This document shows positions 1 through 64,000 of a stretch of 64,000 nt of DNA, piece after piece (position 1 is the stretch's first letter; every line of letters begins with the position of its first letter). The notes under the pieces were generated by a model. It was not told the DNA's origin. It did no database searches and saw only the letters and a program-made list of their open reading frames with translations. The translations under genes and the position numbers were made by a program. The stretch is taken from assembly GCF_963678835.1 (NCBI RefSeq), contig NZ_OY787469.1, positions 620,001 to 684,000 of the forward strand, in the 5' to 3' direction. The stretch comes from an uncultured Desulfuromonas sp. GTDB taxonomy: Bacteria; Desulfobacterota; Desulfuromonadia; Desulfuromonadales; Desulfuromonadaceae.

Positions 1-1
1 C

Positions 2-79
2 TTTTTGGGAAAGTTGTTAGAGAAAGAAAAACACAATGATGCAAGCCCCTTCAGGATTACCGACGGGGTGTGGTTCTAA
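2..79 (+). CDS. possible C-terminal tail of an upstream gene (partial)
   Basis: An open frame enters from the left edge and runs 25 codons to a TAA at 77-79, ending 26 bases before the next start codon. The deduced tail ends in a hydrophobic/aromatic stretch (FRITDGVWF). I do not recognise the family. A metabolic gene upstream of methylmalonyl-CoA epimerase would be expected, but the fragment is too short to say so. It could also be chance open frame. Confidence 0.25.
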   Translation, partial: FLGKLLEKEKHNDASPFRITDGVWF

Positions 80-105
80 CCTGAAACTAACCGGGAGTTT
101 ACACG

Positions 106-510
106 ATGGTAAAGAAAATCAATCACATTGGCGTCGCTGTTAAAAGCATTGAAGAGGCAGCTCCGCTCTATCGCGAAGTTTACGGCATGAAGGATGAGGG
201 CGTTGAAGTTGTTGCGGAGCAAAAGGTGAAGGTTGCCTTCTTTGCCGTGGGCGAAAGCCGTATTGAGCTGCTCGAACCGACCAGTGATGATTCTCCGGTC
301 GCTCGATTTATGGAGAAAAATGGGCCTGGAATTCATCACGTGGCGTATGAGGTGGAAGATGTCGAAGCGGAGTTGGCCAAGCTCTCAGACCTCGGGATTC
401 GTCTCATTGATACGGTGCCGCGCTGCGGCGCGCATGAAACCAAAATTGCTTTTCTGCATCCCAAAAGCAGTGGCGGTATTTTAACAGAATTGTGTCAGGT
501 CAATCACTGA
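106..510 (+). CDS. mce: methylmalonyl-CoA epimerase
   Basis: This 134-residue vicinal-oxygen-chelate (glyoxalase-fold) enzyme interconverts the (R) and (S) epimers of methylmalonyl-CoA, linking propionyl-CoA carboxylation to methylmalonyl-CoA mutase in the cytoplasm. Two VOC half-repeats are visible: NHIGVAV near residue 6 and GIHHVAYEV near residue 75, with metal-ligand-type His and Glu residues (IELLEP, TELCQ). The length is normal for the family. The start is supported by GGGAG at 93-97, eight bases upstream. In this lineage the enzyme serves propionate or succinate metabolism; mutase genes are not in the window. Confidence is high. Confidence 0.93.
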   Translation: MVKKINHIGVAVKSIEEAAPLYREVYGMKDEGVEVVAEQKVKVAFFAVGESRIELLEPTSDDSPVARFMEKNGPGIHHVAYEVEDVEAELAKLSDLGIRLIDTVPRCGAHETKIAFLHPKSSGGILTELCQVNH

Positions 511-544
511 TCGTGTAGAAGACAAAATGAGTTTCTGACTGTCT

Positions 545-604
545 GTCTGGCGTGAAGTGGTTGATTGAACCAGGCCAGACACCGGCTTTAACAGGTAAAG
601 TCGG
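545..604 (+). terminator. two consecutive hairpins after mce
   Basis: A 7-bp stem (GTCTGGC 545-551 with GCCAGAC 574-580, plus an inner GGTT/AACC pair) is followed at once by a 9-bp stem with one G-T pair (582-590 with 596-604). No U-tract follows. These could terminate mce transcription or form a leader for the porin gene starting at 690. The function is uncertain. Confidence 0.35.
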
Positions 605-689
605 GTTCCAATTCGTGGAAAGCAGAGCGCAAAGGCTGCTTTCTTAGAAAGTGTGTGTAATTAACAGGAATGACAGGAGGAAACAAGGA

Positions 690-2024
690 ATGAAAAGAGT
701 CGTAACCGCGCTAGCGCTTATGCTGGCCATGGCCGCACCGGCCCTTGCTGTTGAGTTTGAATTCCACGGAGATTTGAAAACAGAAATCCGTATCAATTCA
801 AACCAGTCAGCCTTTACCGGCCAAAAGGAATTTGCTGCGAAGCTGTATGCGAAAGATGATGCTCCCGGTAAAATCAGTGATGATGACGTGAATGACAGCT
901 TTATGTCGTTCAAATATCGTCTGTGGACGGAAGTTGCCAGTGATGATGGCGCTGTTAAAGGTGTTTACGCCATTGAAATTGGTGGTACCCACTTTGGTGA
1001 TGCTGACAAAGGCGGATCCTTTTCCGGTGACGGCAAGACGGTTGAAACCCGTTGGGCTTACACGGATTTTGCTCTGGCCGACGGCCGCATGAAAGTTGGT
1101 TTGCAACCGGTTAAAGTCAACCAGTTTTTCTGGGGTGAGACTGCAACCGGTGTTGACTACAAAGTGGGCAACTTTGAAGCTGCATGGTTCCGTGGTTATG
1201 AGATGGGTGATACGGACAGCAATGCAGAAGATCTCGATGCTTTTTACCTGCGTTACAACATCAAACCCGCTGAAGATGTCAAAATCGGTCTCTTTGGTGT
1301 GTGGCAGACCAGCGATGCCAGCGGCGACCTCGACAGCCTTGACGGCCAAACTTGGAAAGTTAAAAAATTAGCTGGCTACGACCTTGACCTCTATACGCTG
1401 GGTATTGACGGCGGTATGAAGTCCGGTGCTTTCTTTGCCAATTGGGACCTGATGTATCAGACTGGCGACTTCATGGTAGATGTTGATTTTGGTGGATACT
1501 TTGCTCACATTGATCTGGGTGCCAAGCTGGGTAACGGCAAACTGACTTATACGTTCTGGTATGCTTCCGGTGACGATGATCGCGAAGATGGTGATCTCGA
1601 TGCCTTTATTGCAACCGACGTTGATATCAAGGCTGATTATTCTTCCGTTGTTCTGTTTCAAGGTCTTAACTCTGACCAGTACTTCTCGGCCGATCCTTAC
1701 ATCCAGGACAAAGGTTTCATGATCAACCGTGTGGCTTATGACGCCAAAGTGTCTGACAGGCTCAAAGTTGGTGCTGCTGCCATGTACATGATGACTGCAG
1801 AAGATATGGAGTACACAGACGGCACTTATGACTATGCGGATGATTCCATCGGCTTTGAGATCGATGTCTACGCCAAGTACAAAATGTACAAAAGCCTCGA
1901 ATTGGCTCTGGCTGCCGGTTATCTGATGACCGACGATGCTCTGGACTTCTACGAAGATGATCACGACGGTTCTGCAGACGAAGATATTTACGTGATCACG
2001 TCGCGCATTCGGTACAAGTTCTAG
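690..2024 (+). CDS. outer-membrane beta-barrel porin-like protein, paralogue 1
   Basis: This 444-residue exported protein starts with a Sec signal peptide (MKRVVTALALMLAMAAPALA, cleavage after ALA). A long run of alternating aromatic/hydrophobic beta-strand segments follows, with many Asp-rich loops, and the protein ends in a terminal Phe (IRYKF), the signature of BAM-inserted outer-membrane barrels. The ATG at 690 is chosen over an upstream in-frame start at 651 because AGGAGG at 675-680 is correctly spaced and the signal peptide starts there. It is closely similar along its length to the gene at 2468. The family resembles large anonymous porins of Desulfuromonas/Geobacter relatives. The transported solute is unknown. 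The Asp-rich loops suggest cation binding, which is inference only. Confidence 0.82.
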   Translation: MKRVVTALALMLAMAAPALAVEFEFHGDLKTEIRINSNQSAFTGQKEFAAKLYAKDDAPGKISDDDVNDSFMSFKYRLWTEVASDDGAVKGVYAIEIGGTHFGDADKGGSFSGDGKTVETRWAYTDFALADGRMKVGLQPVKVNQFFWGETATGVDYKVGNFEAAWFRGYEMGDTDSNAEDLDAFYLRYNIKPAEDVKIGLFGVWQTSDASGDLDSLDGQTWKVKKLAGYDLDLYTLGIDGGMKSGAFFANWDLMYQTGDFMVDVDFGGYFAHIDLGAKLGNGKLTYTFWYASGDDDREDGDLDAFIATDVDIKADYSSVVLFQGLNSDQYFSADPYIQDKGFMINRVAYDAKVSDRLKVGAAAMYMMTAEDMEYTDGTYDYADDSIGFEIDVYAKYKMYKSLELALAAGYLMTDDALDFYEDDHDGSADEDIYVITSRIRYKF

Positions 2025-2052
2025 CCCTTTTATCTTTAAAGCGCAAACCTCG

Positions 2053-2086
2053 AAAAGCCGGACAACTGTCCGGCTTTTCTTGTTTT
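2053..2086 (+). terminator. rho-independent terminator after porin 1
   Basis: A perfect 11-bp stem (AAAAGCCGGAC 2053-2063 with GTCCGGCTTTT 2068-2078) has a 4-base loop and is followed by a T-rich tract. It lies 29 bp after the stop codon. Confidence 0.9.
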
Positions 2087-2467
2087 ATTATACTTGATAA
2101 CTCCTGTAGGGTATGGCATGGTTCACGGGGTTGACCTTGCACAAAACCGTTTTATGACAATTAGCGGTATATTGGGATTGTGTGATTGTTATTCGGTGGT
2201 AGTATAACGATTTGAGTGAATTACAATGGCGTCAGTCACAAGACCCTGTTTATGCGTTGCTGGGTAATTGAAGTCTTTCGCATTGTCAAAATCCAATACG
2301 TGTCGTAGTTCAGTGGGCAGTGTTTCAGATAGAACGAATGCTCGACTGAATTTTGCTGGGAGATGTGATCGGTCTTAAAAGACTCCTGACGGCAAAGGCT
2401 GCCGTTACTGCCATGGAGAAAGATCGCTCAGGTCTCTGGGGAGATCCCATTTTTAGGAGGTTATTTA
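2087..2467 (+). promoter_or_regulatory. long intergenic leader upstream of porin 2
   Basis: This 381-bp stretch has no gene. A weak sigma-70-like pair is visible: TTGACC 2131-2136 and TATGAC 2153-2158, spaced 16 bp. The last 130 bases can form several short hairpins, for example GTCTT/AAGAC near 2373, GGCA/TGCC near 2391 and an imperfect GGTCTC/GAGATCC near 2434. These directly precede an AGGAGG ribosome site at 2455-2460. A structured 5' leader is possible, but no known riboswitch consensus could be matched. Confidence 0.3.
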
Positions 2468-3925
2468 ATGAAAAAGGTTTTGCTAGCCCTGCTGGCGGTA
2501 CTGACTTTTGCAGTTCCGGCCATGGCCATTGATTTCGCATTCCATGGCGATTTCAGCAACGAATTCCGTCTTTATTCCAATCAATCAAAGTTTTTTACGG
2601 GCGATTTTGGGTACAAGACCACACGTACGGCGGCAATTGCTGATGATACGACCAGCGATAGTTTTGCCAGTGCCAAATATCGTCTGTGGACTGAAACAGC
2701 TACGGATGACGGAAATATCAAGGGTGTTTTTGCCGTAGAGATCGGCGGCATTCACTACGGTGATAATTCTCGTGGCGGCGGATTTTCCGGTGATGGCGTC
2801 AACGTCGAGACCCGCTGGGCTTACACGGATTTCGCTCTGGCAGGTGGCCGCTTGAAAGTTGGTTTGCAACCGGTAAAAATCAACAAGTTCTTCTGGACTG
2901 AAACGGCTACGGGCGTCAATTACAAGATTGGTAACTTCGAAGCTGCCTGGTACCGTGGTTATGAAGTGTACAACACGTCGGCTGACAGCAATGATTTTAA
3001 AGATTTGGATGCACTGTATGTCCGTTACAATTTGACTCCAGCAGAAGGAGTTAAAGTTGGTCTGTTTGGGGTGTGGCAAACAAGTGATGGTATGACATCA
3101 AGTGATATTGATGCGCTTGAGGCTGCTGAAGCTACAGCGATAGCAGATCTTGCTGCTGCTGAGCTGGCTTATAATAGTGCTCCTAGTGCAGCAACACTCG
3201 AAGCATTAGTCGCTGCGCAAGAAGACCTTGTCGCTGCCGAGGATGCTGTTCCTGGTTCGACAGGAAATTATCTCAAAAAAATGACCGGTTATGATCTTGA
3301 TCTGTATACTCTCGGTGTTGATGGGGGATTGACCTCTGGCAGCCTGTTTGTTAACTGGGACTTGATGTATCAAACTGGCGACCTTGCAGAAGATTTGGAT
3401 TTTGGTGGTTACTTTGCACACTTGGATGTCGGCGCAAAAATGGGTGACACCAAAATTACGTACACCTTCTGGTATGCGTCTGGTGATGACGACAGCACCG
3501 ATGGTGATTATGATGCGTTTATCGCGACTGACTGTGATACCAAGGGTAGCGACTCATCAATTGTTTTGTTTGAAGGTTATACTTCTGACAACTACTTCTC
3601 GGCAGTTCCTTATGTGCAGGACAAAGGGCTGATCCTCAATCGTATCGGTATCGATCAGAAATTGTCTGACAAGCTGACTGTTGGAGCTGCAGCTCTGTAC
3701 CTCATGACGGCTGAGGACATTGAATACGCGACTTACAGCGAAGACAAAATTGGTTTTGAGCTGGATGCCTATGCCAGCTACAAAATGTACCAGAATCTCG
3801 AACTGGCAATTCAAGCCGGTTACCTTGCTGCGGATGACGCCATGGATTTTTACGAGGCTGACAATGATGGCAATGCAGATGAAGATCTGTATGTCATCAA
3901 CTCCAAAATCCGCTACAAGTTCTAA
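2468..3925 (+). CDS. outer-membrane beta-barrel porin-like protein, paralogue 2
   Basis: This 485-residue protein has a signal peptide (MKKVLLALLAVLTFAVPAMA) and ends in IRYKF, as in its upstream paralogue, to which it aligns almost end to end (shared blocks include VETRWAYTDFAL, FWYASGDDDS-type strands and ADEDIY/ADEDLY near the end). It is longer mainly because of an Ala/Glu/Leu-rich insertion at about residues 213-258, between VWQTSD and GYDLDLYTLG. The insertion looks alpha-helical with heptad spacing, unusual inside a beta-barrel. AGGAGG at 2455-2460 fixes the start. Separate terminators on both sides suggest independent transcription. A tandem duplication is the simplest origin. The substrate is unknown. 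Confidence 0.82.
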   Translation: MKKVLLALLAVLTFAVPAMAIDFAFHGDFSNEFRLYSNQSKFFTGDFGYKTTRTAAIADDTTSDSFASAKYRLWTETATDDGNIKGVFAVEIGGIHYGDNSRGGGFSGDGVNVETRWAYTDFALAGGRLKVGLQPVKINKFFWTETATGVNYKIGNFEAAWYRGYEVYNTSADSNDFKDLDALYVRYNLTPAEGVKVGLFGVWQTSDGMTSSDIDALEAAEATAIADLAAAELAYNSAPSAATLEALVAAQEDLVAAEDAVPGSTGNYLKKMTGYDLDLYTLGVDGGLTSGSLFVNWDLMYQTGDLAEDLDFGGYFAHLDVGAKMGDTKITYTFWYASGDDDSTDGDYDAFIATDCDTKGSDSSIVLFEGYTSDNYFSAVPYVQDKGLILNRIGIDQKLSDKLTVGAAALYLMTAEDIEYATYSEDKIGFELDAYASYKMYQNLELAIQAGYLAADDAMDFYEADNDGNADEDLYVINSKIRYKF

Positions 3926-3950
3926 CAGTTAGTATCCTGTTAGGAGTGAG

Positions 3951-3978
3951 AGGCCGGGCTTTTGCCCGGCCTTTTTTA
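3951..3978 (+). terminator. rho-independent terminator after porin 2
   Basis: A perfect 9-bp stem (AGGCCGGGC 3951-3959 with GCCCGGCCT 3964-3972), TTTT loop and following T-run lie 25 bp after the stop codon. Confidence 0.92.
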
Positions 3979-4095
3979 TGTTCAGATTCTGACAAAAAAG
4001 GTATAGTGCTTCTTTGTTTAGCACAGAGTAAAAGAACGTTTACAAACGGTTTTTAGACGATAAGAGAAACCTGAATTGAAGGCGGAGGATAACGA

Positions 4096-5805
4096 ATGAG
4101 GATGAGAACACTGTTAAGAACGCTCACATTGCTGTCTATTGGTCTGCTCTGGACCGTCAGTGCTTGGGCGTCGCTAACGGAACAGTTAAAGCAGGATTTT
4201 TCACCTGTCGATGGCTATGTCGTCATGGCTGCCGGAGCAGAATACATCATCGATGTTGACAGTTCGCAAGGGGTTAGCAGTGGTGATCTGTTCAGTGTTA
4301 TCACTCCGGGAGAAAAAATTATCCATCCGGTTACCGGTGAGGTCATCGGCTCATTGGACACCACGTCAGCGGTACTTCAGGTGACACGGATCAAGACCGG
4401 ATATTCATATGCCAAAATTGTTCGTGGCGAGGCGACGTTAAATCCCGGTACGGCCATTCATCGTTTTGACGGCCTTGATGCGGTTTATCTTGATGAAACT
4501 GGCACGAACAGGGATCTCCTCTCCCAGATCAAGGAAGCGGTGCCATCGCTGCAGTGGCAGGGGAATGGAGCTTCTTCTCAAGCCGATCTCTACTTTCAAG
4601 CCACCGGCGGCACCATGCAGGTGCGTGACGCCCAGGGACAACTGCTGCGAAGCTATGCCTTGAGCAGCGCTGTTGCAGCCACACCGGTGAGCGCGCCGCA
4701 AGTGATTGCACCAAAAGCCGTGGCAACACCTGTTGTCGCACCTGCCGTGGTTAATACTGGTGCCGTGCAATACCAGGCACAGCAGCCGGTTTCGAGTTTC
4801 TCAACAAGCGGGCTGACAATGGAGTTTCCCCGTTTTAACAAAATCGGTCAGTTTGGGTCCACAACGAGAACTGCAGATTTTGAAGCTTTCTCAGGGAAAT
4901 ACCTTCTGGCTGCAGCAAGTGCGGGAAAGATTCGTATTTTTGATGTCAGCAATGGTTTGACGGCGCTGGCTGACGGCGATAGTGCTACGATGGGTCAGAT
5001 CCTTTCTGTGAGCTGGTGGCAGCCGACGGATTCGGACCTTTATCTTGTGGTCAATGTCTGGGGTGATGACCGTCTTGAATCCGACCTGTTGAAATGGACC
5101 GGGAACGGTTTCGCCGTCATTGAAAAAGGGATGCGTAACCTGCTAGCCGCCTTTGATACCAATGGCAATGGGCGTTCGGAGACTCTGCTGGCCCAGGACT
5201 TCAGCCGCGAGACATTCTACGGCAACCGTGTTCGCGAAGCGTTTCTTTCCGGCGCAGAGCTGGATTACCGGGATGTGACTTATGATCTGCCGCAGAATTT
5301 TCGCATCATTGGTGCTTTGATCGCCGATGTTACAGGTGATCAGCAACCTGAAATCAGTTTTATCCGCAACCGCAGACTCTATATTTATTCTGGCGATACT
5401 CAGATCTATAAATCGAACAAGGAGATCGGTGCTTCAATTTCAGGCGTCACCTATGATATTGACCCTGCTGCACAGAATCCAATGATCACGACAGCAGTCT
5501 GTGAAGTTGCTCCTGTTGCTGCTGATTTGGATGGTGATGGCGTCAAAGAGATTGTTGCTATTGGTGCTGAAGGCACCTTGTTGCAGGCTGCTGGAGTTAC
5601 CTCCTCTGTTGATCAGAGTTGGTTGGCTGTTTTTAAATATCAGGACGGCATGCTCCTTAAAGGAACCCTTGGCGATAAACTTGAACGTCCTATCCAGGGT
5701 GTTGCTGTTGTCAACGGGCGGGCGCTCATGGTGGCTACAGAGTTGGGGTCTCTTCTTGGTGATGGTCAGGCTGCCAGTTACGTGTTATCCGTACCGGTTA
5801 ATTGA
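4096..5805 (+). CDS. exported protein with FlgT-C-like module and integrin/VCBS-like C-terminal repeats
   Basis: This 569-residue protein begins with a signal peptide (cleavage probably after SAWA, residue 26). Residues about 45-125 (GVSSGDLFSV, HPVTGEVIGS, a repeating ITR-type strand pattern) resemble the C-terminal domain of flagellar assembly protein FlgT. An Ala/Pro/Val-rich linker covers about 195-240. The C-terminal 330 residues carry DTNGNGR, DVTGDQQPE and DLDGDGVKE motifs typical of FG-GAP/VCBS beta-propeller calcium loops. Start: GGCGGAGGA at 4081-4089. It stands alone between terminators. It is probably periplasmic or surface-associated. No flagellar genes are nearby, so a flagellar role is not supported. 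Function unknown. Confidence 0.72.
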   Translation: MRMRTLLRTLTLLSIGLLWTVSAWASLTEQLKQDFSPVDGYVVMAAGAEYIIDVDSSQGVSSGDLFSVITPGEKIIHPVTGEVIGSLDTTSAVLQVTRIKTGYSYAKIVRGEATLNPGTAIHRFDGLDAVYLDETGTNRDLLSQIKEAVPSLQWQGNGASSQADLYFQATGGTMQVRDAQGQLLRSYALSSAVAATPVSAPQVIAPKAVATPVVAPAVVNTGAVQYQAQQPVSSFSTSGLTMEFPRFNKIGQFGSTTRTADFEAFSGKYLLAAASAGKIRIFDVSNGLTALADGDSATMGQILSVSWWQPTDSDLYLVVNVWGDDRLESDLLKWTGNGFAVIEKGMRNLLAAFDTNGNGRSETLLAQDFSRETFYGNRVREAFLSGAELDYRDVTYDLPQNFRIIGALIADVTGDQQPEISFIRNRRLYIYSGDTQIYKSNKEIGASISGVTYDIDPAAQNPMITTAVCEVAPVAADLDGDGVKEIVAIGAEGTLLQAAGVTSSVDQSWLAVFKYQDGMLLKGTLGDKLERPIQGVAVVNGRALMVATELGSLLGDGQAASYVLSVPVN

Positions 5806-5810
5806 TGGAT

Positions 5811-5850
5811 AAAAAAGCCCTTCCTGCTTTACACTGGAAGGGCTTTTTTT
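5811..5850. terminator. bidirectional terminator between convergent genes
   Basis: A 14-bp stem (AAAAAAGCCCTTCC 5811-5824 with GGAAGGGCTTTTTT 5836-5849) has an 11-base loop and A/T tails on both sides. It serves the plus gene ending at 5805 and the minus-strand pilus operon ending at 5852. Confidence 0.92.
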
Positions 5851-5851
5851 C

Positions 5852-6142
5852 TTAGTCCTGACGACTATCTATCAAGCCTATCTGTGTTATGTTTTTTTTA
5901 TCATCATAAGACCATAAAATTTTAACTCCAGTTTTAAACGAATCCTTTAATGCAGGTTTACCACTAGTTCGATAATAGTGAGTCGTATCGGTTAAATTGA
6001 ATTGACGATCTCCAATTGTGATTGATGAATCAGTGATTTCACTGATTGTACCGGCCTGAATGTCAAGCTCATTGCCAAAGCTTTGCGCTACAAAAAAGAA
6101 AGCTAGAATGAACAAAAGAAAGAATAAAGTTTTTATTTTCAT
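5852..6142 (-). CDS. small exported protein at the end of the pilus operon
   Basis: This 96-residue protein has a strongly hydrophobic N-terminal signal (residues 1-23, LFFLLFILAFFFVAQSFG) and a mature part of about 70 residues predicted as beta-strands (AGTISEITDSSITIGDRQFN, later GVKILWSYDD). The pattern recalls small OB-like or DUF5666-like periplasmic proteins. It starts 11 bp after pilY1 with an AAGGGGAT ribosome site, so it is the last gene of the minor-pilin operon. Small proteins of this kind often accompany pilY1 in Geobacter relatives (recollection, not verified). Its role in pilus assembly is inferred from position only. Confidence 0.7.
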   Translation of the reverse strand: MKIKTLFFLLFILAFFFVAQSFGNELDIQAGTISEITDSSITIGDRQFNLTDTTHYYRTSGKPALKDSFKTGVKILWSYDDKKNITQIGLIDSRQD

Positions 6143-6153
6143 AGATATCCCCT

Positions 6154-9100
6154 TTAGTTAAGGACTCGCCAGTAGATTTCTCCCAACCTTTCGGATGGAA
6201 CGTCTAGTTCAATGATTTCGCCACTAGAAGAACTGATGTAGGCTTTATCTTTTTCTCCACCTGTAGAAATAAGTGTCGTCTCATGCAACATACCATCGTA
6301 TAACTTGCCTGTTGGGGCAAGTCCCGGTGTATCAGGATTATCATCATGGTCAATCAAGTCTTCAAAGGTGCTGAGGTCAAATTGCGCGGTACTAAGACGG
6401 CCACCCGTGTTTGCATTAATGATATAAAAAAATGAAACACCGCCACCTGTACAAGGAGATTCGTCCGGAATGAAGGAAACAATAAATGCTCGGCCATCAC
6501 TAATTAAAATGTCTTTTATGATACGTTCCCCATCATAGAAATCATCATCATTATCGTCGTTGTAGTCCTCTTCAGTACGCAAGTCAACGAACCAACCTGC
6601 ATAAAGAGAAGGATTGGCATTTTGCCCACTATTACCGTCAGCCACTACTGGCCAAAAATCAAAATCTTCGCGTTCATCGGTTGCAACATTATCTTCTTCT
6701 GAAGGAAGGTTGTCTGAAAATGTCCTCCATAAGGTGCCATCTAGGCTTCTAACGTCAAAGATTGTTTGCCGTAATAATTTGAGGCTATTACGGCTAAGTG
6801 TTGCTTCAATATCCGAGGCATTGCGGTTTACAATAGCTCCGAGATATTCACTATCATCCGCATCATCACCGTAGTCCCAGATACCGTAAAGTGATTGAAT
6901 GTCAACAGTTGTTCTGTCGGATTCACCAAGATACTTACCGGTACCAAATATTACCATGTAGCCAGTTCGGTTAGGATGATACATAACGTCAGGTTTTGCA
7001 GTGATGGGTTGTGCTGTAGCTGTAAAGAGTGGTGCAGGATTGTCGTCGTCATCCTTATAGGCGACATCCCAGTTATCACTGTCCGTGGATCTTAAATCAA
7101 ACTTCCACATGTTGCCGTTTAGATCCCCTGCGTAAGCATAGTCAGTCTTATAATCACCGTTGACATCCGTAATTGCCGGTTCAGATAAACCATTGGAGCC
7201 GCCTGCAAGAGTAAAAATTTTTCGTACCAAAGCACCGGTTTGCAGATCAAAAATATAGAGGACAGCTGTTTCATTGACGCTGCTGTAGCCATTGCCGATT
7301 ATAACAATCCACGGGTGGTCAAGATCATTGCTTCGTACAATAGCAGGTTTGCTGAATGTATAACCCAAGTCATCATCGGAGTTGGTTGTCGCATCGTATT
7401 CCCATTGCACCATATTCGCAATGGTGCTTATGTCTGTTGAGCTGTCATAGCTGTCAGCATCAATACTTATATTGCCACCGTCGTCAGATTCAAAAGTTTT
7501 CAAGGCGAAAAGACCTTTACCGCCTTTACCATATCCTCCAACAACCCAGGCATTTTTTGTGTCAAGTTTTTTTACTGTCGGTGACAGATCAACATAGAAT
7601 TGATGCTCATATTCCCGTTCAGTGAGTAGCTTCAGCTTGGCCAAAAGAGCATTGGGTACAAACGCAAAACGTTCCACACCCGTTTCAGTATCAAGTGCGT
7701 GCAGCATACCGTCATTTGCGCCAAAATATATTGTTTCACCACCTGCAGCAACTTTTGGAGCAGAATGCACTACATCCCCAAGATTACTGGTCCGGTACCG
7801 GAAGTTGTAGGTGTCAACATTACTATTATCACCACGGAGATAATCCAACCGTGCCTGGGCCAAAGTTGTGTCTGTCTCACTGTCGAAAAGTAGTTGCTCT
7901 TTCTGAAGTTCCGTCAGGGTGTTGTAGTTAAACAAAATTCCGTCACTCCCGTCGAAAGTCACGATGTTCCTGTCTCCCTGATCAGGTATGCCCAGCTTCG
8001 CGTGCCAAAGGATGTCATCCTCATCACTGAAAATTTCTCCAGAATAAGGGTCTACAGCGTACGCAACGACATCCCCCGTCCATTCATTAGCAACATAGCG
8101 AGTTTGGTAAACGACCAGGCCATCTTGTAGCTCATTACTGTTGACAGAAACAGAAGCGCCGGAAGCTGGTAGGGAAATATCGGAGACAATTTTGGTTAAC
8201 GCATCAACCAGTGATTGGGGATCATCCGCCTGAAAGTACAGACCTCGCCCATTAATAGCGGCATGGAACAAGTCATCAATTTTGCCAGCATCACTACTAT
8301 TGCTTGGCCACGTCATCGTTGGAGCGTTAACTCCTAGGAAACAAGGGTCTTCTGAATAGGGTGGATCCAGGGTTGAGACAGGATCAAGATCGTTAGGATC
8401 AATGGTACCTTTAACTCCGAACGAAACAGCATGGGTCACCATATGTTGATGGTGTGCATTTGATTCACAGGAATCAGTTGGTACTGAGTCATTTAAATCT
8501 GTACGCAGGTCCTGATAATAATATTTCATCGCAATATCGGCGAGGGTATTTGAATAGCCGTCAGTATAAGGGGAGTAGCCAGAAAAAAGTGTATCATCAT
8601 CATCTACATTGCCTATGGTTGAAATGGAGTCATTGTAATAGCCGTCGGTCATGGCGATAACAAAGGCCTTTTGGCATTCCCCGCCATCAGCTTCAGATGA
8701 ATATGGTGAGTTGCTACTGTCAATGTTGTTGCTTTCGCCTTTGTAATATTTGCCTACCTGTATCAAGCCTTTTCGTAAGGGGGTGGAACCGCTCGAATTC
8801 ATTTCATACAACATATCCAGCAAGTCACTGGTTCGGTCAACATTAGTAAGATCTGCCGAAACCTTTTCAAGTTTTACTGCATCAGCAACGGTACTGCTGC
8901 CAGTACTCCCGGAATGACGACTAACATTAATAGAGTGCTCAGTTCCCTCATTGAAATCATAAGAGCCGATCAAAACCCAATCACCACAAGTGTTTCCCCA
9001 TTCTTGACGCTGGTTTACATATTCGACGGCAGATCCAGAGCTATTATTTATGGTGTATTTGGCCTTCTGGTCGCGGTTTCTGTAACAATTCCACCATCCA

Positions 9101-10611
9101 TAGACATTATAAGTACCCTCTTCTGGGATATTTAGATTCCAAGTGGCCGTACTGTAATTTGTTGTATAACGAGCGTCTCCATCATATGGTGAGCGTGATT
9201 CGGAATTATCCCACGTACCCGATTCACTGTATCCAGCATCCGCATTATCAACAATTACCTGATTGTCGATTGCTTCTTGAACCATATCGAGCTTAATTGG
9301 TAAAACAGGTTGTTCCAAGTGCCCATTTATGGAATAAAAGCCAACTTTTACTCCTTTAAACTCTTTAAGAGCTTGGCTAATTGCGGCCTTGGCGGTGAAC
9401 TCGCGACGCCTATAAAAAGAGTACCAGTTGGCAAAATTTTGTATATCGTCTGCAGCGGTGTAATAAGTTGGGTCCTCACCCTCTTCACCTTCGAAAGTTT
9501 TTTTTATGGAAAGCGGAACTTCAGTATCATCTACAGCTGTTAATTCACCATTGTCGACTCGGTCATCACCATCGATATCAGTAAATAGATAATAATCGCG
9601 CGTTTCTTCCGTTGGATCAAGATTGACAAGGTAAGTATTGCCTTCGTCGTCTTGGGTGAAATAATGGGAATTTTTAACAGACACCAGACCGACTGTGGCA
9701 GCACCCTCAGGAAGCAGGCGAACTGCGTCCGCTAAGGTGCTAGAACCGTCTCCGTCTTCGCGGGTCACACGAATTTTATATTGACCCGCTGAGAGATTTT
9801 CGACGGTACCTAAGAGAATCCAGTCTCCTGAATAATCACCTTGATCTGCGGTAGTAGAAAAAAGAACGTTTCCGCCGTTGTCTCTAAGTTCGTACCGGGC
9901 ATCGGGATCACGGTTAGAGTAGTCATCCCACCAGGCATAAATTTCGTAATTGTCTGAATCGTCAATTGTGAATGACCATTCTGCCCAGGCACCGATATGC
10001 GTAGTGTATTTTGCATAACCACTGTGTTCATCAGTCGTGCCGCCCCCAGACTCATACCAGTCTGATGTATTTGAATATTGGAAATAGTCTGTATTGTTTA
10101 CAATGTAGCTTGTTTGCGGATCGTCAATAATGATTTCACCAGATAGCCCAGATGTCACAGAATAAAATTCACTGGTAAGATCAAAAGTCGGTGTACTGTT
10201 AATCGGATTAGAGCGTGGAGCAGTTGTGCTGGCATTTAATAGTGTATATGTCCCTGTGCTAGGCCAGGGGATATAGGTATTGTGAGGATTATAATAGATT
10301 TTGTTGTATCCAGACCATTGGGATTTCCATTCCCGGCGCTCTGTGGCATCAATGGTTCCAGCCCCAGTGCCGGTGAGATTGTCACCAGGATTAAAAAAAT
10401 AGCCATCTCCATCAAACTGTCCATCATTACCTTCGGTCATCGTTTCCCAATCCATACTGCCTGAATCGTCCATCAGGAACATCACCAACGGTGGTGCCGT
10501 TAAAACTCTTGTCTCCATGGGACGATCACTGATGTCAATCTCTCCGGCACTTGAATAAAATGGGATACCGAGACTGAAACAAAGTGTAAGAAATAGAATT
10601 ATCCGTTCCAT
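6154..10611 (-). CDS. pilY1: PilY1-type type IV pilus tip/assembly protein with VWA domain
   Basis: This 1485-residue secreted protein has a signal peptide (residues 1-22). It opens a von Willebrand A domain with MIDAS residues Asp48, Ser50 and Ser52 (FLMDDSGSMDW) and the PilY1-typical IYYNP block near 105. The VWA appears split by two related beta-domains at about 170-301 and 452-583. Both have Tyr-rich YAWWDDYSNRD / YGWWNCYRNRD blocks and end in STLADAVRL / STVADAVKL, resembling golvesin/xanthan-lyase-type modules. The VWA resumes around 590-815 (MTDGYYN). The last 500 residues form the PilC/PilY1 beta-propeller, including an EF-like calcium loop DVNGDYKTDYA. PilY1 proteins prime pilus assembly and act in adhesion and surface sensing. 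It is the fifth gene of the operon. Confidence 0.93.
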   Translation of the reverse strand: MERIILFLTLCFSLGIPFYSSAGEIDISDRPMETRVLTAPPLVMFLMDDSGSMDWETMTEGNDGQFDGDGYFFNPGDNLTGTGAGTIDATERREWKSQWSGYNKIYYNPHNTYIPWPSTGTYTLLNASTTAPRSNPINSTPTFDLTSEFYSVTSGLSGEIIIDDPQTSYIVNNTDYFQYSNTSDWYESGGGTTDEHSGYAKYTTHIGAWAEWSFTIDDSDNYEIYAWWDDYSNRDPDARYELRDNGGNVLFSTTADQGDYSGDWILLGTVENLSAGQYKIRVTREDGDGSSTLADAVRLLPEGAATVGLVSVKNSHYFTQDDEGNTYLVNLDPTEETRDYYLFTDIDGDDRVDNGELTAVDDTEVPLSIKKTFEGEEGEDPTYYTAADDIQNFANWYSFYRRREFTAKAAISQALKEFKGVKVGFYSINGHLEQPVLPIKLDMVQEAIDNQVIVDNADAGYSESGTWDNSESRSPYDGDARYTTNYSTATWNLNIPEEGTYNVYGWWNCYRNRDQKAKYTINNSSGSAVEYVNQRQEWGNTCGDWVLIGSYDFNEGTEHSINVSRHSGSTGSSTVADAVKLEKVSADLTNVDRTSDLLDMLYEMNSSGSTPLRKGLIQVGKYYKGESNNIDSSNSPYSSEADGGECQKAFVIAMTDGYYNDSISTIGNVDDDDTLFSGYSPYTDGYSNTLADIAMKYYYQDLRTDLNDSVPTDSCESNAHHQHMVTHAVSFGVKGTIDPNDLDPVSTLDPPYSEDPCFLGVNAPTMTWPSNSSDAGKIDDLFHAAINGRGLYFQADDPQSLVDALTKIVSDISLPASGASVSVNSNELQDGLVVYQTRYVANEWTGDVVAYAVDPYSGEIFSDEDDILWHAKLGIPDQGDRNIVTFDGSDGILFNYNTLTELQKEQLLFDSETDTTLAQARLDYLRGDNSNVDTYNFRYRTSNLGDVVHSAPKVAAGGETIYFGANDGMLHALDTETGVERFAFVPNALLAKLKLLTEREYEHQFYVDLSPTVKKLDTKNAWVVGGYGKGGKGLFALKTFESDDGGNISIDADSYDSSTDISTIANMVQWEYDATTNSDDDLGYTFSKPAIVRSNDLDHPWIVIIGNGYSSVNETAVLYIFDLQTGALVRKIFTLAGGSNGLSEPAITDVNGDYKTDYAYAGDLNGNMWKFDLRSTDSDNWDVAYKDDDDNPAPLFTATAQPITAKPDVMYHPNRTGYMVIFGTGKYLGESDRTTVDIQSLYGIWDYGDDADDSEYLGAIVNRNASDIEATLSRNSLKLLRQTIFDVRSLDGTLWRTFSDNLPSEEDNVATDEREDFDFWPVVADGNSGQNANPSLYAGWFVDLRTEEDYNDDNDDDFYDGERIIKDILISDGRAFIVSFIPDESPCTGGGVSFFYIINANTGGRLSTAQFDLSTFEDLIDHDDNPDTPGLAPTGKLYDGMLHETTLISTGGEKDKAYISSSSGEIIELDVPSERLGEIYWRVLN

Positions 10612-10629
10612 TGATTGATCCTTTCCTGT

Positions 10630-11187
10630 TTATTTGACTCGGATTCGAAGTGCATTCTCTATTGTCACATCAGCTTTTCGCGCACCGCTGTCTACATTGT
10701 AACGACCATTGATCACAAATTCATGTTTAACGCCACCAGTCGTGTTGTTGAGTACTAAACTTTCTCCATCTGCAATTCCAAAATCCATAATGCGATAGCT
10801 GGTATTGTCATAGGTCCCTGCAACAGTGTTAGCATCTTCAGCTGCGGGAGATGTCCAGTTAACCGAATTACGAAAATCAGCTAATTCAATTTGAAGTTCA
10901 TCTTTTGCACTTCGATCATGAGTGATCTTTTCAAGTCCTGTGAATGTTTGACTAGGTAAAGAGCCTTCGTCGTTGGCAAGGTTTCTTAACCAACGGCTAC
11001 CTTCAGTTGAAACTGCTTCAGCTGCGTATTGGCTTTGTTTATATATCAAGCTGTTTTTTGATGTAGATATTTCAATGTTTGTTGTGTTAAGCGCAGTAAT
11101 TCCGGCGATTGTCAGGAGCAATAAAATAAGCATTGAATATATAAGTGCCGATCCGTCCTGTTTATATATACCTACAAGTGACTTCAT
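10630..11187 (-). CDS. pilX: PilX-like minor pilin
   Basis: This 185-residue protein has an N-terminal region matching the PilX family: a short basic leader, GSALIYSMLILLLLTIAGIT as the hydrophobic helix, then NTTNIEISTSKNS. There is no canonical Phe at +1 of the prepilin site; Gly-Ser-Ala precedes the helix, as is usual for PilX. The C-terminal part is a beta-rich globular domain. It starts 3 bp after the pilV stop and ends 18 bp before pilY1. PilX proteins sit in the pilus tip complex with PilV, PilW, FimT and PilY1. The assignment rests on helix type and gene order. Confidence 0.85.
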   Translation of the reverse strand: MKSLVGIYKQDGSALIYSMLILLLLTIAGITALNTTNIEISTSKNSLIYKQSQYAAEAVSTEGSRWLRNLANDEGSLPSQTFTGLEKITHDRSAKDELQIELADFRNSVNWTSPAAEDANTVAGTYDNTSYRIMDFGIADGESLVLNNTTGGVKHEFVINGRYNVDSGARKADVTIENALRIRVK

Positions 11188-11190
11188 CGT

Positions 11191-11619
11191 TTATTGTCCT
11201 ATTATTTGGGTCATAGAAAAAGATCGTTGAGTCCCGGAAAAAGACCATTGAACAGTCAGGCCAATAGTTAGGCTGTTTGGAACGGGATCGTTTTTACTGA
11301 TATTCCAATAAAATTGATGAGTAATGTTATTTGTTGTTGTGCTAAGGCTGAAATCAGCATTAGCTCCGATGTCCATTAGGCCTGCATTGCCATCACCATT
11401 AGTGTCTTGCAATAAACTGTCGTTGAATGTTCTTGACATCAGATTTTCTATTATCCCCTGGCTTGCTGTTGCGGCCTCAGTGCGACTGAAAGAAAGGGCG
11501 TTATTACGCATTGATGTTACTTGCATAGTAACAACGGCAAGAATGCCGATCGCCAAAATCATGAGAGCGATGAGCATTTCTATGAGGGAAAAACCGTCTT
11601 GTCTAATTCTTTCGGGCAT
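11191..11619 (-). CDS. pilV: PilV-like minor pilin
   Basis: This 142-residue prepilin-like protein has a type IV leader MPERIRQDG followed by FSLIEMLIALMILAIGILAV. The prepilin peptidase site is Gly9-Phe10, with the conserved Glu at +5 of the mature protein. AIGILAV and the QVTSMRNNA stretch are characteristic of PilV. The length is typical. It lies 4 bp downstream of pilW and 3 bp upstream of pilX, so translation is tightly coupled. It is expected in the pilus-initiation subcomplex in the inner membrane and later at the tip. Confidence 0.9.
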   Translation of the reverse strand: MPERIRQDGFSLIEMLIALMILAIGILAVVTMQVTSMRNNALSFSRTEAATASQGIIENLMSRTFNDSLLQDTNGDGNAGLMDIGANADFSLSTTTNNITHQFYWNISKNDPVPNSLTIGLTVQWSFSGTQRSFSMTQIIGQ

Positions 11620-11623
11620 GAAC

Positions 11624-12469
11624 CTATCTCCTCAAATTACGGCATTGTACAATGCTGGTTAAAATACGCCGCCGAATTTTATCTCCTGGTTTAATAACAT
11701 GTTGACCAACAACGTAACTGGCATTATTACTATAATCGTGGTCTTTGTATTCAGACGTGCCAAGCAATGTAACTCGTACCGCTCTGATTTTCCCAATATT
11801 TACAGCCGTTCCTGTGTTGACAAGATTGAGCAAGTTGTCATTGTCCGTGTCATCGTCTTCATTGATTGCTCCATCACCATTGGCATCTAATCTCATCCAA
11901 TTTCCACTACCAGCCGGGTCAGGAATCGCCCAAACGATTTCATTAATGCCTCCGGTTGAAGTGTATAATTCAACAGCGCTGTCAATGTCGTCGTCATCAT
12001 AGCCATAAGCAAAAGATACGGCCTGGATGTCTTCAGCAATCGTCTGGTATCCGCCGGCTCCACCAAACTGTATGCATAAATCTGCTCCATTGTCGTCTGC
12101 AATCCCATCGTTATCGGTGTCTTGCGATGGTCGTAAACGTATATCAATATCTCTAAGAGTACCTGATTTATCATCATGAATCGTAAAACGAAATTGGCTA
12201 TCCGTTGCGGTGAGTATCTTAGGACTGGAATCTGTAGGATCAAGGCTTTCTGCTGTAGGAAGTTCATTGTTAAATCCTGCCATGCGAATTTCCATGCCAA
12301 GATAGTCTGCTGTTGCACGTAAGTTCAATTGAGTGTGTACGACTTCAGTTTGAGCGGTAGATATATGCGTATTTTTAATGTACATAGTTGTAATTGCAGT
12401 GCCTAAAATGCTGAAGAAAAATATGGCAATAAGCAGTTCTATAAGGGTAAATCCTTTGCTGAATTTCAT
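11624..12469 (-). CDS. pilW: PilW-like minor pilin
   Basis: This 281-residue prepilin-like protein has leader MKFSKG and mature start FTLIELLIAIFFFSILGTAI, with Glu at +5. The long C-terminal domain contains an Asp-rich stretch (DANGDGAINEDDDTDNDN), a potential calcium-binding loop. QLNLRATADYLGMEIRMAGF is the typical PilW post-helix block. It lies 6 bp after fimT and 4 bp before pilV. It has a structural role in the minor-pilin complex. The calcium loop is interesting because PilY1 downstream also carries calcium-loop motifs. Confidence 0.9.
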   Translation of the reverse strand: MKFSKGFTLIELLIAIFFFSILGTAITTMYIKNTHISTAQTEVVHTQLNLRATADYLGMEIRMAGFNNELPTAESLDPTDSSPKILTATDSQFRFTIHDDKSGTLRDIDIRLRPSQDTDNDGIADDNGADLCIQFGGAGGYQTIAEDIQAVSFAYGYDDDDIDSAVELYTSTGGINEIVWAIPDPAGSGNWMRLDANGDGAINEDDDTDNDNLLNLVNTGTAVNIGKIRAVRVTLLGTSEYKDHDYSNNASYVVGQHVIKPGDKIRRRILTSIVQCRNLRR

Positions 12470-12475
12470 GGTTTT

Positions 12476-13024
12476 TTACTCCCAGTCGCTTCCTGACCAT
12501 TGGCGAAACATGATGAATCCAGTGGTTAAAACTCCCACTGCGTATGTTTTTCCTCTACTGTTTTCTATGTACCCATATCCCGATCCGCTGGATAGCCCCC
12601 TTGAATTAAAAGTAAAAGCATTATCGTTGAAAGTGACATTGTCAGTGTCAAATGAGGCTCCAATGGCCGATGTCGCGGTTCCATGACCAAAGTTGTTTCC
12701 TGACGAGATGGTGTAGATGTCAATAGCGACATCATCTCCACCGTTGTCCCAAGTGCCATTCGAACCAGGGTTGGAAAATAAACGAATTGCTTGGGGTGTT
12801 GAAGCCGTGTCAAAAAAGATTTGGACTTCTTGATGCTGTTTGACTGCAAGCATTTTTGCTTTATAGATGAGGCTGTAAATAGATTGAGCATCACTGCGAA
12901 GTCGAGCGTTGCGACTATATTCAGCGAAGTTGGGCGCAATAAGCGCGGTAACAACAGCAATGATGGTAAAAACTATGACCAGTTCCAGCATTGTAAAACC
13001 ACTCTGTTCGTTCCAAGGTTTCAT
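12476..13024 (-). CDS. fimT: GspH/FimT-family pseudopilin, first gene of the minor-pilin operon
   Basis: This 182-residue protein has leader MKPWNEQSG and mature start FTMLELVIVFTIIAVVTAL (Glu at +5). The post-helix region includes RNARLRSDAQSIYSLIYKAK, the GspH/FimT pattern. ATG at 13022-13024 is preferred over an upstream in-frame ATG at 13057 because AAGGA precedes it and the prepilin leader then has normal length. It opens the operon fimT-pilW-pilV-pilX-pilY1-small protein (13024 down to 5852). A candidate sigma-54 promoter lies about 45 bp upstream. Confidence 0.88.
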   Translation of the reverse strand: MKPWNEQSGFTMLELVIVFTIIAVVTALIAPNFAEYSRNARLRSDAQSIYSLIYKAKMLAVKQHQEVQIFFDTASTPQAIRLFSNPGSNGTWDNGGDDVAIDIYTISSGNNFGHGTATSAIGASFDTDNVTFNDNAFTFNSRGLSSGSGYGYIENSRGKTYAVGVLTTGFIMFRQWSGSDWE

Positions 13025-13067
13025 AAACACGTTCCTTCTGTAGATTGAGAAAAACATTGTTATCTTA

Positions 13068-13083
13068 TGAAAATATTGTGCCA
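13068..13083 (-). promoter_or_regulatory. candidate sigma-54 (-24/-12) promoter for the minor-pilin operon
   Basis: On the minus strand the sequence reads TGGCACAATATTTTCA. This matches the RpoN consensus TGGCACG-N4-TTGCA at the -24 element (TGGCAC) and at most of the -12 element (TT-CA). There is one deviation at the conserved -12 G, and the spacing is correct. Transcription would start near 13057, giving a leader of about 33 bases to the fimT ATG. PilR/RpoN control of pilin genes is well known, and a sigma-54 activator is encoded at 16629-17990. Confidence 0.55.
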
Positions 13084-13208
13084 GTTTTAAGTGCTTGTAA
13101 CTTTGTACTTTTTCTATACGGAGCTGTGCAAAAGATGCATTTCGTGCAAATTATGCATGTTGGTATTTATTCTCACGATGAAAAGAAACAGTACGCGCAG
13201 GAATTTAA

Positions 13209-13217
13209 GGATTCGGC
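13209..13217 (+). repeat. left target-site duplication of IS island
   Basis: GGATTCGGC directly abuts the left inverted repeat. The identical 9 bases occur at 16275-16283, just outside the right inverted repeat. Confidence 0.85.
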
Positions 13218-13230
13218 CACTACTGTCCGG

Positions 13231-13362
13231 TTAATAGCTGAATAAATTCAGCTGGTTGCTATCTTTGAGATCTTGAATTTGTTTAAGAGCATCAGCAACC
13301 ATCGATGAAATGGGCTTTTTCTCAAACAGATCGACCTCTAGGATTTGTAAAAAAGTCACAGA
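13231..13362 (-). pseudogene. C-terminal fragment of the outer IS4 transposase
   Basis: On the minus strand this reads a short C-terminal tail including FLQILEVDLFEKKPISSMV, then a Lys/Gln/Asp-rich tail ending QLNLFSY and TAA inside the left inverted repeat. A LFEK-type end is typical of IS4 transposases of this subgroup, and the orientation matches the N-terminal fragment 2 kb away. The middle section, with the YREK catalytic block, is missing. Confidence 0.7.
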
Positions 13363-14604
13363 TGTCTCATATTTTTAAACAAGGGCTAACTGCCCGTTGT
13401 TTTTGATGTTTTTTCGATCTGGAGGTTTAAACAGCTCCATAAAATCGCGTCTCTCGAACAAATTTAGCCGTAATAACCGCAACATCTGCTGCAACGTTTG
13501 ACTGATCTTCGCCTGAAATTTCAAATACGCCAGCAGTAGGTAGGCGCACAGAACAATCCAGATCTGGGTCATCACAGCGTTGCGGGAAGTGCCCAGAAAG
13601 CTTTTAATGCGCAGATTCTGTTTGATCCATTTAAAGAACAACTCGATCTGCCAGCGTTCTTTGTACAAATCAGCGACCGTTGCGGCCGAAATATCCAGCG
13701 CATTGGTCACAAACTCGTAGGTGATGTCGGTTTCTGCATCCAGGTAACGCACTTTACGAAAGGTGCCGTCGATCCCTTTGAGTTGAATTTGTTGATCCAG
13801 CAAAACTCCCGGACTTTTGCGCCCTCTGCGCTTGGGGCCGGGGAAGGTGACCGCATTGCTCTTCAGGCGCGTCACGAAGCGAATGCCGCTATCCGTCAGT
13901 TCCTGATACCAGGAGTAATCGGTATAGCCTCGATCAAAGACAACATAGGAATCCTTGGGTAACTCCAGCTGCCTGGCCATGTTGATCTCATGCTCCTTGC
14001 CCTCGCTCAGATCGACAAAGGCGGGCAGGTAGCCGTCGGCATCCAGACCGATATGCAGCTTCGCAGCCCCTTTGCTTTTACGGTACTGGGCCCAGGGAAA
14101 CAACGATAGAGTCAGATCCACCAGCGAGGCATCGAGCAGGTAGATCTTGCCCTTGAGCTTGAACGCTTTGTTTCGCGGAGCCAGCGACTGGCAGCGGTTC
14201 AGCAGCCGAAGAAACAGCGCTTCGTACATTTTGTGAGGCTGTTGCTCATTGGCTCGACTCAGCGTTGCCCGACTGAACGGCTTAACTCCGAGATGATAAA
14301 GCTTGCTGGCTTGAGCCGACATATTTTCAACAATATCCCGCAAGCTATCACGACCGCTCAGTTGTGCTGTCAGCAGAGCAACAAACTGTGACCAGCGGGA
14401 AAACGAGCGGAATTTCTGTCCGGCGTGGTGCTTATTGGCCAGAGTCTGAAACTCATGTCTCGGGAAAATTCGTACTATTTGCGAAAGAACAGTGCTACAA
14501 TGCACCATGGCTTAGAACCTCCTGTTTTTAATGGTGTTTTGGCGAACTCATTGTAACACAGGAACGTTCTAAGCCTTTTTATTTATTGATCAAACTGTGA
14601 GACA
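13363..14604. mobile_element. inner IS4-family insertion sequence
   Basis: It carries an apparently intact transposase gene. The ends share the imperfect inverted motif TGTCTCA (13363-13369 and complement at 14598-14604), followed by loosely matching T-rich sequence. No target duplication was found. One side may have been lost, or my boundaries may be off by some bases. Downstream of the right end an IS481-like remnant starts abruptly. Confidence 0.5.
13375..14508 (-). CDS. IS4-family transposase (intact)
   Basis: This 377-residue DDE transposase has catalytic aspartates visible in LLDASLVDLT (about 148-157) and VVFDRGYTDYSW (about 212). The YREK signature appears as YKERWQIELFFKWIKQNLRIK with the catalytic Glu (about 297-320). 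The N-terminal HxF-FRSFSRWSQFVALL and GRDSLRDI blocks are typical of the IS4 group that includes many Geobacter/Desulfuromonas elements. The start is supported by AGGAGG just upstream. The length is full and no frameshift is seen, so it may be active. It lies inside the older, broken IS4 element. Confidence 0.9.
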   Translation of the reverse strand: MVHCSTVLSQIVRIFPRHEFQTLANKHHAGQKFRSFSRWSQFVALLTAQLSGRDSLRDIVENMSAQASKLYHLGVKPFSRATLSRANEQQPHKMYEALFLRLLNRCQSLAPRNKAFKLKGKIYLLDASLVDLTLSLFPWAQYRKSKGAAKLHIGLDADGYLPAFVDLSEGKEHEINMARQLELPKDSYVVFDRGYTDYSWYQELTDSGIRFVTRLKSNAVTFPGPKRRGRKSPGVLLDQQIQLKGIDGTFRKVRYLDAETDITYEFVTNALDISAATVADLYKERWQIELFFKWIKQNLRIKSFLGTSRNAVMTQIWIVLCAYLLLAYLKFQAKISQTLQQMLRLLRLNLFERRDFMELFKPPDRKNIKNNGQLALV

Positions 14605-15011
14605 GCAGTGATTACCAACAGAAGTTTCTACGCAAGGTAATCATGACCTCGACCGATGAACTGGCTGCCGGAACCATGGCCTTTGAACGTCGCCACAACA
14701 GCTCCTATCGCTACAGTAAGCTTGGCGGAAAGACACCTATTAAGGCATTGTCTACGAGTAAGGGCGCTCTGAGATTCCCGAATCCAGACAACAACCCCAA
14801 ATAGCGGCTTGAGAAACCGGAAGCAGGCCGTTACCATTTGGTCCGTCTGATTCGCAGTGAGCTCAAACTCAACATTCTCGGTGAGCTCTTTTCCGTTGCG
14901 CCGGAACTGAAACTCGAATACGTGGTAGCTACTATTGATGTCAAAGAACAGAAGTTAAAGCTCTATCTGGGCAAAGAACAAGTCGATGAATTTGATTACA
15001 AAATCAGATAA
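14601..15011 (+). pseudogene. remnant of an IS481-like (integrase-core) transposase
   Basis: One continuous frame reads QQKFLRKVIMTSTDEL, FERRHNSSYRYSKLGGKTP, then a TAG at 14802-14804, and continues RLEKPEAGRYHLVRLIRS to EYVVATIDVKEQKLKLYLGK and TAA at 15009-15011. The HNSSYRYSKLGGKTP block and the C-terminal beta-strand tail are those of IS481-type integrase-core transposases. The catalytic N-terminal two-thirds is absent and there is an internal stop, so it is dead. The left break coincides with the end of the inner IS4 element. Confidence 0.75.
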
Positions 15012-15014
15012 ACA

Positions 15015-15359
15015 GTGTTGGTGTTAGCGATGTTGTGGCACTCAACACTTACGGGCTTGTTACGTCAGATGCCTGGCGTAGAAATAGAGACAATTGGCTT
15101 TGATGAGGATCACCTTCATATGGTCATGATTATCCCACCGAAATATTCGATTTCACATGTCATGGGGAAATTGAAGGACCAATCGTCGTCGAGAATGCGG
15201 AAGAAGTTCAAATGGTTATCAAAAGTCTATTGGTTGGAAAACGTCACGTGGTCGCCGGGCTATTTTGTTAGTAGCGTCGGAGTTGACGAAGAAACTATCA
15301 AAAGATACGTGGAGTACCAAGGACGCCAGGATTCAGGTCAGCACCGTGAGGTGCTGTGA
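15015..15359 (+). pseudogene. tnpA: IS200/IS605-type TnpA fragment (N-terminus missing)
   Basis: This 114-residue frame starts with an unconvincing GTG and contains the HUH motif (DHLHMVMIIPPKYSIS). It also has the downstream helix and strand blocks YFVSSVGVDEETIKRYVEYQ of Y1 single-strand transposases. The usual first 30 or so residues (SHTVYxxxYHxVWCTKYR type) are absent, replaced by the tail of the IS481-like remnant. TnpA cuts and joins single-stranded DNA at subterminal hairpins. A matching right-end hairpin lies at 15403-15420. Confidence 0.75.
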
Positions 15360-15363
15360 TTTT

Positions 15364-15420
15364 AACTGATTGCGAAGCAATTAGTTGGCGTAAGCCTTAG
15401 AACCCCGGCTTTAGCCGGGG
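15364..15420 (+). repeat. right-end hairpins of the IS200/IS605 element
   Basis: A 10-bp stem with one G-T pair (15364-15373 with 15377-15386, GAA loop) is followed by a perfect 8-bp stem CCCCGGCT-TT-AGCCGGGG (15403-15420). Subterminal hairpins of this kind mark IS200/IS605 ends and are recognised by TnpA. The outer IS4 coding sequence resumes just beyond. Confidence 0.7.
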
Positions 15421-16136
15421 GAATCTATCCCGGCAAACTTGTCTTTGATTGCGGAATAGATCCGCCTGTAGCGCAAATTGTCTTTTGCTCTGATGACAAA
15501 AAAGGCCCCTTGTTGATGCAGTGCATAAAGTCGCGAGAAATCGGTATAGGCCTTGTCCATCGTGTAAATGGCATCCTCGGTCACCGGCAGAGAATCGAGC
15601 ATTCGAACATCATGCACCTTGCCTGTCGTGACGGCGACATACGTTGGGATAGTTCCCCGCAGATCAAGCAGCGTATGCATTTTCACGGCGGCTTTTGTTG
15701 TCCGAAACTCGGCCCATGGAAACAGTGTCAAACAGAGATCAATCGTTGTTGAATCGAAAGCATACAGCGGTTGAGCAAGTTCCAGGGCAAACGGTTCACC
15801 ACAGTAAAGTTGCTGTGCCATGCGAATCAAAACATGACTGAAGTCTTGAAAGATGCGCCAGTCTCTGCGCTCACTGGCATCAGCCAAAGTTGAACGGGAC
15901 ACGGAACCACGAAAGCCGATGTGGTAGAGCTTTTCACGATGAGAGTTCAAACAGGTTTCGATATCGCGCAAGCTTTCACGGCCAGCCATTTGGGCGTAGG
16001 CGAGACACAGAAATTGATCGAAAGTCGAAAACTTTCTGGCTCTGTAATCACCACGGTAGCGGCGAACGCACAGATTGAAATCGTGACGTGGCAGAAACTG
16101 CAGCAGTTGCCTGAAAACGGTTTGGCCTGAATTCAT
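15411..16136 (-). pseudogene. N-terminal fragment of the outer IS4 transposase
   Basis: This 241-codon frame begins MNSGQTVFRQLLQFLPRHDF after GGAGG. It has the first catalytic Asp in YAFDSTTIDLCL and the second in YTMDKAYTDF, but stops within the hairpin of the IS200-like end. The natural sequence ends at about DKFAGI. The third acidic residue (YREK block) is missing, so it is inactive. It belongs to the same subgroup as, but clearly differs from, the intact inner IS4 transposase. Confidence 0.82.
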
Positions 16137-16274
16137 TGATACCTCCTACGTTAATGGATGGTATCTCCCCATATTGGCGGGATGAATTCAAATCGAAAAC
16201 GGAACAGTTATGTCAAAGAACGATTATTATCAACAACTTAAAGCTTTGACCGATTTTTTAACCGGACAGTAGTG

Positions 16275-16283
16275 GGATTCGGC
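16275..16283 (+). repeat. right target-site duplication of IS island
   Basis: GGATTCGGC is identical to 13209-13217 and directly abuts the right inverted repeat. Confidence 0.85.
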
Positions 16284-16284
16284 C

Positions 16285-16503
16285 GTTAAACATTTTGGTT
16301 CGACAACATCGGAAACCGATGATCCTTGTACTGGATCCAACTAGGGCGAGATCTATGCCTTCAGTTATTCGGGAATTTTGTTACTGAACAATGAAGCTGG
16401 TGTCGAGGTTGGCAATGTTCTGGCTACCCCGTTGGTTGAGGATGAGCATCTTATTATCGTAACGACAGATGGTGTAGAGACGCTCGTACCACAATGCCTT
16501 TAA
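16285..16503 (+). pseudogene. degenerate coding remnant, possibly a PilY1-type C-terminus
   Basis: Just right of the IS island a plus-strand frame reads ETDDPCTGSN, a TAG, then GEIYAFSYSGILLLN and VGNVLATPLVEDEHLIIVTTDG to a TAA at 16501-16503. The DPCTG...YAF block resembles SPCTGGGVSFFYI of the intact PilY1 at 6154-10611, and the ending resembles the last propeller strands of such proteins. Joining the sequence across the target site does not restore a long frame. The PilY1 origin is inference from short motifs. Confidence 0.33.
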
Positions 16504-16582
16504 AATGGGTGGGCTACCCTTCATCCTTATGCGTTTCTGGCGAGAGATTTTTTAACAGATAACAGGCACGAGATGCTGAATG

Positions 16583-16619
16583 AAAAAGGTGAATCATAAT
16601 CAACTGATTCGCCTTTTTT
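16583..16619. terminator. terminator below the two-component operon
   Basis: A long stem (AAAAAGGTGAATCA 16583-16596 with TGATTCGCCTTTTTT 16605-16619, one G-T pair) has A/T tails on both sides. It lies 10 bp beyond the stop of the minus-strand regulator gene. Confidence 0.88.
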
Positions 16620-16628
16620 CTTGGGAGA

Positions 16629-17990
16629 TTACAGGTCGATGTCGTAGTACTTGATTTTATACTGCAACGAACGCAGGCTGATCTCAAGCATCTCGGCCGC
16701 TTGGGCGCGTTTGCCGTTTGTCCGTTCAAGGGCTGCGGAGATATAGCGCCTTTCCAAAGCCTCTGTCGCTTTTTTTAGAGAAATATCGTCATCTACGAAC
16801 GCGTGTGCTGCTGGATGGTTGATCTCTTTGGACAGATCGTTGATCGTGATTTCCTGCCCTCGGCAAAAAATCAACGTCTTTTCGATGACGTTCTGCAGTT
16901 CACGGACATTGCCGGGCCAGGAGTAATTTTGCAGCGCATCACTGGCGTCACGGGTCAGCCTGGGCACGGGACGACCTTCACGTGTGGCAATTTTCTGGAG
17001 AAAATACGCACAAAGGGAAAGAATATCCTCTTTGCGGGAGCGCAGTGTCGGGACTGTCAGCTCAACAACGGCCAAGCGGTAGTAGAGGTCTTCACGGAAG
17101 TTTCTCTGAGCAATCGTCTCTTTGAGGTGTTTGGCTGTTGCGGCGATGATTCGGACATCAATTTTGCGCGGTTTTGTTTCCCCTACGGCAAGGACCTCTT
17201 TCTCTTGCAGAGCCCGAAGTAGTTTGGGCTGAAACTCCAAAGGCAATTCACCGATTTCATCGAGAAATAAGGTACCGCCGTTAGCGGCATAGAACAGGCC
17301 CGGATGATTCTGGGTGGCGCCGGTAAAAGCTCCCTTGCGGTGGCCGAACAGTTCACTTTCCACTAATTGCGGGGACAGCGCACTGCAGTTGACGGCCACA
17401 AAGGGAGCTTTGGCGCGCGGGCTGTGCTCATGTAACGCACGGGCAATCAGTTCCTTGCCGGTACCGGTTTCGCCCTGAATGAGCACCGGTGAGGCCACGG
17501 TCGCCAGTGTCTCAACCTGATGCAGCACCTGCTTGATGGCAGTGCTGTCGCCGATGATCTGCTGTTGTTCTCCAGAGGATCTAAGTTCGCGCCGCAACGT
17601 TTCGTTCTCCCGCTGCAACCGTAATCGCTCCTGGGCTTTTTTCAGAGTAAGAATAATTTCATCCGGCCGAAACGGTTTTGATATGTAGTCGTAGGCGCCA
17701 TTCTTCATACAGTTCAATGCTGTTTCAAGTGACCCATAAGCGCTCATCATAATAACGGTTAAGTCAGGGAATTTAGGCAGAATACGACTGAGGAAGCCGA
17801 TACCATCCAATTCAGGCATGCGAACGTCGCACAAGACCAGGTCATAATGATTGTGTTCGACTTTCTCAAGAGCCTGTTTGCCGTTTTCAGCTGCGTCGAC
17901 CTGATACTCTTCCTCCTCTAAAATCGTCTGGAGGAGATGACGCATGGCGGATTCGTCGTCGACAATGAGAATGGAGCAGTTTTTGCTCAT
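16629..17990 (-). CDS. NtrC-family sigma-54-dependent response regulator
   Basis: This 453-residue regulator has an N-terminal receiver domain (1-120) with acidic pocket VDDES and phospho-acceptor Asp in LVLCDVRMPE (about residue 55). The AAA+ domain (about 145-385) has Walker A GETGTGKE, the sigma-54 contact loop GAFTGA, Walker B GTLFLDEIGE and the R-finger region. A Fis-type helix-turn-helix is at the C-terminus (KRAQAAEMLEISLRSLQYKI). It activates RpoN promoters when phosphorylated. Its ATG overlaps the kinase stop codon (TGATG at 17988-17992), so the pair is translationally coupled. A PilR-like role is suggested by the nearby minor-pilin operon with an RpoN-like promoter, but not proven. 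Confidence 0.93.
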   Translation of the reverse strand: MSKNCSILIVDDESAMRHLLQTILEEEEYQVDAAENGKQALEKVEHNHYDLVLCDVRMPELDGIGFLSRILPKFPDLTVIMMSAYGSLETALNCMKNGAYDYISKPFRPDEIILTLKKAQERLRLQRENETLRRELRSSGEQQQIIGDSTAIKQVLHQVETLATVASPVLIQGETGTGKELIARALHEHSPRAKAPFVAVNCSALSPQLVESELFGHRKGAFTGATQNHPGLFYAANGGTLFLDEIGELPLEFQPKLLRALQEKEVLAVGETKPRKIDVRIIAATAKHLKETIAQRNFREDLYYRLAVVELTVPTLRSRKEDILSLCAYFLQKIATREGRPVPRLTRDASDALQNYSWPGNVRELQNVIEKTLIFCRGQEITINDLSKEINHPAAHAFVDDDISLKKATEALERRYISAALERTNGKRAQAAEMLEISLRSLQYKIKYYDIDL

Positions 17991-19483
17991 CAGGACTCTC
18001 CGGGAATGATAGGTAGTGTGACCGTAAAGCAGCTTCCTTTGCCTTGCGTTGATGTGGCCTGTAACTCGCCCTGGGCATCGTGCACCAGTTGGTAGCTGAC
18101 ATATAAGCCGAGGCCGCGACCCTTACCCGGCGCTTTGGTGGTGTAGAACGGATCAAAAATGGTTTCCAGGCTCTGCTCTTCAATGCCCTGACCATTATCT
18201 TCGACCTTAATTGTGACCTTCAAGTCGTTTTCTATTGCTGTGACGGTGATGGCGCCATAGCTGTCCGTTGCGTCGCGGGCATTGAGGATCAGGTTGACCA
18301 GAACCTGCTGTAGTTTAATAGGTGGAATAGGGACATGGCTTAATTGTTCCGGCCAGTCCGTCGACAGATGGCGTTCTTTCAGCGCCCCTTGCTGTAACAG
18401 CATGTCGCAGCTGTGTTTGAGAACCTCAGAAGGAGCACAGTTGGCATGGGCTGACTCGTGATCCGGGGCGGCAAAATCAAGCAAGTCTTTGATCAGTTGG
18501 TCCATGCGATGACTCTCATTGAGGGCGCGCTCAATGAGATCGCGGTTTTTAGGCTCTTCACAACGCTTTTTGAGTAACTCCAGATAGCCGATTGAGGCAC
18601 TGAGAGGGTTGCCCAGCTCATGAGCAATGCCGGAGGTCAGGTTGCCGATGGAAGCAATACGTTCCGAATGGGCCAGGTGCTGACGTGCCTGTTTTAGCTT
18701 TTCATAGGTTTCCTGGAGCTTACGATAGTGATGACGTTGTTCTTCGAGACTGTTTTGAAGACTGTCAACCATCTGGTTGAAGGCTGAACCAAGCTCGGTG
18801 ATCTCCCGTGGTCCGGATTCCGGGGCGCGTTGACTTAAATCGCCATCGGTAATTTGTAATGCACGGCGGGTCAGTAAGGTTACGGGACGGATAACCGAAG
18901 GGTTGAGCAGCAAAATTGCGGTCAGAACCAGAATCAGGCCGTAACCGAAACAGAACAGCACTGCCAGTTTTGTCAGAGCGAGAAGTTGTTCGAAAATGTT
19001 GTGTAGCGGGTAGCGCAGTTGCAACGCATAGGTTGTACCATAACGATGAATAGACGTGGTTATTTCAACATATTGTTCCGAGGCCTGAGCGTTTGGCCAG
19101 AGATTCAAGGTGCTGGGGAAGCTGAGGTGGATTTGTGGTGATTGACGCAATAGGGCGTAGCGTAACTCTCGCTGGGCCCGGTCGCGAACTGTCAGTGTTG
19201 TTGACATGGCAATCGGCATCATCTGTTGATCGACGAGACGCCAGTGAAGAAGTTCATGGTGTCGCGCATACTGCTCGACGACCTGAACCATTTCAAGTTC
19301 CGGTAGCTGTTCCACGGCGATGCTTAATGCCGTTGAATGATCGGTGTGGAGCTTGATGGCCTGATCCAGTAGGCGTGTTTCTGTCAGGCGCAGCAGCAAA
19401 AACGTCATAAAAAGCAAGGCCGCGCCAACCAATAATCCGCTGGAAAGGATGATTTCGGTGCGGAGCCCGAGAACGCGCTTCAT
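17990..19483 (-). CDS. membrane sensor histidine kinase
   Basis: This 497-residue kinase has transmembrane helices at about 10-32 and 170-195 flanking a periplasmic sensor domain of about 140 residues. It then has a HAMP domain (NPSVIRPVTLLTRRALQITD), a coiled coil, a HisKA domain with the phospho-His in GIAHELGNPLSASIGYLELL, and an HATPase domain (NLILNARDAT, DNGQGI, GRGLGLYVS). The H-box with ELGNP places it with NtrB/AtoS-type kinases that pair with sigma-54 regulators. It overlaps radC by 4 bases upstream and the regulator gene downstream. The signal is unknown. Confidence 0.92.
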   Translation of the reverse strand: MKRVLGLRTEIILSSGLLVGAALLFMTFLLLRLTETRLLDQAIKLHTDHSTALSIAVEQLPELEMVQVVEQYARHHELLHWRLVDQQMMPIAMSTTLTVRDRAQRELRYALLRQSPQIHLSFPSTLNLWPNAQASEQYVEITTSIHRYGTTYALQLRYPLHNIFEQLLALTKLAVLFCFGYGLILVLTAILLLNPSVIRPVTLLTRRALQITDGDLSQRAPESGPREITELGSAFNQMVDSLQNSLEEQRHHYRKLQETYEKLKQARQHLAHSERIASIGNLTSGIAHELGNPLSASIGYLELLKKRCEEPKNRDLIERALNESHRMDQLIKDLLDFAAPDHESAHANCAPSEVLKHSCDMLLQQGALKERHLSTDWPEQLSHVPIPPIKLQQVLVNLILNARDATDSYGAITVTAIENDLKVTIKVEDNGQGIEEQSLETIFDPFYTTKAPGKGRGLGLYVSYQLVHDAQGELQATSTQGKGSCFTVTLPIIPGES

Positions 19484-20181
19484 GAGGCCCCCATCAATCC
19501 CTGTTCAGCAAGGCTGGTGTAACTGTCATGGCCGATAATAATGTGGTCAAGCACGCGGACGCCGAGCAGGTCGCCAGCTTCTTTGAGCCGCTGGGTGATG
19601 GAGATATCTTCGCGGCTGGGGGTTGGATCGCCGGAGGGGTGGTTGTGGACAAACAGAACTGCAGCGGCTGATTCGCGCACCACTGCCGTGAAGACTTCGC
19701 GTGGATGGACAATGCTGGAAGTCAGGCAGCCTTCAGAGATGCGCACGTCTTTGAGCAGACGGTTCTTGGCATCGAGCAGCAGGGCGATAAAAACCTCTTT
19801 GTTGTAGCGCAAAAAGCGATTGCGGTAACGCTGGAAGACCGTTTCGGCATGGGTGAATGAACCTCCCGGCATCAGAGCGCAGTCACTCAGTCGCCTGGCC
19901 AGCTCGAACACGGCGTGCAATTCCGCCGATTTGGCCGGACCAACGCCGTTGATCGTGCAGAGTTCGCTGGTGGTGGCGCGGGCCAATTGCGGCAAACTGT
20001 CAAATTTATTGAGCAGACTACGTGCCTGATCGACAGCGCTGGTGCCGCTGGCGGCATCACCGGTGCGTAAAATCAGCGCCAGCAGCTCTGCATCGCTGAG
20101 CGCTTCGCTACCGCGCTGCAGGAGCTTTTCTCTGGGCCGATCGCCTTCCGGCCAGTCTTTGATTCGCCGCAACTCCGCCAT
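19480..20181 (-). CDS. radC: RadC-family JAB-domain protein
   Basis: This 233-residue protein has an N-terminal helix-hairpin-helix region (about residues 70-85, NGVGPAKSAEL) and a C-terminal MPN/JAB metal site HNHPSGDPTPSREDI near 178. It matches the RadC family in length and order. The classical role in DNA repair is disputed and the biochemical activity is not settled. Its stop overlaps the histidine-kinase start by 4 bases, and it follows the PH-like gene by 10 bp. Together with radA it makes this minus-strand cluster repair-flavoured. Confidence 0.92.
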   Translation of the reverse strand: MAELRRIKDWPEGDRPREKLLQRGSEALSDAELLALILRTGDAASGTSAVDQARSLLNKFDSLPQLARATTSELCTINGVGPAKSAELHAVFELARRLSDCALMPGGSFTHAETVFQRYRNRFLRYNKEVFIALLLDAKNRLLKDVRISEGCLTSSIVHPREVFTAVVRESAAAVLFVHNHPSGDPTPSREDISITQRLKEAGDLLGVRVLDHIIIGHDSYTSLAEQGLMGAS

Positions 20182-20191
20182 GGTTTTCGGC

Positions 20192-20704
20192 TCACGAATG
20201 CATTCTGAGCTGCGCGTAGAGAATAAATCCCATCAGGGCAACGGCCAGCCAGCAGGAGATGATATCGGTACTTTTCCGAGGCGGTTCCTCCGCCATTTGT
20301 GATGTCTCTTCACTGACGGTTTCAGCCGGAACATAAGAGAGCAGCTGTGAAATCATCAGGGGAAACTTCGAATAAGCGTTGGAAATGATCAGAAAATCAT
20401 CGCCGGCACACAGGGTGACAAAGGCCCGTTTTTTCACCTGAATGGTTTCCACCGCCGTGATCTCGGCAATCTTGACAATTTTTCGGCGCAGAAATTTGCG
20501 TGTCTCAATCTGCTCCGTGCCAATGGTTGTACGGCGAAACAGGCATTCGATGAACAACACGATCACCGGCAAAATCATAAAGGCGAGAATGACGATTTTG
20601 GCAACAGGCTCTTTTAAAACAATGCAGCTGACCAGTAAGGCCACAATCTCTATAGCGAGCAGTCCCAGAGGGAAGAGGAAAGCCTTGCGAATCCGGAATG
20701 TCAT
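20192..20704 (-). CDS. membrane protein with bacterial PH-like domain
   Basis: This 170-residue protein has two N-terminal transmembrane helices (about 8-55) and a cytoplasmic domain with RTTIGTEQIETRKFLRRK and ITAVETIQVKK, resembling the beta-sandwich strands of bacterial PH (YdbS/bPH) domains. A single C-terminal helix (CWLAVALMGFILYA) sits before a short tail. ATG at 20702-20704 is preferred to 20728 because GGAG lies at proper distance. It sits between radA and radC in the same orientation. Function unknown. Confidence 0.65.
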   Translation of the reverse strand: MTFRIRKAFLFPLGLLAIEIVALLVSCIVLKEPVAKIVILAFMILPVIVLFIECLFRRTTIGTEQIETRKFLRRKIVKIAEITAVETIQVKKRAFVTLCAGDDFLIISNAYSKFPLMISQLLSYVPAETVSEETSQMAEEPPRKSTDIISCWLAVALMGFILYAQLRMHS

Positions 20705-20803
20705 AATAATGCTCCAGCAGATATACAAAAAGGGTGTTCCGTCTATCTAGATGAGACACATCCAACATAAACAGGGTCACGACCAATGTCAATTTTCAGA
20801 TGA

Positions 20804-22171
20804 CTAATGGTCAAATAGCACGTCCAGAGCTTCCTGGGCGGTTCCTACCGGACATAAGATAATCCCGGATGGTGCTTCAATGCTTTTGCTGTTACTTGTC
20901 GGCAGCAGACAGCGCTCAAAGCCGAGGCGCGTTGCCTCTTTGATGCGCAGTTCCGGTTGCGAGACCGCGCGGATTTCACCGGCCAGACCGATTTCACCAA
21001 AAACCACCGTGCGTCGCGGGACACTTTTGTTGAGATGGCTCGACGCCAATGCCGCAAGAATCGCCAAATCCGCTGCCGGCTCGTCGATTTTAACCCCGCC
21101 GGCGACATTGACGAAAATGTCGTGACTGAGCAGCGACATGCCGACCTTCTTCTCCAACACCGCCACCAGTAGAGAAACCCGATTATGGTCGATGCCCATG
21201 GCGGTACGCCGCGCCGTACCGTAGGGGGCGCTGGATACCAGCGCCTGCAGTTCAACCAGGATCGGCCGACTGCCTTCGACCGATGGAATGACCACGCTGC
21301 CGGGGGCATCTTCCGGGCGCTCAGCGAGAAAGATTTCTGACGGATTTTTTACCTCACGCAGACCGCAGTCGCTCATCTGAAACACGCCGATCTCGTTGGT
21401 TGAGCCGAAACGGTTTTTCACCGCCCGAAGAATACGGTAAGGGTGGCCGGGGTCGCCCTCAAAATAGAGCACCGTATCCACCATGTGCTCAAGCACGCGT
21501 GGTCCGGCAATGCTGCCGTCCTTGGTGACGTGGCCGACGATAAAGGTGGGCAGGTTGCTGTTCTTGGCCTGCTGCATCAGTTGTCCGGCGCATTCACGCA
21601 CCTGGCTGACGCTGCCGGGCGCCGATTCAATCTGGGTGGTAAACATGGTTTGGATCGAATCAATGATGAGAAAGTCGGGCTGGACATCGCGCACTTTGTC
21701 GAAAATGGTTTCCAAAGCCGTCTCCGCCAGTAGAAACAGATGCTCAGGATTGACACCGAGGCGTTCGGCGCGCAACTTGACTTGCAAGCAGGATTCCTCA
21801 CCCGTGACATAGAGCGTTTTGCCGTTGCGCGACAACTGATCTATCGCCTGTAACAACAGGGTCGATTTGCCGATGCCCGGGTCACCACCGATCAGGGTGA
21901 AGGAGCCTGCAACAATGCCGCCGCCGAGCACTCGGTCCAGCTCGGAAATGCCGCATTGCTTGCGCGGTTCATCCTGCGACGCGATCTCCTTCAGACGCAG
22001 CGGTTTGGCGTGTGACTCGCCGATGCGATGGGTTTTGCCCTTGGATGACGGGACGGTCTCTTCCACCAGCGTGTTCCATTGCTGGCAGTCCGGGCATTTG
22101 CCCATCCACTTGGGACTCTGGTAGCCACAGTTGCTGCAGGTGTAAATACTTTTTGTTTTACGTTGGGCCAT
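20804..22171 (-). CDS. radA: DNA repair protein RadA
   Basis: This 455-residue branch-migration ATPase processes recombination intermediates with RecA. Visible: an N-terminal C4 zinc finger (CSNCGYQSPKWMGKCPDC), Walker A GGDPGIGKST at about 95, the RadA-specific KNRFGSTNEIGVF motif, and a C-terminal Lon-protease-like domain without the catalytic Ser-Lys dyad (RRTVVFGEIGLAGEIR). The length is normal. It heads the minus-strand cluster continuing to the PH protein, radC and the two-component pair. Confidence 0.96.
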   Translation of the reverse strand: MAQRKTKSIYTCSNCGYQSPKWMGKCPDCQQWNTLVEETVPSSKGKTHRIGESHAKPLRLKEIASQDEPRKQCGISELDRVLGGGIVAGSFTLIGGDPGIGKSTLLLQAIDQLSRNGKTLYVTGEESCLQVKLRAERLGVNPEHLFLLAETALETIFDKVRDVQPDFLIIDSIQTMFTTQIESAPGSVSQVRECAGQLMQQAKNSNLPTFIVGHVTKDGSIAGPRVLEHMVDTVLYFEGDPGHPYRILRAVKNRFGSTNEIGVFQMSDCGLREVKNPSEIFLAERPEDAPGSVVIPSVEGSRPILVELQALVSSAPYGTARRTAMGIDHNRVSLLVAVLEKKVGMSLLSHDIFVNVAGGVKIDEPAADLAILAALASSHLNKSVPRRTVVFGEIGLAGEIRAVSQPELRIKEATRLGFERCLLPTSNSKSIEAPSGIILCPVGTAQEALDVLFDH

Positions 22172-22414
22172 GGAATTCTATCAATTGAATGAGGAGATAT
22201 AAGGATTTTTGTGCTGTTATCTTGTTGATTAGACACTATTTTGTGCGCCTTGTCGTGCCTTTTTTCTATGACTGCTCCGGGGGGTTTTATCTTGACGAAA
22301 AAGCGCGTATAATTTACCGCTTGCAGCGTGCCGTCATCTTTTTTAAGATAGTAAAGATGACTGAAAAGGTTTTATTTGTTTTGAAGGTATAACGCTGCGC
22401 TGAATCAACCCTTT

Positions 22415-23839
22415 ATGAAACGAGATCCGCTTATGTTAGCACCCCGCGTCATTCGACTTCTTGAAGATATTGTCGGTGAAGAATATATCACTACTGATGC
22501 CACGGATATGTTGTGTTACTCCTACGATGCCACGCAACAGACCTTTCTGCCCGATGCGGTCGTGTTTCCGGAAAACACCGACCAGGTGAGTCTGGTTATG
22601 AAAATGGCTAATGTCGAAAATGTTCCGGTATTCCCACGCGGTGCCGGCAGCGGCTTTACCGGTGGTAGTTTGCCGATTGCCGGTGGCATTGTTCTTGTTA
22701 CCAGCCGTATGGATCAGATTCTCGAAATCGATGAAGATAACCTCGTTGCCACGGTTGAGCCGGGCGTGGTCACCGAGCAGTTTCAACTGGCCGTGGAAAA
22801 GGTCGGTCTGTTCTACCCGCCCGATCCGGCGTCGCTTAAGTTCAGCACTCTGGGTGGCAATGCCGCCGAATGTGCCGGCGGTCCGCGCTGCGTCAAATAT
22901 GGCGTCACCAAAGATTATATCCTCGGCCTCGAAGTGGTGACACCGCAGGGCGACATCATCCGCACCGGCGGCCCGACCATGAAGGGTGTGGTCGGTTACG
23001 ATCTGACTAAACTGATGGTCGGATGTGAAGGTACCCTCGGTATCATCACCAAGTTGATCATCAAATTGTTACCGTTGCCTGAAGCCAAAAAGACCATGCT
23101 GATCATGTTTGATTCCATTGACGGCGCGGCCCAAGCGGTTTCGGCGATTATTCGTGGCAAGATCATTCCCACCACTCTGGAATTCATGGATGCCGCGACC
23201 ATCGAATGTGTGCGCAAAGCCACCGACCTCGATTTGCCCAAAGAGGCCCAGGCTGTATTGATCGTTGAAGTGGATGGCGACAAAAACATGATCGATAGCC
23301 AGGCGGAAAAGGTGCTGCACATTGTTCAGCCGCTAGGCATTGTCAACACCCGTGTGGCCACCACACCGGCGGAGAGTGAAGACATCTGGAAAGTACGCCG
23401 TTCGGTATCGGCCAGTTTGCGCAATGTCAATCCGGACAAGTTTAACGAGGATATCTGTGTGCCGCGCAGCCGGGTGCCCGATATGATTCGCAAGGTCAAC
23501 GCCATTTCAGAGAATTACCAGATTCCAATTGTCAATTTCGGTCATGCCGGTGACGGCAATATCCACGTCAATATCATGATCGACAGCAAACAACCCGGTC
23601 AGACGGAAAAAGCCGAGCTGGCCATCAAAGAGGTGTTTGCAGGAGCGCTGGAACTCGGTGGCACCATGAGTGGAGAGCACGGTGTCGGCAACACCAAGGC
23701 ACCCTATATCCCTATGGAACTCGATCCTGCTGCTGTGGCGTATATGAAAACCATCAAGCAGGCCCTTGATCCGAAAAACGTGTTGAATCCGGGCAAGATC
23801 CTTCTGGAGGATGCGCCGGTGGAGGCGCAGGCAAGCTGA
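22415..23839 (+). CDS. glcD: FAD-linked glycolate/D-lactate dehydrogenase subunit (GlcD type)
   Basis: This 474-residue flavoprotein of the FAD_binding_4 / FAD-oxidase C family has a PP-loop-like FAD site with PRGAGSGFTGGSLP (about 75) and GGNAAECAGGPRCVKYGVT (about 148). The C-terminal substrate domain has NFGHAGDGNIHVN and the conserved GEHGVGNTK. It oxidises a 2-hydroxyacid to the 2-oxoacid; substrate choice (glycolate versus D-lactate) cannot be read from sequence. An internal ATG at 22433 is an alternative start, and neither has a strong ribosome site. Its stop overlaps the next start (TGATG), so it is coupled to the iron-sulfur partner. Confidence 0.9.
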   Translation: MKRDPLMLAPRVIRLLEDIVGEEYITTDATDMLCYSYDATQQTFLPDAVVFPENTDQVSLVMKMANVENVPVFPRGAGSGFTGGSLPIAGGIVLVTSRMDQILEIDEDNLVATVEPGVVTEQFQLAVEKVGLFYPPDPASLKFSTLGGNAAECAGGPRCVKYGVTKDYILGLEVVTPQGDIIRTGGPTMKGVVGYDLTKLMVGCEGTLGIITKLIIKLLPLPEAKKTMLIMFDSIDGAAQAVSAIIRGKIIPTTLEFMDAATIECVRKATDLDLPKEAQAVLIVEVDGDKNMIDSQAEKVLHIVQPLGIVNTRVATTPAESEDIWKVRRSVSASLRNVNPDKFNEDICVPRSRVPDMIRKVNAISENYQIPIVNFGHAGDGNIHVNIMIDSKQPGQTEKAELAIKEVFAGALELGGTMSGEHGVGNTKAPYIPMELDPAAVAYMKTIKQALDPKNVLNPGKILLEDAPVEAQAS

Positions 23840-25104
23840 TGAGTGAACAAAAAAAACATAAAACACTGGAAGACTTTCGTGCTGAGATTGATCGCTGTGT
23901 CAAGTGCGGTGCCTGCCAGGCCCAGTGTGCTGTGTATAAGACATTGAAGCGTGAATCTACGGTAGCGCGGGGTAAGGTGGCCATTGCCGAAGCCCTGCTC
24001 GACAAAGACCTGCCGCTCAACGATCGCTTTGTCCTCGATATGTCGCAATGTCTGCTGTGTGGCTCCTGCTACGACAAATGTCCCAATCTTGTGCCGACGG
24101 ATGAAATTGTCATGGCGGCCCGGCGCGAGATTGCCGAGCGCAAGGGGCTGTCGACCTTCGGCAAGGCGTTGACCGGTATCATCAAGCGGCCCAAGCTGAT
24201 GGATGTATTGGCCAAGAGTGGTCAGCGTTTTGGTTCACTGTTGTTTAAAAAAGTGCCCGAGCACAGTGGGCTGCGGTTGCGTTTTCCGGCACCGTTTATT
24301 GCTCAGGATCGTGCCATTCCTGAAATTGCCAAGACGCCGTTCCGCGAGCGCTATCCCGCTAAAATTGCCGGTGATGCCGACAAGCCGCTGGTGGCATTCT
24401 TTACCGGCTGCATGATCAATTATACCTATCCTGAAGTGGGTGAGGCCCTGGTCAAGATCATGCGCTTTATGGGCTTTCCTCTGGTTGTTCCCGAAGGGCA
24501 AGGTTGCTGCGGTCTGCCCGCTCATGCCGCTGGCGATGCCGCTACTGTGGATCAGCTGGCCGATAGCAATGTCATGGCCTTTGCCCGTGAAGACGCCGTG
24601 GTCGTTACCGCTTGTGCTTCCTGCAATGCCGGAATTGGCAAGCATTACCGCGATATGGGCGGCGACTATGCCGTCCTGGGAGAAAAAGTGGTTGATGTGC
24701 TCAAGTTCCTGGTGGACAATGGCCTGGTCGAAAAGCTGGCCACTCTGGATGTGCCACAAGAGACCGTGCGGGTTACGTATCATGATCCCTGTCATTTACG
24801 CACGCAGGGGATCACCGCCGAGCCACGTGCTCTGTTGCGGGCGTTGCCGGGTGTGGAATTCGTTGAGATGGACGGCGCGGATCGCTGCTGCGGCTTAGGT
24901 GGCACGTTTTCCGTGTACCACTACGACACCAGCCTCAAAATCGGTTCACGCAAAGCCGACGGTATTGCCGCAAGCCGCGCGGATATGGTTGCCTCTGCCT
25001 GTCCGGGGTGTATGATGCAATTGCAGGACTCAATTGAACATGCGGGTCTTTCGCAACGTGTCTGCCATGTGCTTGAGTTGATTGCGGCCCGTTTGCCTGA
25101 GTAA
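23839..25104 (+). CDS. glcF: iron-sulfur subunit with two CCG domains (GlcF type)
   Basis: This 421-residue protein carries two 4Fe-4S ferredoxin motifs (CVKCGACQAQC near 14 and CLLCGSCYDKC near 71). Two heterodisulfide-reductase-type CCG domains follow (GCCGLPAHAAGD near 223, CCGLGGTFSVYHYD near 350). This is the GlcF/LldE-like electron-transfer partner of GlcD, passing electrons from the flavin to quinone or, in this setting, perhaps to the cytochrome encoded next. It is translationally coupled to glcD and is followed 30 bp later by a triheme cytochrome gene. Confidence 0.9.
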   Translation: MSEQKKHKTLEDFRAEIDRCVKCGACQAQCAVYKTLKRESTVARGKVAIAEALLDKDLPLNDRFVLDMSQCLLCGSCYDKCPNLVPTDEIVMAARREIAERKGLSTFGKALTGIIKRPKLMDVLAKSGQRFGSLLFKKVPEHSGLRLRFPAPFIAQDRAIPEIAKTPFRERYPAKIAGDADKPLVAFFTGCMINYTYPEVGEALVKIMRFMGFPLVVPEGQGCCGLPAHAAGDAATVDQLADSNVMAFAREDAVVVTACASCNAGIGKHYRDMGGDYAVLGEKVVDVLKFLVDNGLVEKLATLDVPQETVRVTYHDPCHLRTQGITAEPRALLRALPGVEFVEMDGADRCCGLGGTFSVYHYDTSLKIGSRKADGIAASRADMVASACPGCMMQLQDSIEHAGLSQRVCHVLELIAARLPE

Positions 25105-25134
25105 CGGAACTTCAATAAACCACAGGAGGATCAG

Positions 25135-25458
25135 ATGAAGAGAGTGATGGTATTGGTGATCGTAGGGATGTTGGCGTTGTGCTGGTCCTCTACGGTTCTG
25201 GCTGTACCCAAAGGGAAAAGTTTGACCTTTGCCGGATCAAGTATGGGCGCAGTGACCTTTGACGGCACATTGCATAATAATGCTGCAGAAAAAGGCTGCC
25301 GTGACTGCCATAACCCTGATGTCTTCCCTAAGATGAAGCAGGGAACGGTCAAGATCACCATGGCGCAAATTTACGCCGGTAAGCAATGTGGTATCTGCCA
25401 CGATGGCGGACGTGCCTTTGCCGCTAAGGGACATTGTGCCAAATGTCACAAGCGTTAA
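25135..25458 (+). CDS. small periplasmic triheme c-type cytochrome (c7-like)
   Basis: This 107-residue protein has a signal peptide (cleavage probably after VLA, residue 23) and three heme-binding CXXCH motifs (CRDCH, CGICH, CAKCH). Additional His residues (TLHNN, HDGGRAF, KGHC) could serve as axial ligands. AGGAGG precedes the ATG. It follows glcF by 30 bp, so it probably belongs to the same transcript. The inferred role is to accept electrons in the periplasm for metal- or electrode-type respiration. A second triheme cytochrome lies at 52880. Confidence 0.88.
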   Translation: MKRVMVLVIVGMLALCWSSTVLAVPKGKSLTFAGSSMGAVTFDGTLHNNAAEKGCRDCHNPDVFPKMKQGTVKITMAQIYAGKQCGICHDGGRAFAAKGHCAKCHKR

Positions 25459-25523
25459 CATTTTGATGGTCTGGACTGTAACGTTCACCCTCTGAATTTT
25501 TCGTCAAACAAAGAACATTTTTC

Positions 25524-25556
25524 AAGCAGGTTGATCTGTCGGGTCAACCTGCTTGT
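25524..25556 (+). terminator. terminator-like hairpin after the glcDF-cytochrome operon
   Basis: A perfect 11-bp stem (AAGCAGGTTGA 25524-25534 with TCAACCTGCTT 25544-25554) and 9-base loop lie 65 bp after the cytochrome stop. Only a weak T-tract follows. Confidence 0.65.
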
Positions 25557-25560
25557 CTAT

Positions 25561-25673
25561 TGTAGGAGCGGCTTCAGTCGCGAATTCCCATCATGAAAAG
25601 GATCAATGACCAGAACAATTCGCGAATAAATTCGCTCCTACAGGTGGTCACTCCGATGACAAAATTGACTGTG
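25561..25673. repeat. REPIN-like repeat, copy A
   Basis: This 113-bp element has ends that are inverted: TGTAGGAGCG at the start and CGCTCCTACA near 25634-25643, with inner CGCGAATT / AATTCGCG arms. A second copy of the same length with about ten differences lies at 26888-27000. The GTAGGAGCGGCTTCAG motif resembles the REP sequences of pseudomonads. The region from 25674 to 25808 shows nothing recognisable. Confidence 0.8.
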
Positions 25674-25808
25674 TTCAAGGACTCGTGCTCTGACAACACG
25701 AAATCTTCGGGTTTGGCTTCGCCTCGCACCATTCCCGCTGCGTTGCAAAATCTTGAAGTGGAGTGGCCACTCGAATTTTTAGCATGGACAGAGCACTAGG
25801 GACTTCGC

Positions 25809-25833
25809 AAGCCTTTTTGCAAAAGGCTTTTTT
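25809..25833 (+). terminator. terminator-like hairpin before the PP-loop gene
   Basis: AAGCCTTT (25809-25816) pairs with AAAGGCTT (25822-25829) across a short loop and is followed by TTTTT. It would end any read-through from the repeat region before the gene at 25870. Confidence 0.6.
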
Positions 25834-25869
25834 ATTATTCAAGTTATATAGCTAAGGATTCACGTTTCA

Positions 25870-26844
25870 ATGACCAAAGCATTGGGTATTTTTTCCGGCG
25901 GCCTCGATAGTATTCTTGCCGCATTGTTGTTACGCAAACAGGGGATTGACGTACATTGCCTCTGTTTTGTGACGCCGTTTTTCGATGATGCCAAAGCTCA
26001 GGAGATGGCCGCACGCTACGATCTGCCGTTGCAGGTGATGGATATCAGTGAGGAGCATCTGAAGATGCTCAAAAACCCCCGCTACGGCTACGGGAAAAAC
26101 ATGAATCCGTGCATCGACTGTCATGCCCAGATGTTCGAAATTGCTGGTCGCCTGATGGAAGAGCAGGGCTATGATTTCCTGTTTTCCGGTGAAGTGCTCG
26201 GCCAACGCCCCAAGAGCCAGATTCATACGGCTCTCATGGCGGTCAATAAGGCGTCGGGCTGGAGTGGTCGTATTTTACGCCCCCTTAGCGCCAAGCTGTT
26301 GCCCATCACCCCCATGGAAGAACAGGGACTGGTGGACCGTGAGCAGTTGGAAGATATTCAGGGCCGCTCACGAAAGCGCCAGGAAGCCTTGGCGCGTGAA
26401 TTGGGAGTCGATAAATATCCCTCATCCGGCGGTGGTTGTCTGCTGACGGAGAATTCCTTCTCCGGCAGGCTGCGCGATCTGTTTGAACATCAACCCGACT
26501 GTACCAGCCAAGATATTGAACTGCTGAAGCTCGGTCGCCCTTTTCGTCTGTCCGACACGGCCAAACTGACCTTGGGGCGCAATCAGTCCAACAATGAAGG
26601 GTTGAAAAAAATTGTCGGCGACTCCGGTTGTCTGCTGCGCAATCAGAACTTTTCCGGCCCTCTCGGTGTGGTGAGTGGCCAGGCCAGTGAAGAGGATTAC
26701 CTGGCTGCCGCCGCCATTGTCGCCAGTTACGGCAAAGGACGCGAGGAGGCCCGGGTCGATGTGCTGATTATTGAGAATGGTCAGGAACGTGTTGTTGAGG
26801 TGACGCCGATGCCGCGTGAGCAGGTGGCGCAGTATCAGATCTGA
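25870..26844 (+). CDS. PP-loop ATPase, MnmA/ThiI-like tRNA-thiolase homologue
   Basis: This 324-residue protein has an N-terminal adenylation P-loop (FSGGLDSILA, residues 8-17). A CIDCH motif (about residue 78) and FLFSGEVLGQRP near 100 are features of MnmA/ThiI-like proteins that adenylate and thiolate tRNA uridine. The C-terminal third (GRPFRLSDTAKLTLGRNQSN, DSGCLLRNQNFSGP) matches the NFACT-R/DUF814-type domain found fused to such P-loop proteins. An AAGGA ribosome site is 11 bases upstream. It is monocistronic between two REPIN-like repeats. The exact tRNA product is not known. It is distinct from canonical MnmA. Confidence 0.78.
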   Translation: MTKALGIFSGGLDSILAALLLRKQGIDVHCLCFVTPFFDDAKAQEMAARYDLPLQVMDISEEHLKMLKNPRYGYGKNMNPCIDCHAQMFEIAGRLMEEQGYDFLFSGEVLGQRPKSQIHTALMAVNKASGWSGRILRPLSAKLLPITPMEEQGLVDREQLEDIQGRSRKRQEALARELGVDKYPSSGGGCLLTENSFSGRLRDLFEHQPDCTSQDIELLKLGRPFRLSDTAKLTLGRNQSNNEGLKKIVGDSGCLLRNQNFSGPLGVVSGQASEEDYLAAAAIVASYGKGREEARVDVLIIENGQERVVEVTPMPREQVAQYQI

Positions 26845-26887
26845 TGTGCTGTATTCCCAGTCCCTCAGCATAATTGAAATTGTCGAT

Positions 26888-27000
26888 TGTCGGAGCGGCT
26901 TCAGCCGCGAATTTCCCTTATGAAAAGGATCCATGACCAGAACAATTCGCGAATAAATTCGCTCCTACAAGTGGTCACTCCGATGACAAAACAGACTGTG
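26888..27000. repeat. REPIN-like repeat, copy B
   Basis: This second copy of the 113-bp element at 25561-25673 is in the same orientation, beginning TGTCGGAGCGGCTTCAGCC and ending with the shared GACTGTG. Several changes in the left arm preserve pairing (CAGTCGCG to CAGCCGCG). Confidence 0.8.
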
Positions 27001-27385
27001 GAGCCCATGGGCGGGCGATCAAAATCAAGGACAGGTATTCAAGTCCTTGATTTTGTGAGCAAGATGGAAGTCGCATTTTCGGCTTGCCTCGTTGAAAAAT
27101 CCCCGGACGGGACTTTTTTAACCGCCTGCTAGAGCTTTTAGCTTCACGATGACGTCGCGATTAGTTCTGATAAGGCCCCGATGAAAAGTCAAAGGCAAAA
27201 GCGTTTTGCCACGCAGGCACAGCGGAAACCATAATCGGGGAGAATTCTCAGTTTTCTCCTGTGAGGGTACGGAGTTTGGGATTTTATCCAACGTTATCGA
27301 GGCATTTATCGTGAAGCTCAAAAAGTTTTTCTTTTTTGATTTTCTCCGTGTCTCAGGGCCTCCGTGGTTCAGGCTTTAAGCCCGA
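27001..27385. other. non-coding stretch downstream of REPIN copy B
   Basis: No credible gene is seen in these 385 bp. The right end (27330-27375) contains a phrase of the type TCTCAGGGCCTCCGTGGTTC, and 27210-27230 contains GCCACGCAGGCACAGCGG. These resemble short dispersed intergenic sequences found in many bacterial genomes. No promoter or terminator is obvious. Confidence 0.4.
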
Positions 27386-28297
27386 CTATTTCTCGGTCAC
27401 ACTCAGCAAGCTGTACAACATGGCAATGCGCGGCAACTCAATGCCGCGTTGGGCGGCCTGTTTAAGTGGAATGGCGTAAATGGCCTCCAGTTCCAGGGGG
27501 CGTCCCTGCTGACGGTCAATCATCATGCTTGGATGGTAGTCGTCCATCCCTTCGGTAATCTCAATCATGTGGGCACCAAACGCTTTGCCGTCGATCGGAC
27601 TGGTCAGGTCTTGAGCGTTGGCGCCGTTAGCAACCTCATCCATCAGTTCGCTAATAAGCTCCCGGGTTGGCGGGTGGGCCAGCAGCAGATCCGTGGTTTT
27701 GTCGGTCAGGGCGCACAGGCCGTTAAACGGAATGTTCCACACCAGTTTTTCCCAGCGGATCTTTTTCAGGTCCTCCACCGCCTGACAGGGCACCTGAGCA
27801 CGATTGAACATGGCCGAGAGCTGTTCGGCGCGAGCGGTTAGTCCGGCGCTGAACTCACCGAGGCGAATGGCTCCTTGGGAAAGGTGGTGGACTTCACCCG
27901 GTTCGCCGCGGTTCGAGCAGATGAAGGCGACACCACCGAGAATCCGTTCGCGACCAAACAATTCAGCCAATTGCTCCTCATTGCCCAGTCCATTTTGCAA
28001 AGTCAGGATGGCGGTCTGTTCGCTCAGTAGCGGGGTGATCAGTTCCTTGAGGTGCTGATTGGCAAAAGTTTTCAGGCCGACAATCACCAAATCCGCTTTT
28101 GGCATCTCATGGGCGTTGCGATAGCCTTGTAGCGATTCCAGATAAAAATCGCCGTCACAGGAGTGCACGGTCAGGCCTTTGTTGCAAATGGCGTCATAGT
28201 CGCTGCGCAGCAGAAAGTGAACGTCTTCACCGGCTTGTTGCAGTCGTGCGCCGTAGTAGAGGCCGAGGGCACCGGAGCCAATCATGGCAATGGTCAT
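27386..28297 (-). CDS. panE: 2-dehydropantoate 2-reductase
   Basis: This 303-residue NADPH-dependent ketopantoate reductase of pantothenate/CoA synthesis has the Rossmann motif GSGALGLYYGARL at the N-terminus and TLQNGLGNEEQL near 100. It also has the ApbA C-terminal block KIRWEKLVWNIPFNGLCALT with the catalytic Lys, and EITEGMDDYHPSMMIDRQQGRP near the end. ATG at 28295-28297 is chosen over a GTG at 28306 because AAGGTGA then has normal spacing. It follows the TPR protein gene by 16 bp and is probably co-transcribed with it. Related ApbA/PanE enzymes with other substrates cannot be excluded. Confidence 0.87.
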   Translation of the reverse strand: MTIAMIGSGALGLYYGARLQQAGEDVHFLLRSDYDAICNKGLTVHSCDGDFYLESLQGYRNAHEMPKADLVIVGLKTFANQHLKELITPLLSEQTAILTLQNGLGNEEQLAELFGRERILGGVAFICSNRGEPGEVHHLSQGAIRLGEFSAGLTARAEQLSAMFNRAQVPCQAVEDLKKIRWEKLVWNIPFNGLCALTDKTTDLLLAHPPTRELISELMDEVANGANAQDLTSPIDGKAFGAHMIEITEGMDDYHPSMMIDRQQGRPLELEAIYAIPLKQAAQRGIELPRIAMLYSLLSVTEK

Positions 28298-28313
28298 GGT
28301 GGTCACCTTATTT

Positions 28314-29186
28314 TCAGTCCAGAGGGGCAGAGAGTTTCAAGATTGCCGCATCGTCATCAAGCAGCAGGGAGAAGTGGCTGCGTTGGCGCATCTCCATTAG
28401 GGTCGATTGCTGCAGGGTGCGATTATATTTATGCACACTGTTCATGGCGTTGTAAATGTTACCGCCATACCAGCCTGCTTCAAAAAATAGCAGGATGCCG
28501 CCGAGAACCTCATTACCGGTATCGATGGCCTGCAAACCGCCGGCGATAAAGGCGGCGTTGAGCAGCAAGGCCAATCCGGCTTCCTGGTAGCGTTTTGCGT
28601 AGAGTTGTCCGCTACCGGGCAGGATGGCGGAAAGCGTTCCGGCCAGAGCTGGCGATTTGGTCGGCAGTTGTTCCAAGTTTTTCAGGTCTTGTTGTGTCAG
28701 GCAGCCGGATCCGCTGAGATCGAGGGGTGAGAGTTTGCTGTAGTTACCCTGGTACGCGAGAGCCCAGATGCGCAGGCGCTGTTGTTGATCAAGCAGGTTG
28801 AGATGGGTCAATGTTGTGGCGTTGTTGGTCTGTAGCGCCAAAGCTGGCTTGCCTTGCTTAAAAGCGCTCTCAATGCTCAGAATTCGGGCAATGTCGGCCT
28901 CGTCACTGTTCGGGTAGTTGTCAATCACCCGTTGCAGGGCAAATTCGCCATCCTGCCAGCGTTCGGCTTGCAGGTAACTGCGGGCGATATTGAGTTGGGC
29001 TCGTGCTGCGGCCGGCGTGTCAGGATAGGTGTAAAGGTAGCGTTTGTATTCGGTGATGGCGCGGAAGTAATCGCCTTCGTTAAACAGGCTATCCGCGAAG
29101 CCGGGCGTGGTGCCGTTTGCGGCACTAACCTGTGATAATTGCAGGAATAAAACAGACAGCAGGATCAGTGTTAAACGAAGAGACAT
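28314..29186 (-). CDS. exported TPR-containing membrane-associated protein
   Basis: This 290-residue protein has a signal peptide (residues 1-22, VSA), two to three TPR-like repeats (about 30-105: DYFRAITEYKRYLYTYPDTP and AERWQDGEFALQRVIDNYP), and a single Cys in GSGCLTQQDL. A hydrophobic C-terminal region begins with LSAILPGSGQLYAKRYQEAG, a motif seen in small membrane proteins linked to envelope biogenesis. AGGAG precedes the start. It probably acts in the periplasm as an assembly scaffold. Specific function not recognised. It lies upstream of panE in the same orientation. Confidence 0.7.
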   Translation of the reverse strand: MSLRLTLILLSVLFLQLSQVSAANGTTPGFADSLFNEGDYFRAITEYKRYLYTYPDTPAAARAQLNIARSYLQAERWQDGEFALQRVIDNYPNSDEADIARILSIESAFKQGKPALALQTNNATTLTHLNLLDQQQRLRIWALAYQGNYSKLSPLDLSGSGCLTQQDLKNLEQLPTKSPALAGTLSAILPGSGQLYAKRYQEAGLALLLNAAFIAGGLQAIDTGNEVLGGILLFFEAGWYGGNIYNAMNSVHKYNRTLQQSTLMEMRQRSHFSLLLDDDAAILKLSAPLD

Positions 29187-29272
29187 AACGACAACTCCTG
29201 TGAAAAGTTGATCAGGCTAACATACCATTTGCTGTGATACCAGTAAAAAGAAGCGAATTGCCGGGGTGTTTC

Positions 29273-29301
29273 TTGACGATTTTAAGTTTTTTGTGTAATA
29301 T
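29273..29301 (+). promoter_or_regulatory. sigma-70 promoter for carD
   Basis: TTGACG (29273-29278) and TAATAT (29296-29301) are separated by exactly 17 bp, upstream of the carD start at 29414. The leader would be about 105 bases. Confidence 0.65.
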
Positions 29302-29413
29302 GGAAACTTGTTGCAATGAAAAAGGGGAGGGTGGGAAGATGGCTTCTCATCGGTTAAAACGGTTTGTTGCCAGCCTAGGATTGCAGCAAGTGTGTTAGTA
29401 GCGAGGGCGTATC

Positions 29414-29902
29414 ATGTTGTTTAGTGTTGGGGATAAGGCGGTATATCCTGCTCAAGGTGTCGGAATTATAGAGTCCATTGAGACAAAAGAATTTTCGGGG
29501 GAGGAGCACGATTTTTATGTCCTGCGCATCTGTGACAGCGACATGACCATCATGGTTCCCACGGCCAATGCCGAGCAGGTGGGGATGCGTGGTCTTGTTG
29601 ATAAGGCGCACGTGCAGAAAGTCTATGACGTTCTGCAGAATACCGATGCCATGGCTGGGAGTATCTCATCCTGGAGCCGACGCCAGCGGGAGTACAATGA
29701 AAAGATCAAGTCCGGTGACCTGCTGGAAGTGGCCGCCGTACTGCGTGAGCTCTATATGATCGGCAACGGTAAGGAACTGTCCTATGGCGAGAAGAAGGTG
29801 CTTGAACTGGCGCGCCGTCTGGTCGTTAAGGAAGTGGCCTTTGCCGAAGGCGTTGAAGAAGATCAGATCTGTAGCCGGGTTGAAGGTGTCTTCCATCATT
29901 AA
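29414..29902 (+). CDS. carD: CarD/CdnL-family transcriptional regulator
   Basis: This 162-residue protein has an N-terminal RNA-polymerase-interacting domain of Tudor-like type (FSVGDKAVYPAQGVGIIESI, then YVLRICDSDMTIMVP). A helical C-terminal domain follows (SRRQREYNEKIKSGDLLEVA, SYGEKKVLELARRLVVKEVA). CarD/CdnL binds the RNAP beta subunit and stabilises open complexes at rRNA and other promoters. It is monocistronic, with a clear sigma-70 promoter upstream and a terminator downstream. Confidence 0.93.
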   Translation: MLFSVGDKAVYPAQGVGIIESIETKEFSGEEHDFYVLRICDSDMTIMVPTANAEQVGMRGLVDKAHVQKVYDVLQNTDAMAGSISSWSRRQREYNEKIKSGDLLEVAAVLRELYMIGNGKELSYGEKKVLELARRLVVKEVAFAEGVEEDQICSRVEGVFHH

Positions 29903-29925
29903 AATAGCTCATTTATAACGATTTT

Positions 29926-29960
29926 AACGACCAGGCTGTTATGGCCTGGTCGTTTGTTTT
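29926..29960 (+). terminator. rho-independent terminator after carD
   Basis: A perfect 11-bp stem (AACGACCAGGC 29926-29936 with GCCTGGTCGTT 29944-29954) is followed by a T-rich tract. Confidence 0.9.
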
Positions 29961-29995
29961 GCTGCCGCCCGGAGCGGTAGTCTGTCACGAGGCTT

Positions 29996-30697
29996 ATGAG
30001 TGTCATTGTTCTGATTCCTGCAGCGGGCCTTGGCCGCCGCATGGGAACCTCTATCCATAAGCAGTATCTGTGTCTGCAAGGACGCCCTGTCCTTGCGCAT
30101 ACCCTGTCTGTTTTTCAGCAGCATCCCTGTGTTGATTCTATTTATGTTATCGCTCCAGCGGATCAGATGGATTTTTGTCGTCTTGACATCATTGAGCCAG
30201 GCGGATTCACAAAAGTGCGTGATGTTGTCGCCGGTGGCGCTGAACGTCAGGATTCGGTGCGCCTTGGCCTTGAAGCCTGTCAGGCTCAGGTGGATGATAT
30301 CGTCCTGATTCATGATGGTGTGCGACCTTTGTTTGACGGCGACCTGCTCAATGGTGTACTAAAGGCCGTTGAAGAGCATGGGAGCTGTGTGGTTGGCGTG
30401 CCGGTAAAGGACACCATCAAGGAAGTGGATGGCGGATTTGCTGTTACCACACCGGATCGGCGACGCTTGTGGGCGGCACAGACACCACAGGCGTTTCGCT
30501 ACGGTAAAATCATGTCCGCTCATCACCGGGCTTACCAGCAGGGCTACCATGGAACCGATGATGCGTCGCTGTTGGAATGGCAGGGTGAATCGGTTGCCAT
30601 GATCGAAGGAAGTTACCGCAACATCAAGATCACCACACCGGAAGATCTGTTGATTGCTGAGGCGTTTCTGACTGCAAGTGAAAAGGGGAATAAATGA
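29996..30697 (+). CDS. ispD: 2-C-methyl-D-erythritol 4-phosphate cytidylyltransferase
   Basis: This 233-residue nucleotidyltransferase of the non-mevalonate isoprenoid pathway transfers CMP to methylerythritol phosphate. The nucleotide-binding start [20 protein letters not shown], the IHDGVRPLF block near 100, [12 protein letters not shown] and TPQAFRY are diagnostic. It is the first gene of the ispD-ispF-glnS chain, overlapping ispF by 4 bases (ATGA). ispD and ispF catalyse non-consecutive steps and are commonly adjacent or fused. Confidence 0.96.
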
Positions 30698-31206
30698 TTC
30701 GCATCGGGCATGGTTATGACGTGCATCGCCTTGTTGAAGAGCGCAAGCTGATTTTAGGTGGTGTGGAGGTTCCCCATCGTCTGGGTCTGTTAGGACATTC
30801 CGATGCCGATGTGTTGCTGCATGCGATTTGCGATGCCATTCTCGGTGCCCTGGCTGCCGGGGATATCGGCCGGCATTTTCCCGATACCGATCCACAATTT
30901 AAAGGCATTTCCAGTCTGACTCTGTTACAAAGAGTGATTGAGCTGGCTGCGTCGCGCGGCTGGCGGATCGGTAATCTCGATACGACGATTGTTGCTCAGC
31001 GCCCCAAGCTGGCTGAGTATTTGCCACAAATGGTCGACAACATCGCCCGAGCCTGTCAGGTCAGTCCCGGCCAGGTGAATGTCAAAGCGACCACCACGGA
31101 GAAACTGGGTTTTGAAGGTCAACAGGAGGGGATATCGGCTCAGGCCGTGGTTCTCCTGACACAAAAGATAGAGCGCAACCAAGGAAAGGTCATCGCACAA
31201 TTATGA
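30694..31206 (+). CDS. ispF: 2-C-methyl-D-erythritol 2,4-cyclodiphosphate synthase
   Basis: This 170-residue enzyme has metal-ligand motif GYDVHRL (Asp8, His10), [20 protein letters not shown] near 42, and the C-terminal [20 protein letters not shown] block. It cyclises CDP-methylerythritol phosphate with loss of CMP. The length is normal. Overlaps of 4 bases with ispD and with glnS indicate a tightly coupled operon. Confidence 0.96.
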
Positions 31207-32879
31207 GTACCGAGGTAACAGAGACACAGCCAAAAGATTTTATCCGCAATATCATTGCCGAAGATCTGGCCAATAACAAACATGATGGCCGTCTGGCCAC
31301 CCGTTTCCCGCCGGAGCCCAACGGTTACCTGCATATCGGACACGCTAAATCGATCTGTCTCAACTTTGGTGTGGCCGAAGAAATGGGCGGGGTCTGTCAT
31401 CTGCGTTTTGATGATACCAATCCGATCAAAGAGGAAACCGAGTTTATTGATGCCATTAAAGAGGATGTGCAGTGGCTTGGTTTTGAATGGGGCGAACACG
31501 AATACTACGCATCCAACTATTTCGAGCAACTCTACGCCTTTGCCGTGCAACTGATTAAGGCGGGCAAGGCCTATGTTGATGATCTCACCGGTGAGCAAAT
31601 GCGCGAGTTGCGTGGGACCCTGACCGAGCCGGGGCAAAACAGCCCCTACCGTGACCGCAGTGTCGAAGAGAATCTCGACCTGTTCGAGCGGATGCGCAAC
31701 GGTGAGTTTCAGGATGGCGAAAAGGTGCTGCGCGCCAAAATTGATATGGCTGCGCCCAATATGAATCTGCGTGACCCGGCCATGTACCGCATTCTTAAAG
31801 CGCATCACCATCGCACCGGCGATGCCTGGTGTATCTATCCCATGTACGACTTTGCCCATGGTCAGTCCGATTCCATCGAAAAAGTTACCCACTCCATCTG
31901 CACCCTGGAGTTTGCCGATCACCGGCCGCTGTACGATTGGTTTATTGAACAACTGGACATTTTTGCCCCGCGCCAATACGAGTTTGCCCGCCTCAATCTC
32001 GGTTATACCGTGATGAGCAAGCGCAAGCTTCAGCAACTGGTGGCGGAAAAGCATGTGTCCGGGTGGGATGATCCGCGTATGCCGACTCTGGTCGGTATGC
32101 GGCGGCGTGGTTTTCCGGCCAAAGCGATCCGCTCCTTTTGTGAGCGGATCGGTGTCGGCAAGAGCGACAGCTGGATCGATATGAGTGTGCTGGAAGATTG
32201 TGTGCGTGAGGAACTCAATGAGGAAGCGCCGCGCGCCATGTGTGTGCTCAATCCCCTCAAGGTGGTGATCACCGATTATCCCGAGGGCCAAGAAGAGATC
32301 TTCAGCGCTCCGATCCACCCGCAAAAGCCGGAGATGGGCCAGCGGCAGATTCCGTTCAGTCGCGAAGTCTACATTGATCATGACGATTTCATGGAAGATC
32401 CGCCCAAGAAGTTTTTCCGCCTCGGTCCCGGCCGCGAAGTGCGCCTGCGCTATGGTTACGTGATCAAGTGCGAAGAAGTCATCTACAACGATGCCGGCGA
32501 AGTGGTGGAACTGCGTTGCAGTCATGATGCCGAGACGTTGGGCAAGAAGCCCGAAGGACGCAAGGTCAAAGGGATCATTCACTGGGTGTCGGCTGAGCGG
32601 GCCTTGCCGGTGGAGGTGCGTCAGTATGACCGGCTGTTCAATGTTGAGAGTCCGGGGGCCGGCAAGGATGTTGATTTTCGTGATGAGATCAATCCCGAGT
32701 CAATAAACGTGCTGCCCTCTTGCTATGCCGAACCGGGTTTGGCCCTAGCCAGTAGTGGTGAAGCCTATCAGTTTGAACGTCTGGGGTATTTCTGCGTCGA
32801 CAGTCGTGATTCACGCTCCGACGCCCTGGTGTTCAATCGCACGGTTACCCTGCGTGATTCATGGGCCAAAGCCAAGTAA
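31203..32879 (+). CDS. glnS: glutaminyl-tRNA synthetase
   Basis: This 558-residue class I synthetase has the HIGH motif in [20 protein letters not shown], the KMSKS-like motif [10 protein letters not shown], and RFDDTNP near 68. The C-terminal anticodon-binding beta-barrels ([21 protein letters not shown]) are typical of GlnRS rather than GluRS. It charges tRNA-Gln directly, so this organism need not rely only on the GatCAB route. The start overlaps ispF by 4 bases. A long antisense frame over this gene is not real. Confidence 0.95.
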
Positions 32880-32925
32880 ATGGTGGCTGGTTGATCGCTA
32901 AGTGAAAGTTCGATAGGGATCTAGT

Positions 32926-33339
32926 ATGAGAACCGATCCTCTGACAACAGCACAGCGTAGCGAAAGAATGTCACGGATACGAAGCTCCGACACCAAGCCG
33001 GAGATAGCCGTTCGCCGCCTTATTTATTCAATGGGATATCGTTATCGGCTTCATTCAAAAGATGTTCCCGGCCGACCGGATATCGTTTTTAAAGGCAGGA
33101 AAAAAGTTGTTTTCGTACATGGCTGTTTCTGGCATCAACATGGATGCCGCCAGTACAGAATGCCCAAGTCAAAACTTGATTTTTGGCTGCCAAAACTGGA
33201 AAACAATATTCAACGCGATAAAAAGGTATTACAAGAGCTGAAAGAATCCGGCTGGAATGTTTTGATCATCTGGGAATGCGAACTAAAGGACAAAGAAAGC
33301 GTTTGCGAGAGAATCAAGTACTTTATGGAGCAGGCATGA
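32926..33339 (+). CDS. vsr: very short patch repair endonuclease (Vsr)
   Basis: This 137-residue T:G-mismatch nicking endonuclease has MSRIRSSDTKPEIAVRRLIY at the start, the catalytic block GRPDIVFKGRKKVVFVHGCFWHQHGC (catalytic Asp about 51, His about 64 and 69), and KLDFWLPKLENNIQRD. Vsr repairs T:G mismatches that arise when 5-methylcytosine deaminates, protecting the sites of a partner C5 methyltransferase. The next gene is one, overlapping by 4 bases. Base composition is visibly more AT-rich than glnS upstream. Confidence 0.95.
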   Translation: MRTDPLTTAQRSERMSRIRSSDTKPEIAVRRLIYSMGYRYRLHSKDVPGRPDIVFKGRKKVVFVHGCFWHQHGCRQYRMPKSKLDFWLPKLENNIQRDKKVLQELKESGWNVLIIWECELKDKESVCERIKYFMEQA

Positions 33340-34514
33340 AGGGACAGTTTAAATCCGTTGAATTGTTTACAGGGGCAGGAGGTCTTGCTTTAGGCTTAGA
33401 AAAATCAGGCTGGCGGCATTCCGCTTTAGTGGAACGAAATCAACATGCTTGCTCAACAATTCAGCTGAATGGCGAGAGAAGGCATCCCTTAGCTAAAAAT
33501 TGGAAGCTGTACTCGAATGATGTTCGCGAGATTCAGTATAAAGATATTGTCAAGAACGTTGATATGGTGGCAGGCGGTCCTCCGTGCCAGCCTTTTTCTT
33601 TGGGGGGGAAGCATCGTGCGCATAGAGATAGCCGGGACATGTTCCCCGAGGCGGTTAGAGCGGTTAGAGAGCTCAAGCCCAAATATTTCCTTTTTGAAAA
33701 TGTAAAAGGTCTACTTCGAGAAACCTTTGCGACATATTTTAATTACATCATTTTGCAATTGACTTATCCAACAATAGTCAAACGAAGCGAAGAAGAGTGG
33801 CAAGAGCATTTATCCCGGTTGGAGAAACGACATACAGGACGTAGCCGCTCAAGTCTTGCCTACAACGTGGTTTATCGTCTTTTAAATGCCGCTGATTACG
33901 GTGTGCCTCAACATAGGCACCGAGTCTTTATCGTTGGATTTCGCTCGGATTTAGGGCAGGAATGGTCATTCCCCGAGGCAACTCATTTCCTTGATAAAAT
34001 GCTTTGGGATCAATGGGTGGATGGTTGCTATTGGGACGAACACCAAGTCGCAAAAAAAAATCGACCTTCCATGCCAAAACAATACGAAAGGCGGATTGAG
34101 CAACTTGCTTCGGATTTCATTTTTTCCCCGCCTCCCGGTGAACGATATCAAACCGTCAGGGATGCAATCTCTGACCTTCCTGATCCTCTGTACGGGGGGG
34201 GGATATTCAATCATGAATTCAGGGGAGGGGCTCGACCTTATCCAGGACATACAGGCAGCATGCTGGATCAGCCTTCAAAGACTTTAAAAGCTGGAGATCA
34301 TGGTGTTCCTGGTGGGGAAAATATGATTGCCTTTTATGACGGAAATTACCGATATTATACCGTTAGAGAAAGTGCTCGGATTCAAAGTTTTCCCGATGAC
34401 TATGTATTTAGCGGTTCATGGACCGAAGCGATGCGCCAAATCGGAAACGCGGTTCCGGTGAAGCTCGCAAGTATCGTTGGTGAAAGTATTAAGGCACCAA
34501 GTGGAGTAAAATAA
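33336..34514 (+). CDS. C5-cytosine DNA methyltransferase of the type II system
   Basis: This 392-residue methyltransferase has motif I ELFTGAGGLALGLEKSGW, motif IV with catalytic Cys GGPPCQPFSLGGKHRAHRDS, motif VI FLFENVKGL, motif VIII QHRHRVFIVGFR, and motifs IX-X in the C-terminal part (RESARIQSFPDDYVFSG, QIGNAVPVKLA). The start is ATG at 33336, overlapping vsr by ATGA, not the longer frame that begins at 33276. It protects host DNA against the endonuclease encoded next. The target sequence is inferred to resemble that of Eco29kI (CCGCGG), from the partner enzyme only. Confidence 0.93.
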   Translation: MKGQFKSVELFTGAGGLALGLEKSGWRHSALVERNQHACSTIQLNGERRHPLAKNWKLYSNDVREIQYKDIVKNVDMVAGGPPCQPFSLGGKHRAHRDSRDMFPEAVRAVRELKPKYFLFENVKGLLRETFATYFNYIILQLTYPTIVKRSEEEWQEHLSRLEKRHTGRSRSSLAYNVVYRLLNAADYGVPQHRHRVFIVGFRSDLGQEWSFPEATHFLDKMLWDQWVDGCYWDEHQVAKKNRPSMPKQYERRIEQLASDFIFSPPPGERYQTVRDAISDLPDPLYGGGIFNHEFRGGARPYPGHTGSMLDQPSKTLKAGDHGVPGGENMIAFYDGNYRYYTVRESARIQSFPDDYVFSGSWTEAMRQIGNAVPVKLASIVGESIKAPSGVK

Positions 34515-34515
34515 A

Positions 34516-35151
34516 GTGAAAAAAGAGCTTCCTAAAATAGAACCTTTTAACCCTCTTGATAAAACCAACCTTGGCGAAAGTGTTGCCGAGGCCATGTTGC
34601 ACCAGCCTGTTGGCCCTTTGCCTCCATCCCCTTTTATCGGAGCTGGGATTTACGCCATTTATTACACGGGTACTTTCCCCTTGTATGCGGAGATTGCCGA
34701 AAAGAATAGAAATGATTTGTTTCAGTGGCCTATTTATGTCGGTAAAGCCGTTCCCGCCGGTGCTCGAAAAGGTGGATTCGGTCTAGGTGCCGAACCCGGG
34801 CAGGTATTATTTAAAAGGCTTGCGGAGCATGCTTCCTCCATAGACGTGGCAACGAATCTGAGCCTTTCTGATTTTATGTGCCGTTTTTTGGTTGTTGATG
34901 ATATCTGGATACCACTAGCAGAATCTCTCTTGATAGAGATGTACCTACCCTTGTGGAATAGAAAAATTGATGGATTCGGAAATCATGACCCAGGAAAGGG
35001 GCGCTACAATCAGCAGAAATCTCCTTGGGACACGATTCATCCTGGAAGACCTTGGGCGGAGAGATTGAAGCCTGCTTTAAATGATGAAGATAAAATCCGG
35101 GAAGAAACAGCGACATACCTTACGACAACGAAATCGAAAATTATTCTTTGA
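34516..35151 (+). CDS. Eco29kI-like GIY-YIG type II restriction endonuclease
   Basis: This 211-residue protein begins with GTG one base after the methyltransferase stop. It carries the GIY-YIG signature (GIYAIYYTG at 44-52 and IYVGKA at 73-78), then Arg101 and His105 (KRLAEHA), ESLLIEMYLPLWNRKIDGFG near 136-155 with the catalytic-type Glu and Asn, and a C-terminal NHDPGKGRYNQQKS...HPGRPWAERL. These blocks are those of the Eco29kI family, which cuts CCGCGG. Together with vsr and the methyltransferase it makes a complete, apparently intact system. The assignment is from motif memory, not a search. Confidence 0.87.
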   Translation: MKKELPKIEPFNPLDKTNLGESVAEAMLHQPVGPLPPSPFIGAGIYAIYYTGTFPLYAEIAEKNRNDLFQWPIYVGKAVPAGARKGGFGLGAEPGQVLFKRLAEHASSIDVATNLSLSDFMCRFLVVDDIWIPLAESLLIEMYLPLWNRKIDGFGNHDPGKGRYNQQKSPWDTIHPGRPWAERLKPALNDEDKIREETATYLTTTKSKIIL

Positions 35152-35213
35152 TTTTTGTGACAATTTCACTGAGAAGTTAATTTTTCAAGTTCGAAGAACA
35201 ACGAAGTAAGTAG

Positions 35214-35552
35214 ATGGAAAAAGAAATTTATCAGGCACTGCTCAATACGCTACAGAGTCCGGTGGTATTCGTTGACAACGACCATATCATCCGCTACCTG
35301 AACAGAGCGGCGCAAGTGCGCTACTATGAGCACCAGGGATTTTCCAACCTGATCGGCAAGTCGCTGTTTGACTGCCACAACAAAAACTCCGAACAGCGGA
35401 TGATCCAGATCCACGCCCGTCTTGTCGCCGGGGAAGATCGGGTTTTGCTGAAGTCCAGCGATACGGAGACGATCAGCGTCGTTGCGGTTCGGGATCATGA
35501 CCGACGCTTGCTCGGCTATTATGAATATTTCGAGTGGCGCACTGACGCCTGA
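35214..35552 (+). CDS. stand-alone PAS-domain protein
   Basis: This 112-residue protein consists essentially of one PAS fold: LNTLQSPVVFVDNDHIIRYL, NLIGKSLFDCHNKNSEQRM near 50, and the final beta-strands SVVAVRDHDRRLLGYYEYFEW. No output domain is present. Cys and His in FDCHNKNS could bind a ligand. Single PAS proteins of this type often serve as redox or small-molecule sensors with a separate partner. It lies between the restriction system and cysS on the plus strand. Its partner is unknown. Confidence 0.8.
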   Translation: MEKEIYQALLNTLQSPVVFVDNDHIIRYLNRAAQVRYYEHQGFSNLIGKSLFDCHNKNSEQRMIQIHARLVAGEDRVLLKSSDTETISVVAVRDHDRRLLGYYEYFEWRTDA

Positions 35553-35629
35553 TTCTGGCGTGGTACTGAAACCGAAAGCTGCGGTATGCCCGCACAAAAT
35601 ATGAACCACCGTCATCCAAGAGAGGAACG

Positions 35630-37075
35630 ATGAGTTTACGCGTTTATAATACCCTCAGTGGCAATAAAGAACTGTTTGAACCCCGTGTGCCCGGTAAGGT
35701 CGGCATGTATGTGTGTGGTGTCACCGTCTATGATTACTGTCATATCGGCCACGCCCGCGCCAATATCGTCTTTGATATTGTCTATCGCTACCTGAAGTAC
35801 AGTGATTACGATGTGACCTACGTGCGCAATTACACCGATGTCGATGATAAGATCATCAACCGCGCCAACGAGCGAGGCATCACCAGCCAGCAGCTGTCTG
35901 AAGAGTTTATCCAGGCGTTTGATGAGGATATGGCGCGACTGGGACTCGATCTGCCGACGGTGCAGCCCAAGGCCACCGAACATATTGACCACATCATTGC
36001 TCTGGTCGAGCGGCTGATTGCCAATGGCAAAGCCTACGCCAGTGACGGCGATGTCTATTTTGCCGTGGAAAGCTTTGACAGTTACCTCAAGCTGAGTAAA
36101 CGCAATCTCGACGAGATGCAGGCTGGGGCACGTATTGCTCCCGGCGAGAAAAAACGCAACCCCATGGACTTTGCTCTGTGGAAAGCGGCCAAGCCAGGAG
36201 AACCGTCCTGGGAGTCACCGTGGGGCAAAGGGCGTCCCGGCTGGCACATTGAGTGCTCGGCCATGGGCATGGAATATCTCGGCGAATCGTTCGATATTCA
36301 CGGCGGCGGCAAAGACCTGGTGTTCCCTCATCATGAAAACGAGATCGCCCAGAGCGAGGCCGCCACCGGCCAGCCGTTTGTCAAATACTGGCTGCACAAC
36401 GGCTTCGTCAATGTCAATCAGGAGAAGATGAGTAAATCGCTGGGCAACTTTTTCACGATCCGCGATATCCTTAAAACTTATGATCCTGAAGTGGTGCGTT
36501 TCTTTATCCTGTCGGCCCACTACCGATCGCCGATTGACTTTTCCGACCAGAACCTTAAAGAAGCGCGTCTAGGTTTGTCCCGTTTTTACGAAGGACTGCA
36601 GGCTGCGGCTGAGGTGTTGGCCGAGTGCCCGCCGAGTGATGTTGAAGCCACAGATGGCGCGGAATTGACGGCTAAATTCCGCGAGGCCATGGACGATGAT
36701 TTCAATACCGCCCAGGCAATTGGCTATCTGTTTGAAGGCATCCGCACCATGAATCGGCTGATGGCCACCAAGAAATTCCGCAAGAAAGCCGACCTGGTTG
36801 CTTCAGTCCGCTCCCTGTACGACACCTTCCTTGAACTGGGTAAGGTGCTGGGGATGTTCGGTTCCGAGCCAAAGGCGTGGTTGAACCAGCAACGCCTGTC
36901 CGCGCTGGCCGATCTGGATATCACCATCGAGGAGATTGACGCGTTGATTGCCGAGCGGCTTCAGGCCCGTCAGGATAAGGATTTTGCCCGTTCTGATGCC
37001 ATTCGCGACGAATTGGCGGAAAAAGGGATCCTGTTGCTGGATGGTGCCGGGGGCACCGACTGGAAGATTAAATAA
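35630..37075 (+). CDS. cysS: cysteinyl-tRNA synthetase
   Basis: This 481-residue class I synthetase has a zinc/HIGH block [20 protein letters not shown] near 27, [24 protein letters not shown] with zinc ligands Cys and His near 205-235, and [15 protein letters not shown] near 267. A C-terminal DALR region ([20 protein letters not shown]) follows. It charges tRNA-Cys. GAGAGGAAC precedes the ATG. It marks the return to normal core composition after the restriction cassette. Confidence 0.96.
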
Positions 37076-37100
37076 TAGAGAGTTAGTTTATCGCCTTAAT

Positions 37101-37795
37101 TCTTCCGTTTAACAGCACTGAACGCAATGAATGTCAGCGCGGTGTAAGAGAATGGAGCGAGGGAACCCGATAGGGTGCAATGACGGATGTCGTGCTCCCC
37201 TTTTATCGACGCAAAGGGGAGCAACGTGTGGGCGCGGAAGCCTACGTCATGTGGGGGCCACCATCGCGAATAGATGATGTTCGCCAGAGCAATCCGTTCC
37301 GAATGACGAACCATTGAAGATCAAGACCAAAGTCAAAGTCGCCGGGTCTCGGCCCGGCGGGCGATATCCTTTTGACTGGACGCTCAAAAGGATGCAAAAA
37401 CCGGCTGGACTTCTCCTGAACCTGAATTCACCGACAGTGAATCGTTTTCCGTCATACGTCACAGGTCCAGCTCGTCGCCCTTCAGGTCGACGAATCGTGC
37501 ACATCAGAAATTCTGGCGTAAAACCTTGATAAGGTTTTGCCGCTGTCCCGAATGGCGCTAGCTTAAAGGGAAAAAGCAGCAAAAACGGGACGGTCCCCGC
37601 ACGGGGGCTGTCCCAGGCTTTTGCGGTGCAAACCACCAGCGTTCCATAGCCCGCAAACATCTGGGACAGCCCCAGATAGGGCTTGGGACAGTCCCGAGTT
37701 TGCTACGAAAGTGCTTAAACTAGCGCCATTCGCCGCTCTCCCTATTTTTTTCGTGGCACCGATTAAGCGGGTGGGCAATGCTCACCCTTTCCGAG
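37101..37795. repeat. solo copy of the ~575-bp non-coding repeat family
   Basis: This stretch (in the 904-bp gap 37076-37979) matches the tandem units at 46870-49034. It shares a TTCCGTTTAACAGCACTGAA-type start, GTAAGAGAATGGAGCGAGGG, the hairpin CCCCTTTT-TCGACG-CAAAGGGG, GGGCGCGGAAGCC, a short hexamer tract (GATCAAGACCAAAGTCAAAG), the GCCGGGTCTCGGCCCGGC hairpin, and ATCCTTTTGACTGGACGCTC pairing with TCAAAAGGAT. The right part is interrupted by a MITE-like insertion (37550-37731), after which the unit resumes with CGTGGCACCGATTAAGCGGG. No coding gene is credible here. From 37796 to 37979 nothing is recognised. Confidence 0.8.
37550..37731. mobile_element. MITE-like 182-bp insertion with terminal inverted repeats
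   Basis: Ends are GAATGGCGCTAGCTTAA (37550-37566) and TTAAACTAGCGCCATTC (37715-37731), inverted repeats with one mismatch in 17. Flanks are GCCGCTGTCCC (37539-37549) and GCCGCTCTCCC (37732-37742), an 11-bp near-perfect target duplication. The interior has no gene but several GGGACAG/CTGTCCC palindromic blocks. It lies within the solo repeat; the tandem copies lack it, which shows the empty site. Confidence 0.75.
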
Positions 37796-37979
37796 TCTGT
37801 TATCTCGCGCCTCAGTCTGCCTATCGTTAAGCACTATTTTTCAAAAATATGAGCTAAGTCCTTTTGCTGTCGTCCTTTTTGCTGGAAAACGGGAAACTTT
37901 GTGATATAGTTCTATCGTTAAACGTGTTGTTTTTACGTCACAAAGCAATCCTCGGTGTCATTTCGGGGAGGAGTGATTT

Positions 37980-38825
37980 ATGGCTACACCCATTACCACC
38001 TCAGACTCTCAAGCTCTTCAAGTTGCCGCTTACATGGCATCCGCTCGTCAAGGCGGCATGACCGCCCAAGCAACCAATTTTGGTGAAAAGGAGGCTGCGC
38101 CTGTTGAAACCGGAGCGTCTACGCTCAATGTGGTCGATACGGTACAGATCAGTGAAGAGGGGATGCAGGCCTCCATGGCTGGACAGCAGGAGGGCAATGC
38201 GCAACCCGGTGTTGTTGACCCTCAGGCGTCTCAATCAAGTGGCGAGGAGAGGTCTACTGTTGCTGAAGAGCAGGCTGAACCGGTTGAAGAGATGGACGAG
38301 GGCCGGGAATCGGCTGAATCCGATGGATCGGAAGAGGACAGTGAAACCTCGACAGCACGTCTGTCCGAAGAGGAGCAACAGGAAGTTCAGCAACTGAGCC
38401 AACGCGACCGTGAGGTGCAGGTTCATGAAGCTGCTCATGCTGCGGTTGGTGGCCCTTATACCGGCGCACCGTCATTGAGTTATGAAACGGGCCCGGATGG
38501 CAAGCGCTATGCCGTGTCCGGTGAAGTCAATGTTGATCTGAGTGAAGTGCCCGGTGATCCTCAAGCAACCATGGAAAAAGCCGATGTGATACGCGCTGCC
38601 GCTTTGGCTCCGGCCCAACCCTCATCACAGGACCGCAACGTCGCCGCCCAGGCCAGCCGCATGCGTGCTCAGGCCCAGGCTGAGTTGATGGCCGAGCAGT
38701 CAGCGCAGGGCAGTGCCATGGTTGCGCGCTCTGCTGCGGCTTCCGCCATGTCACCGAGTGCATCCATGGACAGTGAGGATCAAGGGCGGACTCTCTCCAG
38801 TCAATTTGGCGGAGCGGTTGCCTGA
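37980..38825 (+). CDS. SprA-related putative metalloprotease family protein
   Basis: This 281-residue protein has a low-complexity N-terminal 140 residues rich in Gln, Glu and Ser. The conserved part contains QLSQRDREVQVHEAAHAAVG with a zincin-like HEAAH at about residue 147, then SYETGPDGKRYAVSGEVNVD and EKADVIRAAALAPAQPSSQD. This is the SprA-related (catalase-like in some annotations) family known in many Gram-negative bacteria. GGGGAGGAG precedes the start. No signal peptide. Role and substrate are unknown; protease activity is inferred only from the HExxH-like motif. Confidence 0.8.
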   Translation: MATPITTSDSQALQVAAYMASARQGGMTAQATNFGEKEAAPVETGASTLNVVDTVQISEEGMQASMAGQQEGNAQPGVVDPQASQSSGEERSTVAEEQAEPVEEMDEGRESAESDGSEEDSETSTARLSEEEQQEVQQLSQRDREVQVHEAAHAAVGGPYTGAPSLSYETGPDGKRYAVSGEVNVDLSEVPGDPQATMEKADVIRAAALAPAQPSSQDRNVAAQASRMRAQAQAELMAEQSAQGSAMVARSAAASAMSPSASMDSEDQGRTLSSQFGGAVA

Positions 38826-38854
38826 TCGGTCGGCTCATCAAATAAATGGTATCG

Positions 38855-38887
38855 CGGGATGTTCTTTTTAAGAATGTCCCGTTTTTT
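38855..38887 (+). terminator. rho-independent terminator after the SprA-related gene
   Basis: A 10-bp stem with G-T pairing (CGGGATGTTC 38855-38864 with GAATGTCCCG 38872-38881) is followed by six T residues. Confidence 0.85.
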
Positions 38888-39002
38888 GTTGGCAGGAAAT
38901 TGTGTCACTGGTTCGGTCGTGCTCTTGGTCAGCCTGACTGAGTCGTGCTATGGTTCCTGTTTGCAGGTTAAGTCTTTCCCGGTTTAGTTCAGAGAGATAC
39001 CC

Positions 39003-40994
39003 ATGGCCAAATTTACGTTAAAATCCGTCTATCAGCCCGCTGGTGATCAGCCCAAAGCGATTGAAGAGTTGGTGGAGGGGATCGAAGATGGTGCCCCGCA
39101 TCAGGTTCTGCTCGGTGTTACCGGGAGTGGTAAAACCTTTACCATGGCCAATGTCGTCGAGCGGGTGCAGCGTCCCACGCTGGTCCTGGCCCACAACAAA
39201 ACCCTCGCTGCCCAGTTGTATGGCGAGTTTCGCGAGCTGTTTCCAAATAACGCCGTTGAATATTTCGTCTCCTATTACGACTATTATCAGCCCGAAGCCT
39301 ATGTGGCGAGCACCGACACCTTTATTGAAAAGGATTCTTCCATCAATGAGGAGATCGACAAGCTGCGTCACAGCGCTACACGCAGCTTGCTCACCCGCCG
39401 CGATGTGCTGATTGTTGCTTCTGTCTCGTGCATCTATGGCCTCGGTTCGCCGGAAGCCTATTTCGGCATGTTGGTCGGGCTGGAAGTGGGGATGGAGCTG
39501 GAACGCAACAGTTTGCTGAAAAAGCTGGTTGAGATTCAGTATCAGCGCAATGATGCCGATTTCCACCGTGGCACCTTCCGGGTGCGCGGTGACAGCGTGG
39601 AAATCTTCCCGGCCTATGAGGAAGACCTGGCGCTGCGCATTGAATTCTTTGGTGATGAAATTGATGCCATCAGTGAGATTGATCCGTTGCGCGGTACAGT
39701 CATCGACAAGTTAAATAAAACCAGCATTTTCCCAGCCAGTCACTATGTGGCTACCCGGCCGACTCTGGAACGAGCCATCAAGCAGATTCAAGATGAACTC
39801 CAGCAGCGCATCAGCTATTTTCGTGACCGCAATCAATTGATTGAGGCCCAGCGTATCGAACAGCGCACCATGTTCGATATTGAGGTGATGGAGGAGATGG
39901 GCTATTGCCAGGGCATTGAAAATTACTCACGCTATATGGATGGGCGTGGCGAAGGGGAGCCGCCGGCGACATTGTTTGATTATTTCCCCGACGATGCGCT
40001 GCTGTTTATCGATGAGAGCCATGTCAGCGTGTCGCAGGTGGGTGCCATGTACCGTGGTGATCGCTCGCGCAAAGAGAATCTGGTTGGTTACGGGTTCCGT
40101 TTACCGTCGGCGCTGGATAACCGGCCGCTCAAATTTGAAGAATTCGAGTCGAAGAATCTGCAGACCGTCTACGTCTCGGCGACTCCAGCCGATTACGAGC
40201 TGGAAAAAGCCCAGGGCGTGGTCGTCGAGCAGATCGTCCGGCCCACCGGACTGGTCGATCCGCCGATTGAGATTCGTCCGGCGCAGCAACAGGTGGATGA
40301 TTTGGTGGAGCAGATTCGTGGCACCATCGCTACCCAGGCGCGTATCCTGGTGACCACGCTGACCAAGCGCATGGCTGAGGATCTGACCGGCTATCTTGAA
40401 GAGATCGGTATCCGTGTCCGTTACCTGCATTCCGATATTGACACCGTCGAGCGGATGGAAATCATTCGCGGTCTGCGCCAGGGCGATTTTGATGTGCTGA
40501 TTGGTATCAACTTGTTGCGTGAGGGACTCGATATTCCCGAGGTCGGTCTAGTGACGATTCTCGATGCCGATAAGGAGGGCTTTTTGCGCAGTGAGCGCTC
40601 GTTGATCCAGACCTGTGGTCGCGCGGCACGCAATGTTGATGGTCGGGTGATCATGTACGCCGACCGTATCACGCGCTCCATGCAGGCGTGTCTCGATGAA
40701 ACCGAGCGCCGCCGCCAGCAGCAGTTGGCGTACAACGCCGAGCACGGCATTGTGCCGAAGTCGGTATCGAAATCGATGCGCACCATCCTTGAAGATCTCA
40801 AAGGGGTCAGCGCAGAGGTCGCTCAGGTGGCCGAAGAGCTGGCAGACTGGCACAGCCCGGCAGCGTTACGCAAGAAAATCAACGCCGTCCGCAAAGAGAT
40901 GCTTGCTGCCGCCGCTGAACTGAATTTTGAGCAGGCTGCAGAACTGCGGGATCAATTGTTGAAGCTGGAAAAACAGGAATTGGGATTATCCTAA
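39003..40994 (+). CDS. uvrB: excinuclease ABC subunit B
   Basis: This 663-residue damage-verification helicase of nucleotide-excision repair has Walker [15 protein letters not shown] (about 38), the beta-hairpin region [11 protein letters not shown] (about 92-102), [13 protein letters not shown], and helicase motifs V-VI ([22 protein letters not shown]). The C-terminal UVR domain ([20 protein letters not shown] to LEKQE) binds UvrC. Length and order are canonical. AGAGAG precedes ATG. The next gene starts 18 bp later on the same strand. Confidence 0.97.
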
Positions 40995-41012
40995 AATAAA
41001 AAAGGAAAAGAG

Positions 41013-41888
41013 ATGGCAAATTACGGATTTATCGGTAGCGGCCTGATGGGCAACCCCATGGCCATGAACCTGATCAAGGCGGGGCACCAGCTCACGGTGT
41101 ACAACCGCGATGCGAGCAAATGTCAGAACCTGATCGAGGCTGGCGCTACCCAGGTCAGCACCCCGCTGGAAGTTGTTGCTGCTGCGGATGTGACGTTTTG
41201 CATGGTCGCTGATCCCGAGGCGGCTATGGCGGTGTGCTTTTCCCCGCACGGTGTGATCCAAGGGGTTGGCCCCGGTAAAGGATATGTTGATATGTCGACG
41301 GTGGACCCGCAGACGGCTGAAAAGATCGGCATCTCGGTTCAGGCGCGCGGTGGTGAATATCTGGAAGCTCCGGTCTCCGGCACGGTGCAACCGGCACGCG
41401 ATGGCGAACTGATCATCATGACCGCAGGAGATGAGGCGTTGTTGGAGAAAGCTCAACCCGGCTTTGACGCCATGGGCAAAAAGACCGTATTTCTCGGTGA
41501 GATCGGTGCCGCTGCCAGTATGAAACTGACAGTCAACATGATGATGGGCAGCATGATTGCCGCTTTGAGTGAAGGATTGACCCTGGCGCAGGCCAGTGGC
41601 CTGGAGGGGGAAGCCCTGCTCGATGTCCTCAGCGCCGGTGCGTTGGCCTGTCCGATGTTCAAAGGCAAAGGCGCGGCCATGCTGGCAAAAAATTTTACCG
41701 CGAATTTTCCTCTGAAACATTTGCAGAAGGATCTGCGATTGGCGGTACAGCTTGGTGATCACCATCGTGTTCCGTTGGCCAATGCCGCAGCCAGTAACGA
41801 GATGGCCAAACGGGGTTGCCAGATGGGGTTTGCCGACGAAGACATGTGCGCCATGATCAAAACCGTTCAGAGCCCACAGAAGAAGTAA
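41013..41888 (+). CDS. beta-hydroxyacid dehydrogenase (succinic semialdehyde/glyoxylate reductase type)
   Basis: This 291-residue NAD(P)-dependent dehydrogenase has Rossmann motif GFIGSGLMGNPMAMNLIKAG, substrate-binding APVSGTVQPARDGELIIM near 123, catalytic Lys region GAAASMKLTVNMMMGSMIAA near 172, and KHLQKDLRLAVQLGDHHRVP near the C-terminus. This arrangement fits the GLYR/GHBDH subgroup that reduces succinic semialdehyde or glyoxylate, known from Geobacter. Substrate preference is inference from subgroup resemblance. AAAAGGAAAAGAG precedes ATG. Possibly co-transcribed with uvrB. Confidence 0.82.
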   Translation: MANYGFIGSGLMGNPMAMNLIKAGHQLTVYNRDASKCQNLIEAGATQVSTPLEVVAAADVTFCMVADPEAAMAVCFSPHGVIQGVGPGKGYVDMSTVDPQTAEKIGISVQARGGEYLEAPVSGTVQPARDGELIIMTAGDEALLEKAQPGFDAMGKKTVFLGEIGAAASMKLTVNMMMGSMIAALSEGLTLAQASGLEGEALLDVLSAGALACPMFKGKGAAMLAKNFTANFPLKHLQKDLRLAVQLGDHHRVPLANAAASNEMAKRGCQMGFADEDMCAMIKTVQSPQKK

Positions 41889-42077
41889 GGACGGGGTGTG
41901 TTAGAAGTGTGAGCCACGGTTGTTGCACCGACGAGGTTTTGTCAATTTTTGATGTGAACCACGCTTGATGGTGAAGAACAATCACGACAATAGCACAATC
42001 ATACGCAAGTCTAACCTGTTGCTAACCGCTTCCTGACATAGCAAGGATTAAATCGCGCAAAAAGGATGATGGAACCG

Positions 42078-42773
42078 ATGAATAAAAATATTCTGATTGT
42101 TGAAGACGAAGAGGATATTCTCGCCCTGGTTCACTACAACCTGAGTCGCGATGGCTTTGAGGTGACGACGGCAACCACGGGAGAGGATGGCGTTGAACAG
42201 GCCCGTAAAGAACACCCGGATCTGATGATTCTCGACCTGATGTTGCCCGGTATGGACGGCCTGGAGGTGTGTGAGACGCTGAAAAAAGATCGGGAGTTGC
42301 GTGATATTCCGATTGTCATGCTCACGGCCAAAGGCGAAGAGTCTGATATCGTCAAAGGGCTGGAGATGGGCGCAGCGGATTATGTCACCAAACCGTTCAG
42401 TCCCAAGGTGTTGCTGGCAAGGGTCAAAGCGGTACTGCGGCGTTACGAGCAGGGCGATGAGACCGAGCATGTGCCAACCGATGCGGTGATTGAACGCCAT
42501 GGACTGGTGATCCATCCGGGACGTAACGAAGTCCTGGTGGATGGCCGCAGTGTCGATCTGACCTACACCGAATTCAGGGTGCTGCATTTTCTTGCCAGCC
42601 GTCCCGGCTGGGTATTTACCCGGTATCAGATTGTCAACGCCGTGCGCGGGGAAGACTATTCGGTGACGGATCGGGCGGTGGATGTGCAGATTGTCGGCCT
42701 GCGCAGGAAGCTGGGTAATTTCGGTCACTGTATCGAGACCGTTCGCGGTGTCGGCTATCGCTTTAAGGATTAA
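42078..42773 (+). CDS. phoB: PhoB-like OmpR-family response regulator
   Basis: This 231-residue regulator has a receiver domain with acidic pocket VEDEED, phospho-Asp in MILDLMLPGMDG (about 53), Thr in VMLTAKGEE and Lys in VTKPFSPK. A winged-helix DNA-binding domain (LTYTEFRVLHFLASRPGWVF, ETVRGVGYRFKD) follows. ATG at 42078 is preferred to 42066 for ribosome-site spacing (GGAA/AAGGA). The VMLTAKGEE-type receiver and coupling to a PAS-HAMP kinase suggest PhoB, but no pst or phoU genes are in the window, so other OmpR regulators remain possible. Confidence 0.83.
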   Translation: MNKNILIVEDEEDILALVHYNLSRDGFEVTTATTGEDGVEQARKEHPDLMILDLMLPGMDGLEVCETLKKDRELRDIPIVMLTAKGEESDIVKGLEMGAADYVTKPFSPKVLLARVKAVLRRYEQGDETEHVPTDAVIERHGLVIHPGRNEVLVDGRSVDLTYTEFRVLHFLASRPGWVFTRYQIVNAVRGEDYSVTDRAVDVQIVGLRRKLGNFGHCIETVRGVGYRFKD

Positions 42774-42781
42774 TCACTTTC

Positions 42782-44569
42782 ATGGAAAAAATGCGTTCAC
42801 GGCGACTGCTGTGGCAGATCTATCCGGTGCTTGTTCTCGCCATTATTCTGGCGGTGGTGGCAATTGGCTGGTATTTCTCCACGGTTCTCAAACAATTTCA
42901 TGATCAGGACAGTGTTGAATCGCTGCGTGCCCGTGCGGAACTGATTGCTCTGCAGATCAGGGAACATCTTGAGCCCTCCCAGCAGGAGTTTATCAACGAC
43001 CTGTGCCGTCAGGCCGGTGTGCGTACCGAGACGCGTATCACCATTATTCTGCCCAGCGGTGAGGTGCTTGGCGATACCCGCGAAGATCCGAAACGGATGG
43101 AGAATCACGGCAGCCGCCCCGAAGTTCTGGCGGCCCTGGAAGGGGGAGTCGGCAAGTCGCAACGTTTTAGCCGGACCTTGCAAAAAGATATGATGTATCT
43201 GGCTGTGCCGGTAATCGCCGACAGTCGCATCAGCGGAGTGGTGCGCACCGCCATGGCCGTCGATGAAGTTAATTCCCGTCTTGTCGCGTTACGTAAGCAA
43301 TTGGCGGTTGGAGGTGTCGTCGCCATTGTCCTGGTCTCCATCCTCAGTTTGTTTATCTCCCGACGGATTACCCGACCTCTTGAACAGATTAAGCAAGAAG
43401 CGGAGCGCTATGCTTCCGGCCAGCTGGATCATCGGTTGCGTATCAGTGGTTCAAGTGAAATCGTCGCTTTGGGACAAACTATGAATGAAATGGCTGCACA
43501 GCTCAACGAACGGATTTCCACCATTGACAAGCAGCGCCGCGAACAGGATGCGGTTCTCAGCAGTATGGTGGAAGGGGTCATCGCCATTGATTCACGCCAA
43601 AATGTTTTGCGCATGAATCCAGCGGCGGCTCATCTGCTCGAAATTGATCCCGACAACGTCGTCGGACGTCCGGTTCAAGAAGTGGTGCGTAAAGCAGAAC
43701 TGCTTTCGTTTATTACCGCCGCCATGGATAGCGAACGTACCATCGAAAAAGATGTCCTGCTGTTTCGCGGCGAAGAAGAGCTGTGTCTTCAAGCTCATGG
43801 CACGATGTTGCGCGGCATGGGCGAAGAGAGTATCGGTGCCCTGGTGGTGTTTAACGATCTGACGCGTCAGCGCCGTCTGGAAACCATGCGCCGTGATTTT
43901 GTCGCCAATGTGTCCCACGAGCTGAAAACACCTATTACCGCCATCAAGGGATTTGTCGAAACCCTGCTCGATGGTGCTCTGGATAGCCGCGATGAGTCGG
44001 AGCAGTTTCTCAAGATTGTCGAACGGCAGGTGGAACGACTCAGTGTGATCATCGAAGACCTGATGAGTTTGTCGCGTATCGAGCAGGGCGAAGAACACGA
44101 GCGCTTTGATCTCGAACCGGAGAAATTGGCCGAAGTGATCTCCGAGTCGGTCAACGATTGTACCGTGCTGGCGGAAGGTCTCGGCATCACCCTCAAACAG
44201 GAACTGGATCATGATCTCACGTCGCCACTCAACGCACCGTTGCTGGAACAGGCGCTGACCAATCTGCTTGAAAACGCCATCAAATACAGTTCCACCGACA
44301 GCACGGTCACCATCCGCTGTTATGAGGAAGATGGCCGGGCGATCGTTCGCGTGTGTGATGAGGGCTGCGGGATTGAGGCCGAGCATCTGCCGCGCCTGTT
44401 TGAACGGTTTTACCGGGTCGACAAGGCACGCAGCCGTCAGGCCGGTGGCAGCGGGCTGGGCTTGGCCATTGTCAAGCATATTGTTCAGATCCACCATGGT
44501 CGGGTTGAGGTGGAAAGTACCCCCGGCAAGGGCAGTGATTTTATCGTCAGTTTGCCGCTGGTTTCCTGA
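42782..44569 (+). CDS. phoR: PhoR-like membrane histidine kinase
   Basis: This 595-residue kinase has an N-terminal transmembrane helix (about 9-33), an extracytoplasmic domain of about 140 residues, and a second helix (about 178-197). It then has HAMP (RRITRPLEQIKQEAERYASG), a PAS domain (SSMVEGVIAIDSRQNVLRMN), HisKA with FVANVSHELKTPITAIKGFV, and HATPase (LLENAIKYSS, VCDEGCGIEAEHLPRLFERF, GSGLGLAIVKHIV). It lies 8 bp after the regulator. The PhoR-type order TM-sensor-TM-HAMP-PAS-kinase is canonical. A terminator follows. Confidence 0.87.
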   Translation: MEKMRSRRLLWQIYPVLVLAIILAVVAIGWYFSTVLKQFHDQDSVESLRARAELIALQIREHLEPSQQEFINDLCRQAGVRTETRITIILPSGEVLGDTREDPKRMENHGSRPEVLAALEGGVGKSQRFSRTLQKDMMYLAVPVIADSRISGVVRTAMAVDEVNSRLVALRKQLAVGGVVAIVLVSILSLFISRRITRPLEQIKQEAERYASGQLDHRLRISGSSEIVALGQTMNEMAAQLNERISTIDKQRREQDAVLSSMVEGVIAIDSRQNVLRMNPAAAHLLEIDPDNVVGRPVQEVVRKAELLSFITAAMDSERTIEKDVLLFRGEEELCLQAHGTMLRGMGEESIGALVVFNDLTRQRRLETMRRDFVANVSHELKTPITAIKGFVETLLDGALDSRDESEQFLKIVERQVERLSVIIEDLMSLSRIEQGEEHERFDLEPEKLAEVISESVNDCTVLAEGLGITLKQELDHDLTSPLNAPLLEQALTNLLENAIKYSSTDSTVTIRCYEEDGRAIVRVCDEGCGIEAEHLPRLFERFYRVDKARSRQAGGSGLGLAIVKHIVQIHHGRVEVESTPGKGSDFIVSLPLVS

Positions 44570-44593
44570 TCCTGCTCGTCGGTAAAAGAATAC

Positions 44594-44633
44594 GAGCCAC
44601 AGTGTGTCCTTCGCGGATACCTGTGGCTCTTTT
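44594..44633 (+). terminator. rho-independent terminator after phoR
   Basis: GAGCCACAG (44594-44602) pairs with CTGTGGCTC (44621-44629), with partial inner pairing, and is followed by TTTT. Confidence 0.85.
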
Positions 44634-44729
44634 CGTTGCCATGTGTTCGAAAACGGTTGACCCGCCTTTTTTTGCTCGGCATCATTGATATGCTGTAAAC
44701 AGCATTGCCTCTCTCGCAAAAGGAGCACT

Positions 44730-46856
44730 ATGGCGGACCCCATCAAGCACAAACGGTTAAAAAAAGAACTGCGTCTGCTCGATGTCTATGCCATTGCCAC
44801 AGGCGCAACACTCAGTGCCGGTTTTTTTCTGTTGCCGGGAATAGCGGCACAGCAAGCCGGTCCTGCCCTGATTCTCGCTTATGCCATTGCTGCATTGCCC
44901 CTGTTCCCCGCCATGTTCAGTATTCTCGAGTTGGCCACGGCCATGCCGCGTGCCGGTGGCGTTTATTATTTTCTCGACCGAGCACTTGGTCCGGCCTGGG
45001 GAACCATTGGCGGATTGGGCACCTGGCTGGCTCTGATTCTCAAAGTGGCCTTCGCCCTGGTCGGCATGGGGGCGTACATTGCCCTGTACATGCCGGAACT
45101 GCACATTGTTCCCGTCGCAGTGATCACCGCTCTGGCCCTTGGTGCCCTCAGCCTGTTTGGGGCCGGAAAAGGGGGGCGCCTGCAGATCCTCCTGGTGATT
45201 GGGTTGCTGGTGTTGCTGGCCGTGTTCTTTGGTGCTGGTGGGATGCAGCTTCAGGCCGCCAATTTTGAAGGTTTTCTCGCCTCAGGAGTGGACGCGATCC
45301 TGTCCACGGCCGGATTGGTTTACATCAGCTATGTCGGTGTGACAAAAGTTGCCAGTTTGTCCGAAGAGGTCAAAGACCCGGAACGCAATCTGCCACGGGG
45401 AGTGATCCTTGCCTTGACAACGGCCGTGGGCGTTTATCTGGTTGGCACCACTATTATTGTCGGTCTGGTTCCTCAGGCCGAGCTGCAGGGCAGTCTGACG
45501 CCTGTGGCTGTCGCGGCTGATTATGCGCTGGGGGAGACCGGTAAGCTGCTGCTGTCCGTCGCCGCACTGCTGGCGTTTATCTCCGTCGCCAATGCCGGGA
45601 TGATGAGTGCGTCGCGGTATCCGTTGGCCATGAGTCGCGACCATCTGCTGCCGTCGGTTTTCCGTCGCCTCGGCCGGTTTGGTTCACCCACCAATGCCAT
45701 TCTAGTGACCTTACTGGTCCTTGTGGCGACCATTGTCTTCTTTGATCCGGTAAAGATTGCCAAGTTGGCCAGTGCTTTTCAGTTGCTGATGTTTGCTTTG
45801 GTGTGTGCCGCGGTTATTGTGATGCGTGAAAGCCGTATCGATTCATACGATCCCGGTTACAAATCGCCCTTTTACCCGTGGATGCAGATTGCCGGCATTG
45901 TTTTTCCGATGATTCTTATCGTTGAGATGGGAACCGTGTCGATCGTGTTTTCACTTGCCCTGATTCTGGTGTCCGTCGTCTGGTACCTTTCCTATGGCAA
46001 ACCGCGTGTCGCACGCACTGGAGCGATCTTCCACGTGTTTGAGCGGTTGGGACATCTGCGCTACCAGGGGCTTGACACCGAGTTGCGTGGCATTCTTAAA
46101 GAGAAGGGGCTGCGTGATGATGATCCGTTTGATGAGATTCTGCTGCGCAGTCAGGTGATTGACCTTGAAGAGGAGTGCTCCTTTGAAGCCGCCTTGACCA
46201 TTGCCGCCCACAAGCTGGAAAAGGTGATTCCATTGACCAGTGACGAGATCGTCGAGCAGATTATGGTTGGCACCCGCATTGGTGCGACACCGGTGACGCG
46301 TGGGGTGGCCTTGCCCCATTTTCGCTCCACAGCCATCAGTCAATCGGAAATGGTGCTGATGCGTGCCCGCAATGGTGTGCGCATGGCCCGCTACAATCCA
46401 CAAACCCTCGAAGAGGAGGGCAGCCAGAGGGTTAAGGCGCTGTTTTTTCTTGTCAGTCCCGACAGTAACCCTTCGCAGCATTTGCGCATTCTAGCGCGCA
46501 TTGCTGAACGGGTTGATGAAGAGAGCTTTGCGGATCAATGGCTGGGGGCGCAGCAGCGTAACGCGCTTAAAGAGGCGCTGCTGCAAAGTGATCGTTTTCT
46601 GTTGTTGTGTCTGGACGATGAGACTCCGACCCATGAGTTGATCGGTCGACCGTTGCACGATGTGGTGTTTGGTGAAGGGTGCCTGGTGGCGTTTCTGACC
46701 CGGCGCGGGAAAACCTTTGTTCCCAACGGGCGGACCTTGTTGCTTGAGGGAGATCGTCTGACGGTGATTGGTGATGAGACGGCACTCAATGATATTCGGC
46801 GTCGTTATCAGCCGGATGGCGCGACCTGTTCTACGGAGCAAAGTTTGGAAGAATAA
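44730..46856 (+). CDS. APC-superfamily transporter fused to EIIA-like and RCK_C-like domains
   Basis: This 708-residue protein starts at ATG 44730 with AGGAG at 44721; an upstream in-frame start at 44685 is rejected. Residues about 15-430 form an amino-acid/polyamine permease with 11-12 helices (ATGATLSAGFFLLPG helix-break, EEVKDPERNLPRG loop). Residues about 455-610 resemble a PTS EIIA type-2 domain, with His530 in GVALPHFRS at the phospho-His position. Residues about 630-700 resemble a TrkA-C/RCK_C ligand-binding domain (GRPLHDVVFGEGCLVAFLTR, LLLEGDRLTVIGD). The fusion suggests import controlled by PTS-Ntr-like phosphorylation and a small ligand. Substrate unknown. Confidence 0.85.
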   Translation: MADPIKHKRLKKELRLLDVYAIATGATLSAGFFLLPGIAAQQAGPALILAYAIAALPLFPAMFSILELATAMPRAGGVYYFLDRALGPAWGTIGGLGTWLALILKVAFALVGMGAYIALYMPELHIVPVAVITALALGALSLFGAGKGGRLQILLVIGLLVLLAVFFGAGGMQLQAANFEGFLASGVDAILSTAGLVYISYVGVTKVASLSEEVKDPERNLPRGVILALTTAVGVYLVGTTIIVGLVPQAELQGSLTPVAVAADYALGETGKLLLSVAALLAFISVANAGMMSASRYPLAMSRDHLLPSVFRRLGRFGSPTNAILVTLLVLVATIVFFDPVKIAKLASAFQLLMFALVCAAVIVMRESRIDSYDPGYKSPFYPWMQIAGIVFPMILIVEMGTVSIVFSLALILVSVVWYLSYGKPRVARTGAIFHVFERLGHLRYQGLDTELRGILKEKGLRDDDPFDEILLRSQVIDLEEECSFEAALTIAAHKLEKVIPLTSDEIVEQIMVGTRIGATPVTRGVALPHFRSTAISQSEMVLMRARNGVRMARYNPQTLEEEGSQRVKALFFLVSPDSNPSQHLRILARIAERVDEESFADQWLGAQQRNALKEALLQSDRFLLLCLDDETPTHELIGRPLHDVVFGEGCLVAFLTRRGKTFVPNGRTLLLEGDRLTVIGDETALNDIRRRYQPDGATCSTEQSLEE

Positions 46857-46869
46857 TTTGAGTCTTCCT

Positions 46870-47023
46870 GACCAAGACCAAGACCAAGACCAAGACCAAG
46901 ACCAAGACCAGGACCAGGACCAGGACCAGGACCAGGACCAGGACCAAAACCAGGACCAGGACCAGGACCAGGACCAGGACCAAAACCAGGACCAAAACCA
47001 AAACCAAAACCAAAACCAAAACC
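46870..47023 (+). repeat. hexanucleotide microsatellite (RACCAR)n
   Basis: About 25 consecutive hexamers change along the tract from GACCAA to GACCAG to AACCAA. It starts 14 bp after the transporter stop codon and ends exactly where the first tandem-repeat core (GCCGGGTCTCG at 47024) begins. Other units of the family carry only two to four such hexamers at the same place. All six frames are open in places, giving DQDQ-like frames that are not genes. Confidence 0.95.
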
Positions 47024-47310
47024 GCCGGGTCTCGTCCCGGCAGCCGACATCCTTTTGACTGGCCGCTCAAAAGGATGCAAAAACCAGCTTGAACACCTCC
47101 TGAACCTGGATTAACCGACACTGTGTCTGTTTCCGTTATGCGTCCAGATTCGGCTCGCCGCCCTTTAGGTCGGCGAATCGTGCAATTCATCGTCTTTGGC
47201 GTAAAACGGTGATAACAATCTTCAGTCGCGCTCTATCTCTGGTGTGGCACCGATCAAATGGGCGGGACGGTGCCCGCCCTGCAGTCGTGTGTTATTAAGC
47301 AGCCCAGCCC
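46870..47310. repeat. tandem non-coding repeat, copy 1 (left-truncated)
   Basis: It begins within the unit at the hexamer tract and contains the hairpin GCCGGGTCTCGTCCCGGC. A perfect 11-bp hairpin CATCCTTTTGA/TCAAAAGGATG sits at 47048-47077, with the pairing GATTCGGCTCGCCG...CGGCGAATC and GGGCGGGACGGTGCCCGCCC near the right end. The part of the unit before the hexamer tract is missing. Confidence 0.88.
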
Positions 47311-47883
47311 TCCCGTTCAGCAGCACCGAACGCAATGAACGTCAGCGCGATGGTTGTCGGCAACCTGTTTGAGCGGTAGCGAGTTTTGCCGACATCGCGA
47401 TGTAAGAGAATGGAGTGAGGGAACCCGCAGGGTGCAATGACGGGAGTCGATTTTGCGCCCCTTTTGTCGACGCAAAAGGGGTCCGACGTGCGGGCGCGGA
47501 AGCCCGCGTCACGTGGGTACCACCATCGCGAACGGATGAAGTTTGCCAGAGCGATTCGTTTCGTATTACGAACCACTGAATGTCAAAGTCAAGACCGCCG
47601 GGTCTCGTCCCGGCAGCCGACATCCTTTTGACTGGCCGCTCAAAAGGATGCAAAAACCAGCTTGAACACCTCCTGAACCTGGATTAACCGACACTGTGTC
47701 TGTTTCCGTTATGCGTCCAGATTCGGCTCGCCGCCCTTTAGGTCGACGAATCATGCAACTCATCATCTCTGGCGTAAAATGTTGATGACAATCTTAAGTC
47801 GCGCTCTACCTCTGGTGTGGCACCGATCAAACGGGCGGGACGGTGCCCGCCCTGCAGTCGTGTGTTATTAAGCAGCCCAGCCC
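47311..47883. repeat. tandem non-coding repeat, copy 2 (complete, 573 bp)
   Basis: The most complete unit runs from TCCCGTTCAGCAGCACCGAA through GTAAGAGAATGGAGTGAGGG, the CCCCTTTTG/CAAAAGGGG hairpin near 47458, CGGGCGCGGAAGCCCG and a two-to-three-unit hexamer tract at 47580-47596. It then continues with the GCCGGG and CATCCTTTTGA hairpins. It is nearly identical to copy 3. Frames in it are short and not conserved by codon pattern. Confidence 0.9.
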
Positions 47884-48466
47884 TCCCGTTCAGCAGCACC
47901 GAACGCAATGAACGTCAGCGCAATGGTTGTCGGCAACCTGTTTGAGCGGTAGCGAGTTTTGCCGACATTGCGATGTAAGAGAATGGAGAGAGGGAACCCG
48001 ATAGGGTGCAATGACGGGAGTCGATTTTGCGGTACTTTTGTCGACGCAAAAGGGGTCCGACGGGCGGGCGCGGAAGCCCGCGTCACGTGGGTACCACCAT
48101 CGCGAACGGATGAAGTTTGCCAGAGCGATTCGTTTCGTATTACGAACCACTGAATCTCAAGATCAAAGCCAAGGTCGCCAGGTCTCGTCCCGGCAGCCGA
48201 CATCCTTTTGACTGGCCGCTCAAAAGGATGCAAAAACCGGCTGAACACCTCCTGTCCCTCAGATTAACCTACAATGAGTTTGTTTCCGTTATGCTTCACG
48301 GATTCGGCTCGCCGCCCTTTAGGTCGGCGAATCGTGTAACTCATCAGCTCTGGTGTAAAATGTTGACAACAGTTTGACGCCGTTCTCTTTTTTTTTTTCG
48401 TGGCTCCAATTAAACGGGCGGGACGGTGCCCGCCCTGCAGTCGTGTGTTATTAAGCAGCCAAGCCC
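47884..48466. repeat. tandem non-coding repeat, copy 3 (complete, 583 bp)
   Basis: It is nearly identical to copy 2 through its first 290 bp, then slightly more diverged. The hexamer tract at 48154-48176 reads CTCAAGATCAAAGCCAAGGT. The core hairpins are retained. A pyrimidine tract (CTCTTTTTTTTTTCG) near 48385 replaces CTCTACCTCTGG of copy 2. Confidence 0.9.
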
Positions 48467-49034
48467 TCCCGTTCAGCAGCACCGAACGAAGAGAACGGTC
48501 ATCGTCGGCAACCGGTTTGAGGACTGATGCCGACGGGGCGAGTTTTTCCGCCATCGCGGTGTAAGTGAACGCAGAGAGGGAACCCGTAGGGTGCAATGGG
48601 GTTGTTATGAATCAGAAGAACGAGTGGTGTTACGTGAGATTTTTTGCGTCAGCAAGGCAGAGGGAGGAGCTATAGTCTTTCTATGGCGACGACCGATAAC
48701 GCGGCTGACGTGAAAAAGATCCGCAACAACACCGTGAAGGCTGATTGATGATAACCCCTTGGGAGTCGATTTTGCGCCCCTTTTGTCGACGCAAAAGGGG
48801 TCCGACGGGCGGGCGCGGAAGCCCGCGTCACGTGGGCACCAACTATGAGAACGGATGAAGTTCGCTGGTGCGATTCGTTTCAAGTTGCAAACCACTGAAG
48901 CTCAAGATCAAAGTCAATGAGTCTGTTTCCGTTATGCTTCACAGATTCGGCTCGCCGTCCTTTAGGTCGACGAATCGTGCAACGTATCATCTTTGGCGTA
49001 AAACGGGTGGGCAATGCCCACCCTGCCTAGGCGC
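48467..49034. repeat. tandem non-coding repeat, copy 4 (diverged, rearranged)
   Basis: It begins like the other units but carries about 170 bp of unrelated sequence (about 48600-48770) between GGGTGCAATG and GGAGTCGATTTTGCG. It also lacks the roughly 100-bp section with the GCCGGG and CATCCTTTTGA hairpins after its short hexamer tract (48900-48918). It ends with GTGGGCAATGCCCACCC near 49010-49025. Confidence 0.82.
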
Positions 49035-49065
49035 GTGAACCTTTTATAGGTGTTGGTGAGGAATG

Positions 49066-49098
49066 AAGGCAGCCGAAAAGATGATTTTCGGCTGCCTT
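49066..49098 (-). terminator. strong hairpin after efpL
   Basis: A perfect 14-bp stem (AAGGCAGCCGAAAA 49066-49079 with TTTTCGGCTGCCTT 49085-49098) lies 23 bp beyond the minus-strand efpL stop. No clear U-tract follows on the minus strand. Confidence 0.75.
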
Positions 49099-49120
49099 GT
49101 GATGGTTGATAGCGCTATGA

Positions 49121-49687
49121 TTAACAGCGGGAGATAAAGCGATTCTCCCGTGTGTCCACTTTGATCCGCTCACCACTTTCCAGATAGCCCGGCACCTGGA
49201 TGGCCATGCCGGTTTCAAGGATCGCTTCCTTGGTTTGGGCTGTGGCTGTGGCGTTTTTGATCGAAGGCGCGGTTTCTTCTACCGTTAATTCGACGGTCAT
49301 TGGCAACTCCACCAGAACCACCATCTCATTGAAGACACCGAGTGTCACTTCAAGGCCGTCCGTTAGATAGCCCTTAATATCGTCAAACATTTCGCCGTTG
49401 ATCTCAAATTGTTCGTAACTTTCCATATCCATGAACACGCCGCTGTCGTCACCGGCAGCATACAGATATTGTCCTTTGCGGCGGGCAAAATCGGCCTCGT
49501 CGAGCTTATCGCCGGACTTGAAGGTTTTATTCAAAACCTGTCCAGTGAGCAGGTTGCGGTATTTGGTTTTCACTAAGGTGTTGCCGCCACGTGCTGTGGG
49601 TGATTGGAAGCTGACATCGAGGATGGAGCAGGGGGCATCGTCAAGCAGAGGCACCGTGCCACGTTTAAGATCGGAAGCGAGAATCAT
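49121..49687 (-). CDS. efpL: elongation factor P-like protein EfpL (YeiP type)
   Basis: This 188-residue three-domain EF-P-family protein has loop residues 29-37 reading SPTARGGNT with Arg33 at the tip. This fits the EfpL/YeiP branch, which relieves ribosome stalling without a Lys modification, rather than canonical EF-P. The conserved KYRNLLTGQVLNKTFKSGDK, QYLYAAGDDSGVFMDMESYE and the C-terminal GYLESGERIKVDTRENRFISR blocks confirm the family. AGGAG precedes the start. It is the last gene of the minus-strand series but has its own start site 184 bp from elbB, with a terminator between. Confidence 0.82.
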   Translation of the reverse strand: MILASDLKRGTVPLLDDAPCSILDVSFQSPTARGGNTLVKTKYRNLLTGQVLNKTFKSGDKLDEADFARRKGQYLYAAGDDSGVFMDMESYEQFEINGEMFDDIKGYLTDGLEVTLGVFNEMVVLVELPMTVELTVEETAPSIKNATATAQTKEAILETGMAIQVPGYLESGERIKVDTRENRFISRC

Positions 49688-49808
49688 AGAAAAACTCCTG
49701 GTTCGGGGGCACAGCCCACCGTGAAGAGGTCAAAGATAACAAGGGATGGCGTTTTTATACCGCAGGCGAGCGATCTGGGCAACTGCACTTTTATGATGGG
49801 GAATAAAC

Positions 49809-49842
49809 AAACGGCCAGGGCCACAAGGGGCCTGGCCGTTTA
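49809..49842 (-). terminator. terminator after elbB
   Basis: AAACGGCCAGG and CCTGGCCGTTT pair around a short GC-rich loop. On the minus strand the hairpin is followed by a T-rich stretch, 30 bp past the elbB stop. Confidence 0.85.
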
Positions 49843-49871
49843 AATGGAAAGAGTCAGTCGTAAAAAAGGTG

Positions 49872-50534
49872 TTAGAGACGCGCCATCAATGCTGTGATGG
49901 TGGCTTCAATGCCGTCGGCGGCTTCCTTGATGGAGCCTGCCAGCATGTATGCCGGAGTGGTCAGGATGTTGAGATTTTCATCCACAACAAACTCTTCCAC
50001 CGCTTTATTAACATGCTGGGCTCCCATGGCATTGATCGCCTCAGCGGTGCCGCTATCGTTACCGATGGTGACTTGCGGGGATTTGCCGGCCTGGCCGAGA
50101 ATGCGGGCGATGACGGCAGGGGAGATGCAGATGGCGGCCAGTGGTTTTTTGGCATCAACCACTTCCATAACCAGACGACTAACCTCAGGGTTTACTTGGC
50201 AGTCAGGGCCGTTGACGGCAAAGTCACACAGGTTTTTGGCGGCGCCAAAACCGCCGGGGATCACCAGAGCGTCAAGGTCTGCTGCGGACACTGTGGCGAT
50301 ATCTTTGATGTTGCCACGAGCAATGCGGGCCGATTCGACGAGAATGTTACGGCTTTCCCCTTCGGCAACCTCACCGGTCAGATGGTTGACCACATGCAGT
50401 TGCTCGGCGTTGGGCGCCATGCAGACGATTTCTGCACCGGCCCGATCGAGGGCCAGCAGGGTGATCACGGATTCATGAATTTCGCTGCCGTCGTAGACGC
50501 CGCAGCCCGCTAATACAACACCAACTTTTGCCAT
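49872..50534 (-). CDS. elbB: ElbB/DJ-1-superfamily glyoxalase-like protein
   Basis: This 220-residue protein of the DJ-1/PfpI class I glutamine-amidotransferase-like fold has VGVVLAGCGVYDGSEIHESV at the start and LVIPGGFGAAKNL near 88. IVLESARIARG and MEVVDAKKPLAAICISPAVI (with the nucleophile-position Cys) near 125 match ElbB, once linked to isoprenoid synthesis and reported as a glyoxalase. GGAGAG precedes the ATG. It follows the XRE-cupin gene on the same strand. Confidence 0.88.
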   Translation of the reverse strand: MAKVGVVLAGCGVYDGSEIHESVITLLALDRAGAEIVCMAPNAEQLHVVNHLTGEVAEGESRNILVESARIARGNIKDIATVSAADLDALVIPGGFGAAKNLCDFAVNGPDCQVNPEVSRLVMEVVDAKKPLAAICISPAVIARILGQAGKSPQVTIGNDSGTAEAINAMGAQHVNKAVEEFVVDENLNILTTPAYMLAGSIKEAADGIEATITALMARL

Positions 50535-50597
50535 AGCGTTCTCTCCTTGTTGTCGTCAGATTTCATAAAAGGGGAGGACTTTGATGTTTCCTCCGGT

Positions 50598-51194
50598 TTA
50601 GTTTTTCGAGTATAGCACAGCAATCGCGCGCGGCTGGGTTTCGCTGCGGGCAATGTAGCCGTGTGGTTCTGTGGAGTCGTAGTACACCGAATCACCGGGA
50701 TTGAGGAGGACTGTCTGGTCCCCATGGCGGAATTCAAGTTGCCCTTCAAGAACGTAAAGAAACTCCTCCCCCTCATGGCGCACCAGAAGGTCATCACTCC
50801 ATTCACGGGCAAAAAATTCCACATCAAACGGTTCCATGTTATGACGGGTTTTGCCGAATGCTCGGGAGTTGTAGGTGTACGACTGGCTGCCGTGGGTCTG
50901 GGCGGCACGCAGTTGGCGAATGTGCTGCTCACCGGCGCGCACGACAACACACTGGGTATTGTCCCGCTCGTCTTCAAAAAAACAGTTGAGGCTGACCTCA
51001 AAGGCTTTGGCAATGCGCAATAGCGTCGACAGCGGTGGAATGACCTGATTGTTTTCAATCTGTGACAGCAACGGCTTGGAGAGCCGGGTCATGTTGGCCA
51101 AGTCCTGCAGCGTCATGCGTCGTTCCTGGCGCAGGTTGCGCACTTTCATGCCGATTTGCAGCTCTTTGACCTCTTCGCGAATATTTTCCATCAT
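50598..51194 (-). CDS. XRE-family regulator with cupin sensor domain
   Basis: This 198-residue protein has a helix-turn-helix of XRE type at about 15-70 (MTLQDLANMTRLSKPLLSQI) and a C-terminal cupin barrel at about 115-190 (RHEGEEFLYVLEGQLEF, LNPGDSVYYDSTEPHGY). These regulators typically sense a small metabolite and control nearby metabolic genes. An ATG three bases downstream is an equally good start. It sits 20 bp after the MaoC gene and upstream of elbB; the regulon is not visible. Confidence 0.88.
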   Translation of the reverse strand: MMENIREEVKELQIGMKVRNLRQERRMTLQDLANMTRLSKPLLSQIENNQVIPPLSTLLRIAKAFEVSLNCFFEDERDNTQCVVVRAGEQHIRQLRAAQTHGSQSYTYNSRAFGKTRHNMEPFDVEFFAREWSDDLLVRHEGEEFLYVLEGQLEFRHGDQTVLLNPGDSVYYDSTEPHGYIARSETQPRAIAVLYSKN

Positions 51195-51214
51195 CAGTCC
51201 TGTTCCGTACCGGC

Positions 51215-51700
51215 TCAGGGATAAAGCCGGGCAACAAATTCAGCGACACAGGCGGGCTTTTCTTCCCCCTGAATCTCAACTGTTATTGAATAAATAACTT
51301 CGACACAGTCATCCAAGGCGCGGGCTGAAGCCAGCGTGGTATGGGCGCGCAGCGCCGAATCCACTTTTACCGGAAATGGAAACCTGACCTTGTTCAGTCC
51401 GTAGTTGACCCGCAACCGCATTCCCGGATAGTTGTCGGAAAAATAATCCGGATGGTTGCTCTGGGTCAAAAAGGGCAGCAGCGAAAGGGTCAGATAGCCA
51501 TGAGCGATGGTTGTGCCATAGGGAGATTGCTCTTTGGCGCGTTGCGGATCGGTGTGAATCCACTGTTCATCGCCGGTGACGGCGGCAAAAGCATCAATGC
51601 GCTGTTGATCGATGGTCAACCAGGGACCCGTGTGGATGAGAGTGCCGAATTTCGGCGTCATAAAGTCGATCAATTGGCCAATAGCCTGAGTTGCGTCCAT
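51215..51700 (-). CDS. MaoC-like (R)-enoyl-CoA hydratase family protein
   Basis: This 161-residue hot-dog-fold protein has the hydratase 2 motif with catalytic Asp/His-type residues: FAAVTGDEQWIHTDPQRAKE (about 34-53), then TTIAHGYLTLSLLPFL (about 59-74), and GLNKVRFPFPVKVDSALRAH. It probably hydrates a trans-2-enoyl-CoA to the (R)-3-hydroxyacyl-CoA. GGAGAC precedes the ATG. It is followed at 20 bp by the XRE-cupin regulator, which may control it. Confidence 0.88.
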   Translation of the reverse strand: MDATQAIGQLIDFMTPKFGTLIHTGPWLTIDQQRIDAFAAVTGDEQWIHTDPQRAKEQSPYGTTIAHGYLTLSLLPFLTQSNHPDYFSDNYPGMRLRVNYGLNKVRFPFPVKVDSALRAHTTLASARALDDCVEVIYSITVEIQGEEKPACVAEFVARLYP

Positions 51701-51712
51701 GCCAGTCTCCTG

Positions 51713-52582
51713 TTAAATGTCGACACCGAGAAAGACGCGCACCACATAACCGATAAGGAAACTCAGTCCGGCAACACCAAGGCTGAGCACGGCCATCTCG
51801 CGAAAGCGGTCTTTGAATGTCAGGTCTTCAGCAATGGAAATATAATAATTGAAGCCGGCAATAATGGCGACGGCTGCGACCAGGCTGAAGAACAGGCAGA
51901 CAAAATAGTGTTCAAACACCAGAAATGGCAGAATCAGCAGGAATACCGTTGAGACATAGGCAATGCCGGTGTAGGCAGCGCCTTTGACCGGGTGTTTCTC
52001 TTCACCGTTACTGTTTTTCATCGACAGATATTCAGAACAGGCCATGGACAGTGACGCGGCAATGCCGGTGATCAGTCCGGCCAGAGCGATGAGCCGGGTG
52101 TTTTGCAGGGCCAGAGTCAGGCCGGCAAGCACACCGGTAAGCTCGACCAGAGCATCGTTGAGCCCGAGAACAATGGAACCGGTGTAGTGCAGACGCTCCT
52201 CGTCAAGCAGAGCGAGCAATTCCATCTCATGCTCTTTTTCCTCGGCAGCAATTTGGGCGGCCTCGGGAAATTCTTCACTGAGTAGCTTGTAGTTGGTCTG
52301 AGCGCCCACTTCGCCCCGTTCCATCAACTTCATGCCGAAGGTGAAGCCGAAAATCAGGCTGATCAGATAATACAACCACACCTTGACGCGATCGGGTGCC
52401 ACGTCGGTTTTGGTGTGATTCTTCCAGATCTCATAGTGGCGGCGTTCCTCGTTACCAACCCGCTGCAAGATAACCGCATTGTCTTTGCTGCGGATCGATT
52501 TGGCCAGCTTGGTATAAATATGGTATTCAGTGATCTCGTTTTTTTGTAGAGAAATTAGATAGTTGCGTGTTTTTTCGTTCAT
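51713..52582 (-). CDS. ferritin-like/VIT1-type membrane protein
   Basis: This 289-residue protein has an N-terminal ferritin-like four-helix domain with iron-ligand-type residues in NEITEYHIYTKLA (Glu near 17) and GNEERRHYEIW (Glu-x-x-His near 46-49). KEHEMELLALLDEERLHYTG links to a VIT1/CCC1 membrane domain of four to five helices (GLNDALVELTGVLAGLTLAL, SMACSEYLS). Proteins combining these parts move or store iron or manganese. Whether it exports or sequesters is not readable. The ribosome site is weak. Confidence 0.85.
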   Translation of the reverse strand: MNEKTRNYLISLQKNEITEYHIYTKLAKSIRSKDNAVILQRVGNEERRHYEIWKNHTKTDVAPDRVKVWLYYLISLIFGFTFGMKLMERGEVGAQTNYKLLSEEFPEAAQIAAEEKEHEMELLALLDEERLHYTGSIVLGLNDALVELTGVLAGLTLALQNTRLIALAGLITGIAASLSMACSEYLSMKNSNGEEKHPVKGAAYTGIAYVSTVFLLILPFLVFEHYFVCLFFSLVAAVAIIAGFNYYISIAEDLTFKDRFREMAVLSLGVAGLSFLIGYVVRVFLGVDI

Positions 52583-52879
52583 GGCTGATGTGGCCTGTAC
52601 CTCAGGGGCTTCCCGGCAAGGCCCTCCTTAAATTGTTGATAGGAAACGAATTGGTTCAATGTGACATATAAAATCAACAGTATAGCGGGAGTAACAGCAA
52701 GATGAAAGTTTGAAAAAACATTATCGTATACAGAACGCAGGGAATAAATAGATGTTTTTAGACGATTTTTGGCTAATTTTGCTGAAATCTGAATTGACAT
52801 CATCTCGGGTTCGGGGTAGAAAAGGGAGCTGGTAGTTTCAATGAATTGTTATGGTAGTCCGAAAAAAGGAGTTGAGTGG

Positions 52880-53206
52880 ATGAAGAATTTGTTGTTTGCG
52901 GTACTCGCTGTAGTCTTTGCATGTGTGCCGGTTTTCCTGGCTCAGCAGGACGGAACCACGGCACCGATTGTAAAAGTCGAAGTACTGCCGGAAGGGGTTT
53001 ACAAGTACGAAGGTGCCACCAAAGGTGCTATCACGTTTGATCACAACATGCATAAGGAAATGATGGACAACGACTGTAGCAGTTGCCACGAAGGTGAGCC
53101 TGCGAAGATCGATGTTTCCAGCATGTCTGCCGGTCACGGACTGTGCGGCGGTTGCCACGAGCAGGTTGAGGATATGGCTTCCTGTAAGTTTTGCCACAGC
53201 AAGTAA
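52880..53206 (+). CDS. periplasmic triheme c-type cytochrome
   Basis: This 108-residue protein has signal peptide MKNLLFAVLAVVFACVPVFL and three CXXCH hemes (CSSCH, CGGCH, CKFCH). Additional His (FDHNMHKEM, AGHGL) are potential axial ligands. ATG at 52880 is chosen over an upstream frame start at 52841 because AAGGAG lies nine bases before it and the signal peptide begins there. The ATKGAITFDHNMH part parallels SSMGAVTFDGTLH of the cytochrome at 25135, so the two are distant paralogues of the c7/c3 type. It is monocistronic, with a terminator after it. It probably shuttles electrons in the periplasm. Confidence 0.87.
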   Translation: MKNLLFAVLAVVFACVPVFLAQQDGTTAPIVKVEVLPEGVYKYEGATKGAITFDHNMHKEMMDNDCSSCHEGEPAKIDVSSMSAGHGLCGGCHEQVEDMASCKFCHSK

Positions 53207-53229
53207 TCCGAACCGTAAGTTTGTTTACA

Positions 53230-53265
53230 AAAGGGAGGCAGCCTGTGCTGCCTCCTTTTTTTTTG
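53230..53265 (+). terminator. rho-independent terminator after the triheme cytochrome
   Basis: GGAGGCAGC pairs with GCTGCCTCC around a CTGT loop, followed by a long T-run. It overlaps the region just before the HAD gene. Confidence 0.9.
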
Positions 53266-53286
53266 TTAAATCGTGTCTGGAATTTG

Positions 53287-54024
53287 ATGACGGCCAAAAC
53301 ACTACCTCAGAAAATCACCACAGTGCTGTTTGATCTCGACGGAACGTTGATCAATGTTGATATGCACAAATTTGTTCCGGCCTATCTGGAGCACTTGGCG
53401 AGTTGCATTGATCCGCAGATGCCGCCACGACCGTTTATCGATCAGATGATTCGTCGCACTATTGAGTTATTGGGCAGCGATGACGGCCGCCAGACCAATG
53501 AACAGTATTATTGGCAAGTGATTGAACAAGACCTGGGCATTCCAGCCCAGCAGTTTTGCGATGGTCTGAATCACTTTTTCCGCTATAACATGGAGTTGCT
53601 CAGTCCGTTGGTGCAACCGTTGCCTTTGGCCACCAAGTTGATTCAGCGTTGTCACGAGAAGGGATTGGAACTGGTGCTGGCCACCAACCCGGTGTTTCCA
53701 CGACCATTGGTGGAAGCACGCCTGAACTGGGGTGGGATGAAGGCCGAGGATTTTTCCTTGATCACCAGCTTTGAAAACAGCCGTTACTGCAAGCCAAACC
53801 CACATTATTTTGAAGATATTCTTGATCAGTTGACATGCCGGGCCGAGCAGTGTCTGATGGTTGGTAACGATACGGAACACGACCTCTCCGCCAGTCATTT
53901 GGGGATGACCACTTTTTTGGTGGACACCTGGCTGATAGATCGCAGTGCGCAATTTGTTGCCGACTTTCGTGGTAGCCACCTGGATCTGTTCCGCTTTCTC
54001 GGACAGCTTCCAGCCCTCTCCTGA
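53287..54024 (+). CDS. HAD-superfamily hydrolase
   Basis: This 245-residue protein has motif I VLFDLDGTLINVD (nucleophile Asp), motif II in LVLATNPVFP, motif III Lys in CKPNPHYFEDIL and motif IV VGNDTEHDLSAS. It is a phosphatase or related HAD enzyme with a helical C1 cap (about 20-90). ATG at 53287 is preferred; an open frame extends upstream to 53191 through the terminator, which is unlikely to be translated. Substrate unknown. Confidence 0.87.
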   Translation: MTAKTLPQKITTVLFDLDGTLINVDMHKFVPAYLEHLASCIDPQMPPRPFIDQMIRRTIELLGSDDGRQTNEQYYWQVIEQDLGIPAQQFCDGLNHFFRYNMELLSPLVQPLPLATKLIQRCHEKGLELVLATNPVFPRPLVEARLNWGGMKAEDFSLITSFENSRYCKPNPHYFEDILDQLTCRAEQCLMVGNDTEHDLSASHLGMTTFLVDTWLIDRSAQFVADFRGSHLDLFRFLGQLPALS

Positions 54025-54181
54025 TGGCGTGGAGAAAAATTAGTGCGTGCCAAATTATTCAATTAGATTGCTAAGTTTGACAACCTCCGGCTTTTTAGTT
54101 AATCTTTCTGGACAGTTGACAGGTCGTAGCGACCTCCCCCCCATTTCGGCGCATATATCTTGACACAGACAGGAGAAGTTG

Positions 54182-54451
54182 ATGGCGCGACGTGTAGAAG
54201 ATCCTGAACTGGCGTTTCGTCTGGCACGAGCCATCGTGTCGGATATTGCCTTGTACAATCCGGATAAAGTAGAAGAGGGGATCAAGAACGACAATATTTT
54301 TGATCTGCTCGCCGAAGAGCTGCAGGAAGGGCGGGAGCATTTTGCCGAACGGGTCTCGGAAACATTGGAAAACCGGGATCAGTTGTTTGATCGGGCGATT
54401 GTCGATGTCATGATCAAACAAGCCGGGAAAATAGAAAGCTCGATTTGGTAA
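54182..54451 (+). CDS. conserved small hypothetical protein upstream of rluD
   Basis: This 89-residue, mostly helical, charged protein (VEDPELAFRLARAIVSDIAL, then FDLLAEELQEGREHFAERVS) has no signal peptide or membrane helix. AGGAG at 54171-54175 precedes the ATG. It ends at the base before the rluD start, so translation is coupled. Similar small proteins precede rluD in related genomes (recollection). Function unknown. Confidence 0.75.
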   Translation: MARRVEDPELAFRLARAIVSDIALYNPDKVEEGIKNDNIFDLLAEELQEGREHFAERVSETLENRDQLFDRAIVDVMIKQAGKIESSIW

Positions 54452-55504
54452 ATGAATGAAAATTTAACGTTTTACATCGAACCGGGCCAGGCTGCGGAAC
54501 GCTTGGACCGGTTTTTAACGCGCCAGCTTCCCGAGTTGACGCGCTCGCAACTAAAAAAATTGGTTGATGATGGTCTGGTGCGTGTCGATGATCAGACGGT
54601 CAAGGCCGGAGCCAAACTGCGTGGTGGAGAAACGGTCTGCGTGACTCTGCCGCAAGCGCAATCTGTTGAAACCCTCCCGGAAGACCTGCCGCTTACGATA
54701 CTCTATGAAGATGCCGACCTGATTGTGATCAATAAGGCCGCCGGTATGGTGGTTCATCCTGCCGCTGGACACAGCTCGGGAACCCTGGTCAATGCCCTGT
54801 TGTATCATTGCCACGACCTCAGTGGTGTCGGGGGGGAACTGCGGCCGGGAATTGTCCACCGTCTTGACAAGGATACCTCCGGTGTCATGGTGGCGACGAA
54901 AAATGATGCTACCCACAATCATCTCGCAGCCCAGTTCAAGGATCATTCGATTCAGCGTCGCTATGTGGCTCTGGTTCACGGCCAGGTTCAAAATGCTCGT
55001 GGCACCATTGATGCTCCCATTGGCCGTCACCCCACCCACCGTAAAAAAATGACCTCAAAGGGGCGCGGTGGCCGACGGGCAGTGACCCATTGGAAAGTGT
55101 TGCGGCGTTACGATGCCGATCGGCTCAGCCTGCTGGAGATGCGTCTTGAAACCGGACGAACCCACCAGATCAGGGTTCATCTTTCAGAGATGAATCTGCC
55201 TCTGGTCGGTGATCCCCTCTACGGCAACCGGACCCGGGCCAACGGCATCAACGATCTGGAAGTGCGCAAGCGGGTTCATGCCCTGCATCGGCAGGCGTTG
55301 CATGCCCGTCTACTGGGGTTCATTCACCCGCGAACCGGTGACTATCTCGAGTTCACCAGTGACCTTCCTGACGACTTGGCATCAATTGTAGCTTTTCTCG
55401 ACGACAAATATGGTGTAGAACAGTCGTCCCTGTCCGAAGCCTACGATCCGGTCGGGATTGATGTCGATGAGAACACAGAAGGGAGCATGAACCATGAACC
55501 TTGA
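54452..55504 (+). CDS. rluD: 23S rRNA pseudouridine synthase of the RluD/RluA family
   Basis: This 350-residue enzyme has an N-terminal S4 RNA-binding domain (about 15-70, RLDRFLTRQLPELTRSQLKK) and a catalytic domain with HRLDKDTSGVMVATKND (catalytic Asp about 144). A C-terminal half has RRYVALVHGQ and RTHQIRVHLSEMNLPLVGDP. It modifies uridines of 23S rRNA; RluD (helix 69) is the best guess, though other RluA-family members are hard to exclude by eye. Its 3' end overlaps pgeF by 11 bases. Confidence 0.9.
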   Translation: MNENLTFYIEPGQAAERLDRFLTRQLPELTRSQLKKLVDDGLVRVDDQTVKAGAKLRGGETVCVTLPQAQSVETLPEDLPLTILYEDADLIVINKAAGMVVHPAAGHSSGTLVNALLYHCHDLSGVGGELRPGIVHRLDKDTSGVMVATKNDATHNHLAAQFKDHSIQRRYVALVHGQVQNARGTIDAPIGRHPTHRKKMTSKGRGGRRAVTHWKVLRRYDADRLSLLEMRLETGRTHQIRVHLSEMNLPLVGDPLYGNRTRANGINDLEVRKRVHALHRQALHARLLGFIHPRTGDYLEFTSDLPDDLASIVAFLDDKYGVEQSSLSEAYDPVGIDVDENTEGSMNHEP

Positions 55505-56294
55505 AAAACATGGCAAAATCAGCTGTCTGCAGGCAGACTGGTGTGACGGCAAGACCCTGTTTGCCGGTGTGACCACGCGTAACGGTGGTGTCAGCCGTCC
55601 GCCTTACAACTCGCTTAATCTGGGGAGTAACACTGAAGATGCGGCCTATAATGTTGAGGGAAATCGCTCGACACTGTTGCATGCTTTTGATCTGCCGCTG
55701 CACCACTTGTTGCTGGTCAAGCAGGTTCATGGCAATGACATCATCGTTGTGGACAAGAAGAATTATGATGTCAGTCACTTTCAGGATGTCGAAGCCGATG
55801 CCATTATCACCAACCAGCCCGGTTTGATGCTGGGTGTCACCGTTGCTGATTGTTATCCGCTGATTGTTTTTGATCCCAAACAGCGCGTTGCTGCTGTGGT
55901 CCATGTTGGCTGGCGCGGCGCAGCCAATGGTCTGATCGGCAAAGTATTTGACGCCATGCGCGAGGAGTTCAGCAGTCTCGCAGAAGATCTGTTGGTGGCT
56001 GTCGGTCCCGGTATCAGCGCCGAGCATTATGACGTTGGCAAAGATGTGCGTGAAGGATTCCGTAACGGTACCGGTCACTGGGACGAGATTGCGACGGAAG
56101 TGGAATTGGGTAAATGGCGAGTGGATTTGCAAAAAAGTTGTCTGCTGCAGTTGGAACAAGCTGGGATTAAAAAGAAAAATATCGATTGTGCGGATGCCTG
56201 TACCTGGAATCAGCGCGAACTGTTTTTCTCGTATCGTCGCGATGGTGGTAAAACCGGACGCCAGATGGGATTTGTGCTGTTTCGCGACGAATAG
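55494..56294 (+). CDS. pgeF: laccase-domain purine nucleoside phosphorylase (PgeF/YfiH)
   Basis: This 266-residue protein of the Cu-oxidase_4/PNP domain has TRNGGVSRPPYNSLNLG near 30 and VKQVHGNDIIVVD (metal-site His about 80). ADCYPLIVFDPKQR (Cys about 120) and AVVHVGWRGAANGLIGKVFD (His about 138) complete the metal/active site. It is now thought to act as a multifunctional purine nucleoside enzyme and is linked to peptidoglycan editing in E. coli. It overlaps rluD, as in many Gram-negative genomes, and ends before a terminator. Confidence 0.92.
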   Translation: MNLEKHGKISCLQADWCDGKTLFAGVTTRNGGVSRPPYNSLNLGSNTEDAAYNVEGNRSTLLHAFDLPLHHLLLVKQVHGNDIIVVDKKNYDVSHFQDVEADAIITNQPGLMLGVTVADCYPLIVFDPKQRVAAVVHVGWRGAANGLIGKVFDAMREEFSSLAEDLLVAVGPGISAEHYDVGKDVREGFRNGTGHWDEIATEVELGKWRVDLQKSCLLQLEQAGIKKKNIDCADACTWNQRELFFSYRRDGGKTGRQMGFVLFRDE

Positions 56295-56322
56295 ATCAGA
56301 CTGAAATCGTCGTAAAATTTTT

Positions 56323-56358
56323 AAAAGACAGGTTGTTGAAGCAGCCTGTCTTTTTTAT
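56323..56358 (+). terminator. rho-independent terminator after pgeF
   Basis: AAAAGACAGGTTG (56323-56335) pairs with CAGCCTGTCTTTT (56342-56354, one G-T pair) and T residues follow. Confidence 0.9.
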
Positions 56359-56559
56359 TTGATTTCTTCCCACTGGGTCACTAAGACAGGCAGAACATCC
56401 AATTGACCACAGACAAATCAGACCTGGCAGGACAGAAAAGCAAGGGGGTTAACTCTGACTGAGCGTGTTTCGGATTGAAACGAACAGAATTTCATCCTTT
56501 TAATCTTGTCGGGAAAAGGTCTTCCCGAACGAGAGCTGACGGGGTGGACTTACTTTGAC

Positions 56560-58002
56560 TTACTTGCGCCAGAACGACGGCAGGAACAGCACCAGAACGG
56601 TAAACAGTTCCAACCGCCCCAGCAGCATGCATAGAATCAGTACGCCCTTGCCGAACTCGGGAACGGCGGCGAAGTTGTCCACCGGGCCGACGCTGCCGAG
56701 GCCGGGACCGATGTTGCCGAGGGTGGCGATAACGGCTGCGGCTCCAGAAACCAAGTCCATGCCGCTGGCTGCCATCAGGAAGGATGCCGTGACAAACACC
56801 CCCATGAACAGGGCGAAAAAACCAAGGATGGATTGCATGACATCCGGTGCCACCGGTTGGTCGCCCAGTTTCACCAGGCGGATGGCGCGGGGATGGATCA
56901 GACGGTAGAGTTGTACGGTGCCGTGCTTGAACAGCAGCAGCAGACGGGCGACTTTCATGCCGCCGCCGGTTGACCCGGCACAGCCACCGATAAACATCAT
57001 GAACACCAACAGGTATTGGGTCAGTACCGGCCACAGTTCGAAATCAGCGGTGCCGAAACCGGTTGTTGTCAGGATCGACGTGGTTTGGAATGCGCTGTAG
57101 CGCAGGTTGTCGACCCATGAGCTGTAGACCGTTCCCTGGTTGAGGAACACCAGCAGCAGGGTGACGCTGACAGTGATGGTCAGATAAAAGCGAAATTCCT
57201 CGTTACGGAAGTATTCGCCGATGCGCCCTTTGAGGGCGTAATAGTGCAGTGAAAAGTTAACCCCGGCCAGAAACATGAACAGGGTAATAACCCAGTCGAT
57301 GTAGGCACTGTCGTAAGCGGCGACCGAGGCGTTACGGGTTGAAAAACCACCGGTGGCCAGGGTGGCAAACGCGTGGCAAATCGCGTCGTAAAAGCTCATT
57401 CCGCCACCCATCAGCAGCACGGTTTCTACGGCCGTGAGAATGACATACACACCCCACAGCAGTTTGGCCGTGTCCTGAATCCGCGGCTTAAGACGATCCG
57501 CCGTCGGTCCCGGCACCTCAGCCTGAAACAGTTGCATGCCACCGACCCCGAGCATCGGCAGAATCGCGAGACTTAAGACAATAATCCCCATCCCGCCCAG
57601 CCAATGGGTCAAAGCGCGCCAGAACAGAATGCTCTGTGGCAGGCTTTCAATTTCAGTGAGGATGGTGGAACCGGTCGTGGTGAAGCCGCTCATGGTTTCA
57701 AACACCGCATCGAGCGGTGAGGTGATTGCGCCGGAAAGCAGATAGGGCAACGCGCCGAAGAACGCGAAGACCAGCCAGCCGAAGGTGACCACGGCAAACC
57801 CTTCACGTACCGAGAGTTCTTTTTTGTTTTTGAACAGCTTCATCAACGCCGTGCCGACGATCAGGCAGATCGCGGAGGCCCAGATGAACGCCATGGCACT
57901 GCCGTCATGGTAGTAATAAGAAAACGGAATCGGCAGCAGCAGGGCCAGGGCCAGGCAGGTCAGAAGGGCACCGAGGATATGCAGGACAAAAAGAATACTC
58001 AT
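56560..58002 (-). CDS. trkH: TrkH-family potassium uptake channel subunit
   Basis: This 480-residue membrane protein of the TrkH/KtrB type has four pore-loop repeats, each with a filter-type sequence: SGFTTTGSTI (about 109), GGFSTRNAS (about 220), TTGFGTADF (about 315) and ATLGNIGPGLGSVGP (about 435). About ten helices are predicted. It forms the K+ channel regulated by TrkA, encoded immediately upstream (trkA stop and trkH start adjacent). No convincing terminator lies within the 200 bp beyond. Confidence 0.94.
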   Translation of the reverse strand: MSILFVLHILGALLTCLALALLLPIPFSYYYHDGSAMAFIWASAICLIVGTALMKLFKNKKELSVREGFAVVTFGWLVFAFFGALPYLLSGAITSPLDAVFETMSGFTTTGSTILTEIESLPQSILFWRALTHWLGGMGIIVLSLAILPMLGVGGMQLFQAEVPGPTADRLKPRIQDTAKLLWGVYVILTAVETVLLMGGGMSFYDAICHAFATLATGGFSTRNASVAAYDSAYIDWVITLFMFLAGVNFSLHYYALKGRIGEYFRNEEFRFYLTITVSVTLLLVFLNQGTVYSSWVDNLRYSAFQTTSILTTTGFGTADFELWPVLTQYLLVFMMFIGGCAGSTGGGMKVARLLLLFKHGTVQLYRLIHPRAIRLVKLGDQPVAPDVMQSILGFFALFMGVFVTASFLMAASGMDLVSGAAAVIATLGNIGPGLGSVGPVDNFAAVPEFGKGVLILCMLLGRLELFTVLVLFLPSFWRK

Positions 58003-59355
58003 TTATTCAAAAAACTTTTCCACTTTGGGCAGAGCCGCAGGAAGGGCAAACACCACCACTCGATCACCAATGGCCAGTGTTGAGTCGCCGGTGGCGATTT
58101 CATAGCGGTCATCCTGAACAATGGCGCCGATAATGGCTCCGTTTGGAAAATGAAGGTTTTTCAAGGGGATGTTGAGAAATTTGCTGCTGGCATTGACTTC
58201 AAATTCAAGCACTTCGGAGTTGCTGCCTTCAATGGTGGCCAGGGAGATAACGCCGCCACGCCGTACATATTTGAGGATGGCGCCAGCGGCCGACAGGCGC
58301 GGAGAAATACAGGCATCAATGCCCAGAGTTGGGGCCAGGCTGAGCAGTTCCGGCTTGTTGATCAGGGCCAGAGTACGTTTAACGCCGTGTTGTTTGCACA
58401 GCAACGAACAGAGGATGTTTGTTTCATCCTTGCCGGTGACGGCGATAAAGGTATCGGCGCTGGCAATGCCTTCCTCTTCAAGGGCGTGGATGTCTGTGCC
58501 TTCCGCCTGAATGACCATGGTTTTTTTCAGCTTGGCTGAAACTTTGATGCAGCGTTGCTCGTTGGCATCGATCAGGCGCACATCGTATTGGAGTTTTTCC
58601 AGTTGCGAGGCGATGCGGATACCGATGTTGCTGCCACCGAGGATGAAAACGCGCGGTATTTTGCGCTTTTTCTTTTCACCGGGTTGCAGCATATATTGAA
58701 TGGCAGGCAGATCGTTCTGGTGGGCAAACAGAAAAATACTGTCACCGGACTGGATGAGGTCTTCGCCGCGGGGAATGATGGTTTTGTCATCCCGGCTGAT
58801 AGCCGTGACAACGAACCGATACATGCCGCGTAGTTCGCCGAGCTCGCGTAAGCTCATGCCGCACAGTGGACTTTCATCCGCAATGCGGTAGCCGAGAAAT
58901 TGAATTTTGCCCTCGACGAATTCCGCCACATCAAACGCGCCGCTGCGCCGGGTGATTTTGACAATCTCGTCGGCAACCTCATCGGCGGGATTGATCAACA
59001 GATCAATGCCGAGCTTCTCTTTGGATAAGATGGCGCCGTGGCTGCGGTATTCAATGCTCTTGACCCGGGCAATGCGGGTTTTGACCTCGTATTCACGGGC
59101 AAGAAGGCAGGCGAGAATATTAACCTCGTCCAGGTCGGTAACGGCAATAAAGATGTCGGTATGCTTGATGTCGGCCTGTTCAAGAATTTCAGCACTGGCA
59201 CCGTTGCCGCAGAGGCCCATGACATTAAGACGGTCCTGGGCCTGCTGTAGGTGCACTTCGTCGCGGTCAATCAACGTGACTTCGTGTCCCTCCATAGCCA
59301 ATCGCTCACAGAGGAAGTAGCCGACTTGTCCTGCTCCGACAATAAGTATCTTCAT
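58003..59355 (-). CDS. trkA: TrkA potassium-uptake regulatory protein
   Basis: This 450-residue cytoplasmic NAD-binding regulator has two RCK_N domains (Rossmann GAGQVGYFLCERLA at residue 7; LGGSNIGIRIASQLE near 235). Each is followed by an RCK_C/TrkA-C domain (about 140-215 and 375-448). It gates TrkH in response to NADH/ATP-type ligands. AAGGAGAG precedes the ATG. It is first in a two-gene operon with trkH. The divergent HNH gene starts 292 bp away. Confidence 0.95.
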   Translation of the reverse strand: MKILIVGAGQVGYFLCERLAMEGHEVTLIDRDEVHLQQAQDRLNVMGLCGNGASAEILEQADIKHTDIFIAVTDLDEVNILACLLAREYEVKTRIARVKSIEYRSHGAILSKEKLGIDLLINPADEVADEIVKITRRSGAFDVAEFVEGKIQFLGYRIADESPLCGMSLRELGELRGMYRFVVTAISRDDKTIIPRGEDLIQSGDSIFLFAHQNDLPAIQYMLQPGEKKKRKIPRVFILGGSNIGIRIASQLEKLQYDVRLIDANEQRCIKVSAKLKKTMVIQAEGTDIHALEEEGIASADTFIAVTGKDETNILCSLLCKQHGVKRTLALINKPELLSLAPTLGIDACISPRLSAAGAILKYVRRGGVISLATIEGSNSEVLEFEVNASSKFLNIPLKNLHFPNGAIIGAIVQDDRYEIATGDSTLAIGDRVVVFALPAALPKVEKFFE

Positions 59356-59647
59356 AAATCGTGAAGCTCTCCTTTAGCAGATGTCTGAAGCATCCAAAGG
59401 CATCGTAGTTGATCCGAGGCACATTGCTAAGGCCACTGATCCAGCGCAGGGCGAGGAATCGCAGTTCTCCCCTTGTTTCCCGCACTGCCGGAATGGTAGA
59501 TTCGGCAGGAAGTCTCTTCTGGCCTGAATCGGTGTTTTTCCGGCAGGGCTATTCATCGCACAGTTCGGGGTAATCTGCAAGAGGCTGGTCAATATTTTAA
59601 TGAATTCAGTTGCTTAGATGCGACTGTTTGCGAAAAGGTCAATCGAC

Positions 59648-59950
59648 ATGACATTTTATATGGATGTTCCAGAAGAGCAATTGCGCAAAGAGCGCGCCAA
59701 AGCACGTGAATTGCGTAAAACCGGCTGGTGGAAAAACCGTGTTGCCGAAGGACGTTGTTATTACTGTGGGGAACATTTTCCCCCCAAAGAGCTGACCCTC
59801 GACCATGTTGTGCCCCTGGTGCGCGGCGGCAAGACGACCAAGGGAAATTGTGTCGCGGCCTGCAAAGCCTGCAACTCAAAAAAGAAAGACCTGCTGCCCA
59901 GCGAATGGGAAGAATACCTGCAGACCTTGAGCCACAAAGACCATGAATGA
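59648..59950 (+). CDS. small HNH endonuclease-domain protein
   Basis: This 100-residue protein consists of a basic N-terminal helix (EEQLRKERAKARELRKTGWW) and an HNH zinc nuclease fold. CYYCGEHFPPKELTLDHVVP has the structural Cys pair and catalytic Asp-His, LVRGGKTTKGNC has the Asn position, and CKACNSKK has the second Cys pair. ATG at 59648 is chosen over an in-frame start at 59618 by AAGG spacing. The stand-alone protein, not beside phage or Cas genes, resembles McrA-like or general HNH proteins. Target unknown. Confidence 0.87.
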   Translation: MTFYMDVPEEQLRKERAKARELRKTGWWKNRVAEGRCYYCGEHFPPKELTLDHVVPLVRGGKTTKGNCVAACKACNSKKKDLLPSEWEEYLQTLSHKDHE

Positions 59951-60024
59951 CCTGTTTTTACCCCGTGCGCCCGAGGTTCGGCAAAATCCTTGCGCCCTGA
60001 CCCCGGCAGTGGCATAGTCGGGCC

Positions 60025-60942
60025 ATGTCCAAAGCTTATCGCGTTTATTCCCAGTACCTCAAGCAGCGTTTCGGCGGCCGGGTTCACAAAATATCCATCG
60101 ATGCCGGTTTCTCCTGTCCCAACCGTGGTACGGACCGTCAGTCTCCGGGCTGTCTGTTTTGTGAACCCAATGGGTCCGGGTCGTTTGGCATTGCCCGTCG
60201 TCTGAGTGTTGCCGAGCAGGTGGAGCATGGCAAAGAGATCATGGTCCGTAAGTATAAGGCCAAGCATTTTGTGGCCTACTTTCAACCCTTCTCCAATACT
60301 TATGCCCCGGTTGAAACGTTGCGTGCGCTTTATGATGAAGCTCTTGCTGTTCCCGGCGTTGTCGGACTGGCTGTTGGCACCCGGCCGGATTGTCTGGAAG
60401 ACGCGGTTCTTGACCTGCTGCAGGAGTATCACCAGCGCACCTATTTTTGGCTGGAGATTGGTGTGCAGAGCTGTCATGACAAGACCTTAAACTTTCTGCG
60501 TCGTGGCCACGATTATGGCTGTTTTGTCGATGCGTATCGTCGCGCCAGACAGCGCGATTTGCGGGTGTGTGCACATGTCATTCTCGGCTTGCCGGGGGAA
60601 TCCCATGACGAGATGATGGCCACTGCAGACGAGATGGCACGCCTTAAGGTGGACGGCATTAAAGTCCATCTGCTGCATGTTCTTAAGGATACGGCGTTAG
60701 GTGATCTTTACGAGCAGGGGGCTTTCACCCTGTTTGATCAGCCCAGTTATGTGCAGACCGTGGTTGATTTTATCGAGAGGTTGCATCCGGACACCATGAT
60801 CCAGCGACTGACCGGCGATGGGCCACGCGATATTTTACTGGCACCACGCTGGTCGTTGAAAAAATGGGAAGTGCTTAATGCCATCGACGAAGAGTTTGAA
60901 CGACGCGGCAGTCGTCAGGGCGCGAGGTGTCGTTTTCTGTAA
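60025..60942 (+). CDS. radical SAM protein of the YhcC/TIGR01212 family
   Basis: This 305-residue protein has a radical SAM cluster with the family-specific spacing, seen in CPNRGTDRQSPGCLFC (about 35-50). It also has FAVYQPFSNTYAP-like VAYFQPFSNTYAPVETLRAL, VVGLAVGTRPDCL, YFWLEIGVQSCHDKTL, HVILGLPGESHDEMM and KVHLLHVLKDTALG. The family is related to Elp3-like proteins and may modify RNA, but the reaction is not established. It starts 74 bp after the HNH gene. Confidence 0.9.
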   Translation: MSKAYRVYSQYLKQRFGGRVHKISIDAGFSCPNRGTDRQSPGCLFCEPNGSGSFGIARRLSVAEQVEHGKEIMVRKYKAKHFVAYFQPFSNTYAPVETLRALYDEALAVPGVVGLAVGTRPDCLEDAVLDLLQEYHQRTYFWLEIGVQSCHDKTLNFLRRGHDYGCFVDAYRRARQRDLRVCAHVILGLPGESHDEMMATADEMARLKVDGIKVHLLHVLKDTALGDLYEQGAFTLFDQPSYVQTVVDFIERLHPDTMIQRLTGDGPRDILLAPRWSLKKWEVLNAIDEEFERRGSRQGARCRFL

Positions 60943-61165
60943 TGCGGTGACAGGGGGGAGCAGGATACTATTGGTTGTAGGTGTACGGCGACGAATCGTT
61001 TGGCAATGGAGCTGTTTTGGCAACGCCATCCCACGAAATGAAGACCAGTGAAGCCCACAACAGGCTGATGAGAAGAATGATGATTCTAGACATGGCGGAT
61101 AAGATACACGAAGCGCGATATAGAAATCAAGTGTTGCTTGGCCAATTTATTGTTAGGGACATTCC

Positions 61166-63196
61166 ATGGACTTGATGCAGCTCAATGAGCCGCAACGTCA
61201 GGCAGTCCTCCACACGGAAGGCGCCCTGCTGGTGTTGGCCGGTGCCGGTTCCGGAAAAACCCGTGTCATCACCTGCCGGATCGGCCATTTGCTTGAGCGT
61301 GTTCCGGCAGAACAGATTGTGGCCTTAACCTTTACCAATAAGGCGGCACGAGAGATGCGCGACCGGGTGGTGGAGGAGGTGGGGCGTGGAAAAGCCAAAG
61401 GCCTGACCATTTCGACATTTCATTCGCTGGGCGTGCGTATTCTGCGCCAGGAGATCGAACAGCTCGGCTACAAGAAAAATTTCTCCATCTATCCCACCTC
61501 GGATCAGTTGCGCCTGGTGCGTGACATGGTTCAGGGTCGCCAGTTGCCGTCGGGCGGCAATGTGGATCCGGATCGGATTTTATGGCTGATCTCTGCAGCG
61601 AAAAACGAGCTGGTCGAAGCCAATGATTACACCGCTAATCCGCGCGATGAGTGCGAAGTGCTCACGGCTGAGATCTATCCACGCTATCAGAAGTCGCTCA
61701 AAGCCTGCAACGCCATCGATTTTGATGACATCCTGCTGTTGACCATTCGCTTATTTGAACGCTTTAGCGACGTGCTGGATCGTTACCGGCAGCAATTTCG
61801 CTATATGATGGTTGACGAATATCAGGATACCAACCACGTTCAATACCATCTGCTGCGTCTGCTCAGTTCCGCCCACCACAACCTCTGCGTGGTCGGTGAT
61901 GATGATCAATCCATCTATGGCTGGCGGGGAGCCAAGCCCGGCAATATTCTCGATTTCGGCAAGGATTTTCCCGGCGCCCGGGTGATCAAGCTCGAACAGA
62001 ATTACCGCTCCACCGGCAATATCCTTGCGGCGGCCAACGCTCTGATTGTTCACAATCAAGACCGGCATGGCAAAAAACTGTGGACAGCGGGAAAGGACGG
62101 AGCCGACGTGGTGTATCGCTGCTGTGATGATGGTGAAGATGAAGCCATGGCCGTGGTGGAAGTGATTCACCGCGAGCGGTTTCGCCATCAGTACCAATAC
62201 CGTGATTTTGCCATCCTTTATCGGACCAATGGTCAGTCGCGTGCCTTTGAGGAGCAGTTGCGTTATGAAAATATTCCCTACGTGCTGATTGGCGGCCAAC
62301 AGTTTTTTGATCGTAAAGAAGTCAAGGATGCTCTGGCGTATCTTAAAGTGATGGCCAACCCGCTTGATGAAGTCAATCTGCTGCGGATTCTCAATTATCC
62401 CAAGCGCGGTATCGGCGAAACCACGGCGGAGCGATTGATTCAGGCGTCGGTGACCGGGGAGTGCTCCCTGTGGGATGTCCTCCATCATAGCGCCGGGATT
62501 GACGGAATTGGCGAGAAAGCGGGTGAAGCGATTCAAGCCTTTATCGCTTTAATGGAGCGCTATCAGCGTCGCTTTCGCCAGCCCGGTCAGTTGGTGACGA
62601 CAACCCAGGAGTTGTTTCGTGAACTGCAGTTGGAGGAGGAGCTCTATCGTCAGGCTGACGATCCCAAGAAAGCCCGGCGCCGGGTGGAGAACCTCCATGA
62701 AGTGGTGAATGCGGTGTCCTCCTATGAAGAGCGTGAAGTCATTGCCACTTTGGAAAGTTTTTTGGAAAAAGTCTCACTGCTCGACCGCGATGAGCCGCCG
62801 CGTGGCAGCAAAGAAGAAAAGCTGAAACAAGATGCCGTGGTTTTAATGAGTCTTCACTCCAGTAAAGGGTTGGAATTCCCCTGTGTGTTTCTGGTCGGTA
62901 TGGAAGAGGGCAGTCTGCCGCACAGCAAAACCATTGAAGAAACCCAGGATGTCAGTGAAGAGCGGCGGCTGTGCTATGTCGGCATGACGCGGGCTCGCCA
63001 GCAATTGACGCTGCTTGGTGCGGCACGGCGCAAGAAATACGGCAAGTTACAGCCACGTGAGGTGAGTCGTTTTCTCGGCGAGATTCCAGAAAGTCTAATT
63101 TTTCATGAAAAAGGCGAGAGCCAAGCAGCGCCACCGGAGCAGCAAAAGGCCATGGCCAGCGATTTTTTTAGCAATATCCACGACATGCTTAAGTAG
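61166..63196 (+). CDS. rep: UvrD/Rep-family ATP-dependent DNA helicase
   Basis: This 676-residue superfamily 1 helicase has motif I LVLAGAGSGKTRVITCRI near 22, motif Ia LTFTNKAAREM, motif II DEYQDTN, motif III VGDDDQSIYGWRGA, motif IV EQNYRSTGNIL, motif V VVLMSLHSSKGLEFP and motif VI EERRLCYVGMTRARQQL. The block GLTISTFHSLGVRILRQEIE is closer to Rep than to UvrD, although PcrA/UvrD remains possible. AGGGA is seven bases before the ATG. Confidence 0.9.
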   Translation: MDLMQLNEPQRQAVLHTEGALLVLAGAGSGKTRVITCRIGHLLERVPAEQIVALTFTNKAAREMRDRVVEEVGRGKAKGLTISTFHSLGVRILRQEIEQLGYKKNFSIYPTSDQLRLVRDMVQGRQLPSGGNVDPDRILWLISAAKNELVEANDYTANPRDECEVLTAEIYPRYQKSLKACNAIDFDDILLLTIRLFERFSDVLDRYRQQFRYMMVDEYQDTNHVQYHLLRLLSSAHHNLCVVGDDDQSIYGWRGAKPGNILDFGKDFPGARVIKLEQNYRSTGNILAAANALIVHNQDRHGKKLWTAGKDGADVVYRCCDDGEDEAMAVVEVIHRERFRHQYQYRDFAILYRTNGQSRAFEEQLRYENIPYVLIGGQQFFDRKEVKDALAYLKVMANPLDEVNLLRILNYPKRGIGETTAERLIQASVTGECSLWDVLHHSAGIDGIGEKAGEAIQAFIALMERYQRRFRQPGQLVTTTQELFRELQLEEELYRQADDPKKARRRVENLHEVVNAVSSYEEREVIATLESFLEKVSLLDRDEPPRGSKEEKLKQDAVVLMSLHSSKGLEFPCVFLVGMEEGSLPHSKTIEETQDVSEERRLCYVGMTRARQQLTLLGAARRKKYGKLQPREVSRFLGEIPESLIFHEKGESQAAPPEQQKAMASDFFSNIHDMLK

Positions 63197-63339
63197 GACG
63201 GACCTTAAACTTAAACAATTATTATAAGCACTCGCATTTTAATGTTCTTGTGCGCTTTTAATTTTTTTGGTTAAATAGTCGCCAGTCTCAGAAGTCTGAC
63301 ACTGTGTCTTTTTCCCCCGGCCGATAACAGGAGGACAAG

Positions 63340-64000
63340 CTGAAACTGCTCAAGAAAAAATCATCCCGCCACCAGGGAGTGACAGGGGTCTCCTTTTTTT
63401 CCGAGGGAGTCGCACTGGTGCATCTGGTTCAGGAAGAGCCACATCCAAAACTGGTATTCGCCGAGTGCGCATATTGTTCTGCCGATCAAATCTCCGAAGT
63501 TCTTCACAAGCTGGTTGAAAAACATGGTTTGTCCCACAGTCGAACGGTGGCGGTCATGGCACGGGGAAGCTACAATCTGATCCAGATTGATCCGCCGGAT
63601 GTCCCGGAAAACGAATTTCGTGAAGCGGTACGCTGGCAGATTAAGGATCTGCTTGATTTTCCTGCGGACCAGGCTGTGGTGGACACCTTTAGTTCTAAAG
63701 CATCCGAGAACCAGACACTCTCCTTTGCCGTGGCTGCATCGCAGGAACAGGTCTGGCATGTCGTGCATGCGCTGCGTGACGCCGAGCTTGATACTGGTGC
63801 CATTGATATTCCCGAACTGGCCCAGCGCTCATTGGTGTCGCTGCTGCCCGATGATGGACGAGGACTGGCTCTGCTGAGTTTATGGAAAGACAGCGGACTG
63901 ATTACCATTGTTCGCAATGGTGAGCTGTGTATGGCACGCCGGATTAATCTCGGTGTTCAAGAACTGGTTGCCGCGGCTGATCCGGCGAACGAAATTGATG
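63340..64000 (+). CDS. PilM/MshI-like pilus-assembly protein, partial, with CTG start
   Basis: The first 220 codons of a gene run off the right edge. The protein begins KLLKKKSSRHQGVTGVSFFS and continues with VPENEFREAVRWQIKDLLDF and DIPELAQRSLVSLLPDDGRG, blocks of the PilM/MshI-type ATPase fold that couples to type IV pilus or MSHA assembly. The start appears to be CTG at 63340: AGGAGG at 63329-63334 lies five bases upstream and no ATG or TTG is suitable before it. The nearest in-frame alternative, GTG after residue 14, would lose the family N-terminus. Later residues are not visible. Confidence 0.72.
   Translation, partial: MKLLKKKSSRHQGVTGVSFFSEGVALVHLVQEEPHPKLVFAECAYCSADQISEVLHKLVEKHGLSHSRTVAVMARGSYNLIQIDPPDVPENEFREAVRWQIKDLLDFPADQAVVDTFSSKASENQTLSFAVAASQEQVWHVVHALRDAELDTGAIDIPELAQRSLVSLLPDDGRGLALLSLWKDSGLITIVRNGELCMARRINLGVQELVAAADPANEID

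What the first reader, a model, noticed from the sequence alone, without database searches (positions are those of the whole stretch)
46870..49034. Four-copy tandem array of a ~575-bp non-coding, hairpin-rich repeat unit
Units 2 and 3 are nearly identical (573 and 583 bp). Unit 1 is left-truncated and unit 4 rearranged; a solo relative lies at 37101-37795. Conserved hairpins recur in every complete unit: CCCCTTTTG/CAAAAGGGG, a GCCGGG stem, an 11-bp CATCCTTTTGA/TCAAAAGGATG stem, and GGGCGG-GGTGCCCGCCC. Reading frames in the units are short and change between copies, so this looks like DNA or RNA structure rather than protein. I know no named element that fits. A mobile non-autonomous element, a structured RNA or a recombination-driven amplification are all possible.
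Basis: seen in the sequence. Interest (0 to 1): 0.75.

Follow-up and report, generated by a model that had tools for sequence, protein, structure and literature searches.

The report
Satellite-like hairpin repeats between bacterial genes
A 580-base non-coding unit full of small hairpins is repeated head to tail between genes at dozens of places in this Desulfuromonas-like bacterium; the places look old while the number of units at most of them differs between species, so it behaves like satellite DNA, and what it does is still unknown.

Summary
The array is real and belongs to a genome-wide family: the host genome has 163-172 matches to patterns from its first two hairpins, 0 in the reversed control. 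I mapped 47 clusters, 78,107 bp. A unit has module A (unit 1-300: hexamers, hairpins H1-H4) and module B (300-583: H6-H8; no H5 was counted); some units carry a 163-bp palindromic insert. Clusters are head to tail (0 of 41 mixed), lie downstream of genes (26 convergent, 18 tandem, 0 divergent of 44), and match no Rfam family. Stems are kept by changes on both sides. All 11 clusters whose two flanks could be placed in a sister species are occupied there, 9 of 11 with clearly different length (that sample is partly biased). Units at one site in two species are barely more alike than units at different sites (0.868 vs 0.854). Best reading: old insertions of REP-like hairpin modules, now a recombining bacterial satellite. 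Recent transposition, a known RNA and a RAYT partner are not supported. The two-hairpin core is order-wide, with relatives on betaproteobacterial megaplasmids. Function is unproven.

The parts
46869..47022 (+). hexamer tract (CAAGAC/CAGGAC/CAAAAC) that leads into the first A module
   Evidence: Sequence, repeats. The sister species G001 has a similar tract at the same site. In the 44 arrays where the script found a first H1, that hairpin is preceded by CAARRT-like hexamers (read by eye; its automatic counter failed).
47011..47583 (+). unit 1 (A + B)
47024..47041 (+). H1, GCCGGG/CCCGGC hairpin of module A
   Evidence: 99.1% Watson-Crick; in other genera GGCGGG/CCCGCC and GACGGG/CCCGTC
47048..47077 (+). 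H2, CATCCTTTTGA/TCAAAAGGATG hairpin
   Evidence: 96.5% Watson-Crick, 31 cells changed on both sides
47147..47179 (+). H3, GATTC..GCCG/CGGC..GAATC hairpin
   Evidence: 90.6% Watson-Crick, 20 cells changed on both sides
47260..47279 (+). H4, GGGCGGG/CCCGCCC hairpin near the A/B border
   Evidence: 97.5% Watson-Crick, 57 cells changed on both sides
47346..47399 (+). H6, CGCGAT..GTCGGCAA hairpin of module B, loop holding TGAGCGNNAGCGAG
   Evidence: 94.1% Watson-Crick, 54 cells changed on both sides; alignment
47446..47487 (+). H7, GTCG..CCCCTTTTG/CAAAAGGGG..CGAC hairpin
   Evidence: 92.9% Watson-Crick, 113 cells changed on both sides
47490..47507 (+). H8, GCGGGC/GCCCGC hairpin
   Evidence: 96.6% Watson-Crick, 28 cells changed on both sides
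47584..48163 (+). unit 2 (A + B)
48164..48911 (+). unit 3, with insert
   Evidence: unit positions 1-430 and 433-583 on either side of the insert
48598..48760 (+). 163-bp nested palindromic insert at unit position 430
   Evidence: folds as one long hairpin, -77 kcal/mol, z -8.5
48912..49027 (+). partial unit (unit 109-200 plus an H4 remnant) with the same outer junction as in sister species G001
37084..37833 (+). solo relative: B part, then A part, downstream of cysS
   Evidence: cysS by Pfam

Best explanation
A satellite-like intergenic repeat of REP-like hairpin modules. Shown: a composite unit of about 580 bp (A with hairpins H1-H4, B with H6-H8) sits strictly head to tail in dozens of intergenic places, with covarying stems and no recognised protein. 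Sites are old and array length is not. Inferred: the modules reached these places long ago by a mechanism I could not see. Since then RecA-type homologous recombination between identical units (unequal crossing over within an array, gene conversion or template exchange between arrays) adds, removes and replaces units. Only arrays that spare promoters survive, so they collect behind genes and between convergent genes. The stems are kept either because the single strand must fold, or because hairpins repair themselves by template switching during replication.
For: 163 and 172 pattern hits in the host genome, 0 in the reversed control. 47 mapped clusters, 78,107 bp; 0 of 41 multi-piece clusters in mixed orientation. 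Context 26 convergent, 18 tandem, 0 divergent of 44, against 13/66/21 for other intergenic gaps in the same loci (chi-square p 1.2e-8). Stem cells 91-99% Watson-Crick against 8-57% when slid; both-side changes 17 against 4.8 shuffled (A core) and 106 against 36.5 (H7-H8), 0 of 500 shuffles each. At the efp site G000 has three units and G001 one, with the same outer junction and hexamer prefix. 11 of 11 placeable sites are occupied in G001, 9 of 11 with clearly different length. Within-array identity 0.912 against 0.877 for shuffled labels, 0 of 1000. Orthologous-site units 0.868 against 0.854 for other sites, while the flanks of the placed sites are 83-98.5% identical.
Against: No empty site with a clean junction was found, so the founding step is unseen. 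The G001 regions outside contig C4 were picked near known hits, which favours occupied sites; 6 of the 11 sites lie on C4, chosen for synteny. 2 of 11 sites look alike in both species. Terminal units still show orthology: two of nine G001 units at shared sites match the orthologous G000 unit best, so replacement is incomplete. Best-match counts are biased by the larger G000 pool. Identity figures between species use only the first 330 nt of each unit. Gene context rests on a simple long-ORF caller.
Confidence: 0.6

Rival explanations
1. The hairpins act in RNA: arrays are transcribed from the flanking genes and serve as 3' end protectors, terminators or insulators between convergent genes.
For: No array between divergent genes (0 of 44). 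Stems covary. In B, G.T mismatches exceed A.C on the + strand (106 to 38; 21 to 8 positions, sign test p 0.024; unpaired sites 874 to 786), as expected if the + strand folds. On the minus strand H1 is followed by a T-rich tract.
Against: No orientation preference in tandem gaps (11 same, 7 opposite). In A the mismatch bias runs the other way (48 G.T to 155 A.C), with no bias by position (11 to 14). Whole-unit fold z -0.46. Promoter-like sites 1 against 1.2 expected, terminator-like sites 6 against 3.2 (sd 2.3) expected. No Rfam match above threshold. Cells are related copies, not independent events.
Confidence: 0.17
2. Neutral satellite: both-side changes come from template switching between hairpin arms during replication, with no selection on folding.
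For: Such a mechanism for keeping hairpins is in print (PMC8794818, seen as title and abstract start in the listing). One-sided mismatches are common at one H2 pair (19 C.T cells of about 150).
Against: No inverted loop seen by eye in the two alignments. The G.T excess in B is not expected from template switching. The two-hairpin core is found in 32 of 136 genomes of the order.
Confidence: 0.17
3. An active non-autonomous transposable element (MITE or REPIN-like) moved by an IS200/RAYT-type transposase.
For: Dispersed, intergenic, palindromic, high copy; the host genome has 27 Y1_Tnp matches. The 163-bp insert is palindromic and a diverged free copy lies beside an IS200-type gene.
Against: 11 of 11 placeable sites are shared with the sister species. 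No unit match at 20 fetched Y1_Tnp loci. Copy number does not follow transposase number: G001 has 113 unit matches and 4 Y1_Tnp matches, G008 57 and 8. Arrays are strictly head to tail.
Confidence: 0.06

Closest known systems
REP/BIME palindromes and REPINs (GTAG and CGTC superfamilies, PMC3733652, passages)
   Same: High-copy, intergenic, short GC-rich hairpins; paired hairpins; CGTC-type families have no dedicated transposase in that paper
   Different: Unit of about 580 bp with seven counted stems; strictly head-to-tail rather than alternating; no GTAG tag seen beside H1/H2; no RAYT link found
Pseudomonas fluorescens intergenic repeat families such as R178 and R200 (PMC2718517, passages and section 10)
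   Same: Long intergenic hairpin repeats with a tail-repeat-tail bias and few head-repeat-head cases
   Different: No tandem arrays of a composite unit reported in the passages I saw; sequences are in supplements that I could not read, so homology is untested
Multicopy nucleotide sequences of Geobacter bemidjiensis and Pelobacter carbinolicus (PMC2996986, PMC3543383; passages)
   Same: Related bacteria; intergenic; palindromic sequences and direct repeats of 6-42 nt
   Different: Catalogued in supplements that I could not read; no 580-bp arrays mentioned in the passages seen

Membership tests
REP/BIME | high copy number, extragenic, GC-rich hairpins | tested here: met
REP/BIME | copies in alternating orientation (BIME) | tested here: not met
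   0 of 41 multi-piece clusters in mixed orientation
REP/BIME | GTAG or CGTC tag beside the palindrome | tested here: inconclusive
   By eye no GTAG beside H1/H2; in other genera the minus strand reads GGCGTCT before the H1 stem (listing)
REP/BIME | RAYT gene flanked by the repeat | tested here: not met
   No unit match at E 0.01 in 20 Y1_Tnp loci (L062-L081); these are 20 of more than 80 Y1_Tnp matches listed, the rest were not examined
Known structured RNA (Rfam 15) | match above gathering score | tested here: not met
   0 matches in the window; best below threshold 15.5 bits against 72 needed
MITE | terminal inverted repeats and target-site duplication at an empty/filled site pair | tested here: inconclusive
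   No clean empty site among the orthologous loci looked at
Satellite DNA (tandem, homogenised) | head-to-tail arrays with copy-number change and within-array homogenisation | tested here: met
Pseudomonas R-family intergenic repeats | sequence homology | not testable with these tools

The most novel reading that the evidence does not exclude
An unnamed, widely conserved two-hairpin non-coding element (H1-H2, with relatives from Desulfuromonadales to betaproteobacterial megaplasmids) is selected for single-strand folding; in this genus it joined a second hairpin module and became a true bacterial satellite that marks and insulates convergent gene ends around the chromosome.
Probability: 0.15. 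Interest if true: 0.75.

Novelty: new variant of a known kind. Interest (0 to 1): 0.5.

Why it matters
Bacterial genomes are thought to hold little satellite-like DNA. Here 47 mapped clusters make 1.7% of the genome (78,107 of 4,525,000 bp); scaled by the hairpin count the total is perhaps 2.2% (estimate). Site age and array turnover can be read apart, so the family is a natural test of whether hairpin repeats are kept by selection on folding, by replication template switching, or by recombination alone.

Tried and rejected
Coding: eight ORFs across the array and solo gave no Pfam match above cut-off (two weak ones, PF05937 E 0.0035 and PF22807 E 0.0033, both below cut-off). Known RNA: rejected. 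Plasmids and phages with the unit: no match at E 0.001. Viral contigs with the B motif: two hits that by eye share only the short motif. RAYT partner: rejected for the 20 loci looked at. Replichore polarity: from the partial listing I saw no clear bias by eye; not tested formally. Automatic hexamer counting failed (all zeros); I read the printed flanks instead. E. coli genomes: none; a g11 copy (L111) against plasmids: none. Literature: four DNA strings gave one unrelated paper; satellite search gave two papers, a beetle satellite and gene amplification. First paper searches returned nothing on point. From memory I recall a like motif in gammaproteobacteria; that is recall, and only the betaproteobacterial plasmid hits bear on it.

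Full report
What is there. The window array (46869-49027) lies between a convergent pair: a permease/TrkA-C gene ending at 46856 and efp (49121-49687, minus strand; Pfam). It has two full units (96% identical), a third with a 163-bp insert, and a deleted tail piece. The solo relative lies downstream of cysS.

A genome-wide family. Blastn of one unit found 188 matches in the host genome, with only 40 of 109 candidates scored. Pattern searches that count the whole genome gave 163 (111 +, 52 -) for an H2 pattern and 172 (118 +, 54 -) for an H1-H2 pattern, both with 0 in the reversed control. I fetched 33 regions plus the window and mapped 47 clusters of at least 150 bp: 78,107 bp, 130 H2-containing pieces, median 1,677 bp, longest 3,005 bp. 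Of 41 clusters with two or more long pieces, none mixes strands. Several clusters elsewhere in the genome were not fetched.

Host. An exact core pattern in the named genome collection hit four contigs, all of one Desulfuromonas MAG (BM513); the window's own record may be left out there. I therefore call the host Desulfuromonas-like by inference. In its family 11 of 14 genomes, own included, match the unit, with 113 (G001), 64 (G005), 59 (G009), 57 (G008) and 41 (G006) matches against 188 in the host; three genomes have none.

Modules and insert. Module A runs from a CAARRT hexamer tract through H1-H4; module B carries H6-H8. B-like motifs without the genus-type A in front occur in other families of the order (8 of 277 class genomes match a B-hairpin pattern with up to 2 mismatches). 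The 163-bp insert sits at unit position 430/433. In fetched loci 45 insert hits were found: 44 touch unit sequence on one or both sides (two of them truncated) and one, beside an IS200-type gene in L076, is free-standing and diverged (E 1.3e-19). These loci were fetched for their units, so the sample is biased; of the 40 best insert matches in the host genome, 9 lie in regions I did not fetch. The insert folds as one long hairpin (z -8.5). It also occurs in unit context in G001 and G008 (L152, L157, L166), so units with and without it coexist across species.

Stems. On 132-160 distinct copies per stem, 91-99% of cells are Watson-Crick, against 8-57% when one arm is slid. Cells changed on both sides: H1 1, H2 31, H3 20, H4 57, H6 54, H7 113, H8 28. 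With shuffle controls: H1-H2 97.3% paired, 17 both-side cells against 4.8; H7-H8 97.5% paired, 106 against 36.5, 0 of 500 shuffles reaching either. In other genera H1 becomes GGCGGG/CCCGCC or GACGGG/CCCGTC. Related copies are not independent, and template switching could also produce such changes. The whole unit does not fold better than shuffles (34 of 100 fold at least as well). In B, G.T exceeds A.C on the + strand (106 to 38; one pair with T.G consensus left out), positions 21 to 8, p 0.024; in A the cells run the other way (48 to 155) but positions do not (11 to 14).

Context. Of 44 clusters with both neighbours called, 26 lie between convergent genes, 18 in tandem gaps (11 same direction, 7 opposite), 0 between divergent genes; other gaps in the same loci: 13, 66, 21 (p 1.2e-8). 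This matches the tail-repeat-tail bias described for Pseudomonas fluorescens repeats, which its authors explain as the least harmful place (section 10 of PMC2718517).

History. At the efp site G001 has one unit without insert, the same hexamer prefix and the same deleted tail piece with the same junction; G009 has a short remnant; G005, G008 and G006 show no match. Near cysS all of G000, G001, G008, G009, G005 and G006 have pieces, most of them small remnants. In 608.4 kb of G001, 11 of the 47 host clusters had both flanks placed; 11 of 11 are occupied; 9 have clearly different length, in each of these the host array is longer; 2 (L035, L036) look alike. Six of the eleven are on contig C4, taken for synteny; other regions were partly chosen around known hits. 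Within arrays units are more alike than under shuffled labels (0.912 against 0.877, 0 of 1000), but orthologous-site units (0.868, 28 pairs) are hardly closer than other-site units (0.854, 210 pairs) over their first 330 nt. Of 17 host units at shared sites, 13 have their best match at another site of the same genome, 4 in the same array and 0 in the orthologous array; of 9 G001 units at shared sites 2 match the orthologous array best (unequal pool sizes).

Wider relatives. An H1-H2 pattern with up to 2 mismatches is in 32 of 136 genomes of the order (14 of 53 genera), control 0 in each. A copy from G118 led to a Variovorax paradoxus megaplasmid (81.4% over 68 bp), and that piece to Comamonas, Iodobacter and Burkholderia plasmids. 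All of these places carry no annotated gene in the collection's table, which is incomplete.

Mechanism. Old insertion, then recombination within and between arrays, with purifying selection against promoter damage: the first step is inferred, turnover is shown at the efp site and by length change at nine sites, and the selection is inferred from context. Whether folding matters in RNA, in single-stranded DNA, or not at all stays open.

Noticed in passing
window 15015-15359: 114-aa ORF matching the C-terminal two thirds of the IS200-type transposase domain (Y1_Tnp positions 39-121), possibly a truncated copy.
   Followed up: no
window 37549-37732: Long palindrome with GGGACWGTCCC-like motifs nested in the solo repeat; a similar motif lies beside the B copy in L056.
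   Followed up: no
L076:1191-1349: Free-standing diverged relative of the 163-bp insert next to an IS200-type tnpA.
   Followed up: partly
G000 against G001: 27 Y1_Tnp matches in the host genome but 4 in G001, while both are rich in the repeat.
   Followed up: no
L039 about 3684: The array's right end abuts what looks like an insertion sequence reading MGRKIFTNEFKVEC (by eye), as if an IS cut the array.
   Followed up: no
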